NCBI GenBank assembly: GCA_900095165.1
Contig: LT606947.1
Location: 1,670,309 to 1,734,308 of the forward strand
Reading direction: 5' to 3'
Length of the DNA stretch: 64,000 nt
From: Polynucleobacter necessarius
GTDB taxonomy: Bacteria > Pseudomonadota > Gammaproteobacteria > Burkholderiales > Burkholderiaceae
Shown: positions 1-64,000 of the stretch, piece after piece
Layout: each line of letters opens with the position of its first letter
How positions within the stretch are numbered: the first letter of the stretch is position 1
Notes under the pieces: model-generated
Databases searched by the model: none
The model's input: only the letters and a program-made list of their open reading frames with translations
Told to the model about the DNA's origin: nothing
Program-made: the position numbers and the translations under genes

Positions 1-579
1 ATGCAGGACGATGATCTTTACCTCTTAGATTTTAGCTGGCTTGACTATCGGCTTGACATGATGGGGCAGAACCCAAAACTTGTGGTGCTCGGATTTAATG
101 GCGCAATTAATTATTTGCAGATTAGGTCTGCGAATGAAACATTTGAGACGGATACGTTTGAAATGCGCGATGATCTTGTTGGACTTTCCAGTAGTTGGTT
201 TGGTTAAATTATTCAAGGACCAGCTAAAAACGGAGCATTTCAGTATTGCCAAACGGTGAATCGAGCGCCACATCTAATTAAAATTAGAGAATTTAATGAA
301 TTAACAGCTTTTGATCATGAGTTTGAGCCTTACCATGATGATGTTAATTATTGCCTTGAGATATGGAAAAAAGGCTATAGGGTTGGTTATGTAGCCGGAG
401 CACCGATTGCGCGCGATATTGGTACAGGGGGGGGATGCGTTTGAGTGGCAATGTTGGAGTAAATCGTCGCCCCGCCCATTTGAAAAGAAATCATAACATC
501 CTGTTCGAGCGGTACAGTGAGTTTATAAATTCCGGCACTCTCAGGGATCTGGTTGATCAAACAAATCAGGCCGCTTAAT
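1..579 (+). pseudogene. GT2-family [19 protein letters not shown], 5'-truncated by window, in-frame stop and frameshift
   Basis: Frame 1 is open from the window edge to a TAA at 205-207, continues in the same frame to the G8 tract at 427-434, and then carries on in frame 3 to a TAA at 577-579. The pieces join into one [19 protein letters not shown]: an acidic QDDD motif near the start, an NRAP motif near 256, and FEPYHDD followed by YCLEIWKKGYRVGYV, the usual acceptor-side block of GT2 enzymes. The third piece resumes with GMRLSGN and ends in a basic tail with ERY. One additional G (G9) would restore the frame. It would add sugars to a surface polysaccharide from an NDP-sugar. The gene begins outside the window. 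Two independent lesions make it a pseudogene, unless the G tract varies and the stop is an error. Confidence 0.75.
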
Positions 580-598
580 GCGGTCATAACGGAGTTTT

Positions 599-948
599 AT
601 GGAGCTAACTGTAATTATCACTTTCTGCGCCATTTTTCTTTTAGCTGCGCTGCCCTTAAAAAATTATTTAGAGCTTAAAGTGCATGAAAAAAAAGAGAAG
701 CGCTGGATAAATTGGCTTCATGTAGGCCCAATCGACAGGAGTACTGCGATCAGCACAACCAGTCAATAGATAGTCTGAGTTGTGATTATTGTGGTTCAGT
801 AAGACAGTTCCCAAGTCTAGAAATGGTTATTGTCAATAAGCCAAGGTTTGGGTTTATCAACAATACCTTTGAAAAGTACACCCACTTCATGACTCATATA
901 TGTGGTGGTTGTGGCGCTGAACTTTTTAGGGAGCGTTATGAAGACTAA
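599..948 (+). pseudogene. Small membrane-anchored zinc-ribbon protein, frameshifted
   Basis: ATG at 599 follows a GGAG ribosome-binding site and begins a protein with one N-terminal membrane segment (about residues 4-20) and a basic stretch. The frame moves at the C3 run 727-729; adding one C joins it to the frame that ends at the TAA at 946-948. The joined product is about 116 residues and has two CxxC pairs (CDYC and CGGC), a zinc-ribbon arrangement. I do not recognise the family. Its stop codon lies inside the start of the next gene, so the two were probably translationally coupled. The frame resuming at 712 is open on its own, but its first residues look like out-of-frame sequence. Confidence 0.6.
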
Positions 949-1660
949 CCCCCCGATTTTAGCAACATCGTGTGTGGCTCCAGAACTAGGAGTACCATTT
1001 TTAAGTCTCTCTGATTTTGGGCTGCGAAAAGAAATGACGATTAAGAGTCTCTTGATGTGGACTCAAAGTCACCCTGACTTAAAAATTGTTTTGTGTGATG
1101 GTTCAGGATATGATTTTTCGAATGATTTAGAGGGGTATTTGCCTGATGCCAATATCGAGTGCATTATCTTTAAAAACAGTAGGGAGTTAGTGCGGCAGCT
1201 GGGTAAGGGTTATGGAGAGGGTGAGATTATTAAGTACGCCCTCAAAAAATCAGTTTTTTTGCAACAAGCAAATTTTTTTGCGAAGTGCACCGCAAGGCTA
1301 TATGTTGAGAATTTTCATTTGTGCCTCTCCCATTGGAATGAAAAATTTATTTGCCGAGCTGAAATTAAGTATTTACCTTTCCTTAAGAGCATTTCTTTAG
1401 AAATGATTGACGCAAGATTTTTTGTTGTTGATAAGGGCTTTTTTATCGAGAATCTTGCGGACGCTTATTTGTCAGTAAATGATCTAAAAAACTACTATTT
1501 AGAGCATGCATACAGAAATGCAATTATTGCTGCTGGTATTGAGAATTTTTTATTGCCAACTATTCCAATTATTAGGGGTATATCGGGGGTACTGGAGAGG
1601 ACTACGACAATATATTTGATGGAAAACGATACGCTCAAGAAAAAATCTTATTGCAACTAG
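938..1660 (+). CDS. Hypothetical protein of glycan locus, frameshifted C-terminus
   Basis: ATG at 938 has GGGAG just upstream and overlaps the end of the preceding zinc-ribbon gene by 11 bases. The 240-residue product has no transmembrane segment and no motif I can name; the centre is aromatic-rich (FFAKCTARLYVENF, ARFFVVDKGFF). Its position between [20 protein letters not shown] suggests a role in surface glycan synthesis, which is inference. The G5 run at 1585-1589 appears to lack one G. With G6 the reading continues as GGTGEDYDNIFDGKRYAQEK and stops at 1681-1683, a far more protein-like tail than the low-complexity one now encoded. Probably a recent pseudogene with an altered last 25 or so residues. 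Confidence 0.6.
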   Translation: MKTNPPILATSCVAPELGVPFLSLSDFGLRKEMTIKSLLMWTQSHPDLKIVLCDGSGYDFSNDLEGYLPDANIECIIFKNSRELVRQLGKGYGEGEIIKYALKKSVFLQQANFFAKCTARLYVENFHLCLSHWNEKFICRAEIKYLPFLKSISLEMIDARFFVVDKGFFIENLADAYLSVNDLKNYYLEHAYRNAIIAAGIENFLLPTIPIIRGISGVLERTTTIYLMENDTLKKKSYCN

Positions 1661-1881
1661 CAAAAAAATTAACTAATTATTGAATTTAGGTGATCAGCGT
1701 GTTCAGTTGATGCGTATTTGACAGAGCTTAGTATCATTCAAGCGGTTTGATCTCACTTTTATCTGCATGGAGGGAGACTTTTTGCCACCTATTGATTTGG
1801 TAAAAGATATGCAGGGTTGACTTGGTAGAGCCTCAACTGTTATAGCGTCTGACTTGGGCATTTATACTGGAATTAGGAAAA

Positions 1882-1910
1882 TTGCACCCAAGGTTTGAAT
1901 GGTTTACAAT
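1882..1910 (+). promoter_or_regulatory. Sigma-70 promoter of tRNA-Thr
   Basis: TTGCAC at 1882-1887, a 17-base spacer and TACAAT at 1905-1910 lie directly upstream of the tRNA, whose first base is at 1920. The 1684-1881 stretch before it shows no open reading frame or recognisable remnant. Confidence 0.6.
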
Positions 1911-1919
1911 ATATTCTGT

Positions 1920-1995
1920 GCCCCTTTAGCTCATCTGGTAGAGCAACTGATTTGTAATCAGTAGGTGGTCTGTTCGAGCCGGACAAGGGGCACCA
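1920..1995 (+). tRNA. tRNA-Thr (anticodon TGT)
   Basis: A full cloverleaf of 76 bases. The acceptor arm GCCCCTT pairs with AAGGGGC, followed by discriminator A and an encoded CCA. The D arm is GCTC/GAGC. The anticodon stem ACTGA/TCAGT encloses the loop TTTGTAA, giving anticodon TGT, which reads ACA and related Thr codons. The T arm contains TTCGAGC. It sits alone between damaged glycan genes and has its own promoter. Confidence 0.97.
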
Positions 1996-2030
1996 TCTCT
2001 TCATCACCGTTCATATTCCCGAGTAAAAAA

Positions 2031-2720
2031 ATGTCTAGAGGAATCATATCTATATACTGGTGTGATGAGTCTAAGTTGCCTATCGAACGGCTTAAAACCT
2101 CAGTTAAAAAATTTCATCCCGAACTACCTCACGAAATCATTAAAGTGGAGGCGTCAGACGGTGATTCAAAAAACTTGAATCAAAAAGCGACAATGCTGGA
2201 TTTCTCCCCGTTTGATGAAACCCTGTTTTTAGATTTAGATACCGTTGTCATGGGAAACCTCGATTTTGGGTTTGAGAAGGCCAAGACTTTTGGAATGGCA
2301 ATAGCTATTTGTGAAGCGCCATGGGGTAAGCGTTATCAAAAAATATTCACCGGTGATGAGCTTGAGTACAACACCGGCGTTATATTTTTTACTAAAAAGG
2401 CTAAATCAGTTTTTGATAGCCGGAAGGATTTAGCTGGAACTGTTGACTCTTCAATTTTGGGAGTCAATGATCAGGGCGTTTATACAATGCCTGCAAATGA
2501 TCAAGGTTCGTTTGCATTGGCAATAGAGCGCACTGGTTTTAATCCATTTGTATTGCCATTAAATTGGAACTTTAAACCCATGTGGCACCGAAGCTTTTTC
2601 GGCCCCATTAAAGTTTGGCATGATTATGATGACCCACCACTTTTTTTGATGAGCTTAATACCTATTATTCAAATAAAGACTCCATCATTCAATATCGCCA
2701 GGGCTAATTCTGCCTTATGA
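2031..2720 (+). CDS. [19 protein letters not shown] (nucleotide-diphospho-sugar [15 protein letters not shown]), frameshifted C-terminus
   Basis: The product has a DLDTVV motif near residue 71, the DxD-type metal/nucleotide-sugar site of GT-A [12 protein letters not shown] (GT8-like). An EYNTGVIFF block follows and the C-terminal half is aromatic and His-rich. I chose ATG 2031 because the open frame upstream of it runs through the tRNA. The T7 run at 2641-2647 appears one T short. With T8 the tail reads as FFDELNTYYSNKDS and stops at 2705-2707, which looks like the family ending; the present frame runs on to 2720 with an unrelated tail. It would act on a surface glycan in the cytoplasm. Catalytic parts are intact, but folding of the altered end is uncertain. 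Confidence 0.65.
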   Translation: MSRGIISIYWCDESKLPIERLKTSVKKFHPELPHEIIKVEASDGDSKNLNQKATMLDFSPFDETLFLDLDTVVMGNLDFGFEKAKTFGMAIAICEAPWGKRYQKIFTGDELEYNTGVIFFTKKAKSVFDSRKDLAGTVDSSILGVNDQGVYTMPANDQGSFALAIERTGFNPFVLPLNWNFKPMWHRSFFGPIKVWHDYDDPPLFLMSLIPIIQIKTPSFNIARANSAL

Positions 2721-3613
2721 AAAATTTATAAATCATTAGCTCACCCGATTCATTAAATGGTGCTTTAGAGACATGGTTTATTCAGAATAATTTATTTGCC
2801 GGTGCGCCATATAGTTTTGGGGTTAACCCAAGCCAACTTAACTGCTTTACGGTCGTGTATCTAGAGTTAAACCAGGTAAACGTCGATCTCATTCGCCACA
2901 TTAAATCTTTTGGAAATAAAGTGGTTTTGTATCATATGGGCGGTGAAAGCTTGGATAAAGATATTTCGTCATATGCTGAATGTGATTTAGTGGTCCGAAA
3001 CTACTATTTTCCAAGCATCATTAATCAAGCGGGTTTCGAAGGAAAAATCGTATGGGCGCCAAACGGATTTAAAACTGGAGTGGGGCCAAGAGTAAGAGGT
3101 ACGCTTAAGCCATCTTTGCAGCGTCAGTTTGTGGCTGCATTCTTGGGGTGGATTGATAATGCCGCCTCATTTAACAATGAGCGTGCAAGCTTTGCTGGTC
3201 AGGCTGCTGATTGTGGAGAGAATTTATATCTTATGCCATCCAATGGATTTGCTGGTGGTTATAACGTAGGTTTGTATTCTGCGATCATGGAAGATAGTCT
3301 TTTTGCGCCATGTCCATCAGGAAATAATCCAGAAACTATTCGCTTATATGATGCACTGGAGTTAGGTTGCATCCCTATTTCACTATCCCATGAATTTCTT
3401 TTGTCGAAGGATGCCTTAGCGGCGATTGGTCCAGTCCCGTTTCCTATTCTGGCCTCATGGGCGGAGTTACCCCAATTTCTAGAAAAAATGAAGGCTAAGG
3501 CCCTTACTAATCCAAGTGAGATATTGGATCTTCAGCTAAGTTGCATTAATTGGTGGACACAATTTAAGTCGGCCGTTCAGAATACAATTTCTGAGAAGGT
3601 TCAGGCTTTATAA
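2717..3613 (+). pseudogene. Exostosin-like (GT47-type) [19 protein letters not shown], stop at codon 5
   Basis: The frame starts at ATG 2717, right after the preceding gene, and meets TAA at 2729-2731 as codon 5. Downstream it is open to 3613, about 294 residues, with convincing protein sequence directly after the stop (IISSPDSLNGALETWF). The C-terminal half contains APCPSGNNPETIRLYDALE followed by GCIPIS, the signature of exostosin-type [12 protein letters not shown]. A single AAA-to-TAA change would explain the stop. Restart at GTG 2855 would remove about 46 N-terminal residues. Probable role: sugar transfer in capsule or lipopolysaccharide synthesis. The call of a pseudogene is strong if the stop is real. 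Confidence 0.7.
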
Positions 3614-3615
3614 AA

Positions 3616-4956
3616 CTAATTTGTAAGATTTACTGCCTTGGTTTCTGGCAGAAAAATCAGGGCAACAAGTGCGGCGGTACCCAAAAATATCGTCGGATAC
3701 CAAAGCCCCGCAAAATCACTTGCCCACCTCTGATTTAGCAGTGTCACAACGAGGGGTAGTAGTCCTCCAATCCATCCTGCTGCAAGATTGTGCGGAAGTG
3801 TGGCTGCGCTATTTCTGGTTTTAGCTGGGAAGAGTTCTGCGAGTAATGCGGTCTGTGGGCCAACTACGAGCGCCAAGATTGCTGACAAACCTATCAAGAT
3901 AGCCGCAATATAGATGGTTTGATTGCCACCAAGAATGTGCTCTTGCCCAATTTTTTGGAGAAGATGGAATGCCGGCAATATGAATGCGGCACCTAGAATC
4001 AGCCCACTGACGACCACGGGCTTTCTATCAATCTTATCTGAGAGCCATCCGGCAAAGATAGTGAACGGGAGCAATGCAATCGTAGCGTAAATACTCAATT
4101 GGTCTACAAGCTGCGATGGTAATTTGACCGAAGTCTTTAGAAAAATTGAGGTGTAGACCTGAACACAGAAAAATAACACTGCACCGCCAGCAGAGATGCA
4201 AAAGAACAGCAGAAACATGCGGTTGCGGGTTTCTGGATCTTTGAAGTTATCTCGTAACGGACTCTTGGATTGAGTTTCTGCCTTGCTCAGTTGTAAATAG
4301 ATCGGCGTTTCCTCTATGGCCATTCTTGCTTTAAATGCGACCAGTAGCAAAATGAGCGAAACCCAAAATGGCACTCGCCAACCCCATGTTAGAAATTCTG
4401 CCGTTGTTAGCCAGTATTGCAGGATGGTAATTTGCAGAGTTGAAACTAAAATTCCTATCGGTCCCATTAACTGCAGGAAGCTGGTCTTAAAGCCACGATT
4501 GGAGTTGCCTGCATGCTCAGTGAGGTACACAGCGCTTCCACCGATCTCACCACCCGCCGATAGGCCCTGCAATAGTCTCAAACTAACCAATAGGATGGGC
4601 GCCCAAATTCCAACTTGTGCATAGGTCGGCAAAAAACCAACGCAGACCGTTGCGATACCCATGAGGGTAATAGTGATCATGAAGACGGGGCGGCGGCCAA
4701 TACGGTCGCCGATGCCACCGAAAATAGCCGCTCCAATAGGCCTGACCACCATGCCAACACCAAAGGTTGCCAGGCTGGTCAAGAGGCCGGTGCTAGGGTC
4801 ACTCGATGGAAAGAAGAGGAGGTCAAAAACTACCGCCAGAGTGGCAAATGTCAGGAAGTCATACCACTCGAGAAAAGTTCCAAAGCAGGCTGCAATGGCC
4901 ACTTTTCTGTACGAATGCGATGAAGCCTTGATTGCCGATGCGCTGGTAGCAGTCAA
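3616..4956 (-). CDS. MFS transporter, metabolite:H+ symporter (MHS) type
   Basis: An intact 446-residue inner-membrane transporter with about twelve hydrophobic segments. GTFLEWYDF at residues 26-34 is the N-terminal signature of the MHS group (ProP, KgtP, ShiA relatives). GDRIGRRP in the first cytoplasmic loop and a related SDKIDRKP in the middle loop are the paired MFS loop motifs. It probably imports an organic acid or small zwitterion with protons; the substrate cannot be told from sequence. It faces the glycan locus tail to tail, with only two bases between the stop codons. Intact transporters of this kind suit a cell that takes metabolites from its surroundings. Confidence 0.85.
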   Translation of the reverse strand: MTATSASAIKASSHSYRKVAIAACFGTFLEWYDFLTFATLAVVFDLLFFPSSDPSTGLLTSLATFGVGMVVRPIGAAIFGGIGDRIGRRPVFMITITLMGIATVCVGFLPTYAQVGIWAPILLVSLRLLQGLSAGGEIGGSAVYLTEHAGNSNRGFKTSFLQLMGPIGILVSTLQITILQYWLTTAEFLTWGWRVPFWVSLILLLVAFKARMAIEETPIYLQLSKAETQSKSPLRDNFKDPETRNRMFLLFFCISAGGAVLFFCVQVYTSIFLKTSVKLPSQLVDQLSIYATIALLPFTIFAGWLSDKIDRKPVVVSGLILGAAFILPAFHLLQKIGQEHILGGNQTIYIAAILIGLSAILALVVGPQTALLAELFPAKTRNSAATLPHNLAAGWIGGLLPLVVTLLNQRWASDFAGLWYPTIFLGTAALVALIFLPETKAVNLTN

Positions 4957-4959
4957 TTT

Positions 4960-6234
4960 TTATTCTGGATCTGTAGACGATTCAATTAGGGGCGCAGATA
5001 AATTTTTGCTCGGTTTAACGCCGAGCTCACGCACCTTCTCAGCGCTACGAATCAGATTACCTTTACCAGTCTTGAGTTTATTGAAAGCATCGTGATAACT
5101 GGTTTGGGCTTGATCTAAGCGTTGACCTAACTTTTCAAGATCATCTACAAAGCCAACAAACTTATCGTAGAGGGTGCCGCATTGTTTTGCGATTTCGAGA
5201 GCATTGCGGTTTTGATGGTCTTGGCGCCACAGATGGGCAATAGTTCTCAAAGTTGCCATCAAGGTGCTGGGACATACCAGCACAATATTCTTTGCTAAGG
5301 CCTCTTGATAGAGGTTTGGTGCGGTCTTGAGTGCTAATAAGAAAGCAGGCTCAATGGGTACAAACATCAATACAAAGTCTACCGAGCCAATGCCGTATAG
5401 AGAGCTATAGTTCTTTCCAGAGAGTCCTTGGATATGCTGACGTAAAGATTGAATATGTGCCGCCAACTCTTGCTCGGCAATAGCTGGATCTGCGGCCTCG
5501 GCGTGGCGTGAGTAAGCAGTGATCGAGACTTTGCTATCTACAACTAAACTTCTGCCTTCTGGTAACTTAACGACCACGTCTGGTTGTAAGCGTGAGCCAT
5601 CGGTCTGGGTGTGGCTATCTTGTACCAGGTACTCTTCGCCCTTGCGCAGACCTGAAGATTCGAGAATCGATTCCAGAACCAACTCACCCCAGTTACCCTG
5701 CACTTTAGAATCACCCTTTAGGGCCTGGGTTAGTGAGCGAGTTTCATCGGACATACGCAGATTGAGATTAGCAAGACGTTCGATCTCGCTCTTGAGTGCA
5801 AAGCGTTCGCGCGCTTCGTTGCCGTAAGAGGTATTAACTTGCTCTTTAAACTCAGATAACTTGACCTGTAATGGTTTGAGTAATGCATCTAAGTTGGCAA
5901 CGTTCTGTTCAGCAAAACGTTTAGATTTATCTTCCAGAATCTCGTTTGCTAAATTCTTGAACTGACTGGTGAGGACTTCTTTCGCTTCATTGAGAGACTC
6001 AATTCTCCCAAGACCTTGCTTGCGCTCAGAATCAAGGGCCGCCTCAAATCGAATAGCATTTTGCAGGGCTTGGTCACGCTCTGACCTTAGGCTAACAACC
6101 AGAGAGGCTTCGGCCTGAGCCTGTTGTTCAACACGGGCAAGTGCAGAGCGTAAATTAAGCACATAGCCTAAAAGGCCTGCACACAAACCAAATGGCAGAC
6201 CAAATAGAAGAAGAGAGCTTAAATCAAAAGTCAC
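4960..6234 (-). CDS. rmuC: DNA recombination protein RmuC
   Basis: 424 residues: one N-terminal membrane anchor (about 7-26), a long charged coiled coil to about residue 185, then the RmuC nuclease-like domain starting at QGNWGELVLESILE, with DVVVKLPEGRSLVVDSKVS and a conserved VDFVLMFVPIEPAF block. RmuC limits inversions and rearrangements at short repeats. Length and domain order are normal and no lesion is seen. The MHS transporter gene follows three bases after its stop on the same strand, so the two may be co-transcribed. Confidence 0.9.
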   Translation of the reverse strand: MTFDLSSLLLFGLPFGLCAGLLGYVLNLRSALARVEQQAQAEASLVVSLRSERDQALQNAIRFEAALDSERKQGLGRIESLNEAKEVLTSQFKNLANEILEDKSKRFAEQNVANLDALLKPLQVKLSEFKEQVNTSYGNEARERFALKSEIERLANLNLRMSDETRSLTQALKGDSKVQGNWGELVLESILESSGLRKGEEYLVQDSHTQTDGSRLQPDVVVKLPEGRSLVVDSKVSITAYSRHAEAADPAIAEQELAAHIQSLRQHIQGLSGKNYSSLYGIGSVDFVLMFVPIEPAFLLALKTAPNLYQEALAKNIVLVCPSTLMATLRTIAHLWRQDHQNRNALEIAKQCGTLYDKFVGFVDDLEKLGQRLDQAQTSYHDAFNKLKTGKGNLIRSAEKVRELGVKPSKNLSAPLIESSTDPE

Positions 6235-6267
6235 TGATGATCGCGCGTTGTTTTACTGGAAAAGTGA

Positions 6268-6576
6268 TTAAGCTTTTACTAAGGCTTGTAATTCACCGCT
6301 CTGAAACATTTCAGTCATGATGTCTGAGCCGCCAATGAATTCACCATTGATATAAAGCTGAGGAATTGTTGGCCAGTTAGCAAATTCTTTAATGCCCTGA
6401 CGAATTTCTGCATCTTCCAATACGTTCACGGTGTGCAGTTTTTCTACGCCGCATGATTTCAAGATATTGATCGCATTTCCGGAAAAGCCGCACTGAGGAA
6501 AGTGAGCATTACCCTTCATAAACAACACCACTGGGTGACTAGAAACGATTTCTTGAATTCTTGCTTGGGTATCCAT
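6268..6576 (-). CDS. grxD: Monothiol glutaredoxin, Grx4/GrxD type
   Basis: 102 residues with the monothiol active site CGFS at 29-32, the [19 protein letters not shown] block that binds glutathione, and the length typical of single-domain bacterial Grx4. These proteins carry or transfer [2Fe-2S] clusters with BolA-type partners and glutathione. The KG before the active site ([12 protein letters not shown]) matches the family. It lies downstream of prmC on the same strand, an order common in betaproteobacteria, with about 105 bases between. Confidence 0.93.
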
Positions 6577-6681
6577 AATTTTTTCCTAAATTGACACTGT
6601 AAGGTGATCTTGATTTGTAACTAACAGTAAGGGTAATTTTAAGACTATCTGAAGAAAAGGGTTAATTCCTCCATCTCGGTT

Positions 6682-7530
6682 TTAAAGCTTTTTGCGCCCG
6701 GAGGCCGCCCGGTGGTGACCTGCCAAATCGAGGTGAACCTGAACATCTGCTAAACCTGAAATTTTCATCAGATGTATCACGGCTTTAGACTGATTAAACC
6801 CATGTTCAACGGCGATTAGGCCTCCTGGCTTCAGGTATTTATCTGCCCCAGAAATAATCTCCTCAAGACAGGTCAGTCCACTGGCTTTATCCGTTAATGC
6901 TGCGATGGGCTCAAACCGCAGGTCTCCCTGGGTGAGATGGAGGTCTTGGTCTGCAATATAAGGTGGATTACTCACAATCACATCAAACTGGATTTTTGGA
7001 GCTACAGCCTCATACCAGCTGCCTTGTGAAAACTGGACTTGATCTGTCAGATTTAATGATTTGGCATTTTGTATTGCAATTGCTAATGCCCCTCCTGATT
7101 GGTCTGTTGCAATTACTGAGACCAATGGAGTTGCGCTTGCAATCGCGAGTGCGATAGCGCCAGAGCCCGTACCTAGATCTAATGCTGTTACAGGGTTATT
7201 GAGTTTGGCGATTTCAGCAAGAGCAATGTCAACTAAGAGCTCAGTTTCGGGGCGCGGGATCAGTACTCCAGGCCATACCTGCAGCTCAATATTGTGAAAG
7301 CCCTTCTTGCCCAAGATATAGGCGATCGGTTCACCGCTTACTCTTCTGGAAACTAGGCTGCTCCATTCTTCAAGCGCCGCTTCGTTCAGCGTCATATCGT
7401 CGCGCGATAGAAGGGCAGAGCGTGGGAGTTGGTGGTGTTTCTCTAGTAGATGGGCTAGCAATATGCGTGCTTCATTAGCTGGCAGCGCACAGTTGTGAAT
7501 TAATTCACGTAAAGACTGGCCGACACTCAT
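6682..7530 (-). CDS. prmC: Peptide chain release factor N5-glutamine [17 protein letters not shown]
   Basis: 282 residues. An N-terminal helical domain recognises the release factor. The Rossmann [17 protein letters not shown] domain has the SAM-binding DLGTGSG at 118-124 and the catalytic NPPY at 188-191 that holds the glutamine amide. PrmC methylates the Gln of the GGQ motif in RF1 and RF2. The gene starts 12 bases after the end of prfA, whose product is its substrate, so they form an operon with hemA. Complete. Confidence 0.95.
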   Translation of the reverse strand: MSVGQSLRELIHNCALPANEARILLAHLLEKHHQLPRSALLSRDDMTLNEAALEEWSSLVSRRVSGEPIAYILGKKGFHNIELQVWPGVLIPRPETELLVDIALAEIAKLNNPVTALDLGTGSGAIALAIASATPLVSVIATDQSGGALAIAIQNAKSLNLTDQVQFSQGSWYEAVAPKIQFDVIVSNPPYIADQDLHLTQGDLRFEPIAALTDKASGLTCLEEIISGADKYLKPGGLIAVEHGFNQSKAVIHLMKISGLADVQVHLDLAGHHRAASGRKKL

Positions 7531-7542
7531 TCTGGGCTGAGC

Positions 7543-8622
7543 TTAATTATCGCCAAGTGCCGCAAGGAGTTCAGCTTGATGTTCGGATGCCAGGGCGTTG
7601 CAGAGATCATTTAAATCACCATCCATCATGGCATCGATTTTGTACAGCGTGAGGTTAATGCGATGATCGGTAATGCGACCCTGCGGAAAGCTGTAAGTGC
7701 GAATGCGGTCGCTACGATCACCGGAACCAATTAAAGATTTCCTGGTCTGTGCTTCGAGCTGATGCTTCTCACGTTCTCGTGCATCCATGATGCGAGCTAC
7801 CAGTACTTTCATAGCTTGCTCGCGGTTACGGTGCTGACTGCGATCATCTTGGCACTCCACTACGGTCCCAGTCGGTAAATACGTAATACGTACCGCAGAA
7901 TCTGTTTTATTAATATGCTGACCGCCAGCACCTGAAGCTCTAAAAGTATCAATACGCAGTTCGGCGGGATTAATTTTCAGTGCTTCTAGTTCATCCGCCT
8001 CCGGCATAACTGCTACCGTACAGGCCGAAGTATGGATACGGCCCTGAGTTTCCGTTTGAGGTACGCGTTGCACGCGATGACCGCCGGACTCAAACTTGAG
8101 TCGAGAGTAAACCGATTGGCCCACTAAGCGTAGAACAACTTCTTTGTAGCCACCAAGATCAGACTCAGCGGCATTTACTACTTCTACTTTCCAGCCTTGG
8201 CGTTCCGCAAAGCGCGTATACATGCGCAGTAAATCGCCTGCAAATAGCGCGCTCTCATCACCACCAGTGCCTGCACGAATTTCTAGGAAGACATTGCGTT
8301 CATCGTTAATATCTTTGGGTAGCAAAAGTTTTTGTAGAACGCTTTCAAGCTCTTGCATGGTGGCTTGAGCTTGCTTTTGTTCTTCATCAGCAAAGTCTTT
8401 CATCTCAGGATCTTTGCGCATCTCTTCTGCGGCTTGAGCATCTGCCTCGGCTTGTTTGTATAGGCCGAATTGCTCCACTACCATCGCAATATCCGAATGC
8501 TCACGCGTGAGCTTGCGATAGTTGTCCATATCCTTCGTGGACTCTTCGGTAGTTAATAGGGAATTGAGTTCGGCTAAGCGCGTGTCTAGGTGGTCTAGCT
8601 TAACCCGCATGCTGGGCTTCAT
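7543..8622 (-). CDS. prfA: Peptide chain release factor 1
   Basis: 359 residues, the usual RF1 length. The codon-reading PxT tripeptide is present as PQT at 188-190, before [10 protein letters not shown], and the peptidyl-tRNA hydrolysis motif GGQ is at 233-235. RF1 terminates translation at UAA and UAG. The start codon follows the hemA stop with no gap. Intact RF1 matters here because several neighbouring genes have acquired UAG or UAA stops. Confidence 0.97.
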
Positions 8623-9939
8623 CTAATGGTCTTCTGGCTTGGAGTGCGATGCGAATAATTTAGGAAGCAACTTAATCAGGGCGTCACGCTCAGCGCCATT
8701 GGAGTGTTGTAAAGCATGCAATGAGCCATGTAAGAACTTATTCGTCAAGCCCTGAGCCATCGCATTGAGAACTTCTTGGGGATCTTCGCCACGCATCAAT
8801 CGTTTCATGGCACGATCGAGTTCAAGTTGTCTGAGATGTTCCCCTTGTTGCTGAATATCCTGAATCAAGGGCACAGTCTTGCGACCTTGCATCCAGTGCA
8901 TAAAGTTACCAACGCGATCTTCAATAATGGCTTCAGCTTGACTTACAGCTGCTTGACGCAAAGAGGCGCCCGTTTGAATCATGACGCCTAACTCATCTAC
9001 CGTATAAAGATAGATGTCATTTAAACGAGCAATCTCAGGCTCAAAATCACGAGGTACCGCTAAGTCAATCATCACCATCGGTTTATGGCGCCGGTGCTTG
9101 AGGGCGCTTTCTACCATTCCTAAGCCGATGATGGGGAGTGAGGATGCTGTGCTTGAAATGATGATGTCGAACTCATGCAAACGTGAGGGCAACTCTGAAA
9201 GCTTGAAAGATTCCGCTTCAACATCTTGAATGGAGATCGAGTCTGCTAATTCTTGGCCACGTTCAATTGTTCGATTGGCGATTGCGACTGCTTTGGGTTT
9301 GCGTGCAACGAAATGGGTTGCACACAAAGTAATCATGTCGCCAGCGCCAATAAATAGAACGCGTTGATCGGCAATACTTTCAAAAATACGTTCAGCTAAG
9401 CGAACAGAGGCTGCTGCCATCGAAATTGAATGAGCACCAATTTCTGTTGAACCACGAACTTCTTTTGCAACGGCAAAAGTTTTCTGAAAGAGTTGGTTGA
9501 GATAAGCGCCCAAGACGCCTGCATCATTTGCAGTGCGCACAGCATCTTTCATCTGCCCCAAGATTTGGGTTTCACCAATCACCATGGAATCTAAACCGCA
9601 AGCCACCCTAAAAGCGTGACGTACCGCATCCGATTGCGGAAGTGAATAAATATGTGGCTGCAAACTGCTTGGAGCAAGTTGTTGAGTCTTAGTTAACCAA
9701 TCAAAAGTAGCTTCATGCAACAGACTGGCTGCATCTGCATCGTTAGCGGCGCAATACACTTCTGTACGATTGCAGGTGGACAAAATTGTGGCTTCTGGAA
9801 GGCCGGCCTGATTCGCGCCAACGAGATGTTGGCGAAGATCGTGCAACGCTTCTTGAAGAAATTCAGGGTCAAAGGCGACCTTTTCCCGAATGGCGACTGG
9901 CGCTGTGTGATGATTGATGCCGAGTGTCAACAACTTCAT
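8623..9939 (-). CDS. hemA: Glutamyl-tRNA reductase
   Basis: 438 residues. The catalytic cysteine is C56 in STCNRTEVY, the NADPH-binding region begins near VLFIGAGDM (about residue 194), and the C-terminal helical dimerisation domain is complete. The enzyme reduces Glu-tRNA to glutamate-1-semialdehyde, the first step of C5 haem synthesis. First gene of hemA-prfA-prmC. Its ATG (9939-9937) is one base from a potential divergent start at 9941, so the promoter must lie inside the opposite gene. Confidence 0.96.
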
Positions 9940-9940
9940 A

Positions 9941-10248
9941 ATGGTGATTATAGATTTGATGGCATCAACAATGGGGGTAGCAATGGGGTTTTTAGCGTTT
10001 CTGGTGATCGGTGGTCTAACTGGCGTATTTGCCTTGGTTTTTTACCCAGGACAACGCAAATTTAAGCCTAAAGCCAAGAAATTCCTCATGGCCGCCTTGA
10101 TAGGCTTCATATCTGCCCTAGCTAGCTCTTATTTAGGGCAATTTATAGGTTTGTTTCAGTCGGGGAAGATGCTGAGTGGCTGAGCGCCATAGTGGCTTCT
10201 TGTCTTGTGGGTTGCCTCTACGCGGCAGTTGCTAGAAAGGCTATTTAG
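9941..10248 (+). pseudogene. Small membrane protein, frameshifted
   Basis: The open frame from 9941 (or 9959) encodes two hydrophobic segments separated by a basic loop (PGQRKFKPKAKKF) and stops at 10181-10183. One additional G in the G4 run at 10162-10165 would join it to the frame reading EDAEWLSAIVASC and a third hydrophobic segment, ending at TAG 10246-10248. The joined form is a three-segment membrane protein of about 100 residues, loosely like the GlsB/YeaQ membrane proteins; the family is not certain. The present product would lose the last membrane segment. It is divergent from hemA with almost no spacer. Confidence 0.5.
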
Positions 10249-10571
10249 GCCAAGCCTAACCAAAGAGCCAATGCCCTGTTAACTCGCACCATCATTGCGT
10301 CATTGAGCTCACCAATTACAGATCCTATTTTTTCGCTTCGAATTGATATGATCTTATCGATTTGAACTTGGGATGGTCGAGATAGTCCATTGGTTTCGCT
10401 GGGCTCTATATCAAGTCGGAATATTGGAGCTTGCACAATTTCACTCGAAATCAGGGCAACGGTTAGCGTTGGATGAATGTCACTAAATACGTCTGACTGA
10501 AGGATTAAGACTGGTCGCGGCTTTTCAAAGTCGCCCTGCATGGCAACCGTTACTACATTGCCACGTTTCAT
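10245..10571 (-). CDS. MazF-like mRNA interferase toxin
   Basis: 108 residues with the MazF/PemK fold signatures: KRGNVVTVAM at the N terminus, the substrate-contacting KPRPVLILQ block (about 17-25) and VALISSEI in the third strand, where relatives usually have Thr-Ser. The end, RALALWLGLA, is typical of MazF partners of DUF3018 antitoxins. It would cleave mRNA when not bound by antitoxin. The start codon overlaps the antitoxin stop in an ATGA, the classic coupled arrangement. The frame is fully open although the antitoxin gene is interrupted, so the toxin is either poorly translated, weakened, or controlled elsewhere. Confidence 0.85.
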   Translation of the reverse strand: MKRGNVVTVAMQGDFEKPRPVLILQSDVFSDIHPTLTVALISSEIVQAPIFRLDIEPSETNGLSRPSQVQIDKIISIRSEKIGSVIGELNDAMMVRVNRALALWLGLA

Positions 10572-10783
10572 GCTTCATCCAAGTCAGCTAATGCGTCATC
10601 AAGGTAGGACATCAATTCTTTGTCTGCTCGATCGGATGTGGCTACTAATGCTGATTGGCGACGGCACTCTTCAAAAAAACCTGGGGCTTGCGTATTTGGA
10701 ACCCATATTTGAATAGGTCACAATCCAGCATCCCTTAAGGCAAGCCTATGTTTTTGGACTCGAAGTGCGGTATTTGAGGACAT
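10568..10783 (-). pseudogene. MazE-like antitoxin (DUF3018 type), nonsense at codon 22
   Basis: ATG at 10783-10781 opens a 72-codon frame running to the TGA overlapping the toxin start. Codon 22 (10720-10718) is TGA. The flanking residues are ALRVQKHRLALRDAGL, then PIQIWVPNTQAPGFFEECRR, which matches the DUF3018 antitoxin pattern in which this position is Arg, so one CGA-to-TGA transition explains it. The remaining 21-residue peptide would lack the toxin-binding C terminus. No in-frame ATG or GTG follows the stop until near the end. Intact family members neutralise MazF and repress the operon. Confidence 0.8.
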
Positions 10784-10802
10784 TTCTAAGCTCTTTATTT
10801 AC

Positions 10803-10814
10803 GTTACATGTAAC
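10803..10814. promoter_or_regulatory. Palindrome upstream of the mazEF-type pair
   Basis: GTTACATGTAAC is a perfect 12-base palindrome located 20 bases upstream of the antitoxin ATG. Antitoxins of this class commonly autoregulate by binding such sites, so it is a likely operator, though binding is inferred only from position and symmetry. Confidence 0.45.
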
Positions 10815-10850
10815 ATACTAACTCAGTTATTTGTTGCATGAAACTTAAGG

Positions 10851-11621
10851 TTAATCCCCCGTAGAAAATAAGTCCAAGCCCATTAAATTATTTCTACCTA
10901 CCCAAATAATTGGTTCTAGACCCTGCTTTATGAGCCATTCATTGGCCTTCGTGAAATGCCCGCAACTTGCCATTCCGCCCGGCTCCAGAAAGGGCCGATC
11001 TGTTTTGTAGACCCCAAGCCCGGAGGGGTGAGAGGATTGCAGAATCAATTGGTTCGGAGCCGCCTCAATCAGGGGCAACTTGGATTGGGCATGACTACCC
11101 CATAGCATCCAGACTAAATGGGGCTTTTGGAGAGCTAAGGCGCTAATCAACCTATCGATCAGGGATTTCCAGCCGAGGTTTGTGTGGCTGCCAGCCTCAC
11201 CCAGATTGACGCTGAGTGCAGTATTGAGCAACAGCACGCCTTGCTCAGCCCAGGCATGAAGATCGCCGCTAGGCAGAGTCCCAAAACCCTCCAAAGTTAG
11301 CGCTTTACTGATATTGCGTAAAGAGCTAGGAAATTGTCGGGAATTGGTAGGAATATTACTCGGGATAGAAAAGGCCAGGCCTTGAGCAAGCCCCGGGAAG
11401 TGATAGGGATCCTGGCCCAAGATGACGACTTTGACCTTGATAGGCGGAGTTAGGGCGAGTGCTTTAAAGAAATTCTGAGGCTCTGGACGAATGTCCTCAG
11501 CATTATTATTCAACTCAGCCCTGAGATTAGTCTGCAGCGTTTGCCATTCGTCAGATTCAAAGTAATCACCTAGCAGAGCATGCCAGTCCTCGGGAATATC
11601 GTCAGCGGAAAGCGAATGCAT
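10851..11621 (-). CDS. ung: Uracil-DNA glycosylase
   Basis: 256 residues of the family 1 Ung type. The water-activating loop GQDPYH is at 69-74 (catalytic Asp71), the Ser/Pro-rich minor-groove loop follows, and the DNA-intercalating loop HPSGLGVY lies near residue 197. It removes uracil from DNA and so limits C-to-T change. The C terminus runs about a dozen residues past the usual Trp ending (after EPIIW), which may be a small readthrough or natural tail. Its start touches the last base of the upstream peptidase gene. Otherwise intact. Confidence 0.93.
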   Translation of the reverse strand: MHSLSADDIPEDWHALLGDYFESDEWQTLQTNLRAELNNNAEDIRPEPQNFFKALALTPPIKVKVVILGQDPYHFPGLAQGLAFSIPSNIPTNSRQFPSSLRNISKALTLEGFGTLPSGDLHAWAEQGVLLLNTALSVNLGEAGSHTNLGWKSLIDRLISALALQKPHLVWMLWGSHAQSKLPLIEAAPNQLILQSSHPSGLGVYKTDRPFLEPGGMASCGHFTKANEWLIKQGLEPIIWVGRNNLMGLDLFSTGD

Positions 11622-13405
11622 TACTCAGCTGGAGTGAGTGTGTACTGAGTTGGAATTTGATCATCCTCAAGAACAGTCATGCATTCATGTTCTAGATCAT
11701 CTCGGTAAAAGCAAATCTGGATGACTTGTCCCAAGATCAAGCTGGAAAGAACCTTTTCCCAACGAGCGGCAATAATCCGTTCACCATTAATACTAGCGAT
11801 CAAATCTCCAGTCGCCAGGCCTGCTAATTGCGCAGCTCCACCATCAAGGACATGCGTTACTTTTAGCCATCCATTTGCCTCAGTATGGCGTAGTCCTAAT
11901 TGCAATTTGATTTGTTCTAGTTTGGAATGGACTTTCTGCTTCACAGAAATTGTTTTTGGATCAAGCCACTTCTGGATTGGAATATCTTCAACGCCAAAAA
12001 TATAGCGAAACTTAAACTCATTCCAAGTTTTGTTAAATCCTGCGCCCAGAAGTGCGAGTATCAAATCATCCAAGCCGTCCTCAGCAATGCCATCGAGCGT
12101 GACACCATGCGTTTGCCAAATGAGGCGCATCAAATCATCTAGGGATTGACGGTTACCACTGAAGCCGCGAATCTTGAGATCTAAACCTAAGGCAAGCAAT
12201 GCCCCCTTGCCGTAATAACTCACTACCGCATTCGGAGTGTTCTCATCGGCTTGGTAGTACTTTGTCCAGGCGTCAAAAGAGCTATCTGCCAAGCTTTGCT
12301 TGAGTCTTCCTGGCCCGCGTAAAATGCCATTCCAATTGTTCGCAACCAGCTTGAGATAGGCTTTGAGATCGATGCGTTTGCTACGGAATAATTGCAGATC
12401 ATCGTAGTAACTCGTAAAGCCTTCAAATAGCCACAGTAAGCGAGTATGGTTTCTGCGATCGAGTTGATAAGGTTGAAATATTTTGGGTTGAATCCGTTTA
12501 ACTAGCCAGACATGAAAATACTCATGACTACAAAGACCTAAAAACTCACGATAGGACGCCTCATCTAAATGGGTGTTGGCTTGAGGAATCTGATCGCGAC
12601 GGCATAGTAATGCAGTGCTATTGCGATGCTCAAGTCCACCATACCCAGAAAGAACCGCATTGACCAAAAATAAATAATTCTGGAAAGGCGCCTTCTTTGT
12701 CTTAGGTTCAAAGGGATTAATGGTACAGGTGCAGATAGCCTGAAGGTCGGCTGCTAAACGCTCTAGATCAATTTCATGAATGCAGCCCTGAATCGCCATG
12801 CTGTGTGATACACCATTCGATTTCCAATGGGCAATTTGAAACTCTCCCATCGCAATTGGATGATCCAGTAGATCATCATAATTTTTGGCGAGATAAAAGC
12901 CGTAACCTTGACCATCTACTTTGGCTGCTTGTAGGCCTGTCTGAACAGTCCAAGAATTCGTCCAAGTATCTTTAGGTGGAATTAATGTTAATGCGCAGGG
13001 TAAAGACTCTTGACCTTTGACTGCCAAACATAAACTACTTAAATTGATAAACGCACGCTCAGTATCGAGATAAGCTGCGCGCACTGAAGTATCAAATGCA
13101 TATACCATTGTGAGAATTTCTACTGCACCGGCTACCCTAGGTAAGCGCCACTGATCGTTATCGATCCTTTCTAGTTGCAGTACTTCATACGGGTTATCAA
13201 TTGCAAACGCTTCAATCGTTTCAATTTGCTTGCTGAAGTCTCGAATCAAATAGCTTCCTGGAATCCATGCAGGCATTTTTAGAATCTGCCCATTCAGTAA
13301 TGGGTTCTCAATACGCAACTTCACATGAAAGCGGTGGCCATGCAGATCTGCCGCCTAAATGATGTATTGGATTGCAGGTAAATCAGAAGTATTCAATTCG
13401 TTCAT
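11621..13405 (-). pseudogene. M61-family metallopeptidase (glycyl aminopeptidase-like), stop at codon 17
   Basis: The frame from ATG 13405-13403 is protein-like but reads TAG at 13357-13355 (codon 17), followed directly by AADLHGHRFHVKLRI, the expected N-terminal strand of M61 peptidases. After that it is open for about 577 codons to 11621. The zinc site HEYFH lies at about residues 294-298 of the full frame, with a downstream LFEGFTSYY supplying the third ligand, and a C-terminal PDZ-like domain is visible (GGAAQLAGLATGDLIASINGE). A CAG-to-TAG transition would explain the stop. Restart at GTG 13324 would remove part of the N-terminal beta domain, so some product is possible. Confidence 0.75.
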
Positions 13406-13417
13406 AAGCTTGACCTA

Positions 13418-14134
13418 TTACTTTAGGCTGCTAAATTTCTTCTCAATATCGGTGATTTGCATGGCACCTTGGAAGCGACTGCCATCAGCAAAGAAAATAG
13501 TGGGGGCGCCAGTAATACCATAGGTTTTCGCAAAGCTCATATTCTTATTTAAAGGAGTGGAACAGTCGCCTTTTCCGCTCGGCGCAACGCCATTGATCAT
13601 CCAATCAATATAAGCCTTCTGCGGATCGGCAGAGCACCAAATTTGTTTAGACTTCTGTGCGGAGTCTGGCGACAAAATCGGAATGAGATAGGTGTAGATA
13701 ATGACGTTGTCTAACTGTTGGAGTGATTTCTCAAGGCGCTTGCAGTAGCCGCAGTTGGGGTCAGAGAAAATTGCTAGTTGTCGGCTGCCATTGTCGCGTA
13801 CGGCTTTTAAAGCATTTGATGGATTCAGTTCGGACCATTTAATGCGATTCAGGTCCGCCTGTTTTTGTTCGGTGATATTTTTTCCAGTAGCGATCTCAAT
13901 GATTTCACCCTGAATTAAATATTTGCTGCTTGCATCGGCATAAAACACATCATTCCCTACCAACACCTCGTATATGCCGGGAATGGGAGAGGGAGAAACA
14001 CTTTTAATTTTGGTATTGGCGCCGATTTTCTTTTGCAGCTCAGATCTGACTTGCTGCTCCGATTGTGCGTTCACTATTCCCGTTAATAAAGTGAAAGAAC
14101 AGACTAAGACGAGAGAAGAAAATAATTTATTCAA
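13418..14134 (-). CDS. dsbC: Thiol:disulfide interchange protein DsbC
   Basis: Periplasmic disulfide isomerase. A hydrophobic signal peptide ends at VNA before QSEQQ, then an N-terminal dimerisation domain, then a thioredoxin fold with the active site CGYC (about residues 128-131) and a cis-Pro loop at TGAPTIFF. No ATG is available; I chose TTG 14134-14132, which gives a normal signal peptide and overlaps the end of ubiH by eight bases. An earlier TTG at 14161 would add nine residues. It shuffles wrong disulfides and needs DsbD for reduction. Complete at 238 residues. Confidence 0.88.
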   Translation of the reverse strand: MNKLFSSLVLVCSFTLLTGIVNAQSEQQVRSELQKKIGANTKIKSVSPSPIPGIYEVLVGNDVFYADASSKYLIQGEIIEIATGKNITEQKQADLNRIKWSELNPSNALKAVRDNGSRQLAIFSDPNCGYCKRLEKSLQQLDNVIIYTYLIPILSPDSAQKSKQIWCSADPQKAYIDWMINGVAPSGKGDCSTPLNKNMSFAKTYGITGAPTIFFADGSRFQGAMQITDIEKKFSSLK

Positions 14135-15401
14135 AATCAATATTTCCGAGGGCGCGCTCAATTAGGCGCCGTTTAATAAAGTGACTACGATTGACGAGGC
14201 CTAAGCCCCAATTGCGCAATTGCTTCTCGGTACTGCTGCTGGCTGAGAATAACTTCTTGAGCTTATCTGTCGCCCAGAGCAGCGCGCTAGTATCGCCTTG
14301 ACGCTGACGCTCATAACGACGCAACAATACTTTGTCATTTGGTAGTCGGAAAGATTCTCGCTTGCTCAAAATATGTAGCAGTGTTGCTACATCCCTGAGT
14401 CCCAAGTTCAAGCCTTGCCCAGCCAAAGGGTGCATGACATGAGCGGCATCACCAATGAGAACTACTTTGGGGTTTTCATCTGGACCAACAAACCGACTCG
14501 CGCGAATTCTTTTGAGCGGAAAGGCTGCTGGCGTTGAGTTGAGTGTGAGTGACCCAAGTTGCTTCACTATTTCCCCATTGGCAATTGAGGAAAACTTTTC
14601 AGCCCATGCCACTTGATCTAGTTTTAAAAGTTCCGCAGCATTGTCTGGTGAAGTTGACCACACCATTGAGACTTGTTTGTTTGGTAATGGCAATATCGCT
14701 ACGATATCGCCGCCTGGCAAAAACCATTGGTAAGCTGTTTCCAAATGCGCGTTACTGTAAATCCAATTTGCTACCACGGCACTTTGTGAATAACTTTCTT
14801 CTTTTGTGGAAATCCCTAACTCGGTTCGTATAGGTGAATTCGCTCCATCAGCGGCAATGACGAATTGAGCGCGTATGGTAGATCCATTTGCAAGATAGAG
14901 GATTGCTCCATCCGAATCCATTTGAATATTTACTACCGCGTCATTGATGCGCTCTAATTTATTTTGGAAGCGTGAGGCTTGATCTAGGGTGTGTTCGATT
15001 ACGCTCGATTCGCCAATCCATGCCAACTGGGGGGTGCCTGTTTCAAAAGCAGACAAATGTAGCTGATCATGTTTCTCTCCGCGATCGCCATAAATTCGCA
15101 TATCTCGAACAGGCTGTATGCGACTGTGATCAACGGCATCCCAAATCTGAAGATGGGCTAATAGCTTTTGGGTGCTGGGAGAAAAGGCGTAAATCCGTCG
15201 TCCCAATTGATTCCCCTGCGGCGCAAGAACAGCTTGCCCTAAGTCGGGTGCGATTTGAATGGTTTGTAGGCCAAGCTGAGCTAGGCCTAAGGCGCAGGCC
15301 TTACCCGCTATGCCTCCACCCACTACAGCGACATCGATTGTCCGCGTTTGGGGGGGATTTTTGGGCAATTTAGTCGGGTTATTTTGGAGAACTTCTGACA
15401 T
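14127..15401 (-). CDS. UbiH/UbiF/VisC-type FAD-dependent hydroxylase
   Basis: 424 residues of flavin monooxygenase. The FAD-binding GGGIAG is at about 28-33, the central DG motif is [12 protein letters not shown], and the second FAD motif is [18 protein letters not shown] near residue 310. Family members hydroxylate the ubiquinone ring; a coq7-type hydroxylase is also encoded here (30402), so both would serve quinone synthesis. I cannot tell UbiH from UbiF or UbiI by sequence alone. Divergent from ychF, with 39 bases between start codons. Confidence 0.88.
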
Positions 15402-15440
15402 ATCTCGATGATATCGAAACTAGCCCTTTACAATACGGCT

Positions 15441-16535
15441 ATGTCTTTGAAATGTGGCATCGTCGGCCTGCCTAACGTCGGCAAATCTACCCTCTTTAAC
15501 GCGCTTACTAAAGCTGGAATCGTGGCGGAAAACTATCCTTTCTGCACAATCGAGCCTAATGTCGGCGTGGTCGAGGTTCCTGACCCCCGTCTAGCCGCTT
15601 TGGCTGAGATCGTAAAGCCTGAGCGCATCCTGCCTGCAGCCGTCGAATTTGTCGATATTGCGGGCTTGGTGGCTGGAGCCTCTAAAGGTGAAGGCCTGGG
15701 AAATCAATTTTTAGCGAATATTCGCGAAACTGACGCCATTACCCATGTCGTGCGCTGTTTTGAGGATGCTAACGTAATCCACGTAGCAGGCAAGATCGAT
15801 CCGATCTCCGATATCGCGGTGATTGATACCGAGCTGGCCTTATCCGACTTAACCGCTGTGGAAAAAACTCTGCAGCGCTCCAGTAAGGCTGCTAAGTCAG
15901 GAAACGACAAAGAGGCGGCTGCTTTGGTGGCTGTGCTAACTAAGGTGCAGGCCCATTTGGATCAAGCTCAGCCAGTTCGTAGCTTGAAACTGACTGACGA
16001 AGAAAATCTACTCTTGAAGCCTTTGTGCTTGATCACAGCAAAGCCAGCGATGTATATCGCCAACGTCAAAGAAGATGGCTTTGAAAATAATCTGCATTTA
16101 GAAGCGGTGATTCAGCATGCAGCTAAAGAGGGCGCCCCAGTTGTTCCGGTTTGTGCAGCAATCGAGGCAGAAATCGCTGATTTAGATGACGCTGACAAGG
16201 CTGAGTTCTTGGCAGACCTCGGCATGGAAGAATCTGGATTAGATCGTGTGATTCGCGCAGGCTATAAGTTACTAGGCTTGCAGACCTACTTTACGGCGGG
16301 TGTTAAAGAGGTTCGTGCCTGGACAATTCATCAGGGTGATACTGCTCCGCAGGCTGCAGGAGTGATTCATGCAGACTTTGAGCGTGGCTTTATTCGTGCA
16401 CAAACTATTGCTTTTGAAGACTTCATTCAATTTAAGGGTGAGTCTGGTGCCAAAGAGGCTGGGAAAATGCGTGCTGAAGGTAAGGAATATGTTGTTAAAG
16501 ACGGTGACGTCTTGAACTTCCTCTTTAATGTCTAA
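15441..16535 (+). CDS. ychF: Ribosome-binding ATPase YchF (OLA1 family)
   Basis: 364 residues, standard for the family. The P-loop GLPNVGKST is at 9-17, the switch II region is [14 protein letters not shown], the Asn/Lys specificity motif is the noncanonical one that favours ATP, and the C-terminal TGS domain ends with [16 protein letters not shown]. It binds the large ribosomal subunit and affects stress tolerance. ATG 15441 gives the conserved MSLKCGIVG start, whereas the open frame upstream of it does not look like protein. Confidence 0.95.
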
Positions 16536-16576
16536 AGCAGTACTGTTAAGGGCTTTTTTATTGGATTGAGATTAAA

Positions 16577-16929
16577 TCAGCTTGCTTCAACAGCCTTTTT
16601 TAAGCACTTAGAAATTTCTTCATAGCGCTTGATGGCAATCTTGTTTGGAACCACTTCTTTTTTTCGCCCATCTTCATTTGCTGCCATCTTGATATAACCC
16701 ATAGCACTAAGGTTCTTTAGTCGCCCATGAAGGGTCGCTTGGGAGCCAAGCTCTGACAGAGAGATAAGATCCCCAACCAAAATAGGCTGTTTGGCATGAA
16801 AGTTCAAAATGATTTTATCTAGAAGACTTTCTTCAATAGAGTCGAGTTTTTTTCCCCAGGATTGATGCGATCTAGAACATCAATCAGGTTTAAAAATCGA
16901 ATGTAGCAAGAAGGCTTAATGGTAGACAT
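16577..16929 (-). pseudogene. Winged-helix (MarR-like) transcriptional regulator, frameshifted
   Basis: ATG at 16929-16927 begins a frame that stops after 37 codons. Adding one base to the A7 run (T7 on the plus strand, 16847-16853) joins it to the frame ending at 16577. The joined product, about 117 residues, reads INPGEKKLDSIEESLLDKI then a helix-turn-helix (LSELGSQATLHGRLKNLSAM) and a wing (GYIKMAANEDGRKK). That layout is MarR-like. The surviving 76-residue piece retains the DNA-binding part but lacks the N-terminal helices used for dimerisation. Target genes are unknown. Confidence 0.6.
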
Positions 16930-17032
16930 AGCTTTGTAATGGTGTTGTTAGAGGCTATTGGCCTCAGGGTTAACAGCAGTATATTTCCTAATTCATGGGC
17001 TGGTAGTATGAGGGAATATTGCAAAAATAACC

Positions 17033-17599
17033 ATGCTGACAGTCATGAAAAGAATATTCTCGGAATCGACGACAGGCTTTCTGGTTAGCATTTTCCTGTA
17101 TTCGACCCTGTTTTATCTCAATGATTGGCTTACAAGTCACCTGACATTTGGTCTGGGGGTGAGCTGGATTTATCTGCCTGCGGGGCTTCGCCTATTCCTT
17201 ACCCTCATATTTGGCTTGCCTGGAGCTTTGGGGATAGCGTTTGCATCCTTTTTGATTAGTTATTTAGGATCATTCCCCCATGAGCTCACAACTTGTGTTG
17301 GTGTAGGGCTGATATCAAGCTTTGCCCCGTATTTAGCCACGATCTTTGTATTGAGTAATCTAAAAATCTCACCAAATCTGAATAACTTGAGCTTGTCTAA
17401 GCTAGCAATCTGCACTTTGATCTACGCAGCTCTAAGTGCTGGTTTGCATCAATGGTGGTTTGCACTCCGAGAGCTAGATGAAACGGGTAGCTTTAATCAC
17501 TTCTTGGTGATGCTAATTGGTGATGTGCTTGGCACAATAGTGCTCGTTGGGTTGATTAAAGCGGGCCTGGACCTGCTCAAGCCCTCTAAGCTTGCTTAA
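17033..17599 (+). CDS. Integral membrane protein, MASE1-like
   Basis: 188 residues with five or six hydrophobic segments. The block [17 protein letters not shown] followed by [11 protein letters not shown] resembles the N-terminal part of MASE1 membrane sensor domains, but no signalling domain follows and the frame ends normally. Function is unknown. The start could be ATG 17033 or 17045. It converges with trpC, overlapping its stop by four bases. Confidence 0.65.
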
Positions 17600-18399
17600 T
17601 TAAATAGTTCACTTAGAGCGGCGCCGGGATCGTTGGCGCGCATAAATGCTTCGCCCACCAAGAAAGCATTGATTTGATGATCGCGCATTAACTGCACATC
17701 GGTGCGACTCATGATGCCCGATTCAGTAACTAAGGTTTTTCCTGCTGGCACCATCGATAGTAAAGATAGCGTGGTTTGAAGGGTGACTTTAAAAGTCTTG
17801 AGATTGCGATTATTAATTCCGAGCAGCGGGGTTTTTAATTCGAGGGCTTGCTCTAACTCAGGAGCGTTATGAACCTCAATCAGAACATCTAAGCCCAGCT
17901 CGTGTGCACAAGTTTCTAGCTCTTTCATTTGATTGAGCTCTAAACAAGCCACAATGAGCAAAATAGCATCGGCACCGATTGCTCTTGCTTCGTAGACTTG
18001 ATAAGGGTCGATCGTAAAGTCTTTGCGTAAAACTGGAATGCTGCACGCAGCCCTTGCGGCTTGAAGGTAGGGATTCGCTCCCTGAAAATAATCTTTATCC
18101 GTGAGAACGGATAAGCAGGCTGCACCATTTTTTTCATAAGATTGAGCAATCTCAGCTGGCTGAAAATTTTCTCGCAATATTCCCTTGCTAGGGCTCGCTT
18201 TTTTAATCTCGGTTATCACACCCGCTTTACCTACCGCAATCTTATTGTTGATAGACTGAATAAAGCCCCGAGGCTTTAATAGCGCATCATGATTATTTTC
18301 TTCAGCCTGATCGCGTTGATTGGCTAAAGAGATTTTTTGTGAATCAGCGGCAATCTCAATTTTTTTGGTGGCAACAATTTTGTCGAGGATATCGCTCAT
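17596..18399 (-). CDS. trpC: Indole-3-glycerol phosphate synthase
   Basis: 267 residues, a single TIM barrel without fused TrpF. The catalytic Lys lies in [10 protein letters not shown], and [37 protein letters not shown] and VTESGI are the family's strand-end motifs. It closes CdRP to indole-3-glycerol phosphate in tryptophan synthesis. Last gene of rpe-trpEGDC, 11 bases after trpD. Intact. Confidence 0.97.
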
Positions 18400-18410
18400 G
18401 AAGATCTTAA

Positions 18411-19433
18411 TTAGTTTTGGGTTGCGGCTACAAATTGGTCTAGCTTTTGACGAGCAGCGCCAGAAGCGATGGCTGCTTGGGCCATCTGAATACCGCTAGC
18501 AATGCTTGGTGCCACATCAGCTACATACAGTACTGCTCCGGCATTGAGACAAACAATGTCACTAGCAGGGCCAGGTGTTTTATTGAGTACATCTAAAACA
18601 ATGGCTTTGGATTCTTCGGCGTTAGCAACCTTAAAGCTATTCGTAGGCGCGGTATTTAGACCGAAGTCTTTTGGATGAATTTCATATTCACGGACTTGGC
18701 CATCTTTTAGCTCGCCAACCAGAGTAGGGCCTTCAAGTGAAATTTCATCTAGACCGTCGCGACCATAAACTACCAATGCATGATCCATGCCCATGGCTTG
18801 TAGTACGCGCGCCTGAATACCCACCAAGTCAGCATGAAACACGCCCATCAAAATGCGCTTGGCATCAGCCGGGTTGGTTAGTGGCCCCAAGATATTAAAA
18901 ATCGTTCGCACACCCAAATCTTTTCGAATCGGCACCACATTCTTCATCGCGGGGTGATGATTCGGGGCAAACATAAAGCCTGCACCCACTTTAGTGATGC
19001 ATTTTGCGACTTGCTCTGATGAGAGCGAGAGTTTCACGCCGAGGGACTCCAGAATATCTGCGCTTCCAGATTTGCTGCTCACGCTGCGATTGCCGTGTTT
19101 AGCAATTTTTGCCCCAGCCGCCGCCGCCACAAACATCGCTGCTGTAGAAATATTGAAAGTGTGGGCACCATCACCACCAGTGCCCACTATATCTACTAAA
19201 TTTTTTCTATCTTCAACGTGTACTGGCGTCGCAAACTCACGCATCACTTGAGCGGCTGCAGCAATCTCACCAACAGTCTCCTTTTTGGTACGTAGGGCAA
19301 CTAGTAGACCAGCTACTAAAGTTGAAGGCATCTCACCACTCATAATGAGACGCATCATCGCCGTCATCTCATCGTGAAAAAGTTCACGATGTTCAATACA
19401 GCGTTGCAGTGCTTGCTGAGGTGTAATAGACAT
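18411..19433 (-). CDS. trpD: Anthranilate [25 protein letters not shown]
   Basis: 340 residues. The PRPP-binding [15 protein letters not shown] lies near residue 85, [15 protein letters not shown] near 113 and NHHPAMKNV near 157, all standard for TrpD. It transfers phosphoribose to anthranilate. Sits 24 bases after trpG in the operon. No lesion. Confidence 0.97.
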
Positions 19434-19457
19434 AGGGATCGAGTTAATATTCTTGAG

Positions 19458-20024
19458 TTATTTGGCTTGCAAGAAATTCTTCAGCAGTGCATGGCCATGC
19501 TCAGAAAGAATCGATTCTGGATGGAATTGCACGCCTTCTACAGCTAGCTCTTTATGGCGTACGCCCATAATTTCACCATCAGATGAAGTGGCGGTTACTT
19601 CGAGAACTGCTGGCAAAGAGCTCTTCTCAATCGCAAGAGAGTGATACCGGGTTACTTTAAATGGGTTGGGCAAATCTTTGAAAACACCAACACCAGTATG
19701 GTGAATGTCATCCGTCTTGCCATGCATGACTTTCTGGGCGCGAATAATCTTGCCGCCGAATGCCTCACCAATTGCTTGGTGTCCAAGACAGACTCCAAGA
19801 ATCGGAATCTGTCCAGCATAACGTTGAATAGTAGCTACAGAAATCCCTGCTTCAGCTGGACTGCATGGCCCAGGCGAAATACAGATACGCGCAGGATTGA
19901 TTTTGGCAATCTCTTCAACGGAAATTTCATCGTTACGAAAGACTTTGACCTCTTCACCAAGCTCTGCAAAATACTGAACGAGGTTATAGGTAAATGAGTC
20001 ATAGTTATCAATCATGAGGAGCAT
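19458..20024 (-). CDS. trpG: Anthranilate synthase component II (glutamine [16 protein letters not shown])
   Basis: 188 residues of class I [16 protein letters not shown]. The catalytic triad is visible: Cys in [18 protein letters not shown], and His and Glu in EGVQFHPES. It supplies ammonia to TrpE; in many betaproteobacteria the same protein also serves PabB for folate. Its start lies inside the 3' end of trpE (17-base overlap), consistent with coupled equimolar synthesis. Confidence 0.95.
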
Positions 20025-21513
20025 CGAGTCCTCCTTGTACTAAATCAGCCGCCATTAATACTGCTCGGGCTTTGGCTTCGGTTTCTCTCCACTCAGCGGT
20101 GGGGTCGGAGTCTGCAACTACGCCAGCTCCAGCTTGGGAATGTAGTACGCCATCACGAATCACACCAGTGCGAATGGCGATCGCCACATCCATATCTCCG
20201 GAGAAGGAGATGTAGCCTACCGCGCCACCATAGACACTGCGCTTCACAATTTCCATCTCATCAATAATTTCCATCGCCCGAATTTTTGGGGCGCCCGATA
20301 AGGTGCCAGCTGGGAAAGTTGCACGTAAGACATCCATATTGCTCATATTGTCCAGTAACTCACCTTCAACAGAGCTAACGATGTGCTGTACGTGAGAATA
20401 CTTTTCGATCGACATTGAATCAGTCACTTTGACGGTGCCTGTCTTTGCAATGCGACCCACGTCGTTGCGTGCTAAGTCAATCAACATGACGTGCTCAGCA
20501 ATTTCTTTTGGATCAGCAAGCAATTCAGAGGCAAGACGCTCATCTTCTTCGGGTGTGGCACCACGAGGACGTGTGCCAGCTAGTGGGCGAATCGTCACAA
20601 TCTTTTGGCTCTCACGTTGCTCTTGGCGTACCAAGATCTCAGGGGATGAACCTACTACTTGCAAGTCGCCAAAGTCATAGAAGTACATGTAGGGCGATGG
20701 ATTCAAAGACCGTAACGCACGATAGAGAGAGAGAGGTGAATCTGTGAATGGTTTGCTGATGCGTTGACCGATCACCACCTGCATGCAATCGCCAGCCAAA
20801 ATATATTCTTTGGTTTTGAGAGCAGCATTTTCAAAATCAGCTGCTTTGAACTTGCGTATCAACTCTGTTTTGGTGCTTGATAATGACGCTGGCATGCTCG
20901 CTGGTTTGCTTAGGCAAGTAAGTAACTCTTTTAAACGGGCTTGGCCTTTTTCGAAACTATCGGTAATGCTGGGGTCTGCATAGACGATTAAATAAATACG
21001 ACCTGCAACGTTATCAACCACCGCTAACTCTTCGGTGAGCATCAATTGAATATCGGGCACACTTAATTCATCTGGCAGATGATGTTTCGCTAAACGAGAT
21101 TCGATGTAGCGAACTGTGTCATAGCCAAAGTAGCCAGCAAGTCCGCCACAGAAGCGCGGGAGGCCAGGTTGTACAGCTACTTTGAAGCGTTTGAAATAGG
21201 TGTCTACAAAATCCAATGGGTTGTCATGATTGGTTTCAATCACTTCGTCATTGAAGAGTACTTCAGTGAGTGGCGCATCCGGAGTACCCACAGCTCTTAA
21301 AACAGTTTTAGCAGGCAGGCCAATAAACGAGAAGCGACCAAAGCGCTCGCCACCTAGAACGGATTCAAGTAAATAAGTATTTTTTTGTCCAAAAGTTTGT
21401 GTGAGCTTGACGTACAGCGACAGAGGCGTCTCTAGGTCGGCCAATACTTCTTTTACTAAGGGAATGCGATTGAAACCCTGTTTTGCTAGGGCAAGAAATT
21501 CTTCGTGCTGCAT
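20008..21513 (-). CDS. trpE: Anthranilate synthase component I
   Basis: 501 residues. The chorismate-binding domain is complete ([47 protein letters not shown], and the ending [17 protein letters not shown]). An N-terminal [16 protein letters not shown] element is the conserved region associated with tryptophan feedback inhibition. Its start overlaps the rpe stop by one base. Intact, so the cell probably makes its own tryptophan. Confidence 0.97.
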
Positions 21514-22238
21514 TACGCTTTTTCTGACGTCGCTAGTTCTGCGCGCATCGCTTTAATCACATCGGCATAATTTTCTTTGCCAAAGATTGCGGAGCCTGCA
21601 ACAAATGTATCTGCACCAGCTTTAGCTACTTCTGCAATATTATCGACTTTAATTCCACCATCAACTTCAAGTCGAATATGGTGACCTGTTTCTTGTTGAT
21701 GGCGATCTAAGCGTGCACGTACCTGTGCAATTTTATTGAGAGTGCTTGGAATAAATGATTGACCGCCAAACCCTGGGTTCACTGACATCAACAAAACCAG
21801 ATCAAGTAATTCAAGCGTGTGATCAAGGTGATCAAGTGGAGTGGCGGGATTTAAAACTAAGCCGGCCTGACAACCTTGATCGCGAATCAAATTAATTGTG
21901 CGGTTCACATGAGGACTTGCCTCTGGATGAAAGCTAATCAGGTTTGCCCCAGCTTTTGCGAAGTCCGGAATCAGGCGATCTACTGGCTCCACCATGAGGT
22001 GCACATCGATCATGGCTGGTTTGCCATTCTTTGTAGCATGGGGACGAATAGCCTCACATACCAATGGACCAATCGTCAGGTTAGGGACGTAATGGTTGTC
22101 CATCGCATCAAAGTGAATCCAATCTGCGCCCGCCAAGAGGACATCTTCAACTTCTTTGCCTAGGCAGGCAAAGTCAGCCGACAAAATGGAGGGGACGATA
22201 ACAAACTGGCTATTTGAGGGTGATTTCTGGCTATCCAT
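21513..22238 (-). CDS. rpe: Ribulose-phosphate 3-epimerase
   Basis: 241 residues, TIM barrel. [12 protein letters not shown] starts the barrel, [16 protein letters not shown] and [10 protein letters not shown] carry metal ligands and catalytic Asp, and VNPGFGGQ and EVDGGI bind phosphate. It interconverts ribulose- and xylulose-5-phosphate, feeding PRPP to the adjoining trp genes. Relatives often have gph between rpe and trpE; none is present here. First gene of the operon, with only 49 bases to apaG on the other strand. Confidence 0.96.
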
Positions 22239-22287
22239 CCCTAGATTCTAGCTTGCAGTTGGGCTTAGGATGGAGCAGAATTCGAGC

Positions 22288-22662
22288 ATGAATCCTCATG
22301 AAATCAGCATTACGGCCAAAACCCAGTATTTGTCCGACCAGTCTGACCCCGATAACCGCCAATTTGCTTTTGCTTATACCGTCACCATCAGAAATACTGG
22401 TACGGCAAGCATTCAGCTCATTGCCCGCCATTGGTTCATTACCGACGGGGACAATGATGTCCAGGAGGTCCGTGGCTTGGGGGTGGTAGGGCAACAGCCT
22501 CTTTTAAGGGCGGGTGAGCAGTTTGAGTACACCAGCTGGGCTACTTTACCAACGCCAGCAGGAACTATGCGTGGAGAGTACTTCTGCGTTACTGAGGAGG
22601 CTCAGTTTTTCCAGGCCCCAATCCCTGAATTTGCCTTGGTAATGCCTAGAACCTTGCACTAG
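22288..22662 (+). CDS. apaG: ApaG protein
   Basis: A 124-residue single-domain ApaG fold: FAFAYTVTIRNTG, RHWFITDGDNDVQEVRG, GVVGQQPLLRAGEQFEYTS and TMRGEYFC are the family blocks. Its biochemical role is not settled; it is linked to divalent cation handling and resembles a domain in F-box proteins. I chose ATG 22288 (NPHEIS start); ATG 22270 would add six residues. Intact. Confidence 0.92.
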   Translation: MNPHEISITAKTQYLSDQSDPDNRQFAFAYTVTIRNTGTASIQLIARHWFITDGDNDVQEVRGLGVVGQQPLLRAGEQFEYTSWATLPTPAGTMRGEYFCVTEEAQFFQAPIPEFALVMPRTLH

Positions 22663-22674
22663 GTCCCCAAAGCG

Positions 22675-22788
22675 CTATTTTTTACTCTTACCGGTCCAAA
22701 GGACAATGAATAGTAGAAGGGCTAAAGCAATACCTCCCTCAACGGCAAACAAGATCATGGGGTATTCATCGAGTAAATTGGCAATCAT
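22675..22788 (-). CDS. Tiny single-pass membrane protein
   Basis: 37 codons from ATG 22788-22786: a short acidic start, one hydrophobic helix (ILFAVEGGIALALLLFIVLW) and a basic TGKSKK tail, the layout of a small inner-membrane protein. Its ATG overlaps the mltA ATG on the other strand within the four bases CATG. Coding status rests on composition only; it ends 13 bases from the apaG stop. Confidence 0.4.
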   Translation of the reverse strand: MIANLLDEYPMILFAVEGGIALALLLFIVLWTGKSKK

Positions 22789-23941
22789 GATTTCTATATC
22801 CAAATTAATAGGTCGCGAGACTGTTTCTCGGATTCTTGTCTGCAGTGTATTCGCTATCAGCATTGCTAGCTTATTAGCTGCTTGTTCTACGCCTTCCACC
22901 CGCGGCTCCGGTTACCGCTCTAGCGGAAGCGCCCCATCTTCCTATAGTTCCCCGATCGCTAGCTTTCGATTGGTTTCATGGCAAGACTTGCCGGGTTGGC
23001 AGGACGATGATTTAACTCAGGCTTGGCCAGCTTGGCTCAAGAGTTGTGATGCCCTGCGTAAGCGTAATAGTGAAATTAATTGGCGCCAAGCATGTGCATC
23101 AGCCAGTCAGATTTCAGCTCGTGATGGACGTGCAATTCGCCAATATTTTGAGGGGAATTTTCAGGCGTATGAGGTGCATAACAGTGCTGCAGGCAATGAA
23201 TCTGGGTTGATCACGGGCTATTACGAGCCCGTCATGAATGGCTCCCAGGCCCGCACGGCTACTTACTCCATTCCTTTGTATGGCTTGCCAGCTGCATGGA
23301 AAGTCTCCAAGCCAAACCCTGCACCCACACGCGCAGAGTTAATAAGTTCTGGGGTACTGCGTGGTTCTGAGATTGCTTGGGTGCAAGATCCTGTGGCTGC
23401 CGTTTTTATGCAAATTCAAGGCTCTGGAAAAATTCGTTTGGAAGATGGGCGCGTATTACGACTCGGTTATGCGGGTACCAATGATCAGCCCTTTAAATCG
23501 TTTGCACAGTGGTTATTAGATCGCAAGGAAATCACGCGGAGCGAGGCAACGATGCAAGGCATTTCTGCTTGGGCTAAGCGCAATCCAGGGCGTGTAGAGG
23601 AGATGTTGAACGCCAATCCTCGCTTTGTGTTCTTCAAAGAACTTCCTGGGAATGTCAGCGCGGATCTAGGACCCAATGGGGCTTTAGGGGTTCCTTTAAC
23701 AGCAGAGCGCAGTATTGCCATTGATTTGAAAGCCATGCCTTTAGGCGCCCCAGTATTTTTGAGTATAACTAAGCCATTAAGTAGCCAGGCATTACAGAGG
23801 CTGGTAATGGCCCAGGATACCGGTAAAGCCATTGTGGGCGGGGTGCGAACGGATTACTATTGGGGATCAGGGGATTCTGCGGGTGAATTAGCCGGACGCA
23901 TGAAACAAGATGGCAAGATGTGGTTATTGTTGCCGCGCTGA
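22787..23941 (+). CDS. mltA: Membrane-bound lytic murein transglycosylase A
   Basis: 384 residues from ATG 22787, which gives a proper lipoprotein signal: basic start, hydrophobic helix and lipobox LLAAC with Cys33. The MltA barrel domain contains GLITGYYEPVMNGS, VAAVFMQIQGSGKI and NPRFVFFKEL. The 3D domain at the end carries the catalytic Asp region VMAQDTGKAIVGGVRTDYYWG. It cleaves glycan strands to 1,6-anhydro-muropeptides at the outer membrane. An upstream ATG at 22706 would place 27 unrelated residues before the signal and is rejected. Confidence 0.93.
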   Translation: MISISKLIGRETVSRILVCSVFAISIASLLAACSTPSTRGSGYRSSGSAPSSYSSPIASFRLVSWQDLPGWQDDDLTQAWPAWLKSCDALRKRNSEINWRQACASASQISARDGRAIRQYFEGNFQAYEVHNSAAGNESGLITGYYEPVMNGSQARTATYSIPLYGLPAAWKVSKPNPAPTRAELISSGVLRGSEIAWVQDPVAAVFMQIQGSGKIRLEDGRVLRLGYAGTNDQPFKSFAQWLLDRKEITRSEATMQGISAWAKRNPGRVEEMLNANPRFVFFKELPGNVSADLGPNGALGVPLTAERSIAIDLKAMPLGAPVFLSITKPLSSQALQRLVMAQDTGKAIVGGVRTDYYWGSGDSAGELAGRMKQDGKMWLLLPR

Positions 23942-23966
23942 ACCAATCTATTTTTGAAAGAGATCG

Positions 23967-24743
23967 ATGACTTACAACACCATATTGACTGAAGTAGATG
24001 GCAAGGTTGCTGTCATTACTCTCAACCGCCCGCAAGTATTAAATGCTCTAAATGATGAGTTAATGGATGAATTGGGTGCAGCCCTCCTTGGCTTTGATGC
24101 TGATGACAATATCGGCTGCATCATCGTTACCGGCAGCGAGAAAGCATTTGCTGCTGGCGCAGATATTGCAACGATGACGAAGTATGGATTTGCAGATGTT
24201 TATCGCGGTGACTTTATCTCTCGCAATTGGGAAGAGATTAGAAAAGTACGCAAGCCAGTCATTGCGGCAGTGTCTGGATACGCTCTTGGCGGCGGATGTG
24301 AATTGGCAATAATGTGTGACACCATCATGGCAGCTGACAGCGCTAAGTTTGCACAACCAGAAGTGAAGTTGGGAATCATTCCCGGTGCTGGTGGTACACA
24401 ACGTTTACCACGCGCAGTCTCAAAAGCAAAAGCAATGGACTTGGCCTTAACGGGTCGCATGATGGATGCGGCTGAAGCCGAGCGCTCAGGCCTTATTGCT
24501 CGGATTTTCCCTCAAGCGGATTTGCTAAAAGAAGTCAAGGCGATTGCTAAGATAATTGCAGATATGCCATTACTAACCGCAATGATGGTGAAGGAAGCAA
24601 TTAATACCGCTTATGAAACTACGCTCTCAGAAGGTATTCATTTTGAGCGTCGTTTGTTCCACTCTTGCTTTGCGACAAATGATCAAAAAGAAGGTATGGC
24701 AGCTTTTATGGAAAAGCGTCCCGCTAAATTTACAAACTCGTAA
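23967..24743 (+). CDS. Enoyl-CoA hydratase
   Basis: 258 residues of the crotonase fold: oxyanion-hole segments AFAAGADI and [12 protein letters not shown], catalytic glutamates in GGCELA and [18 protein letters not shown]. It hydrates short trans-2-enoyl-CoA in fatty acid or amino acid breakdown. No partner beta-oxidation genes adjoin it. Both catalytic Glu are present and the length is normal, so it is functional as far as can be seen. Confidence 0.92.
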
Positions 24744-24764
24744 AACTGCACTACTTAGAGTAAG

Positions 24765-25957
24765 TTATTTTTCTAAGTAGCGTTGAGCTAGTTTGACCCA
24801 GTAGCTCACGCCAACAGGGATCAATGCGTCATTGAAGTCATAAGAAGGATTATGGAGATGGCATGGACCCATGCCATGACCTACTGCGCGGTGATCACCA
24901 TCACCATTGCCTAGGAACACATAGCAATCAGGCTTCTCCAGCAGCATGAATGCAAAGTCTTCGGCGCCCATCGTTGGATCAATTGAGGTATTGACGTTTT
25001 GCGTTCCAACTAACTCACCCATCACTTCGCTAGCAAACTCTACTTCTTTGTCATGATTAATGAGCGGGGGGTAGTTGCGAGAAAAACTCATTTCTGCTTG
25101 ACAGTCAAATGCGCTCGCTACGTTGTGTGAGATTTCTCGTAAACGCTGCTCAATTAAATCTAAAACTTCTATCGTGAATGTGCGAACGGTTCCGCCAATA
25201 AACGCACTATCTGGAATGACATTGCTCGTCTCGCCCGCATGAAACTGCGTAACCGATAGCACCGCTGCATCCACTGGACGTTTATTTCGGGTAATAATGC
25301 TTTGCAGAGCCTGAACAACTTGAGCGCCCGCCAGCACAGGATCGGCACTGTTGTGTGGCAAAGCAGCGTGGCCACCTTTGCCACGGACGATGATTTCAAA
25401 GGAATTGCTTGAAGCCATCATCGGGCCAGAAGTTACGCCAAAATGGCCTTCGGCAAGTCCTGGCCAGTTGTGCAAGCCAAAGACAGCATCGCAAGGAAAT
25501 TGCTTGAACAATCCATCGTTAATCATTTCTTGCGCGCCAGCACCACCTTCTTCGGCAGGCTGAAAAATAAAAATGACTGAGCCTTTGAAATCGCGATGAT
25601 TAGATAAGTATTGGACGGCACCTAGGAGTATTGTCGTATGGCCATCATGGCCACAGGCATGCATCTTGCCGGGATTCTTTGAAGTGTGTTCAAAAGTATT
25701 GTGTTCTTGTAATGGCAGCGCATCCATATCGGCACGCAAGCCAATCATTTTGCCCTCACCTAAGTCGCCATCGAGTCTTCCGACAACCCCAGTTTTTCCA
25801 AGGCCGCGATACACCGTAACCCCCAGCTTGAAAGCGTTTCTGCTACCAGGTCAGAAGTGCGATTTTCTTCAAAGCGCAATTCTGGATGCGCATGAATATT
25901 GCGTCGAATCTCTTGAATTTCTGATGCGGAGTCGATGATTTCTGGAAGTAATCGCAT
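24765..25957 (-). pseudogene. M20D amidohydrolase (hippurate/N-acyl-amino-acid hydrolase-like), frameshifted
   Basis: The N-terminal 65 codons (from ATG 25957) include NIHAHPELRFEE, typical of M20D enzymes, and the remaining ~345 codons are in another frame. One G missing from a G5 run (C5 on the plus strand, 25820-25824) is the simplest cause; repair gives SSWGVTVYRGLGKTGVVG. The metal ligands are all in the second piece: HACGHDGH, EEGGAG and GAEDFAFML. Repaired length is about 397 residues. Family enzymes deacylate amino acids. The main fragment lacks the first metal-domain strands, so activity is doubtful. Confidence 0.75.
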
Positions 25958-25976
25958 AGCTTCATCTTATCTGAAT

Positions 25977-26699
25977 TTACTTAGGTAGTTTTATATGCTC
26001 CGCAGCAAATCGTAATGCCTCTATGGAGTAGGGGGCATTCTCCAGCTTTTGAAGCTGCTTAGGAAGAGTGGGAATAACGCCTAAAAAAGGCGCAAAAATT
26101 CTGTCTTTTAAGGTTTGAATATTCTCTTCTAGAAGAGTCATCTCATCTGAAGGCGTATTCGTTACCCAGCCAGCAGTCATCAACTGGCGTGACTGGATTG
26201 CTTCACAAGTGAGCAAGGCGTGATTAATGCAGCCCAAACGCATGCCTACTACAAGGATGACTGATAAATCCATTGCCTGAGCGAGATCGCCCAAATCTTC
26301 CTGTTCATTGAGGGGGACTAAAAATCCACCTGCCCCCTCAACAACTACCACCTCAAATTGTTGGCCCAGGGCATGTAAATCACTCAGGATGACGGAAGAA
26401 TCTAGGTAGATATCATTCTTCTTAGCAACAAGGTGTGGGGCGGCTGCTTCATCTAGAGCATAGGGGCAGAGACTTTGTTCCTGAAAATTTAATCCTGATG
26501 CGATCCGCAATGTTTCTAGGTCTTCATTCAGCTTCTGGCTACTAGAGTCAACATAGGTGCCGGCGACTACAGGTTTAAAGCCGATTGCGCGGATACCTGC
26601 CTCTCTTAGCTTGAGGATGAGCGCACCGCTGAGTAAAGTTTTACCAACCTCAGTATCTGTGCTAGTGACAAAAAAACCAGGAGGAGAACTGATTGTCAT
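25977..26699 (-). CDS. bioD: Dethiobiotin synthetase
   Basis: 240 residues. P-loop TDTEVGKTLLSGAL near residue 14, the FKPVVAGT block with catalytic Lys and the VVVEGAGGFLVPL strand are all intact. It converts DAPA, CO2 and ATP to dethiobiotin. It starts inside the bioF stop (ATGA), so bioA-bioF-bioD was one operon. Its substrate comes from BioF and BioA, whose genes are broken here, leaving it without a supply unless DAPA is imported. Confidence 0.94.
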   Translation of the reverse strand: MTISSPPGFFVTSTDTEVGKTLLSGALILKLREAGIRAIGFKPVVAGTYVDSSSQKLNEDLETLRIASGLNFQEQSLCPYALDEAAAPHLVAKKNDIYLDSSVILSDLHALGQQFEVVVVEGAGGFLVPLNEQEDLGDLAQAMDLSVILVVGMRLGCINHALLTCEAIQSRQLMTAGWVTNTPSDEMTLLEENIQTLKDRIFAPFLGVIPTLPKQLQKLENAPYSIEALRFAAEHIKLPK

Positions 26700-27924
26700 A
26701 AATTACCTTCTACTGTTTGCTCGATGATCTTCAATGCCCGAATCAACTCACGTAGGTCATCAACACTATGGTTTGCAGAAAAAGTAATGCGCAGACGAGA
26801 GCTGCCAACGGGAACAGTGGGCGGACGGATTGCTGGAATCCAATAGCCCGCTTCATCCAAGAGCTTAGCTACTGCTAATGCGTTGGCATTGCTTCCTAAA
26901 ATGACTGGTTGAATTGGGGTGGATGAGGGAGTTTTTTCCCAGCTTGAGAAAATCATTTCATCACACTAAATCTGAATTAGTTCATTCAGTTTTTTACGCC
27001 GAGCAATGCCTTCATCGCCTTCGATTAACTCAAGGCTACTGAGTAAGGTATGCGCAATCGCCGGTGGTGTAGCGGTACTGTAAATATAAGGGCGTCCCTT
27101 TTGAATGAGCCGCTCAATAAAAGGTGCGGCCGCACAAATAAATGCGCCACTAACGCCAGCCGCTTTACCAAGTGTGCCGACATAAATGATTCGTTCTGAA
27201 CGTACGCTTGTGTGTTCCAAAATACCATGACCTTGTTCACCAAGCACGCCAATCCATGTGCATCATCGACTATCAACAAGGCATCATATTGTTCGGCAAT
27301 GCGAAGGAGTTTTTCTACTGGCGCGATATCCCCATCCATGCTGAATACACCATCGACCACAATCAATTTGAGGGAATAGGTATCTTGCTTTAGCGATTCT
27401 TCCAGTGAGTCGAGATTTTGGTGATCAAACAAGGTCACCTGGGCTTTAGTTTGTGCGCTTGCTAAGCGTACGCCATCGATCAAAGAGGCGTGATTGAGTT
27501 TGGCTGAGTAAATGCTTGCTTGACCTTGCTCAGCAAGTCTAGAAATTCCAGTAATAGCATTGATATTTGCAAGATAGCCAGTGCTAAAGAACAGCGCTCT
27601 TGCATTAGGGATGTGCTGTTCTTCACAGGCGGCTAATTTCTTTTCAAGCAATTCATGTGCAATGCTATGGCCGCTAATTAAATGCGATGCGCCGCTACCA
27701 ACCCCATATAGTTTTGCACCTTCCGCAAGCGCAGCGACTAATTTGGGGTGGTTTGCTAGGCCTAAATAGTCGTTACTACAAAATGCTTTCAGTTCTCGCT
27801 TGCCAACATGGGCCTTGGTGTCGCAGGGTGATTCAGTAATGCGTAGTGTGCGTTTGAGTAACTGCTCATCTAATTCTGCAATCTGCTGCTCCGCTATATC
27901 GCGAGCTTTAAAGTATGCACTCAT
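26696..27924 (-). pseudogene. bioF: 8-amino-7-oxononanoate synthase, frameshift plus nonsense
   Basis: Three consecutive pieces make one BioF of about 409 residues. The N-terminal piece runs to VDDAHG, where one T is missing (AA on plus at 27251-27252), and the frame then continues as GVLGEQGHGILEHTS. That frame has the PLP region (YVGTLGKAAGVSGAF with the catalytic Lys). A TAG at 26968-26966 interrupts it before the C-terminal domain, which is otherwise in frame to 26696. Two separate hits mean it is dead. BioF condenses pimeloyl-ACP/CoA with alanine, the first committed biotin step. Confidence 0.85.
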
Positions 27925-29261
27925 GCCAACACCTGATTGAGTGCGCGTTGTACAGAGGCGCCCATTTGCATCGTTTCCTCTGAAGAGAGAATGTGGGGCG
28001 GCATGACATAAATCGTATTGCCAATTGGCCTAATGAGAATGCCTTCTGCCATACTTGCTGAAAACATATCTCGTGAAAACGTAACTGAATTTTTTAGTGA
28101 TTCAGGTTTGATATCAAAGGCTAGGATCATGCCTTGCTGGCGCCAATGTTCGATGCGAGGATCTGTTTTTGCCCAAGTAAATGCATTGGCATGATCTTTG
28201 CTGTGTTCAAGATTTTTTTCAAGAACAGATTCAGCTTCAAAAATCTCTAGATACGCAAGCGCTGCAGCGCATGCTAATGGATTGCCTGTATAGGAATGCG
28301 AATGTAAGAAGCCTTGTTACATTTGGTCACCATAGAAGATGCGATAAATTTTGTCAGTCGTCATGCAAAGTGAGAGAGGAAGATAGCCACCACTAATACC
28401 TTTAGATAATGTCAAGAAGTCTGGCCAAATTCCTGTATGTTCACAGGCAAAAAATTTGCCTGATCGACCGCAACCCACTGCGATCTCATCGGCGATGAGA
28501 TGAACACTATAGCGATCGCAGAGTGATCGTGTTAAGCGTAAATATTCTGGTGAGTACATCGCCATTTGCCCCGCACATTGAACTAGTGGTTCAACAATTA
28601 GTGCGGCAATATTTTGATGCTCAACTTCTAATAGTTTCTCTAATGCACTTGCAGCGTATCGAGCAACATCATCGGCACTTTCTCCGGACTTTGCTTTGCG
28701 CGCATCAGGTGAAGATACAGTGAAAACATCTTGCAAAAGTGAGCCGTAGGCTTCGCGAAAAATTGCAACATCTGTAACTGCTAATGCATCTAGAGTTTCA
28801 CCGTGGTAGCCATTTTCTAAGCAGACAAATTTTTTTGTGGTTTGCTCTTTAGGTGCCAAAAGTGATGACTCATCTTCAAGGCAATCTCTACTGCAGAGGC
28901 ACCATCTGACGCAAAAAACGTGACCCAAATGACTTTGAGTTAAAGCGGATAGTTTCTCGGAAAGCTCCACCACAGGAGGGTGGGTAAATCCGGCGAGCAT
29001 GACATGCTCAATTTTTTCTAGTTGATTGGTAATGGCTTGATTGATGCGCGGATTGGAGTGGCCAAACAGATTGGTCCACCAAGAGCTAATGCAATCGAGT
29101 AGCGCATTTTCCTTGTCGTCAAAGAGCCAAGCACCCTTACCCCTAGTAATTGCAATCAAGGGCAATGACTCGTGATGCTTCATCTGAGTGCAGGGATGCC
29201 AAACAGCATCAAGGCTGCGATCAATCAGTGAGGTTTGATTTGGATCAGAAATAAGCTTCAT
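27921..29261 (-). pseudogene. bioA: DAPA [16 protein letters not shown], two frameshifts plus nonsense
   Basis: Starts at ATG 29261 and overlaps the bioF start (ATGA) at its end. Residues after GHVF are out of frame until KKFVCLENGYHGETLDALAV. The expected FASDGASAVEIALKMSHHFW is in another frame, entered at the A6 run 28913-28918 (plus strand) and left at the T7 run 28830-28836. A TAA at 28319-28317 then interrupts after FYGDQM; the same frame continues QGFLHSHSYTGN to the end. The PLP lysine is in TLSKGISGGYLP. Three lesions make it non-functional. BioA makes DAPA from KAPA with SAM. Confidence 0.85.
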
Positions 29262-29350
29262 GTTTGGTATTTGACCACTAGTTTTTCCTAATTTAGACCC
29301 GTATCTGTTATGTTTATGCCTTGAATTGATCTATTTTCTGGAATTCGACC

Positions 29351-30388
29351 ATGCAGGCCACCCAAACTACTGAAAAACCCCTCACCCAAGTCAAATCTCA
29401 AAAGGATTTGCATAAAGAGGTCGATGCATCGGGCGCTTGGTCGGTTGCTCAAATTGAGACTCTATTTGCCCTCCCATTTAGCGAATTAATGTTCAAGGTG
29501 CAGGAGGCTCATCGTGCCAACTTCCCTGATGGCGATGTGGAATTAGCCACGTTCTTGTCAATCAAGACTGGCGGCTGCCCTGAGGATTGCGGTTATTGCC
29601 ACCAGGCAGCTCGCTACGACGCTGACGTGAAGGCTAACAAGCTGATGGATCTGGATGAGGTGCTTGAGGCGGCTAAAGCTGCTAAAGCTGCTGGATCAAA
29701 CCGCTTTTGCATGGGTGCCGCTTGGCGGGAACCCAAAGACCGCGATATTGAAAAAGTCACTGCGATGATTAAGGGCGTAAAGGCCTTGGGCCTTGAGACC
29801 TGCGCAACCCTTGGGATGCTAGAGACTAATCAGGCTCAAGCCCTTCAGGAAGCGGACTTGGACTTCTACAGCCACAATTTGGATACCAGCGAGGACTTCT
29901 ATCGCTCAGTCATCTCTACTCGGGGTTATCAAGACCGTTTAGACACGATTTCTAATGTACGTGCAGCGGGCATGTCGGTGTGTTGTGGTGGAATTGTGGG
30001 TATGGGGGAGTCCCGTGAACAACGCGCAGCTTTCTTAGCCCGTTTGGCCAATTTAAGCCCGTACCCAGAGTCAGTTCCAATTAACCACTTGGTTCCTGTT
30101 GCAGGCACCCCATTGGAAGATCAGAAGCCATTAGATCCGCTGGAATTCGTGAGAACTATTGCGGTAGCTCGCATCACGATGCCACGTGCACGAGTGCGTT
30201 TATCGGCTGGCCGGCAGGAGCTCGGAAGAGCAGTACAGGCCATGTGCTTCCAGGCTGACGCGAATTCTATTTTCTATTGTGAGCAACTACTCACTACCGG
30301 TAATCCCGAGGCAGAACAAGACCAAGAGCTTTTAGCTGAGCTGGGTTTGAAGACTAAGCAAAGCTGTAAAGCAGAGGTTTTGGTCTAG
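29351..30388 (+). CDS. bioB: Biotin synthase
   Basis: 345 residues, radical SAM. The [4Fe-4S] cysteines are C76, C80 and C83 in CPEDCGYC, and the [2Fe-2S] ligands lie in [17 protein letters not shown] and an Arg in ARVRLSAGR. It inserts sulfur into dethiobiotin. Divergent from the bioAFD operon with 89 bases between. Fully open although bioA and bioF are dead, so it is either awaiting loss or supplied with imported intermediate. Confidence 0.97.
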
Positions 30389-30401
30389 TTTTTACAAGCC
30401 T

Positions 30402-31031
30402 ATGGCACTAATTGATCGCTTCATTATTGAATTTGATACAGCCTTGCGCTCAGTAGTTGGGGGCGCTCATGCTCATCGCCCAACCCCAGGTTCGGATATT
30501 CAATCTACTGCTTTACTGAATGCCAAAGAGCGAGAGCACGCTGCAGGATTAATGCGTGTCAATCATGTGGGTGAGGTTTGTGCCCAAGCCCTTTATCAAT
30601 CGCAAAAATTAGTGGCCCGAAATCCTGAAATTCGGCAGATGTTAGATCACTCAGCTCAAGAGGAAATGGACCATTTGGCTTGGTGCGAAACACGCCTTCA
30701 AGAGCTAGGTTCGCACACTAGCTATCTCAACCCAATTTGGTATGCAGGATCCTTTGCAATCGGCTTGGCTGCTGGCTTAGCGGGCGATAAGTGGAGCTTG
30801 GGATTTGTTGTTGAAACAGAAAAGCAAGTAGAAAATCATCTCGAGAGTTATCTCCAAAAATTGCCTGGTGAGGATCAGCGGTCTCGTGCCATTGTTGATC
30901 AAATGCGCATCGATGAAATCGAGCATGGACAAGCCGCAATTTCTGCTGGTGGCGCGGTCTTGCCGGAGTCGATTCAGAAGCTAATGCAGATGATGTCAAA
31001 AGTCATGACAAGCACTGCTTACAAAATCTAG
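30402..31031 (+). CDS. coq7: Demethoxyubiquinone hydroxylase Coq7-type
   Basis: 209 residues of a di-iron carboxylate hydroxylase. Iron ligands are visible in the two halves: [15 protein letters not shown] with [10 protein letters not shown], and [14 protein letters not shown] with [11 protein letters not shown]. It hydroxylates demethoxyubiquinone late in ubiquinone synthesis. Thirteen bases after bioB, possibly co-transcribed. Complete. Confidence 0.93.
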
Positions 31032-31067
31032 TTCTAAATTAATTATTTTGCATATTTTTATTTGGAG

Positions 31068-31087
31068 TACTGTTTATTAATACAGTA
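31068..31087 (+). terminator. Possible hairpin after coq7
   Basis: TACTGT and ACAGTA form a six-base stem around an eight-base loop 36 bases after the coq7 stop, followed by an A+T-rich run without a clear T tract. A weak terminator candidate. Confidence 0.3.
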
Positions 31088-31213
31088 TATTTATCCATTA
31101 TTGAGCTAAATAGCTAAGACCTATTCTTAAGTATATTTTCCAAGCCGTTGTTTCAAGTAGCATTTTTATAGTCACCATTTTATCAAGACATGGCGCTAAG
31201 TGTTTGTAATCAC

Positions 31214-31227
31214 TAGGAAATTTCCTA
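31214..31227. promoter_or_regulatory. 14-base palindrome upstream of the dcw promoter
   Basis: TAGGAAATTTCCTA is a perfect palindrome 19 bases upstream of the mraZ -35 element, where an activator or repressor dimer could bind. The rest of the 271-base gap between coq7 and mraZ is A+T-rich with no gene. Confidence 0.35.
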
Positions 31228-31246
31228 AAAAATTACCCAAAAACAC

Positions 31247-31275
31247 TTGACCCTCTTATTGCGATCCTCTAAAGT
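31247..31275 (+). promoter_or_regulatory. Promoter of the dcw cluster
   Basis: TTGACC at 31247-31252, a 17-base spacer and TAAAGT at 31270-31275 form a good sigma-70 promoter. The -10 element overlaps the first MraZ-type repeat, so MraZ binding would block RNA polymerase. Confidence 0.65.
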
Positions 31276-31303
31276 GGGAGGAAGTGTGAAAAAGTGGGGT
31301 AAA
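31274..31303 (+). promoter_or_regulatory. MraZ operator, three decamer repeats
   Basis: GTGGGA at 31274, GTGTGA at 31284 and GTGGGG at 31294 are spaced exactly ten bases apart and end at the mraZ start. Known MraZ sites are TGGGN repeats separated by five bases, so this is very probably the autoregulatory operator. Confidence 0.7.
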
Positions 31304-31734
31304 TGGTGTTTCAAGGTGCGTCAGCTCTCAATTTAGATGCAAAAGGCCGCATGTCTGTGCCGGCAAAGCATCGTGACGCTTTGTTAGTTCAAGGCGAGGG
31401 CCGAATTACGCTCACAAAACACCCCGATGGATGCCTCTTGCTGTTCCCCCGCCCTGAGCGGGAAACCTTCCGCTCACGTGTGGCGCAATTGCCGATGGAT
31501 GCCCATTGGTGGCGTCGAATATTCCTTGGTAATACTGTGGAAGTGGATTTAGACAGTGCAGGAAGAATTTTGGTGAGCCCAGAATTGCGATCGGCTGCCG
31601 GCATTGAAAAAGAAGTGATGCTACTCGGCATGGGTAGTCATCTGGAGTTATGGGACGCCGCTACTTACGCCGCAAAAGAACAGGCTGCCATTGCACAAGG
31701 CATGCCTGAAGCCCTGAAGCAATTTAATTTTTGA
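31303..31734 (+). CDS. mraZ: Transcriptional regulator MraZ
   Basis: 143 residues with two tandem AbrB-like MraZ domains, each with the conserved D-x-x-[16 protein letters not shown] near residue 10 and [14 protein letters not shown] near 85. It forms rings that bind repeats upstream of its own gene and represses the division cluster; such repeats are present directly before this start. ATG 31303 fits the conserved [10 protein letters not shown] opening. Confidence 0.95.
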
Positions 31735-31746
31735 TGACAGGGTGCC

Positions 31747-32697
31747 ATGAACATAACTCATCGCCCAGTATTGCTGGCCGAGGCGGTGACGGCGCTGATC
31801 AGTGGCCCACGCATCACCTCTCCCGAAGCATCAAAAAATCTACTCTTGATCGATGGAACTTTTGGGCGTGGCGGTCATACGCAAGCACTGCTTTCACAAT
31901 TGCCCTCGAGCGCGCGAATGATTTCCTTCGACAAGGATTTAGATGCGATCGCAGTCGCGGAAAAAATCAACGATCCGCGTCTACGAATCGTGCACGACAG
32001 TTTTGCGCAGATGGATCAGTATGTGGAGTCAGAATCAGTCGATGGCATTTTGTTAGATCTCGGCATCAGCTCTCCACAGGTGGACGAAGCACATCGCGGC
32101 TTTTCCTTTCGCAAGGATGGTCCACTCGATATGCGCATGAACACGGATCATGGTTTGACGGCAGCAGAATGGTTGGAGCAAGCATCGCAAGAGGACATCA
32201 CGCGCGTGATTAAGACTTATGGTGAAGAACGTTTTGCATTTCAGATCGCAAAAGCTATCGTAGCTAAGCGAGAAGATGGTTTGCCGCCAAAAACAACTTT
32301 GCAACTAGCAAGTTTAGTTGCTAGCGTCGTTCGCACAAGGGAGGTTGGGCAAGACCCAGCTACTAGAACTTTTCAGGCGTTACGTATTTTTATTAATCGT
32401 GAGTTAGAAGATTTAGAGCTCGGATTAAAAGCAGCACTCAATTTATTAAAGCTGGGTGCGCGCTTAGCAGTCATTAGTTTTCACTCGCTTGAAGATCGAA
32501 TCGTGAAGCAGTTTATGCAATCGCATGCGAAGATTGAAGTCCCTCGGGGTTTACCGGTCCGGGATCGAGATTTACCGCAAAGCGCCCTAGAGATTATTGG
32601 GCGCGTTAAGCCGAGTGACGAAGAGGTTCGCGAGAATCCTCGCGCTCGTTCAGCCATCATGCGGGTTGCTGAAAAACGTGTGGGAGTGCCAGCTTGA
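31747..32697 (+). CDS. rsmH: 16S rRNA (cytosine-1402-N4) [17 protein letters not shown]
   Basis: 316 residues. SAM-binding motif [14 protein letters not shown] near residue 36, catalytic-region [15 protein letters not shown] near 100, and [15 protein letters not shown] and [15 protein letters not shown] typical of RsmH (MraW). It fine-tunes start-codon selection by methylating C1402. Twelve bases after mraZ; the stop overlaps the ftsL start. Confidence 0.96.
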
Positions 32698-32960
32698 ATC
32701 GCGCGACGCTGACCTTGCTTATTTTGTTGTTGGTTTGCGCCCTCTGTTTGGTTGCAGCACAGCAGCGTGCACGTAAATTATTTATCTCCTTAGAGCGTGC
32801 ACAAATTGAAGAGCGTAAGCTCAATCAAGATTGGTTGCGCCTAGAGTATGAGCAGCGCAATCTTTCTAAGTCTGCACGTATTCGTGATGTTGCTCGTAAT
32901 CAGTTACATATGGCTCCCATCTCTCCAGAGCGTACTTTGTACTTGAAGGAGGCTAGATGA
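32694..32960 (+). CDS. ftsL: Cell division protein FtsL
   Basis: 88 residues: one membrane helix ([17 protein letters not shown]) then a periplasmic coiled coil that pairs with FtsB to link FtsQ and FtsI in the divisome. Start is TTG 32694, overlapping the rsmH stop (TTGA), with the ftsI start overlapping its own stop. Sequence is typical of betaproteobacterial FtsL. Confidence 0.9.
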
Positions 32961-34729
32961 GGCCGGTAGGTTTTTCAACTACGCCAAATTTAGTATTGCG
33001 CCTGCCAATGTGGCGGTCACGCCTGATGCTGTTCATGTTGTTCTTCGTCTTCATGTTGCTCTTAATTCGCGCCTTCTGGATTCAGGGTCCGGGAAATGCT
33101 TTCTATGAGGCCAAAGGTGTGCGCGGTACACAGCGTGAGTTGGAGCTGCCTGCTTCCCGTGGAAAAATATTGGATCGCAATGGCCAAGTGATTGCTACCA
33201 GCTTGGAAGCAAAGTCGGTGATCGCCTACAACGATACTGTGCCTGATGATTTGGCTTCAGATAAAGTGCAGAAATTAGCAAGTCTTTTGCAGATTGGCGA
33301 AGCGGAGTTGCGTAAAAAGCTAAGAGAAGAGCGTAAACAAATTTTCTTAAAGCGCCAAGTAGACCCAGAGGTGGCCCAACAGATTAAGCAATTAGAAATT
33401 CCGGGTATTGGTTTGAATAACGAATACCGTCGCTTCTATCCTGAGGGTGAAGCGATGGCTCACGTCGTTGGTTTTACTAATGTGGAAGATCGTGGTCAAG
33501 AGGGTATGGAGCTCTCTCGAGAAAAAGAGTTGGCTGGACATCCGGGCGCGCGTCGAGTGGTTGTGGATCGCCTGGGTCGTGTTGTTGAAGACGTTGCGAT
33601 TTTGCAATTGCCGCAAAATGGTAAAGATTTGCAACTCTCTATTGATAGCAGGATTCAGTTTCTGGCTTACAACGCCGTTAAAAATGCAGTCGAACAGCAT
33701 CATGCAAGCGCTGGCGGTGCAGTCGTATTGGATACTCAAACTGGTGAGATCTTAGCTTTAGCAAATTATCCAAGTTATAACCCTAATGATCGTAAGAAGT
33801 TGACGGGTGAGCAGTTGCGCAATCGTGTTTTAACTGACACCTTCGAACCTGGCTCAACGATGAAGCCCCTAACGGTGGCGATTGCTCTAGAGAAGGGCGT
33901 AATCACCCCTAGTACCAATATGGCGATTGGCGCCAAATATTTGGTTGGCCCAAAGCCGATTACAGATACGCATCCCTACGGCAACCTCACTGTTGCGCAA
34001 ATTATTCAAAAATCGAGCAATATTGGTACGGCCAAAATTGCGATGAACAATTTATCTGCAGAAGAGATGTGGAATTTCTACACATCCGTTGGTTTAGGTC
34101 AGTCGCCGAATATTGGCTTTCCGGGTGCCGTGGCTGGCACTGTACATCCTTATAAAAAATGGATGCCAACGGATCAGGCGCGGATTGCGTTTGGTTATGG
34201 CATTTCAGGTTCGCTCTTTCAGGTGGCGCGAGCTTATACGATCTTTGTGCGTGATGGTGAATTGGTGCCTCTCACGATTGAGCGTAGTCCAGAATTTAAG
34301 CCTGGTACACACGTCATTTCTGCTAAGACGGCTATTGAGATGCGCAGCATGATGGAGTCAGTAACGGAGCCAGGCGGTACCGCCATTAAAGCGCAAGCTG
34401 AAGGTTATCGAGTTGGTGGAAAAACAGGTACAGCCCATAAATTAGTAGGCAAGGGATATGGTAATAAATACCGCGCTTACTTTGCGGGCTTAGCACCCAT
34501 TAGCGCTCCGCGCATTGTGGTGGCTGTCATGATTGATGAACCGACTGGCGGCAGTCACTACGGTGGCGATGTTGCAGCGCCAGTGTTTTCTACTATTGTG
34601 AGTGAGACTTTGCGCACCTTGAATGTCTTGCCAGATAGCACTATCAAGCAAAAAGCAATGCAGGATTCAAGTCCTGTAGAAATACAGAGTGCTGCTGTTA
34701 AAACAAATGCAGCGGTTTTAAAAAGATGA
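32957..34729 (+). CDS. ftsI: Septal peptidoglycan transpeptidase (PBP3)
   Basis: 590 residues: a cytoplasmic tail, a membrane anchor (about 21-38), a pedestal domain starting at RGTQRELELPASRGKILDRN, and the penicillin-binding domain with STMK, SSN and KTGT in the usual order. It crosslinks septal wall with FtsW. ATG overlaps the ftsL stop. Intact. Confidence 0.96.
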   Translation: MRPVGFSTTPNLVLRLPMWRSRLMLFMLFFVFMLLLIRAFWIQGPGNAFYEAKGVRGTQRELELPASRGKILDRNGQVIATSLEAKSVIAYNDTVPDDLASDKVQKLASLLQIGEAELRKKLREERKQIFLKRQVDPEVAQQIKQLEIPGIGLNNEYRRFYPEGEAMAHVVGFTNVEDRGQEGMELSREKELAGHPGARRVVVDRLGRVVEDVAILQLPQNGKDLQLSIDSRIQFLAYNAVKNAVEQHHASAGGAVVLDTQTGEILALANYPSYNPNDRKKLTGEQLRNRVLTDTFEPGSTMKPLTVAIALEKGVITPSTNMAIGAKYLVGPKPITDTHPYGNLTVAQIIQKSSNIGTAKIAMNNLSAEEMWNFYTSVGLGQSPNIGFPGAVAGTVHPYKKWMPTDQARIAFGYGISGSLFQVARAYTIFVRDGELVPLTIERSPEFKPGTHVISAKTAIEMRSMMESVTEPGGTAIKAQAEGYRVGGKTGTAHKLVGKGYGNKYRAYFAGLAPISAPRIVVAVMIDEPTGGSHYGGDVAAPVFSTIVSETLRTLNVLPDSTIKQKAMQDSSPVEIQSAAVKTNAAVLKR

Positions 34730-36279
34730 TGGCAATGATCAATATTGAACCCCATCTCTTGATCTCGCATTTACGTGATCTCACTTCTGCAGATGCAAAA
34801 GTAACGTCGGATAGTCGTCAAATCCAAACTGGCGATATTTTCTTTGCATACCCTGTTGGCCATGGCAATGCCCTGCGTGATGGCCGCGAATACATTTCAG
34901 CTGCTTTGGCAAATGGTGCAGCAGCAGTTGTATTTGATCCCGCAGACGGTGTTGCTAACGAATACTTAGACCGTTCAGAATGTTTTGCTGTTGATAATTT
35001 ATCTAGCTTAGCTGGAGAACTCTGTGCCGAGTGGTATGGCTACCCAAGTAAGCAGTTAAATGTTATCGGCGTTACCGGCACTAATGGCAAAACCAGTATT
35101 ACGCAGTGGCTGGCACAGGCATTAGATCAACCCAATCATCGCGTTGCAGTTTTGGGTACTTTGGGTACCAGTTTCCCGGGTGCATTGATCGAGACTGGTT
35201 ACACCACGCCCGATGCGCCACGTTTACAGACTCAATTAAAAGAATTGCTTGATGAAGGTGCGCAGCAGGTGGCCATAGAGATTTCTTCTCATGCGCTCGA
35301 TCAAGGTCGCATTTCTGGATTGGATGTGCGTACAGCGGTGTTTACCAATTTGACTCAGGATCATTTGGATTATCACGGCACGATGGGTGAATACGCTAAG
35401 GCAAAGGCTAAGCTGTTCCAACTGCCCCAACTTGAAAATGCCATCATCAATTTTGACGATACATTTGGGCGCGAATTAGCAATGAAGCTCCTCGCTATCG
35501 ATGGTCCTCAAGTATGGGGTTACGCATTTAGCAGCAATGCATTTGCCGGATTTGAAAAATTTGGCGATCGTCTGAAACGTACCTATACAGAAAACACTCT
35601 GTTTACAACTGCGGGCTATGAATCTCAATTTAATTGTGATGCGTCAGGTTCAAGCGATGTACAGCTTGCAGTATTAGGCGAATTTAATTTAAATAATTGC
35701 CTTGCTGTTTGGACGGTTTTGTTAGCTCAAGGCTTGAGCCCGGGCGAGGCCTCTGAGCGTATGAGTAAGTTGAGTGCAGTTCCTGGTCGCATGGAATTGA
35801 TTCGCTTAAATAAAACACAGAGAACTGAGGGGCCACTAATTGTTGTGGACTATGCACATACACCAGATGCCCTCACTAAGGCATTGAATGCATTGCGCCC
35901 CATTGCAAATCAGCGTAACGGAAAAGTATGGTGTGTCTTCGGTTGTGGTGGTGATCGAGATTCAGGTAAGCGCCCACAAATGGGTCGTGCAGCGCAAGAG
36001 CTTGCTGATCATATTGTGATTACGAGCGACAACCCCAGATCGGAAAATCCAGATTCTATTATTGCAATGATTCAAGCTGGTATGTCAGGTGATCTATCGA
36101 ATGTACAGGCACTGCCTGATAGAGCGGCTGCGATTATGGCTGCAGTGCGACATGCCGATATCAAGGATATTGTCCTGGTTGCTGGTAAAGGACATGAGTC
36201 TACTCAAGAGATCAATGGTAAGAAATTTGATTTTTCTGATCAAGAGCATATTCGTTTGGCTGCAGGGGGTAGCGTATGA
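34726..36279 (+). CDS. murE: UDP-MurNAc-tripeptide synthetase (meso-DAP adding)
   Basis: 517 residues. ATP loop GVTGTNGKTSITQWL near residue 115, the carbamylated Lys region, and the diaminopimelate-selecting DNPRSENP near 430. It adds meso-DAP to UDP-MurNAc-L-Ala-D-Glu. Start overlaps ftsI by four bases; an alternative ATG is three codons in. Open throughout. Confidence 0.96.
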   Translation: MMAMINIEPHLLISHLRDLTSADAKVTSDSRQIQTGDIFFAYPVGHGNALRDGREYISAALANGAAAVVFDPADGVANEYLDRSECFAVDNLSSLAGELCAEWYGYPSKQLNVIGVTGTNGKTSITQWLAQALDQPNHRVAVLGTLGTSFPGALIETGYTTPDAPRLQTQLKELLDEGAQQVAIEISSHALDQGRISGLDVRTAVFTNLTQDHLDYHGTMGEYAKAKAKLFQLPQLENAIINFDDTFGRELAMKLLAIDGPQVWGYAFSSNAFAGFEKFGDRLKRTYTENTLFTTAGYESQFNCDASGSSDVQLAVLGEFNLNNCLAVWTVLLAQGLSPGEASERMSKLSAVPGRMELIRLNKTQRTEGPLIVVDYAHTPDALTKALNALRPIANQRNGKVWCVFGCGGDRDSGKRPQMGRAAQELADHIVITSDNPRSENPDSIIAMIQAGMSGDLSNVQALPDRAAAIMAAVRHADIKDIVLVAGKGHESTQEINGKKFDFSDQEHIRLAAGGSV

Positions 36280-37724
36280 GTACGCCTATGACTACTCTCG
36301 CCCAAGTGCATGCCATGTTGCCAGGCAGTCAGTTGATTCATGCCGATACAAAGTCTGCCGAAAGAATTGCCATTTCTCATGTTGGCAGTGATAGTCGTCA
36401 GATTCAGTCTGGCGAATTATTTGTTGCCTTGTCGGGCGATCGTTTCGATGCGCATAATTTCTTGAGTGATGTAGCAACAGCAGGTGCAAGTGCGGCACTG
36501 ATTAGCCATAAAGAAAAATGCCCTGCAAACTTACCAGCAGTATGTGTTCAGGATGTTAAGCAGGGCTTGGGTGAGCTGGCAAAGACATGGCGTGCACAGT
36601 TTTCTATCCCAGTGGCTTTGGTAACAGGATCCAATGGCAAGACCACTGTAAAAGAAATGATTGCTTCAATCTTCAAGGCGGCCGTTGGTGAAGAGCGCAC
36701 TCTGATCACTAAAGGTAACTTCAATAATGATATTGGCCTACCTTTAACTTTGCTACGCATGCGATCAACTGATCGCTTGGCAGTGATTGAGTTGGGGATG
36801 AATCATCCCGGCGAAACGGTAGAGTTAGCCATTATTACTCAAGCTAATATTGCTCTGATTAATAATGTACAGCGCGAGCATCAAGAATTTATGGCAACTG
36901 TTCAAGCAGTTGCAAAAGAACATGCAACTGCTTTGAGCGCCCTTCCTGCAGATGGTGTTGGAGTATTTCCAGCGGACTCTGAATTCTCTTCGGTTTGGCA
37001 TCAAGCTGCTGCAGGACGCAAGGTAATTGATTTTGCTTTATCTACGGACTCAGCATTAGTCAAAGCCTCTGTGACTGGAAAGTTATTAGTTAGCGGAAGA
37101 ATTCAGATTTCAACGGAACTTGGCAAGCTTGAGGTTCAGCTCAATACCCTAGGAAACCATAATGTGCGCAATGCCCTAGCGGCTAGCGCTGTTGCTTTAG
37201 GTGCTGGATTAAGTTTGGAGCAAATCAAAGCCGGTTTGGAGACTTTTGTTCCGATAAATGGGCGGATGCAATCAAAGCCTTTAAGTGTGGATCGTACTTT
37301 GATTGACGATAGTTACAATGCGAACCCTGATTCTGTAAGGGCTGCTATTGATGCGCTTAAACAGTCTGGTAATACTTCTTGGTTGGTATTGGGCGATATG
37401 GGTGAGGTAGGTGATCAGGGCCCTGCGTTCCATGAGGAAGTTGGCGCCTATGCTGCTAAGCAGGGCGTTAGCAAGTTATTCGCCCTGGGAGAGCAGTGCA
37501 AATTTGCGGTGCAGGGCTTTAATAATTCACATAAGGCTCAGCTTGCTAGCAGTGCTATGTATTTCACCACATTGGATCAGTTGCTTGAAGAGCTCAATTT
37601 AGCGCTGGCAGATCAAGAATCGGGCAAGCAAGTGCATTTAGATATTTTGGTTAAGGGATCTCGTTTTATGCGCATGGAGCGTGTAGTACAGGCCTTATTA
37701 GAAGAGGCTAAAACATGCTCTTGA
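36276..37724 (+). CDS. murF: UDP-MurNAc-tripeptide--D-alanyl-D-alanine ligase
   Basis: 482 residues. ATP-binding [18 protein letters not shown] near residue 115, LGMNHPGE and [13 protein letters not shown] are typical MurF blocks. It adds D-Ala-D-Ala to complete the pentapeptide. Overlaps murE by four bases and mraY by ten. Confidence 0.96.
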
Positions 37725-38884
37725 TATTGGCGCAATGGTTGCAGGATGATTTTGGATTTTTTCGAGTCTTTAACTACATTACTTTTAGAGCGGTGATGGC
37801 AACTGTGACGGCCTTGTTGATTGGTTTAGCTGCTGGCCCGTGGGTTATTCGGAAATTGACTGCATTAAAAATGGGGCAAGCGGTTCGTACGGATGGTCCG
37901 CAAACCCATTTGGTGAAGTCGGGTACTCCTACGATGGGTGGTGTTTTAATTCTTTTGGGTATTTTTATCTCCTGCATGTTGTTGGCTGATTTGAGCAATC
38001 GCTTTATTTGGATTGTGATGATCGTCACTTTTGGGTTTGGCTTAGTGGGTTGGGTTGATGATTACCGTAAGGTGGCGCGCAAAGATCCCAAGGGAATGGC
38101 ATCAAGAGAAAAATTCTTTTGGCAGACTTTGATTGGACTATTTGCTGCTATTTATTTAGCTTTCTCTGTATCTGAAGTAAATAACCTCAAAGTCTTGCAG
38201 TTGTTCTTTGATTGGCTCAAAAGTGGCTTCGCTTTAGATCTGCCAGCAAAATCAAACTTGCTTATTCCTTTTATGAAAGAAGTGAGTTATCCCTTGGGCG
38301 TGATGGGCTTCATCATTCTGAGTTATTTGGTTATTGTTGGTAGTAGTAACGCTGTGAACTTAACTGATGGTCTTGATGGCTTAGTCATCATGCCAGTGAT
38401 ATTGGTTGGTGCCGCTCTAGGCGCTTTTGCTTATGTAATGGGTAATGCAATTTACGCAAAGTATTTATTGTTACCATACATTCCAGGTGCAGGTGAGCTC
38501 ATGATCTTCTGTGGTGCTATGAGTGGTGCGGGACTGGCATTTCTTTGGTACAACACACATCCTGCTCAAGTATTTATGGGTGATGTTGGCGCACTCGCAT
38601 TGGGTGGTGCGCTCGGTACTATTGCGGTGATTGTTCGCCAGGAAATTGTGCTCTTTGTCATGGGCGAAATCTTTGTGGCAGAAACACTATCAGTGATGTT
38701 GCAAGTCTTTTGGTTCAAATTTACCAAGAAGCGTTTTGGTGAAGGCCGTCGTATTTTTAGGATGGCACCACTTCATCACCATTTTGAATTAGGTGGCTGG
38801 CGCGAAACACAGGTGGTTGTTCGCTTCTGGATCATCACCATTTTATTAGTCCTCATTGGCCTCTCCAGCCTGAAATTACGGTAA
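37715..38884 (+). CDS. mraY: Phospho-MurNAc-pentapeptide translocase
   Basis: 389 residues with about ten membrane helices. Catalytic aspartates lie in GWVDDYRKV and NLTDGLDGL, and the MRAPLHHH-type histidine motif is [12 protein letters not shown]. It moves phospho-MurNAc-pentapeptide onto undecaprenyl phosphate to form lipid I. Starts inside the murF end. Confidence 0.96.
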
Positions 38885-38893
38885 GCCAAAGAT

Positions 38894-40513
38894 ATGCATA
38901 ACTTAGACCACGCCTTTGCTAATCCAACCCTCATCACAGATGAAGGGTATCAAACGCCTCAGCATTTCTTAATCTTAGGATTGGGAGAGTCTGGCTATGC
39001 GATGGCTAAGTGGTGCTTACGGAACGCTGTTAAGGTTAGTCTAGCTGATACGCGTGATCGCGAAAAATTAAATGAGCGACAAAAAGCGTGGCTGGCTGAT
39101 CTTGAATTTGCAGGGCTTCAAGAGGCTTTCTTTGGACCCCTTGATGACATTAATTTAAAGAATATTGATGTCATTGGAATTAGCCCTGGCTTGTCACCAC
39201 TTCAAGAGCCAATAGCTTCTTTCTTGGCTAAGGCGCAAGAATCTCATATTGATATCTGGGGGGAATTGGAATTCTTTGCCAGAGCTATTGCTGCATTAGA
39301 TCGCATGGCCCAAGTCGCAGAGTCTGAATACAAGCCAGCCTTATTAGCAATCACCGGAACCAATGGAAAGACAACTACGACTGCACTGACAGGACAGTTG
39401 TGTGAGCGTGCTGGTAAGAGAGTTGCTGTTGCTGGAAATATCAGTCCAGCAGCTTTAGATAAGTTGATGTCTTGTCTTGATGAATCTGATCAGGTTTCTG
39501 ATATGCCTGAGATTTGGGTGCTGGAACTCTCCAGCTTCCAATTGGTTTACACGAGTACCTTTAATGCAACGGCAGCAACTGTATTGAATATTACGCAAGA
39601 TCATTTAGATTGGCACGGTGATATGCAGGCCTATGTTGATGCAAAAGCAAATATCTTTGGGCAAGACACTATCTGCATTCTGAATCGTGATGATTCACTT
39701 GTAATGAATTTACTGACTGACGAGCAAAAGGCAAATAAATCAGTTATTACTTTTGGCGCCAGTCGACCGGATGAGCAAGGTGCATTTGGGATTGAGCATG
39801 ATCTACGCGCCGGTGGAATTGATTGGCTGGTTTGGGCGAAGGTAAATGAAGATCTTGAGCCTCAACCTAAGCGTCGTCGTAAAGCTGCTGCTGTAGAGGA
39901 AGAGCCATTAAGACTAAAGCGTTTAATACCTGCTGATGCTTTACGCATTCGTGGTCGCCATAATGCTTTAAATGCATTAGCTTCGTTAGCCTTGGCACGC
40001 ACAGCTGGTTTGCCAATGAATATGCTTTTGCATAGTTTGCGTGACTACCATGGTGAACCACATCGCGTTCAAAGCGTTGCGATTGTCTCTAATGTTGAGT
40101 ATGTAGATGACAGCAAGGGGACTAATGTGGGTGCAACAGTTGCCGCATTGAATGGCCTTAGTGCCAATGAGTCTGGCAAGCGGATCTGGTTGATTGCTGG
40201 TGGTGAAGGCAAGGGCCAGGACTTTAGTCTTTTGCGCGATCCTGCATTACGTTTTGTAAAAGGCGTCCTCCTGATTGGTAAAGACGCCCCAATTATTGCT
40301 GAGGCTTTGTCTGATGCAGTGCCCTGTGCGATGAGTGGGACTCTCCAAAACGCAGTGGCCGAAGCCGCAAAACAAGCTCAATCCGGCGATATCGTTTTAC
40401 TCTCACCAGCTTGCGCTAGCTTTGATCAATTTAGCGATTACGTAGCGCGTGCTGAGGCATTTGTTGCTGAAGTTCAAGAGCTGGGAATGCAATTTGAAGG
40501 AGTTCATGCATGA
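38894..40513 (+). CDS. murD: UDP-MurNAc-L-alanine--D-glutamate ligase
   Basis: 539 residues, longer than the usual 440-500. ATP loop AITGTNGKTTTTALTGQLC near 155, WVLELSSFQL, and VEYVDDSKGTNVGATVAAL near 405 are all present. The additional length includes a charged insert around residue 320 (PQPKRRRKAAAVEEE) in the central domain. It adds D-glutamate to UDP-MurNAc-L-Ala. Frame is open and codon use matches neighbours, so the insert is probably native to the lineage. Confidence 0.94.
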   Translation: MHNLDHAFANPTLITDEGYQTPQHFLILGLGESGYAMAKWCLRNAVKVSLADTRDREKLNERQKAWLADLEFAGLQEAFFGPLDDINLKNIDVIGISPGLSPLQEPIASFLAKAQESHIDIWGELEFFARAIAALDRMAQVAESEYKPALLAITGTNGKTTTTALTGQLCERAGKRVAVAGNISPAALDKLMSCLDESDQVSDMPEIWVLELSSFQLVYTSTFNATAATVLNITQDHLDWHGDMQAYVDAKANIFGQDTICILNRDDSLVMNLLTDEQKANKSVITFGASRPDEQGAFGIEHDLRAGGIDWLVWAKVNEDLEPQPKRRRKAAAVEEEPLRLKRLIPADALRIRGRHNALNALASLALARTAGLPMNMLLHSLRDYHGEPHRVQSVAIVSNVEYVDDSKGTNVGATVAALNGLSANESGKRIWLIAGGEGKGQDFSLLRDPALRFVKGVLLIGKDAPIIAEALSDAVPCAMSGTLQNAVAEAAKQAQSGDIVLLSPACASFDQFSDYVARAEAFVAEVQELGMQFEGVHA

Positions 40514-41781
40514 GTTTGAAGGAAAAACTTTTTCCTGAGAATCGTTTGGGCCTTGGTCACTTCTGGAATTTCTCCAGAGGTGGAATAGATAATTTCCGCA
40601 GTGGCTTGAGAGATGCGGTTTCTGGTGTTGAGCAAACTCGCTCACGCATGATGGATTATGACCAGTTATTGGTATGGGCGATATTGTCTCTGGCCTTGAT
40701 TGGTTTGGTGATGGTCTACTCCGCATCCATTACTTTGGCTGATGGTCCTAAGTACGCAAATTACAGTAGCAACTTCTTCTTAATTCGGCATTGCATTTCA
40801 TTGGCAATTGCTATTGGTGTTGGTATTTGGGCATTCAAGATTCCAACTAAAGTTTGGGATCGTTATTCACCAGTTATTTTTGGGTTTACGGTTTTGCTCT
40901 TAATTGTTGTTCTCATTCCTGGTGTGGGTAAGAGTGTAAATGGTGCGAAGCGTTGGATCCCATTGGGACTTATGAACTTCCAGCCATCTGAATTAATGAA
41001 ATTTGCGGCAGTGATTTTTGCCGCAAGCTACACAGTCCAGCGCCAAGAGTATCTCCACTCATTTGTTAAGGGCATGTTGCCCATGGGTATTGCTGTTGCC
41101 TTGGTTGGCGGCTTATTGATGGCTGAGCCAGACATGGGTGCATTTGTTGTGGTTGCCTTAATTGCCTTTGGAATTTTGTTCTTGGGTGGCATTAGCGCTA
41201 AGTTGTTTGGCGGTTTGATCTTGGTTGGCCTGATGAGTGGTGCCACGATGATTGCCCTTTCACCGTTCCGTCGCGGTCGCATGTTGGCATTTATGGATCC
41301 ATGGCAAGTAGACAATGCAGCAAATAAAGGCTACCAATTAACCCATTCGCTCATGGCATTTGGCCGTGGTGAATGGTTTGGTTTAGGTTTGGGCGGTAGT
41401 GTTGAAAAATTGCACTACCTTCCTGAGGCACATACCGATTTCATCATGGCAGTAATTGGTGAAGAGCTCGGATTTGTAGGTGTAGTAGTCATGATTTTCT
41501 TGTTCTATTGGATCGTGCGTCGCGCATTTCTCATTGGTCGTATTGCTTTGCAATTAGATCGCAGTTTTGCTGGCCTTGCTGCTAAAGGTGTTGCGATATG
41601 GATTGGTTGGCAGGCATTTATCAATATGGGCGTGAACTTGGGATTGCTTCCTACCAAAGGCTTGACTCTTCCTTTAGTCAGTTATGGCGGCTCAGGAATT
41701 TTGATGAATGCAGTGGCAGTGGCCATGCTCCTGCGTATTGATTATGAGAACCGAATCTTGATGCGGGGTGGCAAACTTTGA
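40510..41781 (+). CDS. ftsW: Septal peptidoglycan polymerase FtsW
   Basis: 423 residues of the SEDS family with a long cytoplasmic N terminus (about 50 residues) and ten membrane helices. The catalytic Asp region is AEPDMGAFVVV, and YLPEAHTDFIMAVIGEELG plus the ending LPLVSYGGSGILMN are signatures. It polymerises lipid II with FtsI. Overlaps murD and murG by four bases each. Confidence 0.95.
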   Translation: MSLKEKLFPENRLGLGHFWNFSRGGIDNFRSGLRDAVSGVEQTRSRMMDYDQLLVWAILSLALIGLVMVYSASITLADGPKYANYSSNFFLIRHCISLAIAIGVGIWAFKIPTKVWDRYSPVIFGFTVLLLIVVLIPGVGKSVNGAKRWIPLGLMNFQPSELMKFAAVIFAASYTVQRQEYLHSFVKGMLPMGIAVALVGGLLMAEPDMGAFVVVALIAFGILFLGGISAKLFGGLILVGLMSGATMIALSPFRRGRMLAFMDPWQVDNAANKGYQLTHSLMAFGRGEWFGLGLGGSVEKLHYLPEAHTDFIMAVIGEELGFVGVVVMIFLFYWIVRRAFLIGRIALQLDRSFAGLAAKGVAIWIGWQAFINMGVNLGLLPTKGLTLPLVSYGGSGILMNAVAVAMLLRIDYENRILMRGGKL

Positions 41782-42851
41782 CCAAGCCATCCATCTTGAT
41801 TATGGCCGGCGGTACTGGGGGGCATATTTTCCCGGGGCTCGCTGTTGCTGAATATCTGCGAATCTGTGGCTGGAATGTTTTTTGGCTTGGCAATCAAAGC
41901 GGCATGGAATATCGCCTGGTAAAAGCTTGTGATTTCCCATTCGAGGCAGTTGAGTTTGGCGGCCTGCGTGGTAAAGGTATCAAGGCAAAATTGATGTTGC
42001 CCCTCAACCTCGCAAGGGCGAGCTTTCAGAGTTTGAAAATCATGCGCCGTATCAAGCCAAATGTCGTTTTGGGTATGGGCGGATACATTACATTTCCTGG
42101 CGGCTTGATGACGAAGTTTTTGAAGGGACCATTGGTTTTGCATGAGGCTAATTCTGTAGCGGGAAGTGCTAATCGCGCTCTTGCCAAAATTGCTATGCGC
42201 ACATTGACTGGTTTCCCGGAAACGTTGGCTCACGCTGAGTGGGTTGGCAATCCAATCCGTGAAGAGTTTGAAGCTGTGGGTGCGCCAGCAAAACGATATG
42301 AAACGCGCACTGGACCTTTGTCGATCTTAGTGGTTGGTGGCAGCTTAGGTGCCGCTGCTTTAAATGAAGCAATTCCAGCAGCCTTGGCATTGATGGATAA
42401 AGACGCGCGTCCACAGGTGATTCACCAAGCGGGTGATAAACATCTCGCAGATTTGCAACGGCGTTATGCTGACTTGGGTGTTACTGCTGACATTCGTCCA
42501 TTTATTGATGACATGCCAACTGCTTACGCCCAAGCAGATTTAGTGATCTGCCGCTCAGGCGCAATGACTGTTTCAGAAATCGCCGCATGTGGTGTTGCAT
42601 CTTGCTTGATTCCATTCCCGTTTGCAATTGATGACCATCAAACTGCGAATGCACGCTTTTTGTCGGATGCAGATGCAGCAATTCTGCTGCCACAACAAGA
42701 TCTCAACCCACAGGATCTGGCATCCATGGTTCAAAACTTTAGCCGCCAAGATTTACAAGTAATGGCTGAACGTGCTCATGCTTTGGCTAAGCCCCATGCA
42801 ACTCAGCGTGTGGCTGAGGTATGTGCAGACTGTGCAGGAGTAGGTATATGA
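41778..42851 (+). CDS. murG: UDP-GlcNAc [11 protein letters not shown] MurG (lipid II synthesis)
   Basis: 357 residues, GT-B fold. [17 protein letters not shown] at the N terminus binds the diphosphate, [10 protein letters not shown] and HEANSVAG touch lipid I, and the donor site includes VVGGSLGA and [15 protein letters not shown]. Converts lipid I to lipid II. GTG-type opening is excluded by the four-base overlap at 41778. Confidence 0.95.
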
Positions 42852-44284
42852 AACATATCGTTCAGCAAATACATTTTGTTGGTATCGGCGGCGCAGGCAT
42901 GAGCGGAATTGCCGAAGTGCTTCTGAATCTTGGTTACCAGGTATCTGGATCCGACTTAGTTGAAGGTGCTGCCACTAAGCGCTTAAAAGATTTAGGTGCA
43001 GTCATTCATATTGGGCATGATCCTAAGAATATTGGTACCGCAGAGGCGGTAGTGATTTCTACTGCAGTTGCAGGAAACGATCCTGAGGTACTGGCTGCCC
43101 GCGCAGCTAAGGTGCCCGTGATTCAGCGTGTTGTCATGCTGGGCGAACTTATGCGCTTAAAGCAGGGCATCGCGATTGCCGGTACACATGGCAAAACAAC
43201 CACAACCAGTTTGGTTGCCTCAGTCTTGGCCGAAGGCGGCTTAGATCCAACCTTTGTGATTGGTGGAAAATTAAATTCTGCAGGGGTTAATGCACGCTTA
43301 GGCCAGGGCGACTTCATTGTGGTTGAAGCGGACGAGTCTGATGCCTCGTTCCTGCAATTATTCCCAGCTATGGAAGTTGTCACCAATATTGATGCTGATC
43401 ATATGGATACCTATCAGCATGACATGGCAAGATTAAAGCAGGCATTTGTTCAATTCATTCAGCGTATGCCTTTTTATGGTGTTGCAGTACTTTGCATTGA
43501 TGATGCGAATGTTCGCGACATTATTCCGTTTGTGTCTCAGCCGGTATTGCGCTACGGCTTATCTGAAGATGCAGATATTCGCGCAAGTAACGTACGCGCT
43601 GAAGGCGCTCGCATGCACTTTACGGTTGATCGTAAAACTGTACGCCGTCATGGCAATAAGCCAGGTCGACTTGAAGTGCAATTAAATTTACCAGGCTTAC
43701 ATAACGTTCGTAATGCCTTGGCGGCGATCGGTATTGCCACAGAACTTGGTGTGGGTGATGAAGCTATTGTGAAGGCTTTATCTGAGTTTAGTGGCGTTGG
43801 TCGCCGCTTCCAAAGATATGGAGAAATTCCCTTGGCATCTGGTGGAAGCTTCACATTGATAGATGACTACGGACATCATCCTGTTGAAATGGCAGCCACT
43901 TTATCTGCAGCGCGTGGGGCTTATCCTAATCGACGCTTGGTATTGGCATTTCAGCCCCATCGTTTTACAAGAACGCGTGATTGCTTTAGTGAGTTTGTGC
44001 AAGAACTCAAAAACTTTGATGCTCTTGTTTTAACCGAGGTCTACCCCGCTGGCGAAGCAAAGATTCCAGGCGCTGATGGTCAAAGCCTCATGAAGGCGGC
44101 GCTGACAGCTGATAAAGCTTTAAAGACCTCTTTGGATGGATCAGCTGTGGCCTTTGCTCCAAGTGTTGGCGAGATGCCAGAAAAGCTCGGCACCTTATTG
44201 CGTGATGGCGATGTCTTAATTACGATGGGTGCGGGCTCTATCTCTGGGTTGCCTCATATTTTGGCGGAGGCAAAACATGTTTAA
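42848..44284 (+). CDS. murC: UDP-MurNAc--L-alanine ligase
   Basis: 478 residues from ATG 42848, which overlaps the murG stop (ATGA) and gives the conserved [20 protein letters not shown] start. ATP loop [26 protein letters not shown] and DDYGHHPVE follow in order. First Mur ligase step. The open frame upstream of 42848 is only the murG end read in another frame. Confidence 0.96.
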
Positions 44285-45290
44285 GCAAAATCAACAATTA
44301 CTTGCTTGGGGCGAGCGAGTGAAGCAAGAACTCGCCAGCTTAGATGTCAAATCTCTTGGTCGGGTTGGTGTATTGCTTGGCGGTCGTTCTGGTGAGCGTG
44401 AGATTTCCTTGATGTCAGGTAATGGCGTATTGGAGGCGCTGCTTTCCAAAGGGGTTGATGCTCATCCATTTGATCCAGGCTTACGTTGCCCAACCGAATT
44501 GGCAAATGAAAAATTTGACCGTATCTTTATTTCCTTACATGGACGTTATGGCGAGGATGGAACCATTCAAGGCTTACTGAAGCTCCTAGGTTTGCCTTAT
44601 ACCGGCAGCAGTGTACTAGTCTCTGCATTGGCGATCGATAAAATCGCAACCAAGCTTGTCTGGCTCAGCAGTGGTCTTTCAACACCAGAGTTTCAGGAGT
44701 TGAAGGCTGATAGCGATTGGAATGCGGTGGTGAAGCGCTTAGGCTTGCCATTGATTGTCAAGCCAGCACATGAAGGCTCTTCACTTGGGCTAACTAAAGT
44801 GAAATTTGTCGATGAGTTGCCTGCAGCCTATAAGTTAGCTGCGGGGATGGATAAAAAGGTGATTGCCGAAACTTGTATTGTTGGTGATGAGTTAACTTGT
44901 CCATTGGTTGGGTTTGGAGAGCATGCTGAGGCATTACCTGTGATCAAAATTATTCCACCAGAAGCCAATTACGATTTCCACAATAAGTATTTTTCTGATG
45001 AGACTAAATACTTGTGTCCGACTGGCTTAGCACCAGAAGTAAATAAAGCAGTTCAAGATTTAGCCTTAGCTGCTTATCGCACCCTTGGCTGTAAGACTTG
45101 GGGGCGTGCTGATGTGATGCTGGATCAAAAAACTGGCAAACCCTATCTCTTGGAGATGAATACATCTCCAGGCATGACTTCACATTCTTTAGTTCCAATG
45201 GCCGCCAAAGCAGCGGGTGTTGAATATGCTGAATTAGTTCTCTGGGTCATCAGCCAAACCTTAAATACCAAAGGGGCTGCTCAAGCATGA
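44277..45290 (+). CDS. ddlB: D-alanine--D-alanine ligase
   Basis: 337 residues from ATG 44277, with GGAGG seven bases upstream and an eight-base overlap with murC. ATP-grasp motifs [41 protein letters not shown] and [15 protein letters not shown] are all intact. Supplies D-Ala-D-Ala to MurF. Confidence 0.96.
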
Positions 45291-46153
45291 GTCGGATGAC
45301 CACCTTCTTAAATGGCTTCGGTGAAGTGTTTTCTTCGCTGGCAACCCCACTTTGGAATCATCCAGAGCGGATGCAAAAGCTGAGCCGTTTCTTGATACGC
45401 TGTTTTGCGGTCATGGTTTGTGTTGGAATTTTGGTGTGGTTAAGTCAGCGGCCCGTCTTTGCATTGCGCCAGGTGGTGATTGAGCCGGTGGCTGGACAAA
45501 CACTGAAGCATATTAATAAGCCCGTAGTGAAGCAACAAGTCTTAGAGACGGTCCAAGGAAACTTCTTCAGCGTGAGATTGGAAGATGTTAAGCGTGGTTT
45601 CGAGTCTATGCCATGGGTGTGTCATGCCAATGTTCGCAGAGTCTGGCCCAACGGATTAATTGTGAGCATTGAAGAGCAAAAACCATTTGGCACTTGGGGT
45701 GGAGCTGATAGCTATACCTTGATGAATACCCATGGCGAGCTATTCGCTGGTCGTGTTTCTGATGTGGGAGACGGAACGCAGTTGATTGATTTCTCGGGAC
45801 CGGAAGATGCAAGCAAAGAAGTGATGCGTTTATATGAAAAAGCGAATACTTGGTTTAAGCCTTGGAGTGCGGAAGTAAAAAGCTTAACCCTCTCTGAGCG
45901 CTATGCCTGGCATGTGAAGTTATCCAACGGTATGAAGGTGGAGTTCGGTAGGGATGAAGAGAACTCCGACAAAACATTAACTGAGGATCGTGTAGCGCGC
46001 CTCTTTAAGTATTGGCCACAAGTTCAAGAGAGGTGGGCCAATCGAGTAGACGCAATTGATTTGCGCTATGCAAATGGTTTTGCAGTACATCTTGCTTCGG
46101 CAAGTTTGAGAAAGAATGAAGCAGATGGCAAGAAAAGCGAGCAGAAGCAATGA
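45287..46153 (+). CDS. ftsQ: Cell division protein FtsQ
   Basis: 288 residues: a cytoplasmic part of about 40, one membrane helix ([13 protein letters not shown]), POTRA-type domain starting near ALRQVVIEP, and the FtsQ beta domain with [15 protein letters not shown] and [11 protein letters not shown]. It gathers FtsB and FtsL. Overlaps ddlB by four bases. Ends in a charged tail. Confidence 0.93.
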
Positions 46154-46162
46154 GGAATGAGA

Positions 46163-47392
46163 ATGAGTAAAGACAATCGCGATTTATTGGTCGGATTAGA
46201 TATTGGTACCTCCAAGGTGGTTGCTTTGGTTGCTGAGTTAGCGCCGGATGGCCAATTTAATGTGGTTGGCGTTGGCCAAACTGCATCCAAGGGCTTGAAG
46301 AAAGGTGTAGTTGTCAATATTGAAGCTACTGTCCAATCCATTCAAAAAGCACTTGAAGAAGCTGAAATCATGGCAGATCGCCAGATCGTGCAGGTCTTTA
46401 CTGGTATCGCTGGAAATCATATTGTGAGCTTTAACTCCAGCGGTATGGTGGCGATTCGAGATAAAGAGGTGAGTGCTGGCGATGTTGAGCGCGTCTTGGA
46501 AACTGCTAAAGCAATCAATATTCCAACAGATCAACAAATCCTTCACATTCTTGTTCAAGAATTCATTATTGATGGACAAGAAGATGTGCGTGAGCCAATT
46601 GGTATGAGTGGTTTACGCCTAGAAGTAAAAGTACACATTGTTACTGGCGCTGTTAGTGCTGCGCAAAATATTGTGAAGTGTGTGCGTCGCTGTGGCTTGG
46701 AAGTAAACGATCTTATTTTGCAGCCGCTAGCATCTAGCTTGGCTGTGCTAACGGAAGATGAAAAAGAGTTGGGCGTTGTCTTGGTTGATATTGGTGGCGG
46801 CACAACCGACATCGCCATCTATTGCCAAGGCTCCATTCGACATACTGCTGTGATTCCGATTGCAGGCGATCAAATTACCAATGACATTGCGATGGCATTG
46901 CGTACGTCGACGATTGATGCGGAAGATCTCAAGATTCAATACGGTATTGCTCGCCAAGATATGGCGGATCCAACCACCATGATTGATGTGCCCGGTGTTG
47001 GCGACCGTGAGCCACGACCAATGTCTAAGCAAGCCTTAGCTGCTGTCATTGAGCCGCGTGTAGAAGAGTTATTTACCTTGGTGCGTGGCGTAGTTCGAGA
47101 TTCAGGTTACGAAGATATGGTGTCTTCAGGAATTGTGTTGACTGGTGGAACTTCTTTAATGCCAGGAATGGTTGAGCTTGCTGAGCAAGTGTTCTTACGT
47201 CCAGCGCGTATCGGTACTCCTGAGTACCGGGGCCATCTGCATGAAGTTTTGCGTAGCCCACGTTTTGCTACCAGCATCGGTTTGTTAATGGAAGGCCAGG
47301 CGCAGCTGTTGCGTGGTCGTCGAGTATCGCAGTCAGGCGCGTTGCAAAGTGTGATCTCGCGCATGAAGGAATGGTTTGCAGGAAATTTTTAA
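46163..47392 (+). CDS. ftsA: Cell division protein FtsA
   Basis: 409 residues of the actin fold: VGLDIGTSKVVALVAEL (phosphate 1), IGGGTTDIAIY (phosphate 2), ILTGG-type IVLTGGTSLMPGM (adenosine), and a C-terminal amphipathic helix (ISRMKEWFAGNF) that tethers FtsZ to the membrane. AGGA at 46153-46156 favours ATG 46163; ATG 46157 would add two residues. Confidence 0.95.
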   Translation: MSKDNRDLLVGLDIGTSKVVALVAELAPDGQFNVVGVGQTASKGLKKGVVVNIEATVQSIQKALEEAEIMADRQIVQVFTGIAGNHIVSFNSSGMVAIRDKEVSAGDVERVLETAKAINIPTDQQILHILVQEFIIDGQEDVREPIGMSGLRLEVKVHIVTGAVSAAQNIVKCVRRCGLEVNDLILQPLASSLAVLTEDEKELGVVLVDIGGGTTDIAIYCQGSIRHTAVIPIAGDQITNDIAMALRTSTIDAEDLKIQYGIARQDMADPTTMIDVPGVGDREPRPMSKQALAAVIEPRVEELFTLVRGVVRDSGYEDMVSSGIVLTGGTSLMPGMVELAEQVFLRPARIGTPEYRGHLHEVLRSPRFATSIGLLMEGQAQLLRGRRVSQSGALQSVISRMKEWFAGNF

Positions 47393-47437
47393 GTTTTTCG
47401 TCGTCGTCAACGTAGTACTTATTACCTAGGAGGGTAT

Positions 47438-48778
47438 ATGGAATTTGAAATGTTAGATCAAGAAACAGCCGGCAAAACCATTATTAAAGTGGTTGGAGTT
47501 GGTGGTGCGGGTGGTAATACAGTTCAGCACATGATTCGTCGCGGTGTTAATGGCGTAGAGTTTATTTGCATGAACACCGATGCTGGCGCTTTACAGCGTT
47601 CTGAGGCATCTGTGAATTTGCAACTAGGCTCTAGCGGACTCGGTGCTGGCGCAAAACCTGAAATTGGTGCAGCTTCTGCTGAAGAGGCCCGCGCACGCAT
47701 TGCGGATACATTGCAAGGCGCACATATGGTGTTTATCACTGCTGGTATGGGTGGTGGCACAGGTACTGGTGCAGCGCCAATCGTTGCTCAAGTTGCTAAA
47801 GAGATGGGTATTTTGACTGTTGGCGTTATCAGCAAGCCATTTGACTTTGAAGGTGTGAAGCGTTTGAAGGTTGCTGAAAACGGAGCTGCCGAACTGGAGT
47901 CTTATGTAGATTCATTGATCGTTGTTCTCAATGAGAAACTGTTCGAAGTAATGGGTGAAGATGCTGAGTTTGATAAGGCATTCGCATGCGCTGACGATGT
48001 ACTGCATAACGCTGTTTCAGGTATTGCAGAAATTATTAACGTACAAGGTTTGATCAGCGTCGACTTTGAGGACGTGAAAACAGTGATGGGCGAGCAAGGC
48101 AAGGCGATGATGGGAACTGCAACAGTTTCTGGTATGGATCGTGCACGCTTAGCTGCTGAAGCTGCAGTTGCTTCTCCATTGCTCGAAGGTGTTGATTTGT
48201 CTGGTGCGCGTGGCGTATTAGTCAACATCACTGCTAGCCGTTCATTGAAATTGTCTGAGACTCGTGAGGTTATGGCAGCGATTCGTGGCTATGCTGCAGA
48301 TGATGCTACTGTGATCTTCGGTACCGTATATGACGAGAGCTTAGGCGATGCCTTGCGCGTTACTGTGGTCGCTACTGGATTGAATAATCCACAAGCACGT
48401 CAACATCATCAACCAGAGGTAGTTTGGAGACAAGCTACTGGTACACATGATGCGATGCCAACCATGGCTGACTTGAATAGCTTTGCTCCAGCAAGCGCTT
48501 CAGCAGCAATGAGCAAGGTAAACCTAGATTCAGCTTTGAGCGCTAGCGCTGGTTTGGCGATGACAGGTGCTGGCAGTGCGCCTTCGATGGCCGCTCAACC
48601 AGCAACAAGCGGAGTTGATTACAGTCAATATGACTTGCCACGTGTATTCCGTAGTTCGCGTGAAGCTTCACCAGCTCCTACATTAGGTGCTGATAGCTCG
48701 CCACAGGCAAAAACCATGCTGGATAAAGGGGCTGATTACTACGAAATCCCAGCTTTTTTACGTAAGCAAGCAGACTAA
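47438..48778 (+). CDS. ftsZ: Cell division protein FtsZ
   Basis: 446 residues. GTPase tubulin motif GGGTGTG at about 105-111, N-terminal GVGGAGGNTV, the T7 loop near NGAAELESYVDS and DAEFDKAFACADDVL, then a variable Ala/Ser-rich linker (about 320-430) and the C-terminal partner-binding DYYEIPAFLRKQ. A strong AGGAGG lies at 47428-47433, the best ribosome-binding site in the window, fitting its high expression. Ends the dcw cluster. Confidence 0.98.
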   Translation: MEFEMLDQETAGKTIIKVVGVGGAGGNTVQHMIRRGVNGVEFICMNTDAGALQRSEASVNLQLGSSGLGAGAKPEIGAASAEEARARIADTLQGAHMVFITAGMGGGTGTGAAPIVAQVAKEMGILTVGVISKPFDFEGVKRLKVAENGAAELESYVDSLIVVLNEKLFEVMGEDAEFDKAFACADDVLHNAVSGIAEIINVQGLISVDFEDVKTVMGEQGKAMMGTATVSGMDRARLAAEAAVASPLLEGVDLSGARGVLVNITASRSLKLSETREVMAAIRGYAADDATVIFGTVYDESLGDALRVTVVATGLNNPQARQHHQPEVVWRQATGTHDAMPTMADLNSFAPASASAAMSKVNLDSALSASAGLAMTGAGSAPSMAAQPATSGVDYSQYDLPRVFRSSREASPAPTLGADSSPQAKTMLDKGADYYEIPAFLRKQAD

Positions 48779-48890
48779 ACCACTGCTCAATACAATATGT
48801 AGTTGCAGAATGCCAGCGCGGCGCCCCTCCGGACGACGAATCTCGCGCTAACGTTGGCATACTCATGATAACTATTTCATTGGAGATCTT

Positions 48891-49391
48891 ATGATCGCAG
48901 TCGGACAAAAATTACCAAACGCCACTCTTTATGAGTTTTTAGATGAAGCTAGCGAAGGTTGCGCTATTGGCCCAAACGCATTCGAAGTTGAAAAACTCAC
49001 TGCCGGCAAAAAGATTGTGATCTTTGCTTTGCCTGGTGCATTTACACCGACTTGTTCAGCAAAGCACGTTCCTAGTTATGTTGAGCACTTTGACGCAATC
49101 AAAGCAAAGGGTGTTGATGAAATTTGGTGTATCTCAGTAAACGACCCATTTGTAATGTGTGCTTGGGGACGAGATCAAAAGGTTGGTAAAAAGATTCGCA
49201 TGTTGGGTGATGGTAGTGCGGAATTCACTAAGAAGCTTGGCTTGGAGTTGGATTTGACTGCTCGTGGTTTGGGTGTTCGTTCAGATCGCTATGTCATGAT
49301 TGTTGAAGACGGTGTAGTAACAACCTTGGATCGTGAAGCACCTGGTAAGTTTGAAGTAAGTGACGCCGCTTCGATTTTGAAGAAGCTTTAA
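48891..49391 (+). CDS. Peroxiredoxin, Prx5-like
   Basis: 166 residues. The peroxidatic cysteine is in ALPGAFTPTCSAKHVPSY near residue 49, typical of the Prx5/AhpE-like thiol peroxidases that work with glutaredoxin or thioredoxin. Separate from ftsZ by 112 bases that include an imperfect inverted repeat (TGCCA...TGGCA at 48812-48869). Confidence 0.93.
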   Translation: MIAVGQKLPNATLYEFLDEASEGCAIGPNAFEVEKLTAGKKIVIFALPGAFTPTCSAKHVPSYVEHFDAIKAKGVDEIWCISVNDPFVMCAWGRDQKVGKKIRMLGDGSAEFTKKLGLELDLTARGLGVRSDRYVMIVEDGVVTTLDREAPGKFEVSDAASILKKL

Positions 49392-49418
49392 GAAATTTTC
49401 CTGAATTTAGATAAAACC

Positions 49419-50333
49419 ATGATGAAGCAACGCACAATCGCCACTCCGATTAAAACCGTGGGGATTGGCTTGCACTCTGGGCGCAAGGTAACCTTATCAA
49501 TCAAGCCTGCGCCGGTAAATTCAGGAATCTTATTTGTACGTGTAGATACTCCAGAGCAATCGGTTGTGCCGGCTATTGCTCTGGCAGTTTGCGATACCCA
49601 CTTAGCCTCAGTGATTCAAAAAGATGGAGTGCGTGTTTCCACTGTAGAGCATTTACTTTCAGCTTGCGCTGGTCTAGGGCTTGATAATTTATTGATTGAG
49701 CTCGATGGTGAAGAAGTTCCCATCATGGATGGTAGTGCAGCTTCATTTCTATTCTTAATGGAGTCTGCTGGCATTGCTGAGCAAGATGCGCCAAGACAGT
49801 TTGTGGTTATTAAGAAGCCTATAGAGGTGATGGAGGGTGACAAACTCGCGCGTCTTGAACCTTTCTTTGGATATAAGTTAGATTTCACCATTGACTTTAA
49901 GCATCCAGCAGTTGATAAAACTGAACAGCGATTTGTAGTGGACTTTGCGGAGCACGCATATCGAAGTGAGATTGGCCGTGCGCGTACTTTTGGCTTTGCA
50001 CATGAAGTTGAAGCTTTGCGAGAAATAGGATTGGCGCGTGGCGGAAGTTTGGATAATGCGATCGTGCTCGATGAGCATCGTATCTTAAATAACGAAGAGT
50101 TGCGTTATGAAGATGAGTTTGTTCGCCACAAAATTTTGGATGCCATTGGCGATCTGTATTTAATTGGGCATCCCATTGTGGGCTCCTATGTCGCTGAAAA
50201 ATCAGGACATGCCCTCAATAACGCGCTCTTGCGTAAGCTTTTAGACGACCCTAGCTCTTACGAGCTCAGCAGCTTTCCAGAAAATAAGGCGCCCGCCGCC
50301 TATTCCAAAGAGAGTCAACCCCTCTTTTTCTAG
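49419..50333 (+). CDS. lpxC: UDP-3-O-acyl-N-acetylglucosamine deacetylase
   Basis: 304 residues. Zinc ligands: His in STVEHLLSA (about residue 78) and His/Asp in [11 protein letters not shown] (near 235-241). [19 protein letters not shown] opens the first domain. Committed step of lipid A synthesis. ATG 49419 or 49422 could start. Intact, so lipid A is retained while the glycan locus at the window start decays. Confidence 0.97.
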
Positions 50334-50335
50334 GT

Positions 50336-50869
50336 TTATTTGGGTTTGCTTTGAAGTAGGCGTTCAACCGCCTTACGCAGATCAGAATCTGGGGCCAATT
50401 TCTCCAATAAGGATTCCCAGGAAGCCCTCGCTACAGCATTAAACCCTTTTGGCTTCTGGCTGACCCGCAGACCTTCACGGGGTTTAATGTCCCAGGTGGG
50501 TGGTGCTGGCTTTAGGCGGACCTTAATGCTGGCGCAAATGACCCCATTCTTATTCAACTCATTGATTAAACTAGGTAAAATCTGTTGAAGACGGGTCGCG
50601 ATACTTGCCCCATTCACCAGCAGAAACAATTCATTCTGCCCACCGGAACGCCAGCCAGCCTCAATTTTGGGGGCTAAGTTATCCATATCTAACTCAAAAA
50701 GAGCTGCTTTGAGGGCAATTTTGAGTTTGGCAAGATCTTCTGTTTTGGCCAAAATTCCACCCAAGCCCTCGGAGTCGCGTAAATACTCCAACCACTCATG
50801 GGCGGCTTTCGTGCAGACAGGTTTAGGGGCAAAGTTCATATAAAAAGAGGGTGCGGGTGATAAACTCAA
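50336..50869 (-). CDS. DUF721/DciA-like protein
   Basis: 177 residues with the DUF721 region [15 protein letters not shown]...[20 protein letters not shown]. Proteins of this family adjacent to secA in proteobacteria are DciA-type helicase loaders or relatives. No catalytic motif. Converges with lpxC (two bases between stops) and diverges from secA (24 bases), whose promoter must overlap its start. Confidence 0.75.
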
Positions 50870-50893
50870 GGTCTTAATTTACTTCAATATCCC

Positions 50894-53659
50894 ATGGTAA
50901 TCGGTCTTCTTAAAACCCTGGTCGGCAGTCGTAATGACCGCCTCTTAAAACAGTATCGCAAAGTAGTTGCCAAAGTTAGCGCTTTAGAGTCTAGCCTGCA
51001 AGCTTTGGATAATGGCGCACTGCAAGCAAAAACTGCTGAGTTCAAGTCGCGTTTGGCTGCGGGTGAGTCATTAGATGATATTGCTCCCGAGGCTTTTGCG
51101 GTAGTTCGTGAAGCGAGCTCACGGGTGATGAAGATGCGTCATTTTGATGCGCAGATGATGGGCGGCCTTGCTTTGCATCAAGGCAAGATTGCTGAAATGG
51201 GAACGGGCGAAGGTAAAACTTTAACTGCTACGCTCCCTGTGTATTTGAATGCCATAACCGGTAAAGGCGTTCACGTCATCACGGTAAATGATTATTTGGC
51301 TCAGCGAGATGCTGAGTGGATGTCAACACTTTATAACTTCTTAGGTATGAAAGTTGGCGTCAATCTATCTCAAATGGATCACACAACTAAGCAAGAAGCT
51401 TATGCAGCTGATATCACCTACGGTACCAATAATGAGTTTGGTTTTGATTACCTCCGTGACAACATGGTGCAAGACTTGGGTCAACGTGTTCAACGTGGCC
51501 TAGCTTATGCGATTGTTGATGAGGTTGACTCCATTCTGATTGATGAGGCTCGTACTCCATTGATCATTTCTGGTCAGGCTGAAGATCACACTGATTTGTA
51601 CATCAAGATTAATGCGTTGCCTGCTTACTTAGAGCGTCAAATTGGCGAAGAAAAAGCGGATGGCACCGGCGTTGAAAAGCCAGGCGATTACTGGGTTGAT
51701 GAGAAGTCCCAGCAAGTCTATTTAACAGAGCGCGGTCACGATAAGGCTGAGACAGTTTTAGTGGAGCTTGGTGCTTTGAATGATGGTGACTCTTTGTATG
51801 CCCCGCAAAATATTGCTTTGATGCATCACGTATATGCAGCATTACGTGCGCATACTCTGTACAGCCGTGATCAACAATACGTTGTTCAGAATGGTGAAGT
51901 CATTATTGTTGATGAGTTCACAGGGCGCCTAATGCAGGGTCGTCGTTGGTCCGATGGCTTGCATCAAGCTGTTGAGGCTAAAGAGGGTGTACAGATTCAG
52001 AATGAGAATCAGACCCTGGCTATGATTACTTTCCAGAACTACTTCCGTATGTACGGTAAGTTAGCTGGTATGACTGGTACTGCGGATACCGAAGCTTATG
52101 AGTTCAAGGAAATTTACAACCTTGAGACTGTGGTTATTCCTCCAAATCGCATCAGCCAAAGAAAAGATCGTCAAGATCAGATCTATAAGACATCGCGTGA
52201 GCGCTACGATGCAGTGATTAAAGATATTGAGGATTGCTACAAACGTGGCCAACCTGTGTTGGTTGGTACAACGTCGATTGAGAACTCAGAGCTAATCGCA
52301 GGCTTGCTAGACAAGCGTCAATTGCCACATCAAGTATTGAATGCGAAACAGCATGCTCGCGAAGCAGGGATTATTGCTCAAGCTGGTAGACCAAAGATGA
52401 TCACCATTGCTACCAATATGGCTGGCCGTGGTACGGATATTGTTTTGGGCGGAAACGTTGACAAACAATCTTCTTTAATTGAAGCGGATGCTGGTCTATC
52501 TGATGTAGAAAAGGCAGCCAAAATTAAGACCTTGCAGGATGAGTGGCAAAACTTGCATGATCAAGTATTAGCTGCGGGTGGCTTACACATTATTGGTACA
52601 GAGCGTCACGAGAGCCGTCGTATTGATAATCAGCTTCGTGGCCGTGCTGGGCGTCAAGGTGATTCAGGCTCTTCCCGTTTTTATCTTTCTTTAGATGATT
52701 CTCTCTTACGTATTTTTGCTGGTGATCGTCTACGCGCAGTTATGGATCGCCTCAAGATGCCGGATGGCGAGCCAATTGAAGCTGGCATGGTGACTCGCTC
52801 AATTGAGTCCGCTCAGCGTAAGGTTGAGGGTCGCAACTTTGATATTCGTAAGCAATTGCTGGAATACGACGACGTCGCCAACGATCAGCGCAAAGAGACC
52901 TATCGCTTAAGAAATGAAGTTCTTGAAAGTGTTGATGTTGGCGAGTTGATTGCCAATTTGCGTGAAGATGTCTTGCGTGGAATTTGTGGTTTATACGTTC
53001 CGTTGAAATCGATGGAAGAGCAGTGGGATTTGGTTGGCTTGGAAAATGTATTAGCCAGTGATTGGGGCTTAACAGTTGATCTGAAAAATTGGATTGAAAA
53101 TGCTGCATCTACGGACGATGAGCAGATTGTTGATCGCGTATTAGAGGCTGCAAAAGAAACTTACGATGCAAAAGTAGAACTTTCTGGACGCGCATCCTTT
53201 GCTGGATTTGAGCGCTCAGTTTTGCTCTACAGCTTAGACACCCATTGGCGCGAACATTTGGCTGTTCTAGATCATTTGCGTCAGGGTATTCATTTGCGTG
53301 GCTATGCCCAGAAAGATCCAAAACAAGAGTACCGTCGCGAAGCATTCGAGCTGTATGGTGAGCTCCTCAATGTCATTAAGAATGATGTTGTGAAAAGCAT
53401 CATGACAGTACAGATCCGTAGCGCAAGTGAGTTGGACGAAGCCTCCGAGTCGATGAATGAAGATTTGGCCAAACTCTCAGATGTGCAGTATCAGCATGCT
53501 GATGCAGATCTTGAGGTCGCTGGTTCAACTGGGGATCGTGGCGCGGCAATTGAAATTGCTCCTGCTCCAATGCGCTCCGGCCCTAAGGTCGGCCGAAATG
53601 ATCCCTGCACCTGCGGTAGCGGTAAGAAGTACAAGAACTGCTGCGGCGCATTAAGTTAA
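50894..53659 (+). CDS. secA: Preprotein translocase ATPase SecA
   Basis: 921 residues. Walker A GTGEGKTL near 104, [15 protein letters not shown] (Walker B), [10 protein letters not shown] and [18 protein letters not shown] of the second motor domain, and a C-terminal zinc finger [13 protein letters not shown] that binds SecB. Drives Sec export. Complete. Confidence 0.98.
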
Positions 53660-53676
53660 GTTTAGTAGGATTAAAA

Positions 53677-53700
53677 AGAGCTGCTAGACCCGGCAGCTCT
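53677..53700 (-). terminator. Hairpin between secA and argJ
   Basis: AGAGCTGC and GCAGCTCT form a perfect eight-base stem around TAGACCCG, starting 18 bases after the secA stop. The A5 tract lies before it on the plus strand, so the poly-U side is correct only for minus-strand transcripts; no minus-strand gene ends here. It may still stop secA transcripts weakly. Confidence 0.5.
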
Positions 53701-53728
53701 GCAATGCCTCATCTACAATTGTCAGATC

Positions 53729-54964
53729 ATGACAGTTAACTTACCACTCCCCCAAAAAGACCAACTAAAGCCTGTTAAAGGTTTTCAAATGGGCATCGCC
53801 GAAGCTGGAATCAAAAAAGCTAATCGCAAAGATTTATTGGTGATGACTTTGGCTCCCGGCTCACAAGTTGCCGGTGTTTTTACTTTAAATCGTTTCTGCG
53901 CTGCGCCAGTTCAGGTTTGCCGTGAGCATTTGGCTCTGGACGGCTCTAAGGGTGAGATTCGCGCTTTGGTGATTAATACCGGTAATGCCAATGCTGGGAC
54001 TGGTGAGCGTGGTATGCAAGATGCCTTGGCAACCTGTGCTGAGTTGGCAAAAAAATTAAAACTGAACCCGGAACAAATCCTACCGTTTTCAACCGGCGTG
54101 ATTCTAGAGCCACTTCCAATTGATAAATTGATTTCTGCTTTACCGAAAGCAGTAGCTAATCTAGGTGAGGATCATTGGTTTGATGCTGCGGAAGCCATCA
54201 TGACTACGGATACGCAGCCTAAAGCTACATCCATGACAGTGCAGACTCCTGTCGGACCTGTGGCTATCACTGGTATTTGCAAGGGTGCGGGAATGATTCA
54301 TCCGAATATGGCCACCATGTTGGGGTTCATTGCAACGGATGCAGGTTTTGCGCCGGGCTTGCTCTCTACGCTAACTCAAGAAATTGCTGATCAGTCATTT
54401 AACGCCATTACGATTGATGGCGATACCTCGACAAATGATTCATTCATCATCATGGCGACTGGCCAGTCAGCGGTGCAGATCCAATCTACTGGTGATGCTA
54501 GTTATGCCCTCATTCGGACCGCATTAATTGATCTCGCGCGCAAGCTTGCTCAAATGATTGTGAGGGATGGTGAGGGAGCGACAAAATTTATTACGATTGA
54601 TGTGCAAGGTGGCAAGACTGAAGAAGAATGTCGCCTAGTTGCAGAGGCGATCGCCCACTCACCTTTAGTAAAAACAGCCTTTTTTGCCAGTGATCCTAAT
54701 TTAGGCCGCATCCTGGCTGCGATTGGCTATGCCGGCATTGCCGACCTTGATGTTAATCAAGTGCAAATGTGGCTTGGAGACGTGTGGGTTGCCAAGAATG
54801 GTGGCCGTAACCCTGATTACCAAGAGGCTGACGGACAAAGAGTTATGCAGGCTCCAGAAATTACCATCAAGATCAATTTAGGCCGCGGATCAGCGCAGCA
54901 GACGATGTGGACTTGCGACTTATCGCATGACTACGTTTCCATTAATGCTGATTACCGCTCATAG
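53729..54964 (+). CDS. argJ: Bifunctional ornithine [17 protein letters not shown]/N-acetylglutamate synthase
   Basis: 411 residues. The autocleavage site is in [13 protein letters not shown], where Thr becomes the N-terminal nucleophile of the beta chain. [13 protein letters not shown] and [13 protein letters not shown] are standard. Recycles the acetyl group in arginine synthesis. Open throughout. Confidence 0.96.
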
Positions 54965-54975
54965 GAACTCGTTAC

Positions 54976-55837
54976 ATGAATGAAAAATTAGAGCAACTAT
55001 TAAGCCATCTTGAGACTTTTTTACCAAAGCAGCTAACTGAAGAGCAGTGGAGATCTTCGACTGTTTTCAGATGGCGTCGTCGCGATAGCATCTTTGGGAG
55101 CATTGGATTTTTGCAACCAGTCAAACATGTTGCAGATATTGCTTTTGAAGATCTAAAGAATATCGATCGTCAACGTGATGCCATTCGTGACAATACAAAA
55201 AACTTCATCCAGAAAAAGCCTGCTAATAATATTTTGTTAACGGGCGCACGTGGCACAGAAAAGTCATCACTCATTAAAGCGAGTTTGCATGAGTTTGCTA
55301 GCCAGGGCTTGCGCTTAGTTGAAGTTGAAAAAGAGCATTTGGCTGATTTGGCTGACATTACAGATTTATTGGCTGACTGCCCAGAGCGCTTTATTGTTTT
55401 TTGTGATGACCTCTCATTTGAAGATGGTGAATCTGGTTATAAGGCGATGAAGTCCGCATTAGATGGATCTGTATCTGCTCAGGTCGACAATATCTTGATT
55501 TACGCCACTTCCAACCGACGCCATCTCTTGCCTGAATACATGAAGGACAACGAAGGCTATGTCCATGGCGATGATGGAAAAATTCATCCAGGAGAAGTAG
55601 TTGAGGAAAAGATTTCTCTCTCGGAGCGCTTCGGTTTATGGCTTTCTTTCTACCCGTCAAAGCAAGATGAATATCTAGAAATTGTTGCTCATTGGCTGCG
55701 TCATTTTGGTTTGAGTAATGCGCAAATTGATGGCGCTAGAGCTGGAAGCATTAGTTTTGGCCTTAGAGCGTGGCTTATGATCTGATCGTGTAGCTTGGCA
55801 ATTTGCTAAGCACTGGGCTGGTTCGCACACTGCTTAA
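54976..55837 (+). pseudogene. DUF815 AAA+ ATPase, Walker A mutation plus frameshift and stop
   Basis: The frame from ATG 54976 gives an AAA+ protein of the DUF815 family: TGARGTEKSS in the place of the Walker A GARGTGKSS, FIVFCDDLSF as Walker B and IYATSNRRHLLPE as sensor I. The glycine before the lysine is Glu (codon GAA 55258-55260). Near 55740 the frame shifts; the family C terminus (EALVLALERGL, then SDRVAWQFAKHW) is in another frame, which carries TGA at 55778-55780 where family members have Arg, and ends at 55835-55837. The open frame stops at 55785. Three hits, each damaging. Confidence 0.75.
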
Positions 55838-55850
55838 TCATTGACGACTC

Positions 55851-56264
55851 ATGAGCGACTCTATTCGCGCTGTTACGGAAGTTGCTGCTGGAATCTTATT
55901 GGATGCTGAGGGACGTTATCTTCTAGGGCAACGACCAGAAGGCAAGCCTTATGCAGGCTACTGGGAAGTTCCAGGTGGAAAAATTGAAAGCGGTGAATCC
56001 GTTTTCGCTGCCTTAAAGCGTGAATTGCAAGAAGAGCTCGGAATTGATATTGAGTCCAGTGAAGAGTTGGTGGTTCTAGAGCATGACTATCCACATGCCT
56101 ACGTTCGTTTGCATGTAAGCATTATTAGAAAATGGACGGGAATACCCAGGGGGTGCGAGGGTCAGGCGCTGTCTTGGCAATTGCTGGGGGGTGCGCCAAC
56201 GGTAGAGCCTTTATTGCCGGCCGCGTGGCCCATGCTGGAAAAACTTAAGCTACTAAAGGCTTAG
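55851..56264 (+). CDS. mutT: Nudix hydrolase, MutT-like
   Basis: 137 residues. The Nudix box runs GGKIESGESVFAALKRELQEELGI (start about residue 43, all metal-binding Glu present), after RPEGKPYAGYWEVPGG, the MutT signature. It removes 8-oxo-dGTP. The C-terminal QPTVEPLLPA-type ending is present as PTVEPLLPAAWPML. Converges with zapD, overlapping by four bases. Confidence 0.9.
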   Translation: MSDSIRAVTEVAAGILLDAEGRYLLGQRPEGKPYAGYWEVPGGKIESGESVFAALKRELQEELGIDIESSEELVVLEHDYPHAYVRLHVSIIRKWTGIPRGCEGQALSWQLLGGAPTVEPLLPAAWPMLEKLKLLKA

Positions 56265-57013
56265 AGCTGGCAGAGAGTGAGCCTAAAAGGCACATCCTCA
56301 TTTATTACCTGAGGCTTTTTATCTTCATCCGCCTTTAAAAAACGAATCGACAGTAAATATTTATTAGCGCTGATTTCTGAGAAGAGCGAGTCATCTTCTA
56401 CAGTAATGCGCATCAATTGATAGACCTTGCCAGATGGTGCTTGTTGATAAGAGCCTTGATGCGCAACAACATCTTTAGCTTCACCAGACTGACGCAGCAA
56501 TCTCAAGAAAATTTGACAAGCTTCATGCCATGGCAAAAGTGGCGCAACATATTTTTCTAATAACTCTCTACGTTGAGTTGGGGGAGTATTTTTCCAGGCA
56601 TGATAGCTCGGCAAATCAATCGGACTAGTCCCACCTGGAATATTTAATCGTGTGCGAATGGCGTTGAGCCATTCACTCTCAGTAATCGCAGAATTTGGCT
56701 TGCCCATGAATTGATTAATATTCAGTGCAGCTTTATCAATTTCGGATAGTGTTTGTGTCAACGCCTCTTGGTCAACTTTCTGAGAAGACTTTAAACCGTT
56801 GAGGGCATATTTCTGACGCTCAAATTCTTTGAGTAACAGCGATTTGATATCACCTCGAGAACCAATGTCACCTAAGTCAAATAACATCGCAATTGCATTG
56901 TGATGTAGTTCTGGATCATCTGATCGAAAGAAGTGATTAAAGCGCGTGAACAAATGCTCCAATCGAAGCATGCTTCGAACTAGTTCATTGAAGGGGTATT
57001 CGTAGACAATCAC
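56261..57013 (-). CDS. zapD: Cell division protein ZapD
   Basis: 250 residues. Starts with YEYPFNELVRSMLRLEHLF, the conserved DUF1342 opening, followed by a helical bundle and a C-terminal beta domain with PFRLTLCQL. ZapD bundles FtsZ by binding its C-terminal tail. Between mutT and coaE as in related genomes. Intact. Confidence 0.92.
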   Translation of the reverse strand: MIVYEYPFNELVRSMLRLEHLFTRFNHFFRSDDPELHHNAIAMLFDLGDIGSRGDIKSLLLKEFERQKYALNGLKSSQKVDQEALTQTLSEIDKAALNINQFMGKPNSAITESEWLNAIRTRLNIPGGTSPIDLPSYHAWKNTPPTQRRELLEKYVAPLLPWHEACQIFLRLLRQSGEAKDVVAHQGSYQQAPSGKVYQLMRITVEDDSLFSEISANKYLLSIRFLKADEDKKPQVINEDVPFRLTLCQL

Positions 57014-57048
57014 AAGGCTATATTCTATGACGAACTCAGGGGCTCTCC

Positions 57049-57711
57049 CTAAATTTTGAGCAATTGTTGGTGCAGGCTTAGAACCTCTGATTTGAGTTCA
57101 TCCAGGCTACCCTGATTTTCAATAACAGCGTTAGCGACTGTTAGACGGTCATTACGGCTAGTTTGCGCTTTCAGAACATTTTCCGCGTCTGAGCGGGTCA
57201 TATTGTTGCGGTGCATCATTCTTTGGATTTGAGTTTCCTCTGGGCAATCAACCACTATAAGATAGTCAATTAGCTTTACCCAAGAGCCAGATTCAATGAG
57301 CAAGGGGACCACAAAAACAAGATAAGGCACACCAGACTTGGCCAATTCAAATGCTTGTTTGCTAGTTTCTTCTTGAATTAAGGGATGGGTGATTTGCTCT
57401 AGAACTTTGCGGGCACCAGGATCTTTGAAGACTACGGCCCGCATTTTGGGGCGAATGAGAGCGCCTTGGGCGTCAATAAAGTCAGCCCCGAATGCCTTTG
57501 CAATTAATGGGATGGCTTTTCCATCTGGAGCGGTGATTTGATGAGAAATCAGGTCTGTATCAATAACCCCAGCCCCAAGCTCACCCAGCAAGTCGCTAAC
57601 TGCAGTTTTGCCAGACCCAATGCCGCCAGTTAATCCAATTAAAGGAATTTCCTCCTTTAAGGCTTTTAAACCAGTTTGGGCAGAATCAAGGTTGGAACGA
57701 GTTGAGGCCAT
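57049..57711 (-). CDS. coaE: Dephospho-CoA kinase
   Basis: 220 residues. P-loop GLTGGIGSGKTAV near residue 27, DTDLISH with the catalytic Asp, and the CoA lid LIESGSWVKLIDYLIVVDCPEETQ. Last step of CoA synthesis. The only ATG (57711) overlaps the prepilin peptidase gene by 46 bases and puts 22 residues before the usual start. A strong AAGGAGG (57657-57651) seven codons upstream of the P-loop has no ATG after it. Confidence 0.93.
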   Translation of the reverse strand: MASTRSNLDSAQTGLKALKEEIPLIGLTGGIGSGKTAVSDLLGELGAGVIDTDLISHQITAPDGKAIPLIAKAFGADFIDAQGALIRPKMRAVVFKDPGARKVLEQITHPLIQEETSKQAFELAKSGVPYLVFVVPLLIESGSWVKLIDYLIVVDCPEETQIQRMMHRNNMTRSDAENVLKAQTSRNDRLTVANAVIENQGSLDELKSEVLSLHQQLLKI

Positions 57712-58166
57712 AACAACTCAATAATGCCAGCAATCACTAAAAAGGGGCCAAAAGGAAAAGCCTGTTGCAGTTGATGGCCCCGCCATTTAAGCCAGAAAAT
57801 GCCGCCCGCTATTCCTGTAGCTGAGGCTATCAAAAGAATGCTGGGTAAAGAGCTCCACCCTAACCAAGCGCCCAGCGCTCCCAAGAGCTTGGCATCACCC
57901 ATGCCAATGCCATTTCGGTTTTTTAGAAGCCGATAGCCCGCATTTAATGACCACATTAATGCGTATCCTAGGAGCGCCCCAACAAGTACTGAACTTGGGG
58001 CGGTGAAGCGCAGATCCGAAACCCAGTTAAAAGTAATGCCCAAAAAAATCAGGGGCAAGGTAATGGCGTTTGGAAGACGGAGGGTGCGCCAATCAATATA
58101 GGCCAAATAAATCAAAGCCAGCATCAGCAGAGATTTGATGATCCAGATACTTATTTTGAGTTCCAC
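57666..58166 (-). CDS. Prepilin peptidase lacking the methylation domain
   Basis: 166 residues containing only the A24 protease half of PilD: six hydrophobic segments with both catalytic aspartates (YIDWRT and GMGDAK). The N-terminal N[17 protein letters not shown]/CxxC half of normal ~280-residue PilD is absent, and pilC ends at its GTG start (one-base overlap), leaving no room for it. It would cut pilin leader peptides but not methylate them. Could be native to compact pilus sets or a reduction. Confidence 0.75.
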   Translation of the reverse strand: MELKISIWIIKSLLMLALIYLAYIDWRTLRLPNAITLPLIFLGITFNWVSDLRFTAPSSVLVGALLGYALMWSLNAGYRLLKNRNGIGMGDAKLLGALGAWLGWSSLPSILLIASATGIAGGIFWLKWRGHQLQQAFPFGPFLVIAGIIELLWPQLVPTLILPKLV

Positions 58167-59239
58167 TAAACGATTTGCCCTAAATTAAAGATGGGTAGAT
58201 ATAGGATTATGACTAAGCTACCAATAATGGCGCCAACAAAAAGAATCAGTGCAGGCTCCAAATTTTGACTGAGTGCATTGAGTTGGCCACTTAACTGTGA
58301 GCCTAGTGTAGTGGCACGCTTATTTAACATCTCAGCCAATGCACCACTTTCGGCACCAATATGCAGTAGTAATAAAGTCTCCACATCAAGAATTCTTGAT
58401 TTAGGGTCTGCTCGCTTGAGTGACTCACCCAAAGGCCAGCCACGAGTGAGGTGTTTAAATATCTCAGCGCTAAAGTCGTGACTCACCCAGTGATTAGATG
58501 ATTGCGCGGTTACCCTCAGTGCGTCTGGGAGCGGTAAACCGGTCTCCAGAAGATGTCCTAAAGTTCGACGCCAATGACTCAGTGTTGCCAATCTAAATAG
58601 GTTGCCAAAAAATGGAATGCGTAACAAGAGGGTATCACAGTATTTTTGGAGTGCGCTAGATTTGAGCCAGGTGAATGCAAAGCTTGTAGCTATTACGAGC
58701 GTGCCTAGTGCTATTTCTAGGTAGTAATTTTGGATGCTTGTGGAAATAGAAATGAGGATTCTAGTTGGCGCTGGGAGTTCCGCTTTAAATTGCCCAAAGA
58801 CCTCTTTGAATACAGGTACAACCCAAATCATCATTACTAGGACAAGTAGAAAAGAAGTGGCTAAAGTGATTACAGGGTAGGTTAGTGACTGCTGTACTTT
58901 TCTTCGTAGTTTTATCTGGGCTTCTAGTTGCTGTGAAATTGTGCGTAATGCCAAGCTGAGGTCGCCCGTTCTCTCACTGACTCTGATGAGGTTAGAAAAC
59001 TCTGGGGAAAATTTTCCGTCTTGTGTGCTAAGACAAAAAGAAAAGCTATTGCCCTTTTGAAGCTGTATTCGAATATATTCTAGCCAAATTTGCCAAGATT
59101 TTGGCGCAGATTGAATCAATAGCTGTATGGCATTGAGCAAGGGAAGTCCAGCCTGAAGGAGGATAAGCATTTGTTGTGCAAAATGCAATTGCTCAGATTT
59201 GCTGAGTTTTCTGTTTATAAACATTTGGGCTATCGTCAA
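58166..59239 (-). CDS. Type IV pilus platform protein PilC/GspF
   Basis: 357 residues with two GspF domains, each with a cytoplasmic helical bundle before a membrane segment: FAQQMLILLQAGLPLLNAI and WRRTLGHLLETGLPLPDAL. Three membrane helices. Assembles pilin with PilB. Slightly shorter than the ~400-residue usual PilC; the start overlaps pilB by four bases. Confidence 0.85.
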   Translation of the reverse strand: MTIAQMFINRKLSKSEQLHFAQQMLILLQAGLPLLNAIQLLIQSAPKSWQIWLEYIRIQLQKGNSFSFCLSTQDGKFSPEFSNLIRVSERTGDLSLALRTISQQLEAQIKLRRKVQQSLTYPVITLATSFLLVLVMMIWVVPVFKEVFGQFKAELPAPTRILISISTSIQNYYLEIALGTLVIATSFAFTWLKSSALQKYCDTLLLRIPFFGNLFRLATLSHWRRTLGHLLETGLPLPDALRVTAQSSNHWVSHDFSAEIFKHLTRGWPLGESLKRADPKSRILDVETLLLLHIGAESGALAEMLNKRATTLGSQLSGQLNALSQNLEPALILFVGAIIGSLVIILYLPIFNLGQIV

Positions 59240-60300
59240 GTGCCAAGTTCAGAATCTAGCGATATCTGATCTACCAAGCCGGATTTTAGTAATAGTATTC
59301 CTGCTGAGTGAATATCTAGAGCCTGGGCTGACTCAAACAATTGTTTGTTTCCCAAAACTTCATGGATACCAGTGCGCCCGAAATATCCGGCACCCTTACA
59401 ACGCTTGCAAGGGGTTTTGCTTGGGGTTGAGGGGCATTGTGTGCAGCGTTTTCGAATTAATCTTTGAGAACTGACGCAACGAAGACAGGATTCAATGGCC
59501 TCTTGATCTATACCGAGACTTTTCAGTCGACATAAAGCACCAATAGCATTGCGAGTATGTAGGGTGCTTAGCACTAAGTGCCCCGTTTGTGCAGCTTGAA
59601 TAGCAAGCTGTGCGCTTGCGCAATCGCGTATTTCACCAATCATGATGACATCTGGATCTTGGCGAAGAAGGACACGAATAAGTGTAGGAAAGTCCAATCC
59701 CGCCTTTGGGTGATAAGCTACTTGATTTACTCCAGGAGGTCGGATTTCAATAGGGTCTTCAACTGAGCAAATATTGCGTTGCACTTGGTTTAGTGCGCTC
59801 AAGCAGCTATACAAGGTTCGTGTCTTACCGCTGCCAGTCGGTCCCGTTACCAAAATCAAGCCATTGGTTTGGCTAATAGCCTCTTGAATTATTTTTAGTT
59901 GGTCTGGTAACAGGCCAAGCTGATCTATGGCCAATTCTTCAAGACGGTTTGGCAAAATCCGGATAACTGCCTTTTCACCATGCAAGGTAGGAAGAATCGA
60001 TACCCGACAATCGATATTGGGGTGGCTAAAGTCATGGCCAATAGTCAGGCGCCCGTCTTGGGGTAAGCGTTTTTCTGCAATATCGAGACGCGCCAATATT
60101 TTGATGCGGGTAATTAATCGCTCATGCAGATCAATGGGGTATTGGTTTTGTAATGTGAGACGACCATCTATTCTGGTGCGCACTACGGTTTCTTGAGATC
60201 TTGCCTCAATATGAATATCCGTAGACCGAGCATTTAATGCATTAACAGCGATCTCATACCAGGTCCGAATAATGTGAGGGTCATGTAACAGCTCGCTCAA
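59236..60300 (-). CDS. Type IV pilus/secretion ATPase, PilB/GspE type, compact
   Basis: 354 residues. Walker A GPTGSGKT near residue 153, Asp box, Walker B DPDVIMIGEIRD, His box TGHLVLSTLHT and a four-cysteine zinc site near 290-305 (CTQCPSTPSKTPCKRC) are intact. The 200-residue N-terminal domain of typical PilB is missing; the gene abuts corC-like (ATGA overlap). Powers pilus extension or a related secretion system. Confidence 0.85.
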   Translation of the reverse strand: MSELLHDPHIIRTWYEIAVNALNARSTDIHIEARSQETVVRTRIDGRLTLQNQYPIDLHERLITRIKILARLDIAEKRLPQDGRLTIGHDFSHPNIDCRVSILPTLHGEKAVIRILPNRLEELAIDQLGLLPDQLKIIQEAISQTNGLILVTGPTGSGKTRTLYSCLSALNQVQRNICSVEDPIEIRPPGVNQVAYHPKAGLDFPTLIRVLLRQDPDVIMIGEIRDCASAQLAIQAAQTGHLVLSTLHTRNAIGALCRLKSLGIDQEAIESCLRCVSSQRLIRKRCTQCPSTPSKTPCKRCKGAGYFGRTGIHEVLGNKQLFESAQALDIHSAGILLLKSGLVDQISLDSELGT

Positions 60301-61586
60301 TCTTGATTTGCTTGAATGAGGGGGCGGTATAACTTCACCGTTTTTACGCCATGCTCATCAAACTGAACAATTTCCATCACTACACCAGCAATTCGAATGC
60401 TGACATCGTAATCAGGAATTGCTTCAAGTTTTTCTAAAACAAGACCATTCAGGGTTCGCGGTCCATCGAGCGGAAGATCAAGTTTCAGTAGGCGATTTAA
60501 ATCTCGCAATGAAGCAGTGCCGCTTGCAAGGTAGGTGCCATCAGCAAGCCAATGGGGATCATTGGAAAGATTGGAGAATGAGGTAGTGAACTCACCAATC
60601 AATTCCTCGACAATATCTTCAAAGGTCACGAGGCCAAGCACTTCACCATACTCATTCACAACCAGGCTTAAGCGTTGTTGGTTATCTTGGAAAAATTGCA
60701 TCTGCTGTAGAACGGGCGTTCCACTCGGAATAAAGTAAGGCTCATTTAGCAAGCACCTGAAGTCTTCATGATGAAGCTCAGAATTGCCTAGCAAAGAGAG
60801 CGCTTTCTTAACAGACAAAATACCAACAATGCGTTCGGAGTCGCCATCACATACCGGCAGTTTGTTGTGATAGCAGGTTTCTAATTGTTCAACCACCTCA
60901 CCAATAGGCCTTGAGAGATCCAATACTTCAATCTTGGAGCGAGGCGTCATTACATCGTATACCAAGATATTTTCGAGATTGAAGAGATTGAGCAAGATAT
61001 TGCGATGATGAGCGGAAACAAATCGGTTAGACTCCAGAACCAAGCTACGCAATTCTTCTTTGCTCATTACCCTGTTATCCGTCGAAGCTTGTAGTCCAGA
61101 GACTTTCATTAAGCCCGATACAAAACTATTAATGAACCAAAGTAGTGGCTTGAGGATGAAGGTAAGTGGCAGAATGAACCAGCCAACATTACTAGCAATT
61201 TTTTCAGGAAAGGCTGCACCGATGACTTTTGGGGTGATCTCGCTAAAAATAATGATGAGTAGTGCAACGACTAAAGTGGCAATCGACAACACTAGTCCGC
61301 CATCACCAAAAATATGTAAGGCAATGCCGGTAACTAGGATCGGCAAGATGGTGTTGATGAGATTGTTAGAGATCAGCAGTACTGAAAGCAGTGAATCAAT
61401 GCGCTTCAATAGTCTTTCGGCAAGTGCAGCTCCAGCGTTCCCGCCATTAGCCATTGCACGCAGGCGATGACGATTCGAAGACAGCATGCTGGTTTCGGCC
61501 ATGGAAAAGAAGCCGGATAGTGCGAGTAAAAATAGGACTAATGCGACTTGGCCAATAAAGGGCCAATCATCAAAAAAGGTGTCCAT
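60297..61586 (-). CDS. CNNM/HlyC-CorC family protein
   Basis: 429 residues: DUF21 membrane domain (four helices, SGFFSMAETSMLSSNRHRL), two CBS domains (VMTPRSKIEVLDL; VLQQMQFFQDNQ), and a CorC-HlyC C-terminal domain (LNRLLKLDLPLDGPRTLNGLV). Members are linked to magnesium/cobalt efflux. Upstream of the pil genes on the same strand. Complete. Confidence 0.87.
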   Translation of the reverse strand: MDTFFDDWPFIGQVALVLFLLALSGFFSMAETSMLSSNRHRLRAMANGGNAGAALAERLLKRIDSLLSVLLISNNLINTILPILVTGIALHIFGDGGLVLSIATLVVALLIIIFSEITPKVIGAAFPEKIASNVGWFILPLTFILKPLLWFINSFVSGLMKVSGLQASTDNRVMSKEELRSLVLESNRFVSAHHRNILLNLFNLENILVYDVMTPRSKIEVLDLSRPIGEVVEQLETCYHNKLPVCDGDSERIVGILSVKKALSLLGNSELHHEDFRCLLNEPYFIPSGTPVLQQMQFFQDNQQRLSLVVNEYGEVLGLVTFEDIVEELIGEFTTSFSNLSNDPHWLADGTYLASGTASLRDLNRLLKLDLPLDGPRTLNGLVLEKLEAIPDYDVSIRIAGVVMEIVQFDEHGVKTVKLYRPLIQANQD

Positions 61587-61703
61587 CAGTTATGCCTGCA
61601 AAGAGTAAGGAACAACCAATATAGCAAAGTGCCATTTCACTAGCTATAGCTGTTTGAGAATCTTGACTGAATTTATCCTTCAATCTGTGTCAGAATCTTC
61701 CTC

Positions 61704-62198
61704 ATGCCCATTCCCGCATCAACAGAGTATTGCGTGATATCTGCCCCTTTTGGGTCCTTAGGCGTGCAAACAGAGTTGGTGGACGGCAGCTTGATGATTT
61801 CAAAATTGATTATTTACCCCCGGATACCACTTTAATCTCCCCCAAGAAATGCGCTGGCTAAAGCATTCTCAAAACAGTGCGCTCAATATTTCAAAGATGC
61901 TTCATCAAAATTTGATGTTCCGCTTAAGCTAGTTGGAACGGCCCATCAACAAAAGGTATGGAATGCCACTCAAGGTATTCAGGTTGGCAATACCAAGACT
62001 TACGGAGATATTGCCAAGGTGATTAGGGGTGGTCCGCGTGCTGTTGGAACTGCTTGTGATGCTAATCCTTACCCCTTAATTACACCCTGTCACAGAGTGG
62101 TTTCCGCGCAAAGAGTTGGTGGGTTTATGAAGGAAGATGCTCCAGGGCTTTATCGCCAAATCAAAATTTGGCTTTTGAAGCACGAGGGTGCGCTTTAA
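61704..62198 (+). pseudogene. ogt: Methylated-DNA--protein-cysteine [17 protein letters not shown], two frameshifts
   Basis: ATG 61704 opens a frame that loses register near 61797 (one base missing after GSL; the family sequence DDFKIDYLPPDTTL is in another frame) and regains it near 61850 (one base extra in AAGAAATGC). It then runs NALAKAFSKQCAQYF to TAA 62196-62198. Open fragments are 44 residues and the C-terminal ~115. The active site PCHRVV and the helix-turn-helix QKVWNATQGIQVGNTKTYGDIA are intact in the second part. Loss would leave O6-alkylguanine unrepaired. Two near-cancelling shifts argue for real decay. Confidence 0.75.
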
Positions 62199-63184
62199 GG
62201 ATTTTTTGTCGACAGTTTTCTGAGTTGCTTAGATGTTAAGTAAAAGAACGCTTTCATCAGAAGCGGATTGCTTGCTGCAATCTTTGTAAAGGCATAGAAC
62301 AGCCAAACGGTATTTCTAGAAAGCTTCACTTCAGATTTATTGCTAAATTCTTTCTTGGCGGCAATTTTTTCAAGCGTCATGACTGCAAGACCAAAAGCAA
62401 GAAAGCAGAAGCGTCTCATGCCTACTTCATTTGATGGAATCAACAGAATGTAGCTCATAGAGTCTTGCAGCTTTTCATGGGCAATATTGAGTAAATTACC
62501 TTGACTCATTGAGGCTGGTTTCCAGGAGACACCGCGTGCACGATCTTCTGGCGAGTCTTTCAGAATATTGGTCATTTGCAGGGCCTGACCAAAGGCGATG
62601 GCCAGCTGCTCATGCCCTTTAATCTGCTTTGCAAACCCAATGGAGTAATTGCTAAAGATGCTTGTGAGTAGCTCTCCAACTACGCCAGCCACTACGTAAC
62701 AATACTGCTCAAATTCAGCGATGTCTTTTAGCCCTGCTTGCGTTTGTCTGCTGTGGAAATGGGACATGCCGTCAGACATGATCGAAACGCAACGACTAAT
62801 GGCTGTCTGATCTATATCGGGGAAGGTATGCAAAATTCGAAGAACGGTAGGAGTATGAGCAATTAAATCGAGCTCATCGATATTGGAGTGGTCCTTCAGG
62901 GCATCTAGACAGGGGCTTACAAAAGCCTCTACCGGAATCATTCCTAGAACTGCTTCCAAAAATAGCTTAGATAAGCTCTGCTTCTCTGTTGGGCTGAGTT
63001 CAGCTGCATCTTCGATGGTGTCGACAATTCGACACAGTAAATAGGTGTTACCAATCACTACCTCAATTGCTGGAGGCAGGAGGGGGATGGTAAGTGCAAA
63101 AGTACGCGATACAGAACCCAGGATCGCCTTTTGATAGATCAGATCGCTATTGAAGTTCTCTTTAGGGTGTGGGGCAGAATTCAC
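62195..63184 (-). CDS. Squalene/phytoene synthase family protein
   Basis: 329 residues of trans-isoprenyl diphosphate synthase fold. First Asp-rich motif DTIEDA near residue 56, second NILKDSPEDRARG near 205. SVSRTFALTIPLLPPAIE and YCYVVAGVVGELLTSIF are like eukaryotic-type squalene synthases and not HpnC/HpnD, but subtype is uncertain. Condenses two farnesyl (or geranylgeranyl) diphosphates. Tail-to-tail with broken ogt, stops overlapping by two to three bases. Confidence 0.75.
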   Translation of the reverse strand: MNSAPHPKENFNSDLIYQKAILGSVSRTFALTIPLLPPAIEVVIGNTYLLCRIVDTIEDAAELSPTEKQSLSKLFLEAVLGMIPVEAFVSPCLDALKDHSNIDELDLIAHTPTVLRILHTFPDIDQTAISRCVSIMSDGMSHFHSRQTQAGLKDIAEFEQYCYVVAGVVGELLTSIFSNYSIGFAKQIKGHEQLAIAFGQALQMTNILKDSPEDRARGVSWKPASMSQGNLLNIAHEKLQDSMSYILLIPSNEVGMRRFCFLAFGLAVMTLEKIAAKKEFSNKSEVKLSRNTVWLFYAFTKIAASNPLLMKAFFYLTSKQLRKLSTKNP

Positions 63185-63292
63185 CCATGAATTATGTCAG
63201 ACCAGTCCATCCAAATTTGTCTCTTATGGATTAAATGCCATAAGTAACAAGGTCATATAATTTGACCAAATTCCTGAAGGAGAAATTGGGCG

Positions 63293-64000
63293 ATGTTGAT
63301 TTGGTTTGTCATCATCTATTGGGTGGTATCTGTAGGCATTGGTCTTTGGGCTGCGCTACGGGTCAAAAACACTGCTGACTTTGCTGCGGCTGGTCATAGC
63401 CTCTCTTTGCCGATTGTGACTGCTACGGTATTTGCTACCTGGTTCGGCTCTGAAACCGTTTTAGGTATCCCTGCCACTTTTTTAAAAGAAAGGCTTGGCG
63501 GAATCGTATCCGACCCTTTTGGCTCTTCTATGTGCCTGATTTTGGTCGGACTCTTTTTTGCCCGCCATTTCTACAACCGCCGGATGCTGACGATTGGCGA
63601 TTTCTTTAGAGAAAAATACGGTCGTACTGTTGAGGTTTTGGTGGCTCTCTGTATTGTGGTTTCCTATTTGGGTTAGGTGGCTGCGCAGATTAAAGCTTTA
63701 GGCCTTGTCTTTAATGTTGTGTCTGAAGGCAGCATTTCTCAAACGGGCGGTATGTTAATTGGTGCAGGTAGTGTGTTGATTTACACGCTCTTTGGCGGCA
63801 TGTGGTCTGTGGCTATTACTGACTTCATTCAGATGATCATCATTGTGGTGGGCATGCTTTACATTGGTGGGGAGATGACCGTTCAAACTGGCGGTGTTGG
63901 CGTTGTCTTGGAGCACGCCGCTGCTGCTGGACAGTTCTCCAATTTCTGGCCGGATCTGAATCTCGCCTCTATCTTGGGCTTCGTGGCTGCCTTATGCACC
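63293..64000 (+). pseudogene. Sodium:solute symporter (SSS family), in-frame stop, cut by window end
   Basis: ATG 63293 opens a membrane transporter: WVVSVGIGLWAALRVKNTADF, FAAAGHSLSLPIVTATVFATWFG and GDFFREKYGRTVE are SSS blocks. TAG at 63674-63676 interrupts after VVSYLG; the same frame goes on VAAQIKALGLVFNVV and is open to the end of the window. Family members have Trp at this position, so TGG-to-TAG explains it. Only the first three helices would be made. A GGAG ribosome site precedes the start. Confidence 0.8.

What the first reader, a model, noticed from the sequence alone, without database searches (positions are those of the whole stretch)
10245..10783. Antitoxin interrupted, toxin open: an orphan MazF
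The MazE-like gene has TGA at codon 22 but the coupled MazF-like toxin frame is intact. A free toxin should be harmful, so either TGA is read through, the coupling now starves toxin translation, the toxin is already attenuated (Ser where Thr-Ser is usual), or another antitoxin covers it. This is a natural test of how a toxin-antitoxin pair dies.
Basis: partly seen in the sequence, partly recalled or inferred. Interest (0 to 1): 0.65.

Follow-up and report, generated by a model that had tools for sequence, protein, structure and literature searches.

The report
Decaying toxin-antitoxin pair, broken antitoxin
In a freshwater bacterium whose genome seems to be losing genes one by one, a toxin-antidote gene pair has lost its antidote gene while the toxin gene still reads through, most likely because the toxin is weakened or barely made; it is one broken gene among many.

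Summary
A MazE-like (PF11455) antitoxin frame at 10568-10783 (-) has TGA at codon 22, and the overlapping PemK/MazF (PF02452) frame at 10245-10571 (-) is open. All 22 other aligned genus rows encode Arg there.

The context changes the reading. This Polynucleobacter genome is decaying in the 144 kb examined: 14 of 129 genes intact in two sister species are broken here, against 0 of 130 and 2 of 132 in reverse controls. Lesions are TAG, TAA, TGA and frameshifts, and none of 37 tRNA loci has a UCA anticodon. Recoding or one sequencing slip are poor explanations; ordinary pseudogene formation fits.

'Ser for Thr' is genus-wide (21 of 22 relatives), so not attenuation. A better candidate is own-only Gly16Glu, three residues before the catalytic Arg, though codon tests show no significant relaxation. 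Survival of the toxin frame is uninformative: about 0.5 lesions are expected in 108 codons. No second PF11455 gene was found.

A side result may matter more: seven related species keep, beside ung, only the toxin-binding half of this antitoxin as a short open frame, without toxin or operator there. That deserves follow-up; the given finding is a modest example of toxin-antitoxin decay.

The parts
10245..10571 (-). PemK/MazF-family toxin, 108 aa, open frame; own-only G16E and A21V; Arg19 kept; Ser42 at the Thr48 position
10568..10783 (-). MazE-like (PF11455) antitoxin frame, 71 codons and stop, interrupted
10718..10720 (-). in-frame TGA, codon 22; Arg in 22 of 22 other aligned genus rows
10568..10571 (-). 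ATGA overlap of antitoxin stop and toxin start
   Evidence: sequence
10803..10814 (.). proximal operator-like palindrome GTTACATGTAAC; the only exact site in the whole genome; exact in 21 of 23 aligned pairs, this one included
10833..10844 (.). distal operator-like site, 2 mismatches here; exact in G008 and G079; exact in 9 of 23 aligned pairs
9914..10245 (+). small membrane-protein-like frame beside the toxin (judged by eye; no Pfam family for the G008 copy), frameshifted near 10162-10174; open in G008 and G079
10851..11621 (-). ung (uracil-DNA glycosylase; name recalled from the sequence, no family search), upstream flank of the site
8623..9939 (-). hemA-like gene (name recalled from the sequence, no family search), downstream flank of the site

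Best explanation
This is a vertically inherited MazE-like/MazF operon at the ung-hemA site of Polynucleobacter that is dying as part of wide gene decay. The antitoxin took a nonsense mutation at codon 22; what is no longer translated holds most of the protein, including the toxin-binding tail, so neither repression nor neutralisation is expected (from family knowledge). The toxin frame is still open mainly because it is short and has not been hit yet. The cell tolerates it because the toxin is weak, poorly made, or both: own-only Gly16Glu puts an acid in the beta1-beta2 loop three residues before catalytic Arg19, and the early stop removes ribosomes that would restart at the overlapping toxin ATG. 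Shown: the lesion, its absence in relatives, decay over 144 kb, the toxin changes. Inferred: weak activity, lost coupling, order of events, a host-restricted lifestyle.
For: Decay: 14 of 129 genes intact in both G008 and G079 are broken here (13 of 129 counted from the G079 side); reverse controls 0 of 130 and 2 of 132; Fisher p 4e-5 and 0.003. Mixed lesions, more than one in six of the 14 genes by the tally; named ones include bioA, bioF, thiL, ogt, a panE-like gene, an M20 peptidase, an SSF symporter, an OEP efflux protein and an RNase II-like gene. This genome groups with pair-bearing sisters in the Ung tree, with modest support. Toxin: two own-only changes at columns invariant in the other 21 rows, where each other row has 0 or 1; Gly16 in 22 of 22 other genus rows and 38 of 44 order rows, none Glu. 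Arg19 and position 42 map to B. subtilis Arg25 and Thr48 (roles from passages of PMC11394972). Frame survival: 0.53 lesions expected in 108 codons, P(none) 0.59.
Against: The toxin branch here shows no significant relaxation: omega 0.153 against 0.091, p 0.36, and below 1, p 2e-4. Own-only changes are 6 non-synonymous to 7 synonymous against 6 to 17 in three sisters, p 0.28. The antitoxin branch is below 1 too (0.086, p 0.018), so the stop must cover only part of the branch or the frame still counts. A21V is likely neutral: Val in 5 of 44 order relatives and in B. subtilis MazF. Non-Gly at 16 occurs in 6 of 44 order rows (R2, S3, D1). The proximal operator is intact, so the promoter is not visibly dead. 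The toxin ribosome site scores the same as in five of six sisters examined, giving no direct sign of starved translation. The lesion rate used for the frame-survival argument comes from genes chosen because they are broken, and is biased upward.
Confidence: 0.62

Rival explanations
1. UGA is read through or reassigned, so antitoxin is still made.
For: The frame on both sides of the TGA is intact and looks constrained; the base after the stop is C, a leaky context (recalled).
Against: Genes nearby are broken by TAG and TAA as well as TGA and by frameshifts. No UCA anticodon among 37 tRNA loci. All 22 other aligned rows have Arg at this codon.
Confidence: 0.06
2. The TGA is a sequencing or assembly error and the pair is intact and working.
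For: The rest of the antitoxin frame is clean; many single-base lesions in one genome could mean poor sequence; reads are not available.
Against: Single contig, completeness 99.99, contamination 0.42. By the tally six of 14 broken genes carry more than one lesion, and the named ones are mostly biosynthesis, transport and repair genes that a cell can lose (a judgement). The toxin also carries own-only substitutions.
Confidence: 0.09
3. The toxin is active and held in check by another antidote: the second MazF's partner, or a short product re-initiated after the TGA that keeps the toxin-binding half.
For: The 49-codon frame after the TGA is open and holds the part that seven relatives keep alone as a short ORF. 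A second MazF with a small upstream partner exists.
Against: No ATG, GTG or TTG follows the TGA in frame before codon 57; ATT and ATA stand at codons 24 and 26. No second PF11455 gene was found. The other pair's upstream protein has no Pfam match at E 0.01.
Confidence: 0.12
4. The toxin has been kept as a stand-alone regulator, as described for MazF-mx in Myxococcus (passage of PMC2654758).
For: Toxin branch omega below 1 (p 2e-4); open frame; intact proximal operator.
Against: The constraint covers the whole branch, most of which can predate the stop. Among the 21 relatives with the pair at this site none has an open toxin beside a stop-broken antitoxin: G140 has stops in both genes, and L010 only an altered start codon. 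Decay is general here.
Confidence: 0.05

Closest known systems
MazEF/PemIK type II toxin-antitoxin modules (PF11455 MazE-like + PF02452 PemK)
   Same: Gene order, ATGA overlap, operator-like palindromes, profile matches and MazF fold.
   Different: Antitoxin carries a nonsense codon; toxin has Glu16 where Gly is usual.
Degenerating chromosomal toxin-antitoxin loci, such as ccdO157 in E. coli (passages of the review PMC2654758; the original paper not read)
   Same: A chromosomal pair losing function by drift.
   Different: Here the antitoxin carries the stop and the surrounding region is decaying.
Polynucleobacter necessarius STIR1, obligate Euplotes endosymbiont (passages of PMC5632650 and PMC5018217)
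   Same: Same genus; many pseudogenes (269 given for P. necessarius).
   Different: This genome is 1.89 Mb, against 1.56 Mb for STIR1; no host evidence is at hand.
Anti-addiction antitoxins (passages of PMC2654758)
   Same: A chromosomal antitoxin that could protect against a related toxin from elsewhere: a possible analogue of the seven short orphan frames.
   Different: The orphan frames lack the N-terminal half and the operator; no function has been tested.

Membership tests
PF11455 MazE-like antitoxin | profile match above the curated cut-off | tested here: met
   87.1 bits against 22 with X at the stop; 86.2 bits in the genome search
PF11455 MazE-like antitoxin | uninterrupted reading frame | tested here: not met
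   TGA at 10718-10720; so it is a pseudogene of the family
PF11455 MazE-like antitoxin | binds toxin and the operator | not testable with these tools
   palindrome present, binding not shown
PF02452 PemK/MazF toxin | profile match above the curated cut-off | tested here: met
   75.8 bits against 23.1
PF02452 PemK/MazF toxin | MazF fold | tested here: met
   model pLDDT 86.0; 4mdx_A Z 12.8, rmsd 2.9 over 104; 5hk0_B Z 13.4, rmsd 2.3 over 100
PF02452 PemK/MazF toxin | catalytic Arg (B. subtilis Arg25) | tested here: met
   Arg19 by the alignment; role from passages of PMC11394972
PF02452 PemK/MazF toxin | Thr at the B. subtilis Thr48 position | tested here: not met
   Ser42; but Ser in 21 of 22 other aligned genus toxins and 7 of 44 order relatives, so not a sign of decay
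PF02452 PemK/MazF toxin | mRNA cleavage | not testable with these tools
   needs an assay
Working type II toxin-antitoxin module | both genes open | tested here: not met
   antitoxin interrupted
Polynucleobacter necessarius-type endosymbiont | high pseudogene load against sister species | tested here: met
   14 of 129 against 0 of 130 and 2 of 132, over 144 kb only
Polynucleobacter necessarius-type endosymbiont | genome of about 1.6 Mb | tested here: not met
   1,893,413 bases; size from passages of PMC5018217
Polynucleobacter necessarius-type endosymbiont | life inside a ciliate | not testable with these tools
   record is unnamed

The most novel reading that the evidence does not exclude
At this one site Polynucleobacter splits its antitoxin in two: the N-terminal half and the operator are discarded and the toxin-binding half is kept as a stand-alone antidote. 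Seven species already show the end state; the window shows an early step, in which the TGA separates the same two halves and the downstream half still protects against the open toxin after re-initiation.
Probability: 0.08. Interest if true: 0.7.

Novelty: new member of a known kind. Interest (0 to 1): 0.33.

Why it matters
How a toxin-antitoxin pair can be lost without killing its carrier is hard to catch in mid-course. One orthologous site in one genus offers intact pairs, this antitoxin-broken case, one pair with stops in both genes (G140), seven antitoxin-half remnants and sites with no pair, so the order of loss can be studied. For this window alone, the main lesson is a caution: an apparent orphan toxin should be read against the pseudogene load of its genome.

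Tried and rejected
UGA recoding or a suppressor tRNA: rejected on mixed stop types and the tRNA set.

Ser42 as the attenuating change: rejected, genus-wide.

Branch tests for relaxed selection on the toxin: no significant result. The support limits (1.92 log units) reach omega about 0.65 for the antitoxin and 0.41 for the toxin, so the stop cannot be dated well.

Distal operator loss as a special sign: rejected, only 9 of 23 aligned pairs keep an exact distal site.

Starved translation judged by ribosome-site strength or start-site accessibility: uninformative.

Plasmid origin: no match of 10100-11000 in the plasmid collection. NCBIfam gave no family for either protein.

Early disruption counts included shadow ORFs and start-site differences; the count used is that, which requires the gene to be intact in the third genome and ignores stops in the first 10% and last 5%. 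That filter drops an M61 peptidase with TAG at 13357 (codon 17). The two G079 control cases look like doubtful ORFs but are counted. The antitoxin is in the G008-side list but not the G079-side list, where a longer opposite-strand ORF seems to have displaced it. The lesion total used (23 in 4,561 codons) was tallied by hand; some of its stops lie at the ends of alignment pieces (DUF815, one in the RNase II-like gene). One broken gene (170 aa) was not identified; two (111 and 116 aa) have no Pfam family.

For the order-level toxin count, 44 of 57 non-own match rows were read; the 13 weakest were not fetched; some of the 44 are themselves broken. L022 was left out of the invariant-column count.

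Orphan-half constraint: 15 of 21 pairs give omega 0.08-0.47, 5 have saturated dS, and G044/G098 gives 2.2 on 4 changes; pairs are not independent and only the 31 alignable codons were used, which favours finding constraint. That their first 15-20 residues are unrelated to the antitoxin is by eye. A hit near ung in G034 (E 1e-4) was not examined.

Papers: searches; of listed papers only passages of PMC9837558, PMC4285135, PMC5632650, PMC11394972, PMC2654758 and PMC5018217 were seen; the 2013 P. necessarius paper is not held. The Ung tree has only 6 of 34 starred inner branches and skipped three rows.

Full report
What is there. The window lies in a one-contig genome of 1,893,413 bases whose near relatives include two named Polynucleobacter records. 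On the minus strand, between ung and a hemA-like gene, are a toxin ORF at 10245-10571 (PF02452, 75.8 bits) and, overlapping it by ATGA, an antitoxin frame at 10568-10783 (PF11455, 87.1 bits when read with X). The antitoxin frame has one stop, TGA at 10718-10720, codon 22.

Relatives. Toxin relatives were found in 24 of 151 genus genomes searched with the protein (this genome included); PF11455 in 31 of 186 at E 0.01 and in 26 of 186 over the cut-off. In the 22 other aligned pairs the codon is Arg in all 22. One of them, L021 (G140, a draft in many contigs), has two stops and ATA at the start in the antitoxin and a stop in the toxin, and looks like a second dying pair. L010 has ATA at the antitoxin start. 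By coordinates the pair is next to ung in 20 of 21 relatives that hold it at this site (G055 not listed); L022 is elsewhere. This genome groups with pair-bearing sisters in the Ung tree (the forks nearest it are not starred), so the pair was most likely inherited and then damaged.

Operator. Upstream is a perfect palindrome, GTTACATGTAAC, at 10803-10814, exact in 21 of 23 aligned pairs and the only exact site in the whole genome. In the window, with up to two mismatches, two sites are found against 1.57 expected, so the weaker distal site at 10833-10844 rests on its position and on the sisters, not on its score. The distal site is exact in G008 and G079 and in 9 of 23 pairs in all. That these bind the antitoxin is inference.

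Decay. I compared 144 kb (the window and 80 kb beside it) with matching stretches of G008 and G079. Of 129 ORFs of G008 that are intact in G079 and present here, 14 are broken here; from the G079 side 13 of 129. In the reverse direction 0 of 130 are broken in G008 and 2 of 132 in G079; Fisher p 4e-5 and 0.003. Lesions are TAG, TAA, TGA and frameshifts, and by the tally six of the 14 genes carry more than one. Affected genes include bioA, bioF, thiL, ogt, a panE-like reductase, an M20 peptidase, an SSF symporter, an RNase II-like gene, an OEP efflux protein and DUF815. That is what real pseudogenes look like, although reads were not seen. P. necessarius, a ciliate endosymbiont of this genus, is reported to hold 269 pseudogenes (PMC5632650, passages) and about 1.6 Mb (PMC5018217, passages).

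Is UGA read? Stops of all three kinds break genes here, and the 37 tRNA loci found include no UCA anticodon. Nothing supports reassignment. Low natural read-through cannot be excluded.

Is the toxin still a toxin? The predicted model (pLDDT 86.0) matches solved MazF structures, for example B. subtilis MazF with RNA (4mdx_A) at Z 12.8, rmsd 2.9 over 104 residues. Arg19 and residue 42 map to B. subtilis Arg25 and Thr48, whose roles are given in PMC11394972 (passages). Residue 42 is Ser in 21 of 22 other aligned genus toxins, the exception being Thr in L029, and Thr in 37 of 44 order relatives: a lineage trait. What is specific to this genome is Gly16Glu and Ala21Val. Gly16 is kept in all 22 other genus rows and in 38 of 44 order relatives (2 Arg, 3 Ser, 1 Asp; the Asp is in L184, whose frame has a stop). 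Ala21Val is probably harmless, since B. subtilis MazF has Val there. Other own-only changes are A34P, V36L, M75I and V92A. Codon models do not show significant relaxation on this branch, so the case for attenuation rests on one residue.

Why is the frame open? With 22 lesions in 4,490 codons of the other broken genes, about 0.5 are expected in 108 codons, and P(none) is about 0.59 (the rate is biased upward). An open toxin frame therefore says little about selection.

Another antidote? No other PF11455 match exists in the genome at E 10. A second PF02452 gene lies at C1:344617-344937 beside a small gene that has no Pfam match at E 0.01; cross-protection seems unlikely but is untested.

The site in other species. 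Seven of 186 genomes keep next to ung a 52-60 aa open frame that matches only the C-terminal half of PF11455. Two were given to Pfam: the G020 frame is over the cut-off at 26.4 bits, the G012 frame below it at 18.0. No toxin or palindrome was seen beside them in the stretches read; two of the seven (G012, G098) are not among the 101 genomes with a PF02452 match. Fifteen of 21 pairwise comparisons give dN/dS of 0.08-0.47, five are saturated and one gives 2.2 on four changes. In three of the seven (G168, G044, G098) an extra two-gene insertion follows, which resembles an AbiE pair (recalled, not tested). Loss here can thus leave half an antitoxin with no toxin, whereas the window shows a broken antitoxin beside an open toxin.

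Verdict. The pair is a real, broken member of a known family in a decaying genome. Mechanism: lost antitoxin, toxin tolerated because weak or poorly expressed (inferred). Read-through, artefact and hidden antidote remain possible but less likely.

Noticed in passing
G020, G151, G117, G168, G044, G098, G012 (L231-L237), next to ung: Short open frame matching only the C-terminal, toxin-binding half of the MazE-like antitoxin, without toxin or operator beside it; open in all seven; 15 of 21 pairs show dN/dS of 0.08-0.47, one 2.2, five saturated.
   Followed up: partly
window 24768-25957, 26699-27924, 27924-29261, 54976-55834, 61704-62195, 63293-64000, 16580-16929, 13357: Further broken genes in the window: M20 peptidase, bioF, bioA, DUF815, ogt, SSF symporter, an unnamed 116-aa gene, and an M61 peptidase with TAG at codon 17. 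Two neighbouring biotin genes are both broken.
   Followed up: partly
window 9914-10245 (+): Small membrane-protein-like frame overlapping the start of the hemA-like gene on the other strand, open in several relatives and frameshifted here.
   Followed up: partly
L021 (G140): Second apparently dying pair at the same site: two stops and no ATG in the antitoxin, one stop in the toxin; draft genome.
   Followed up: partly
L027 (G000:C1:344617-344937): Second MazF-family gene of this genome with a small upstream partner of no Pfam family at E 0.01, both open.
   Followed up: partly
L117 (G168), L112 (G044), L103 (G098): Two-gene insertion on the opposite strand after the antitoxin half, resembling an AbiE pair by eye; one gene like it also stands at this site in G040.
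   Followed up: no
L023 (G127), L024 (G101): C-terminal MazF fragments with a stop, most like the L022 toxin by eye.
   Followed up: no
L260 (G034:C4:199570-199662): Weak antitoxin-tail match close to ung inside a 128-aa frame, possibly another remnant.
   Followed up: no
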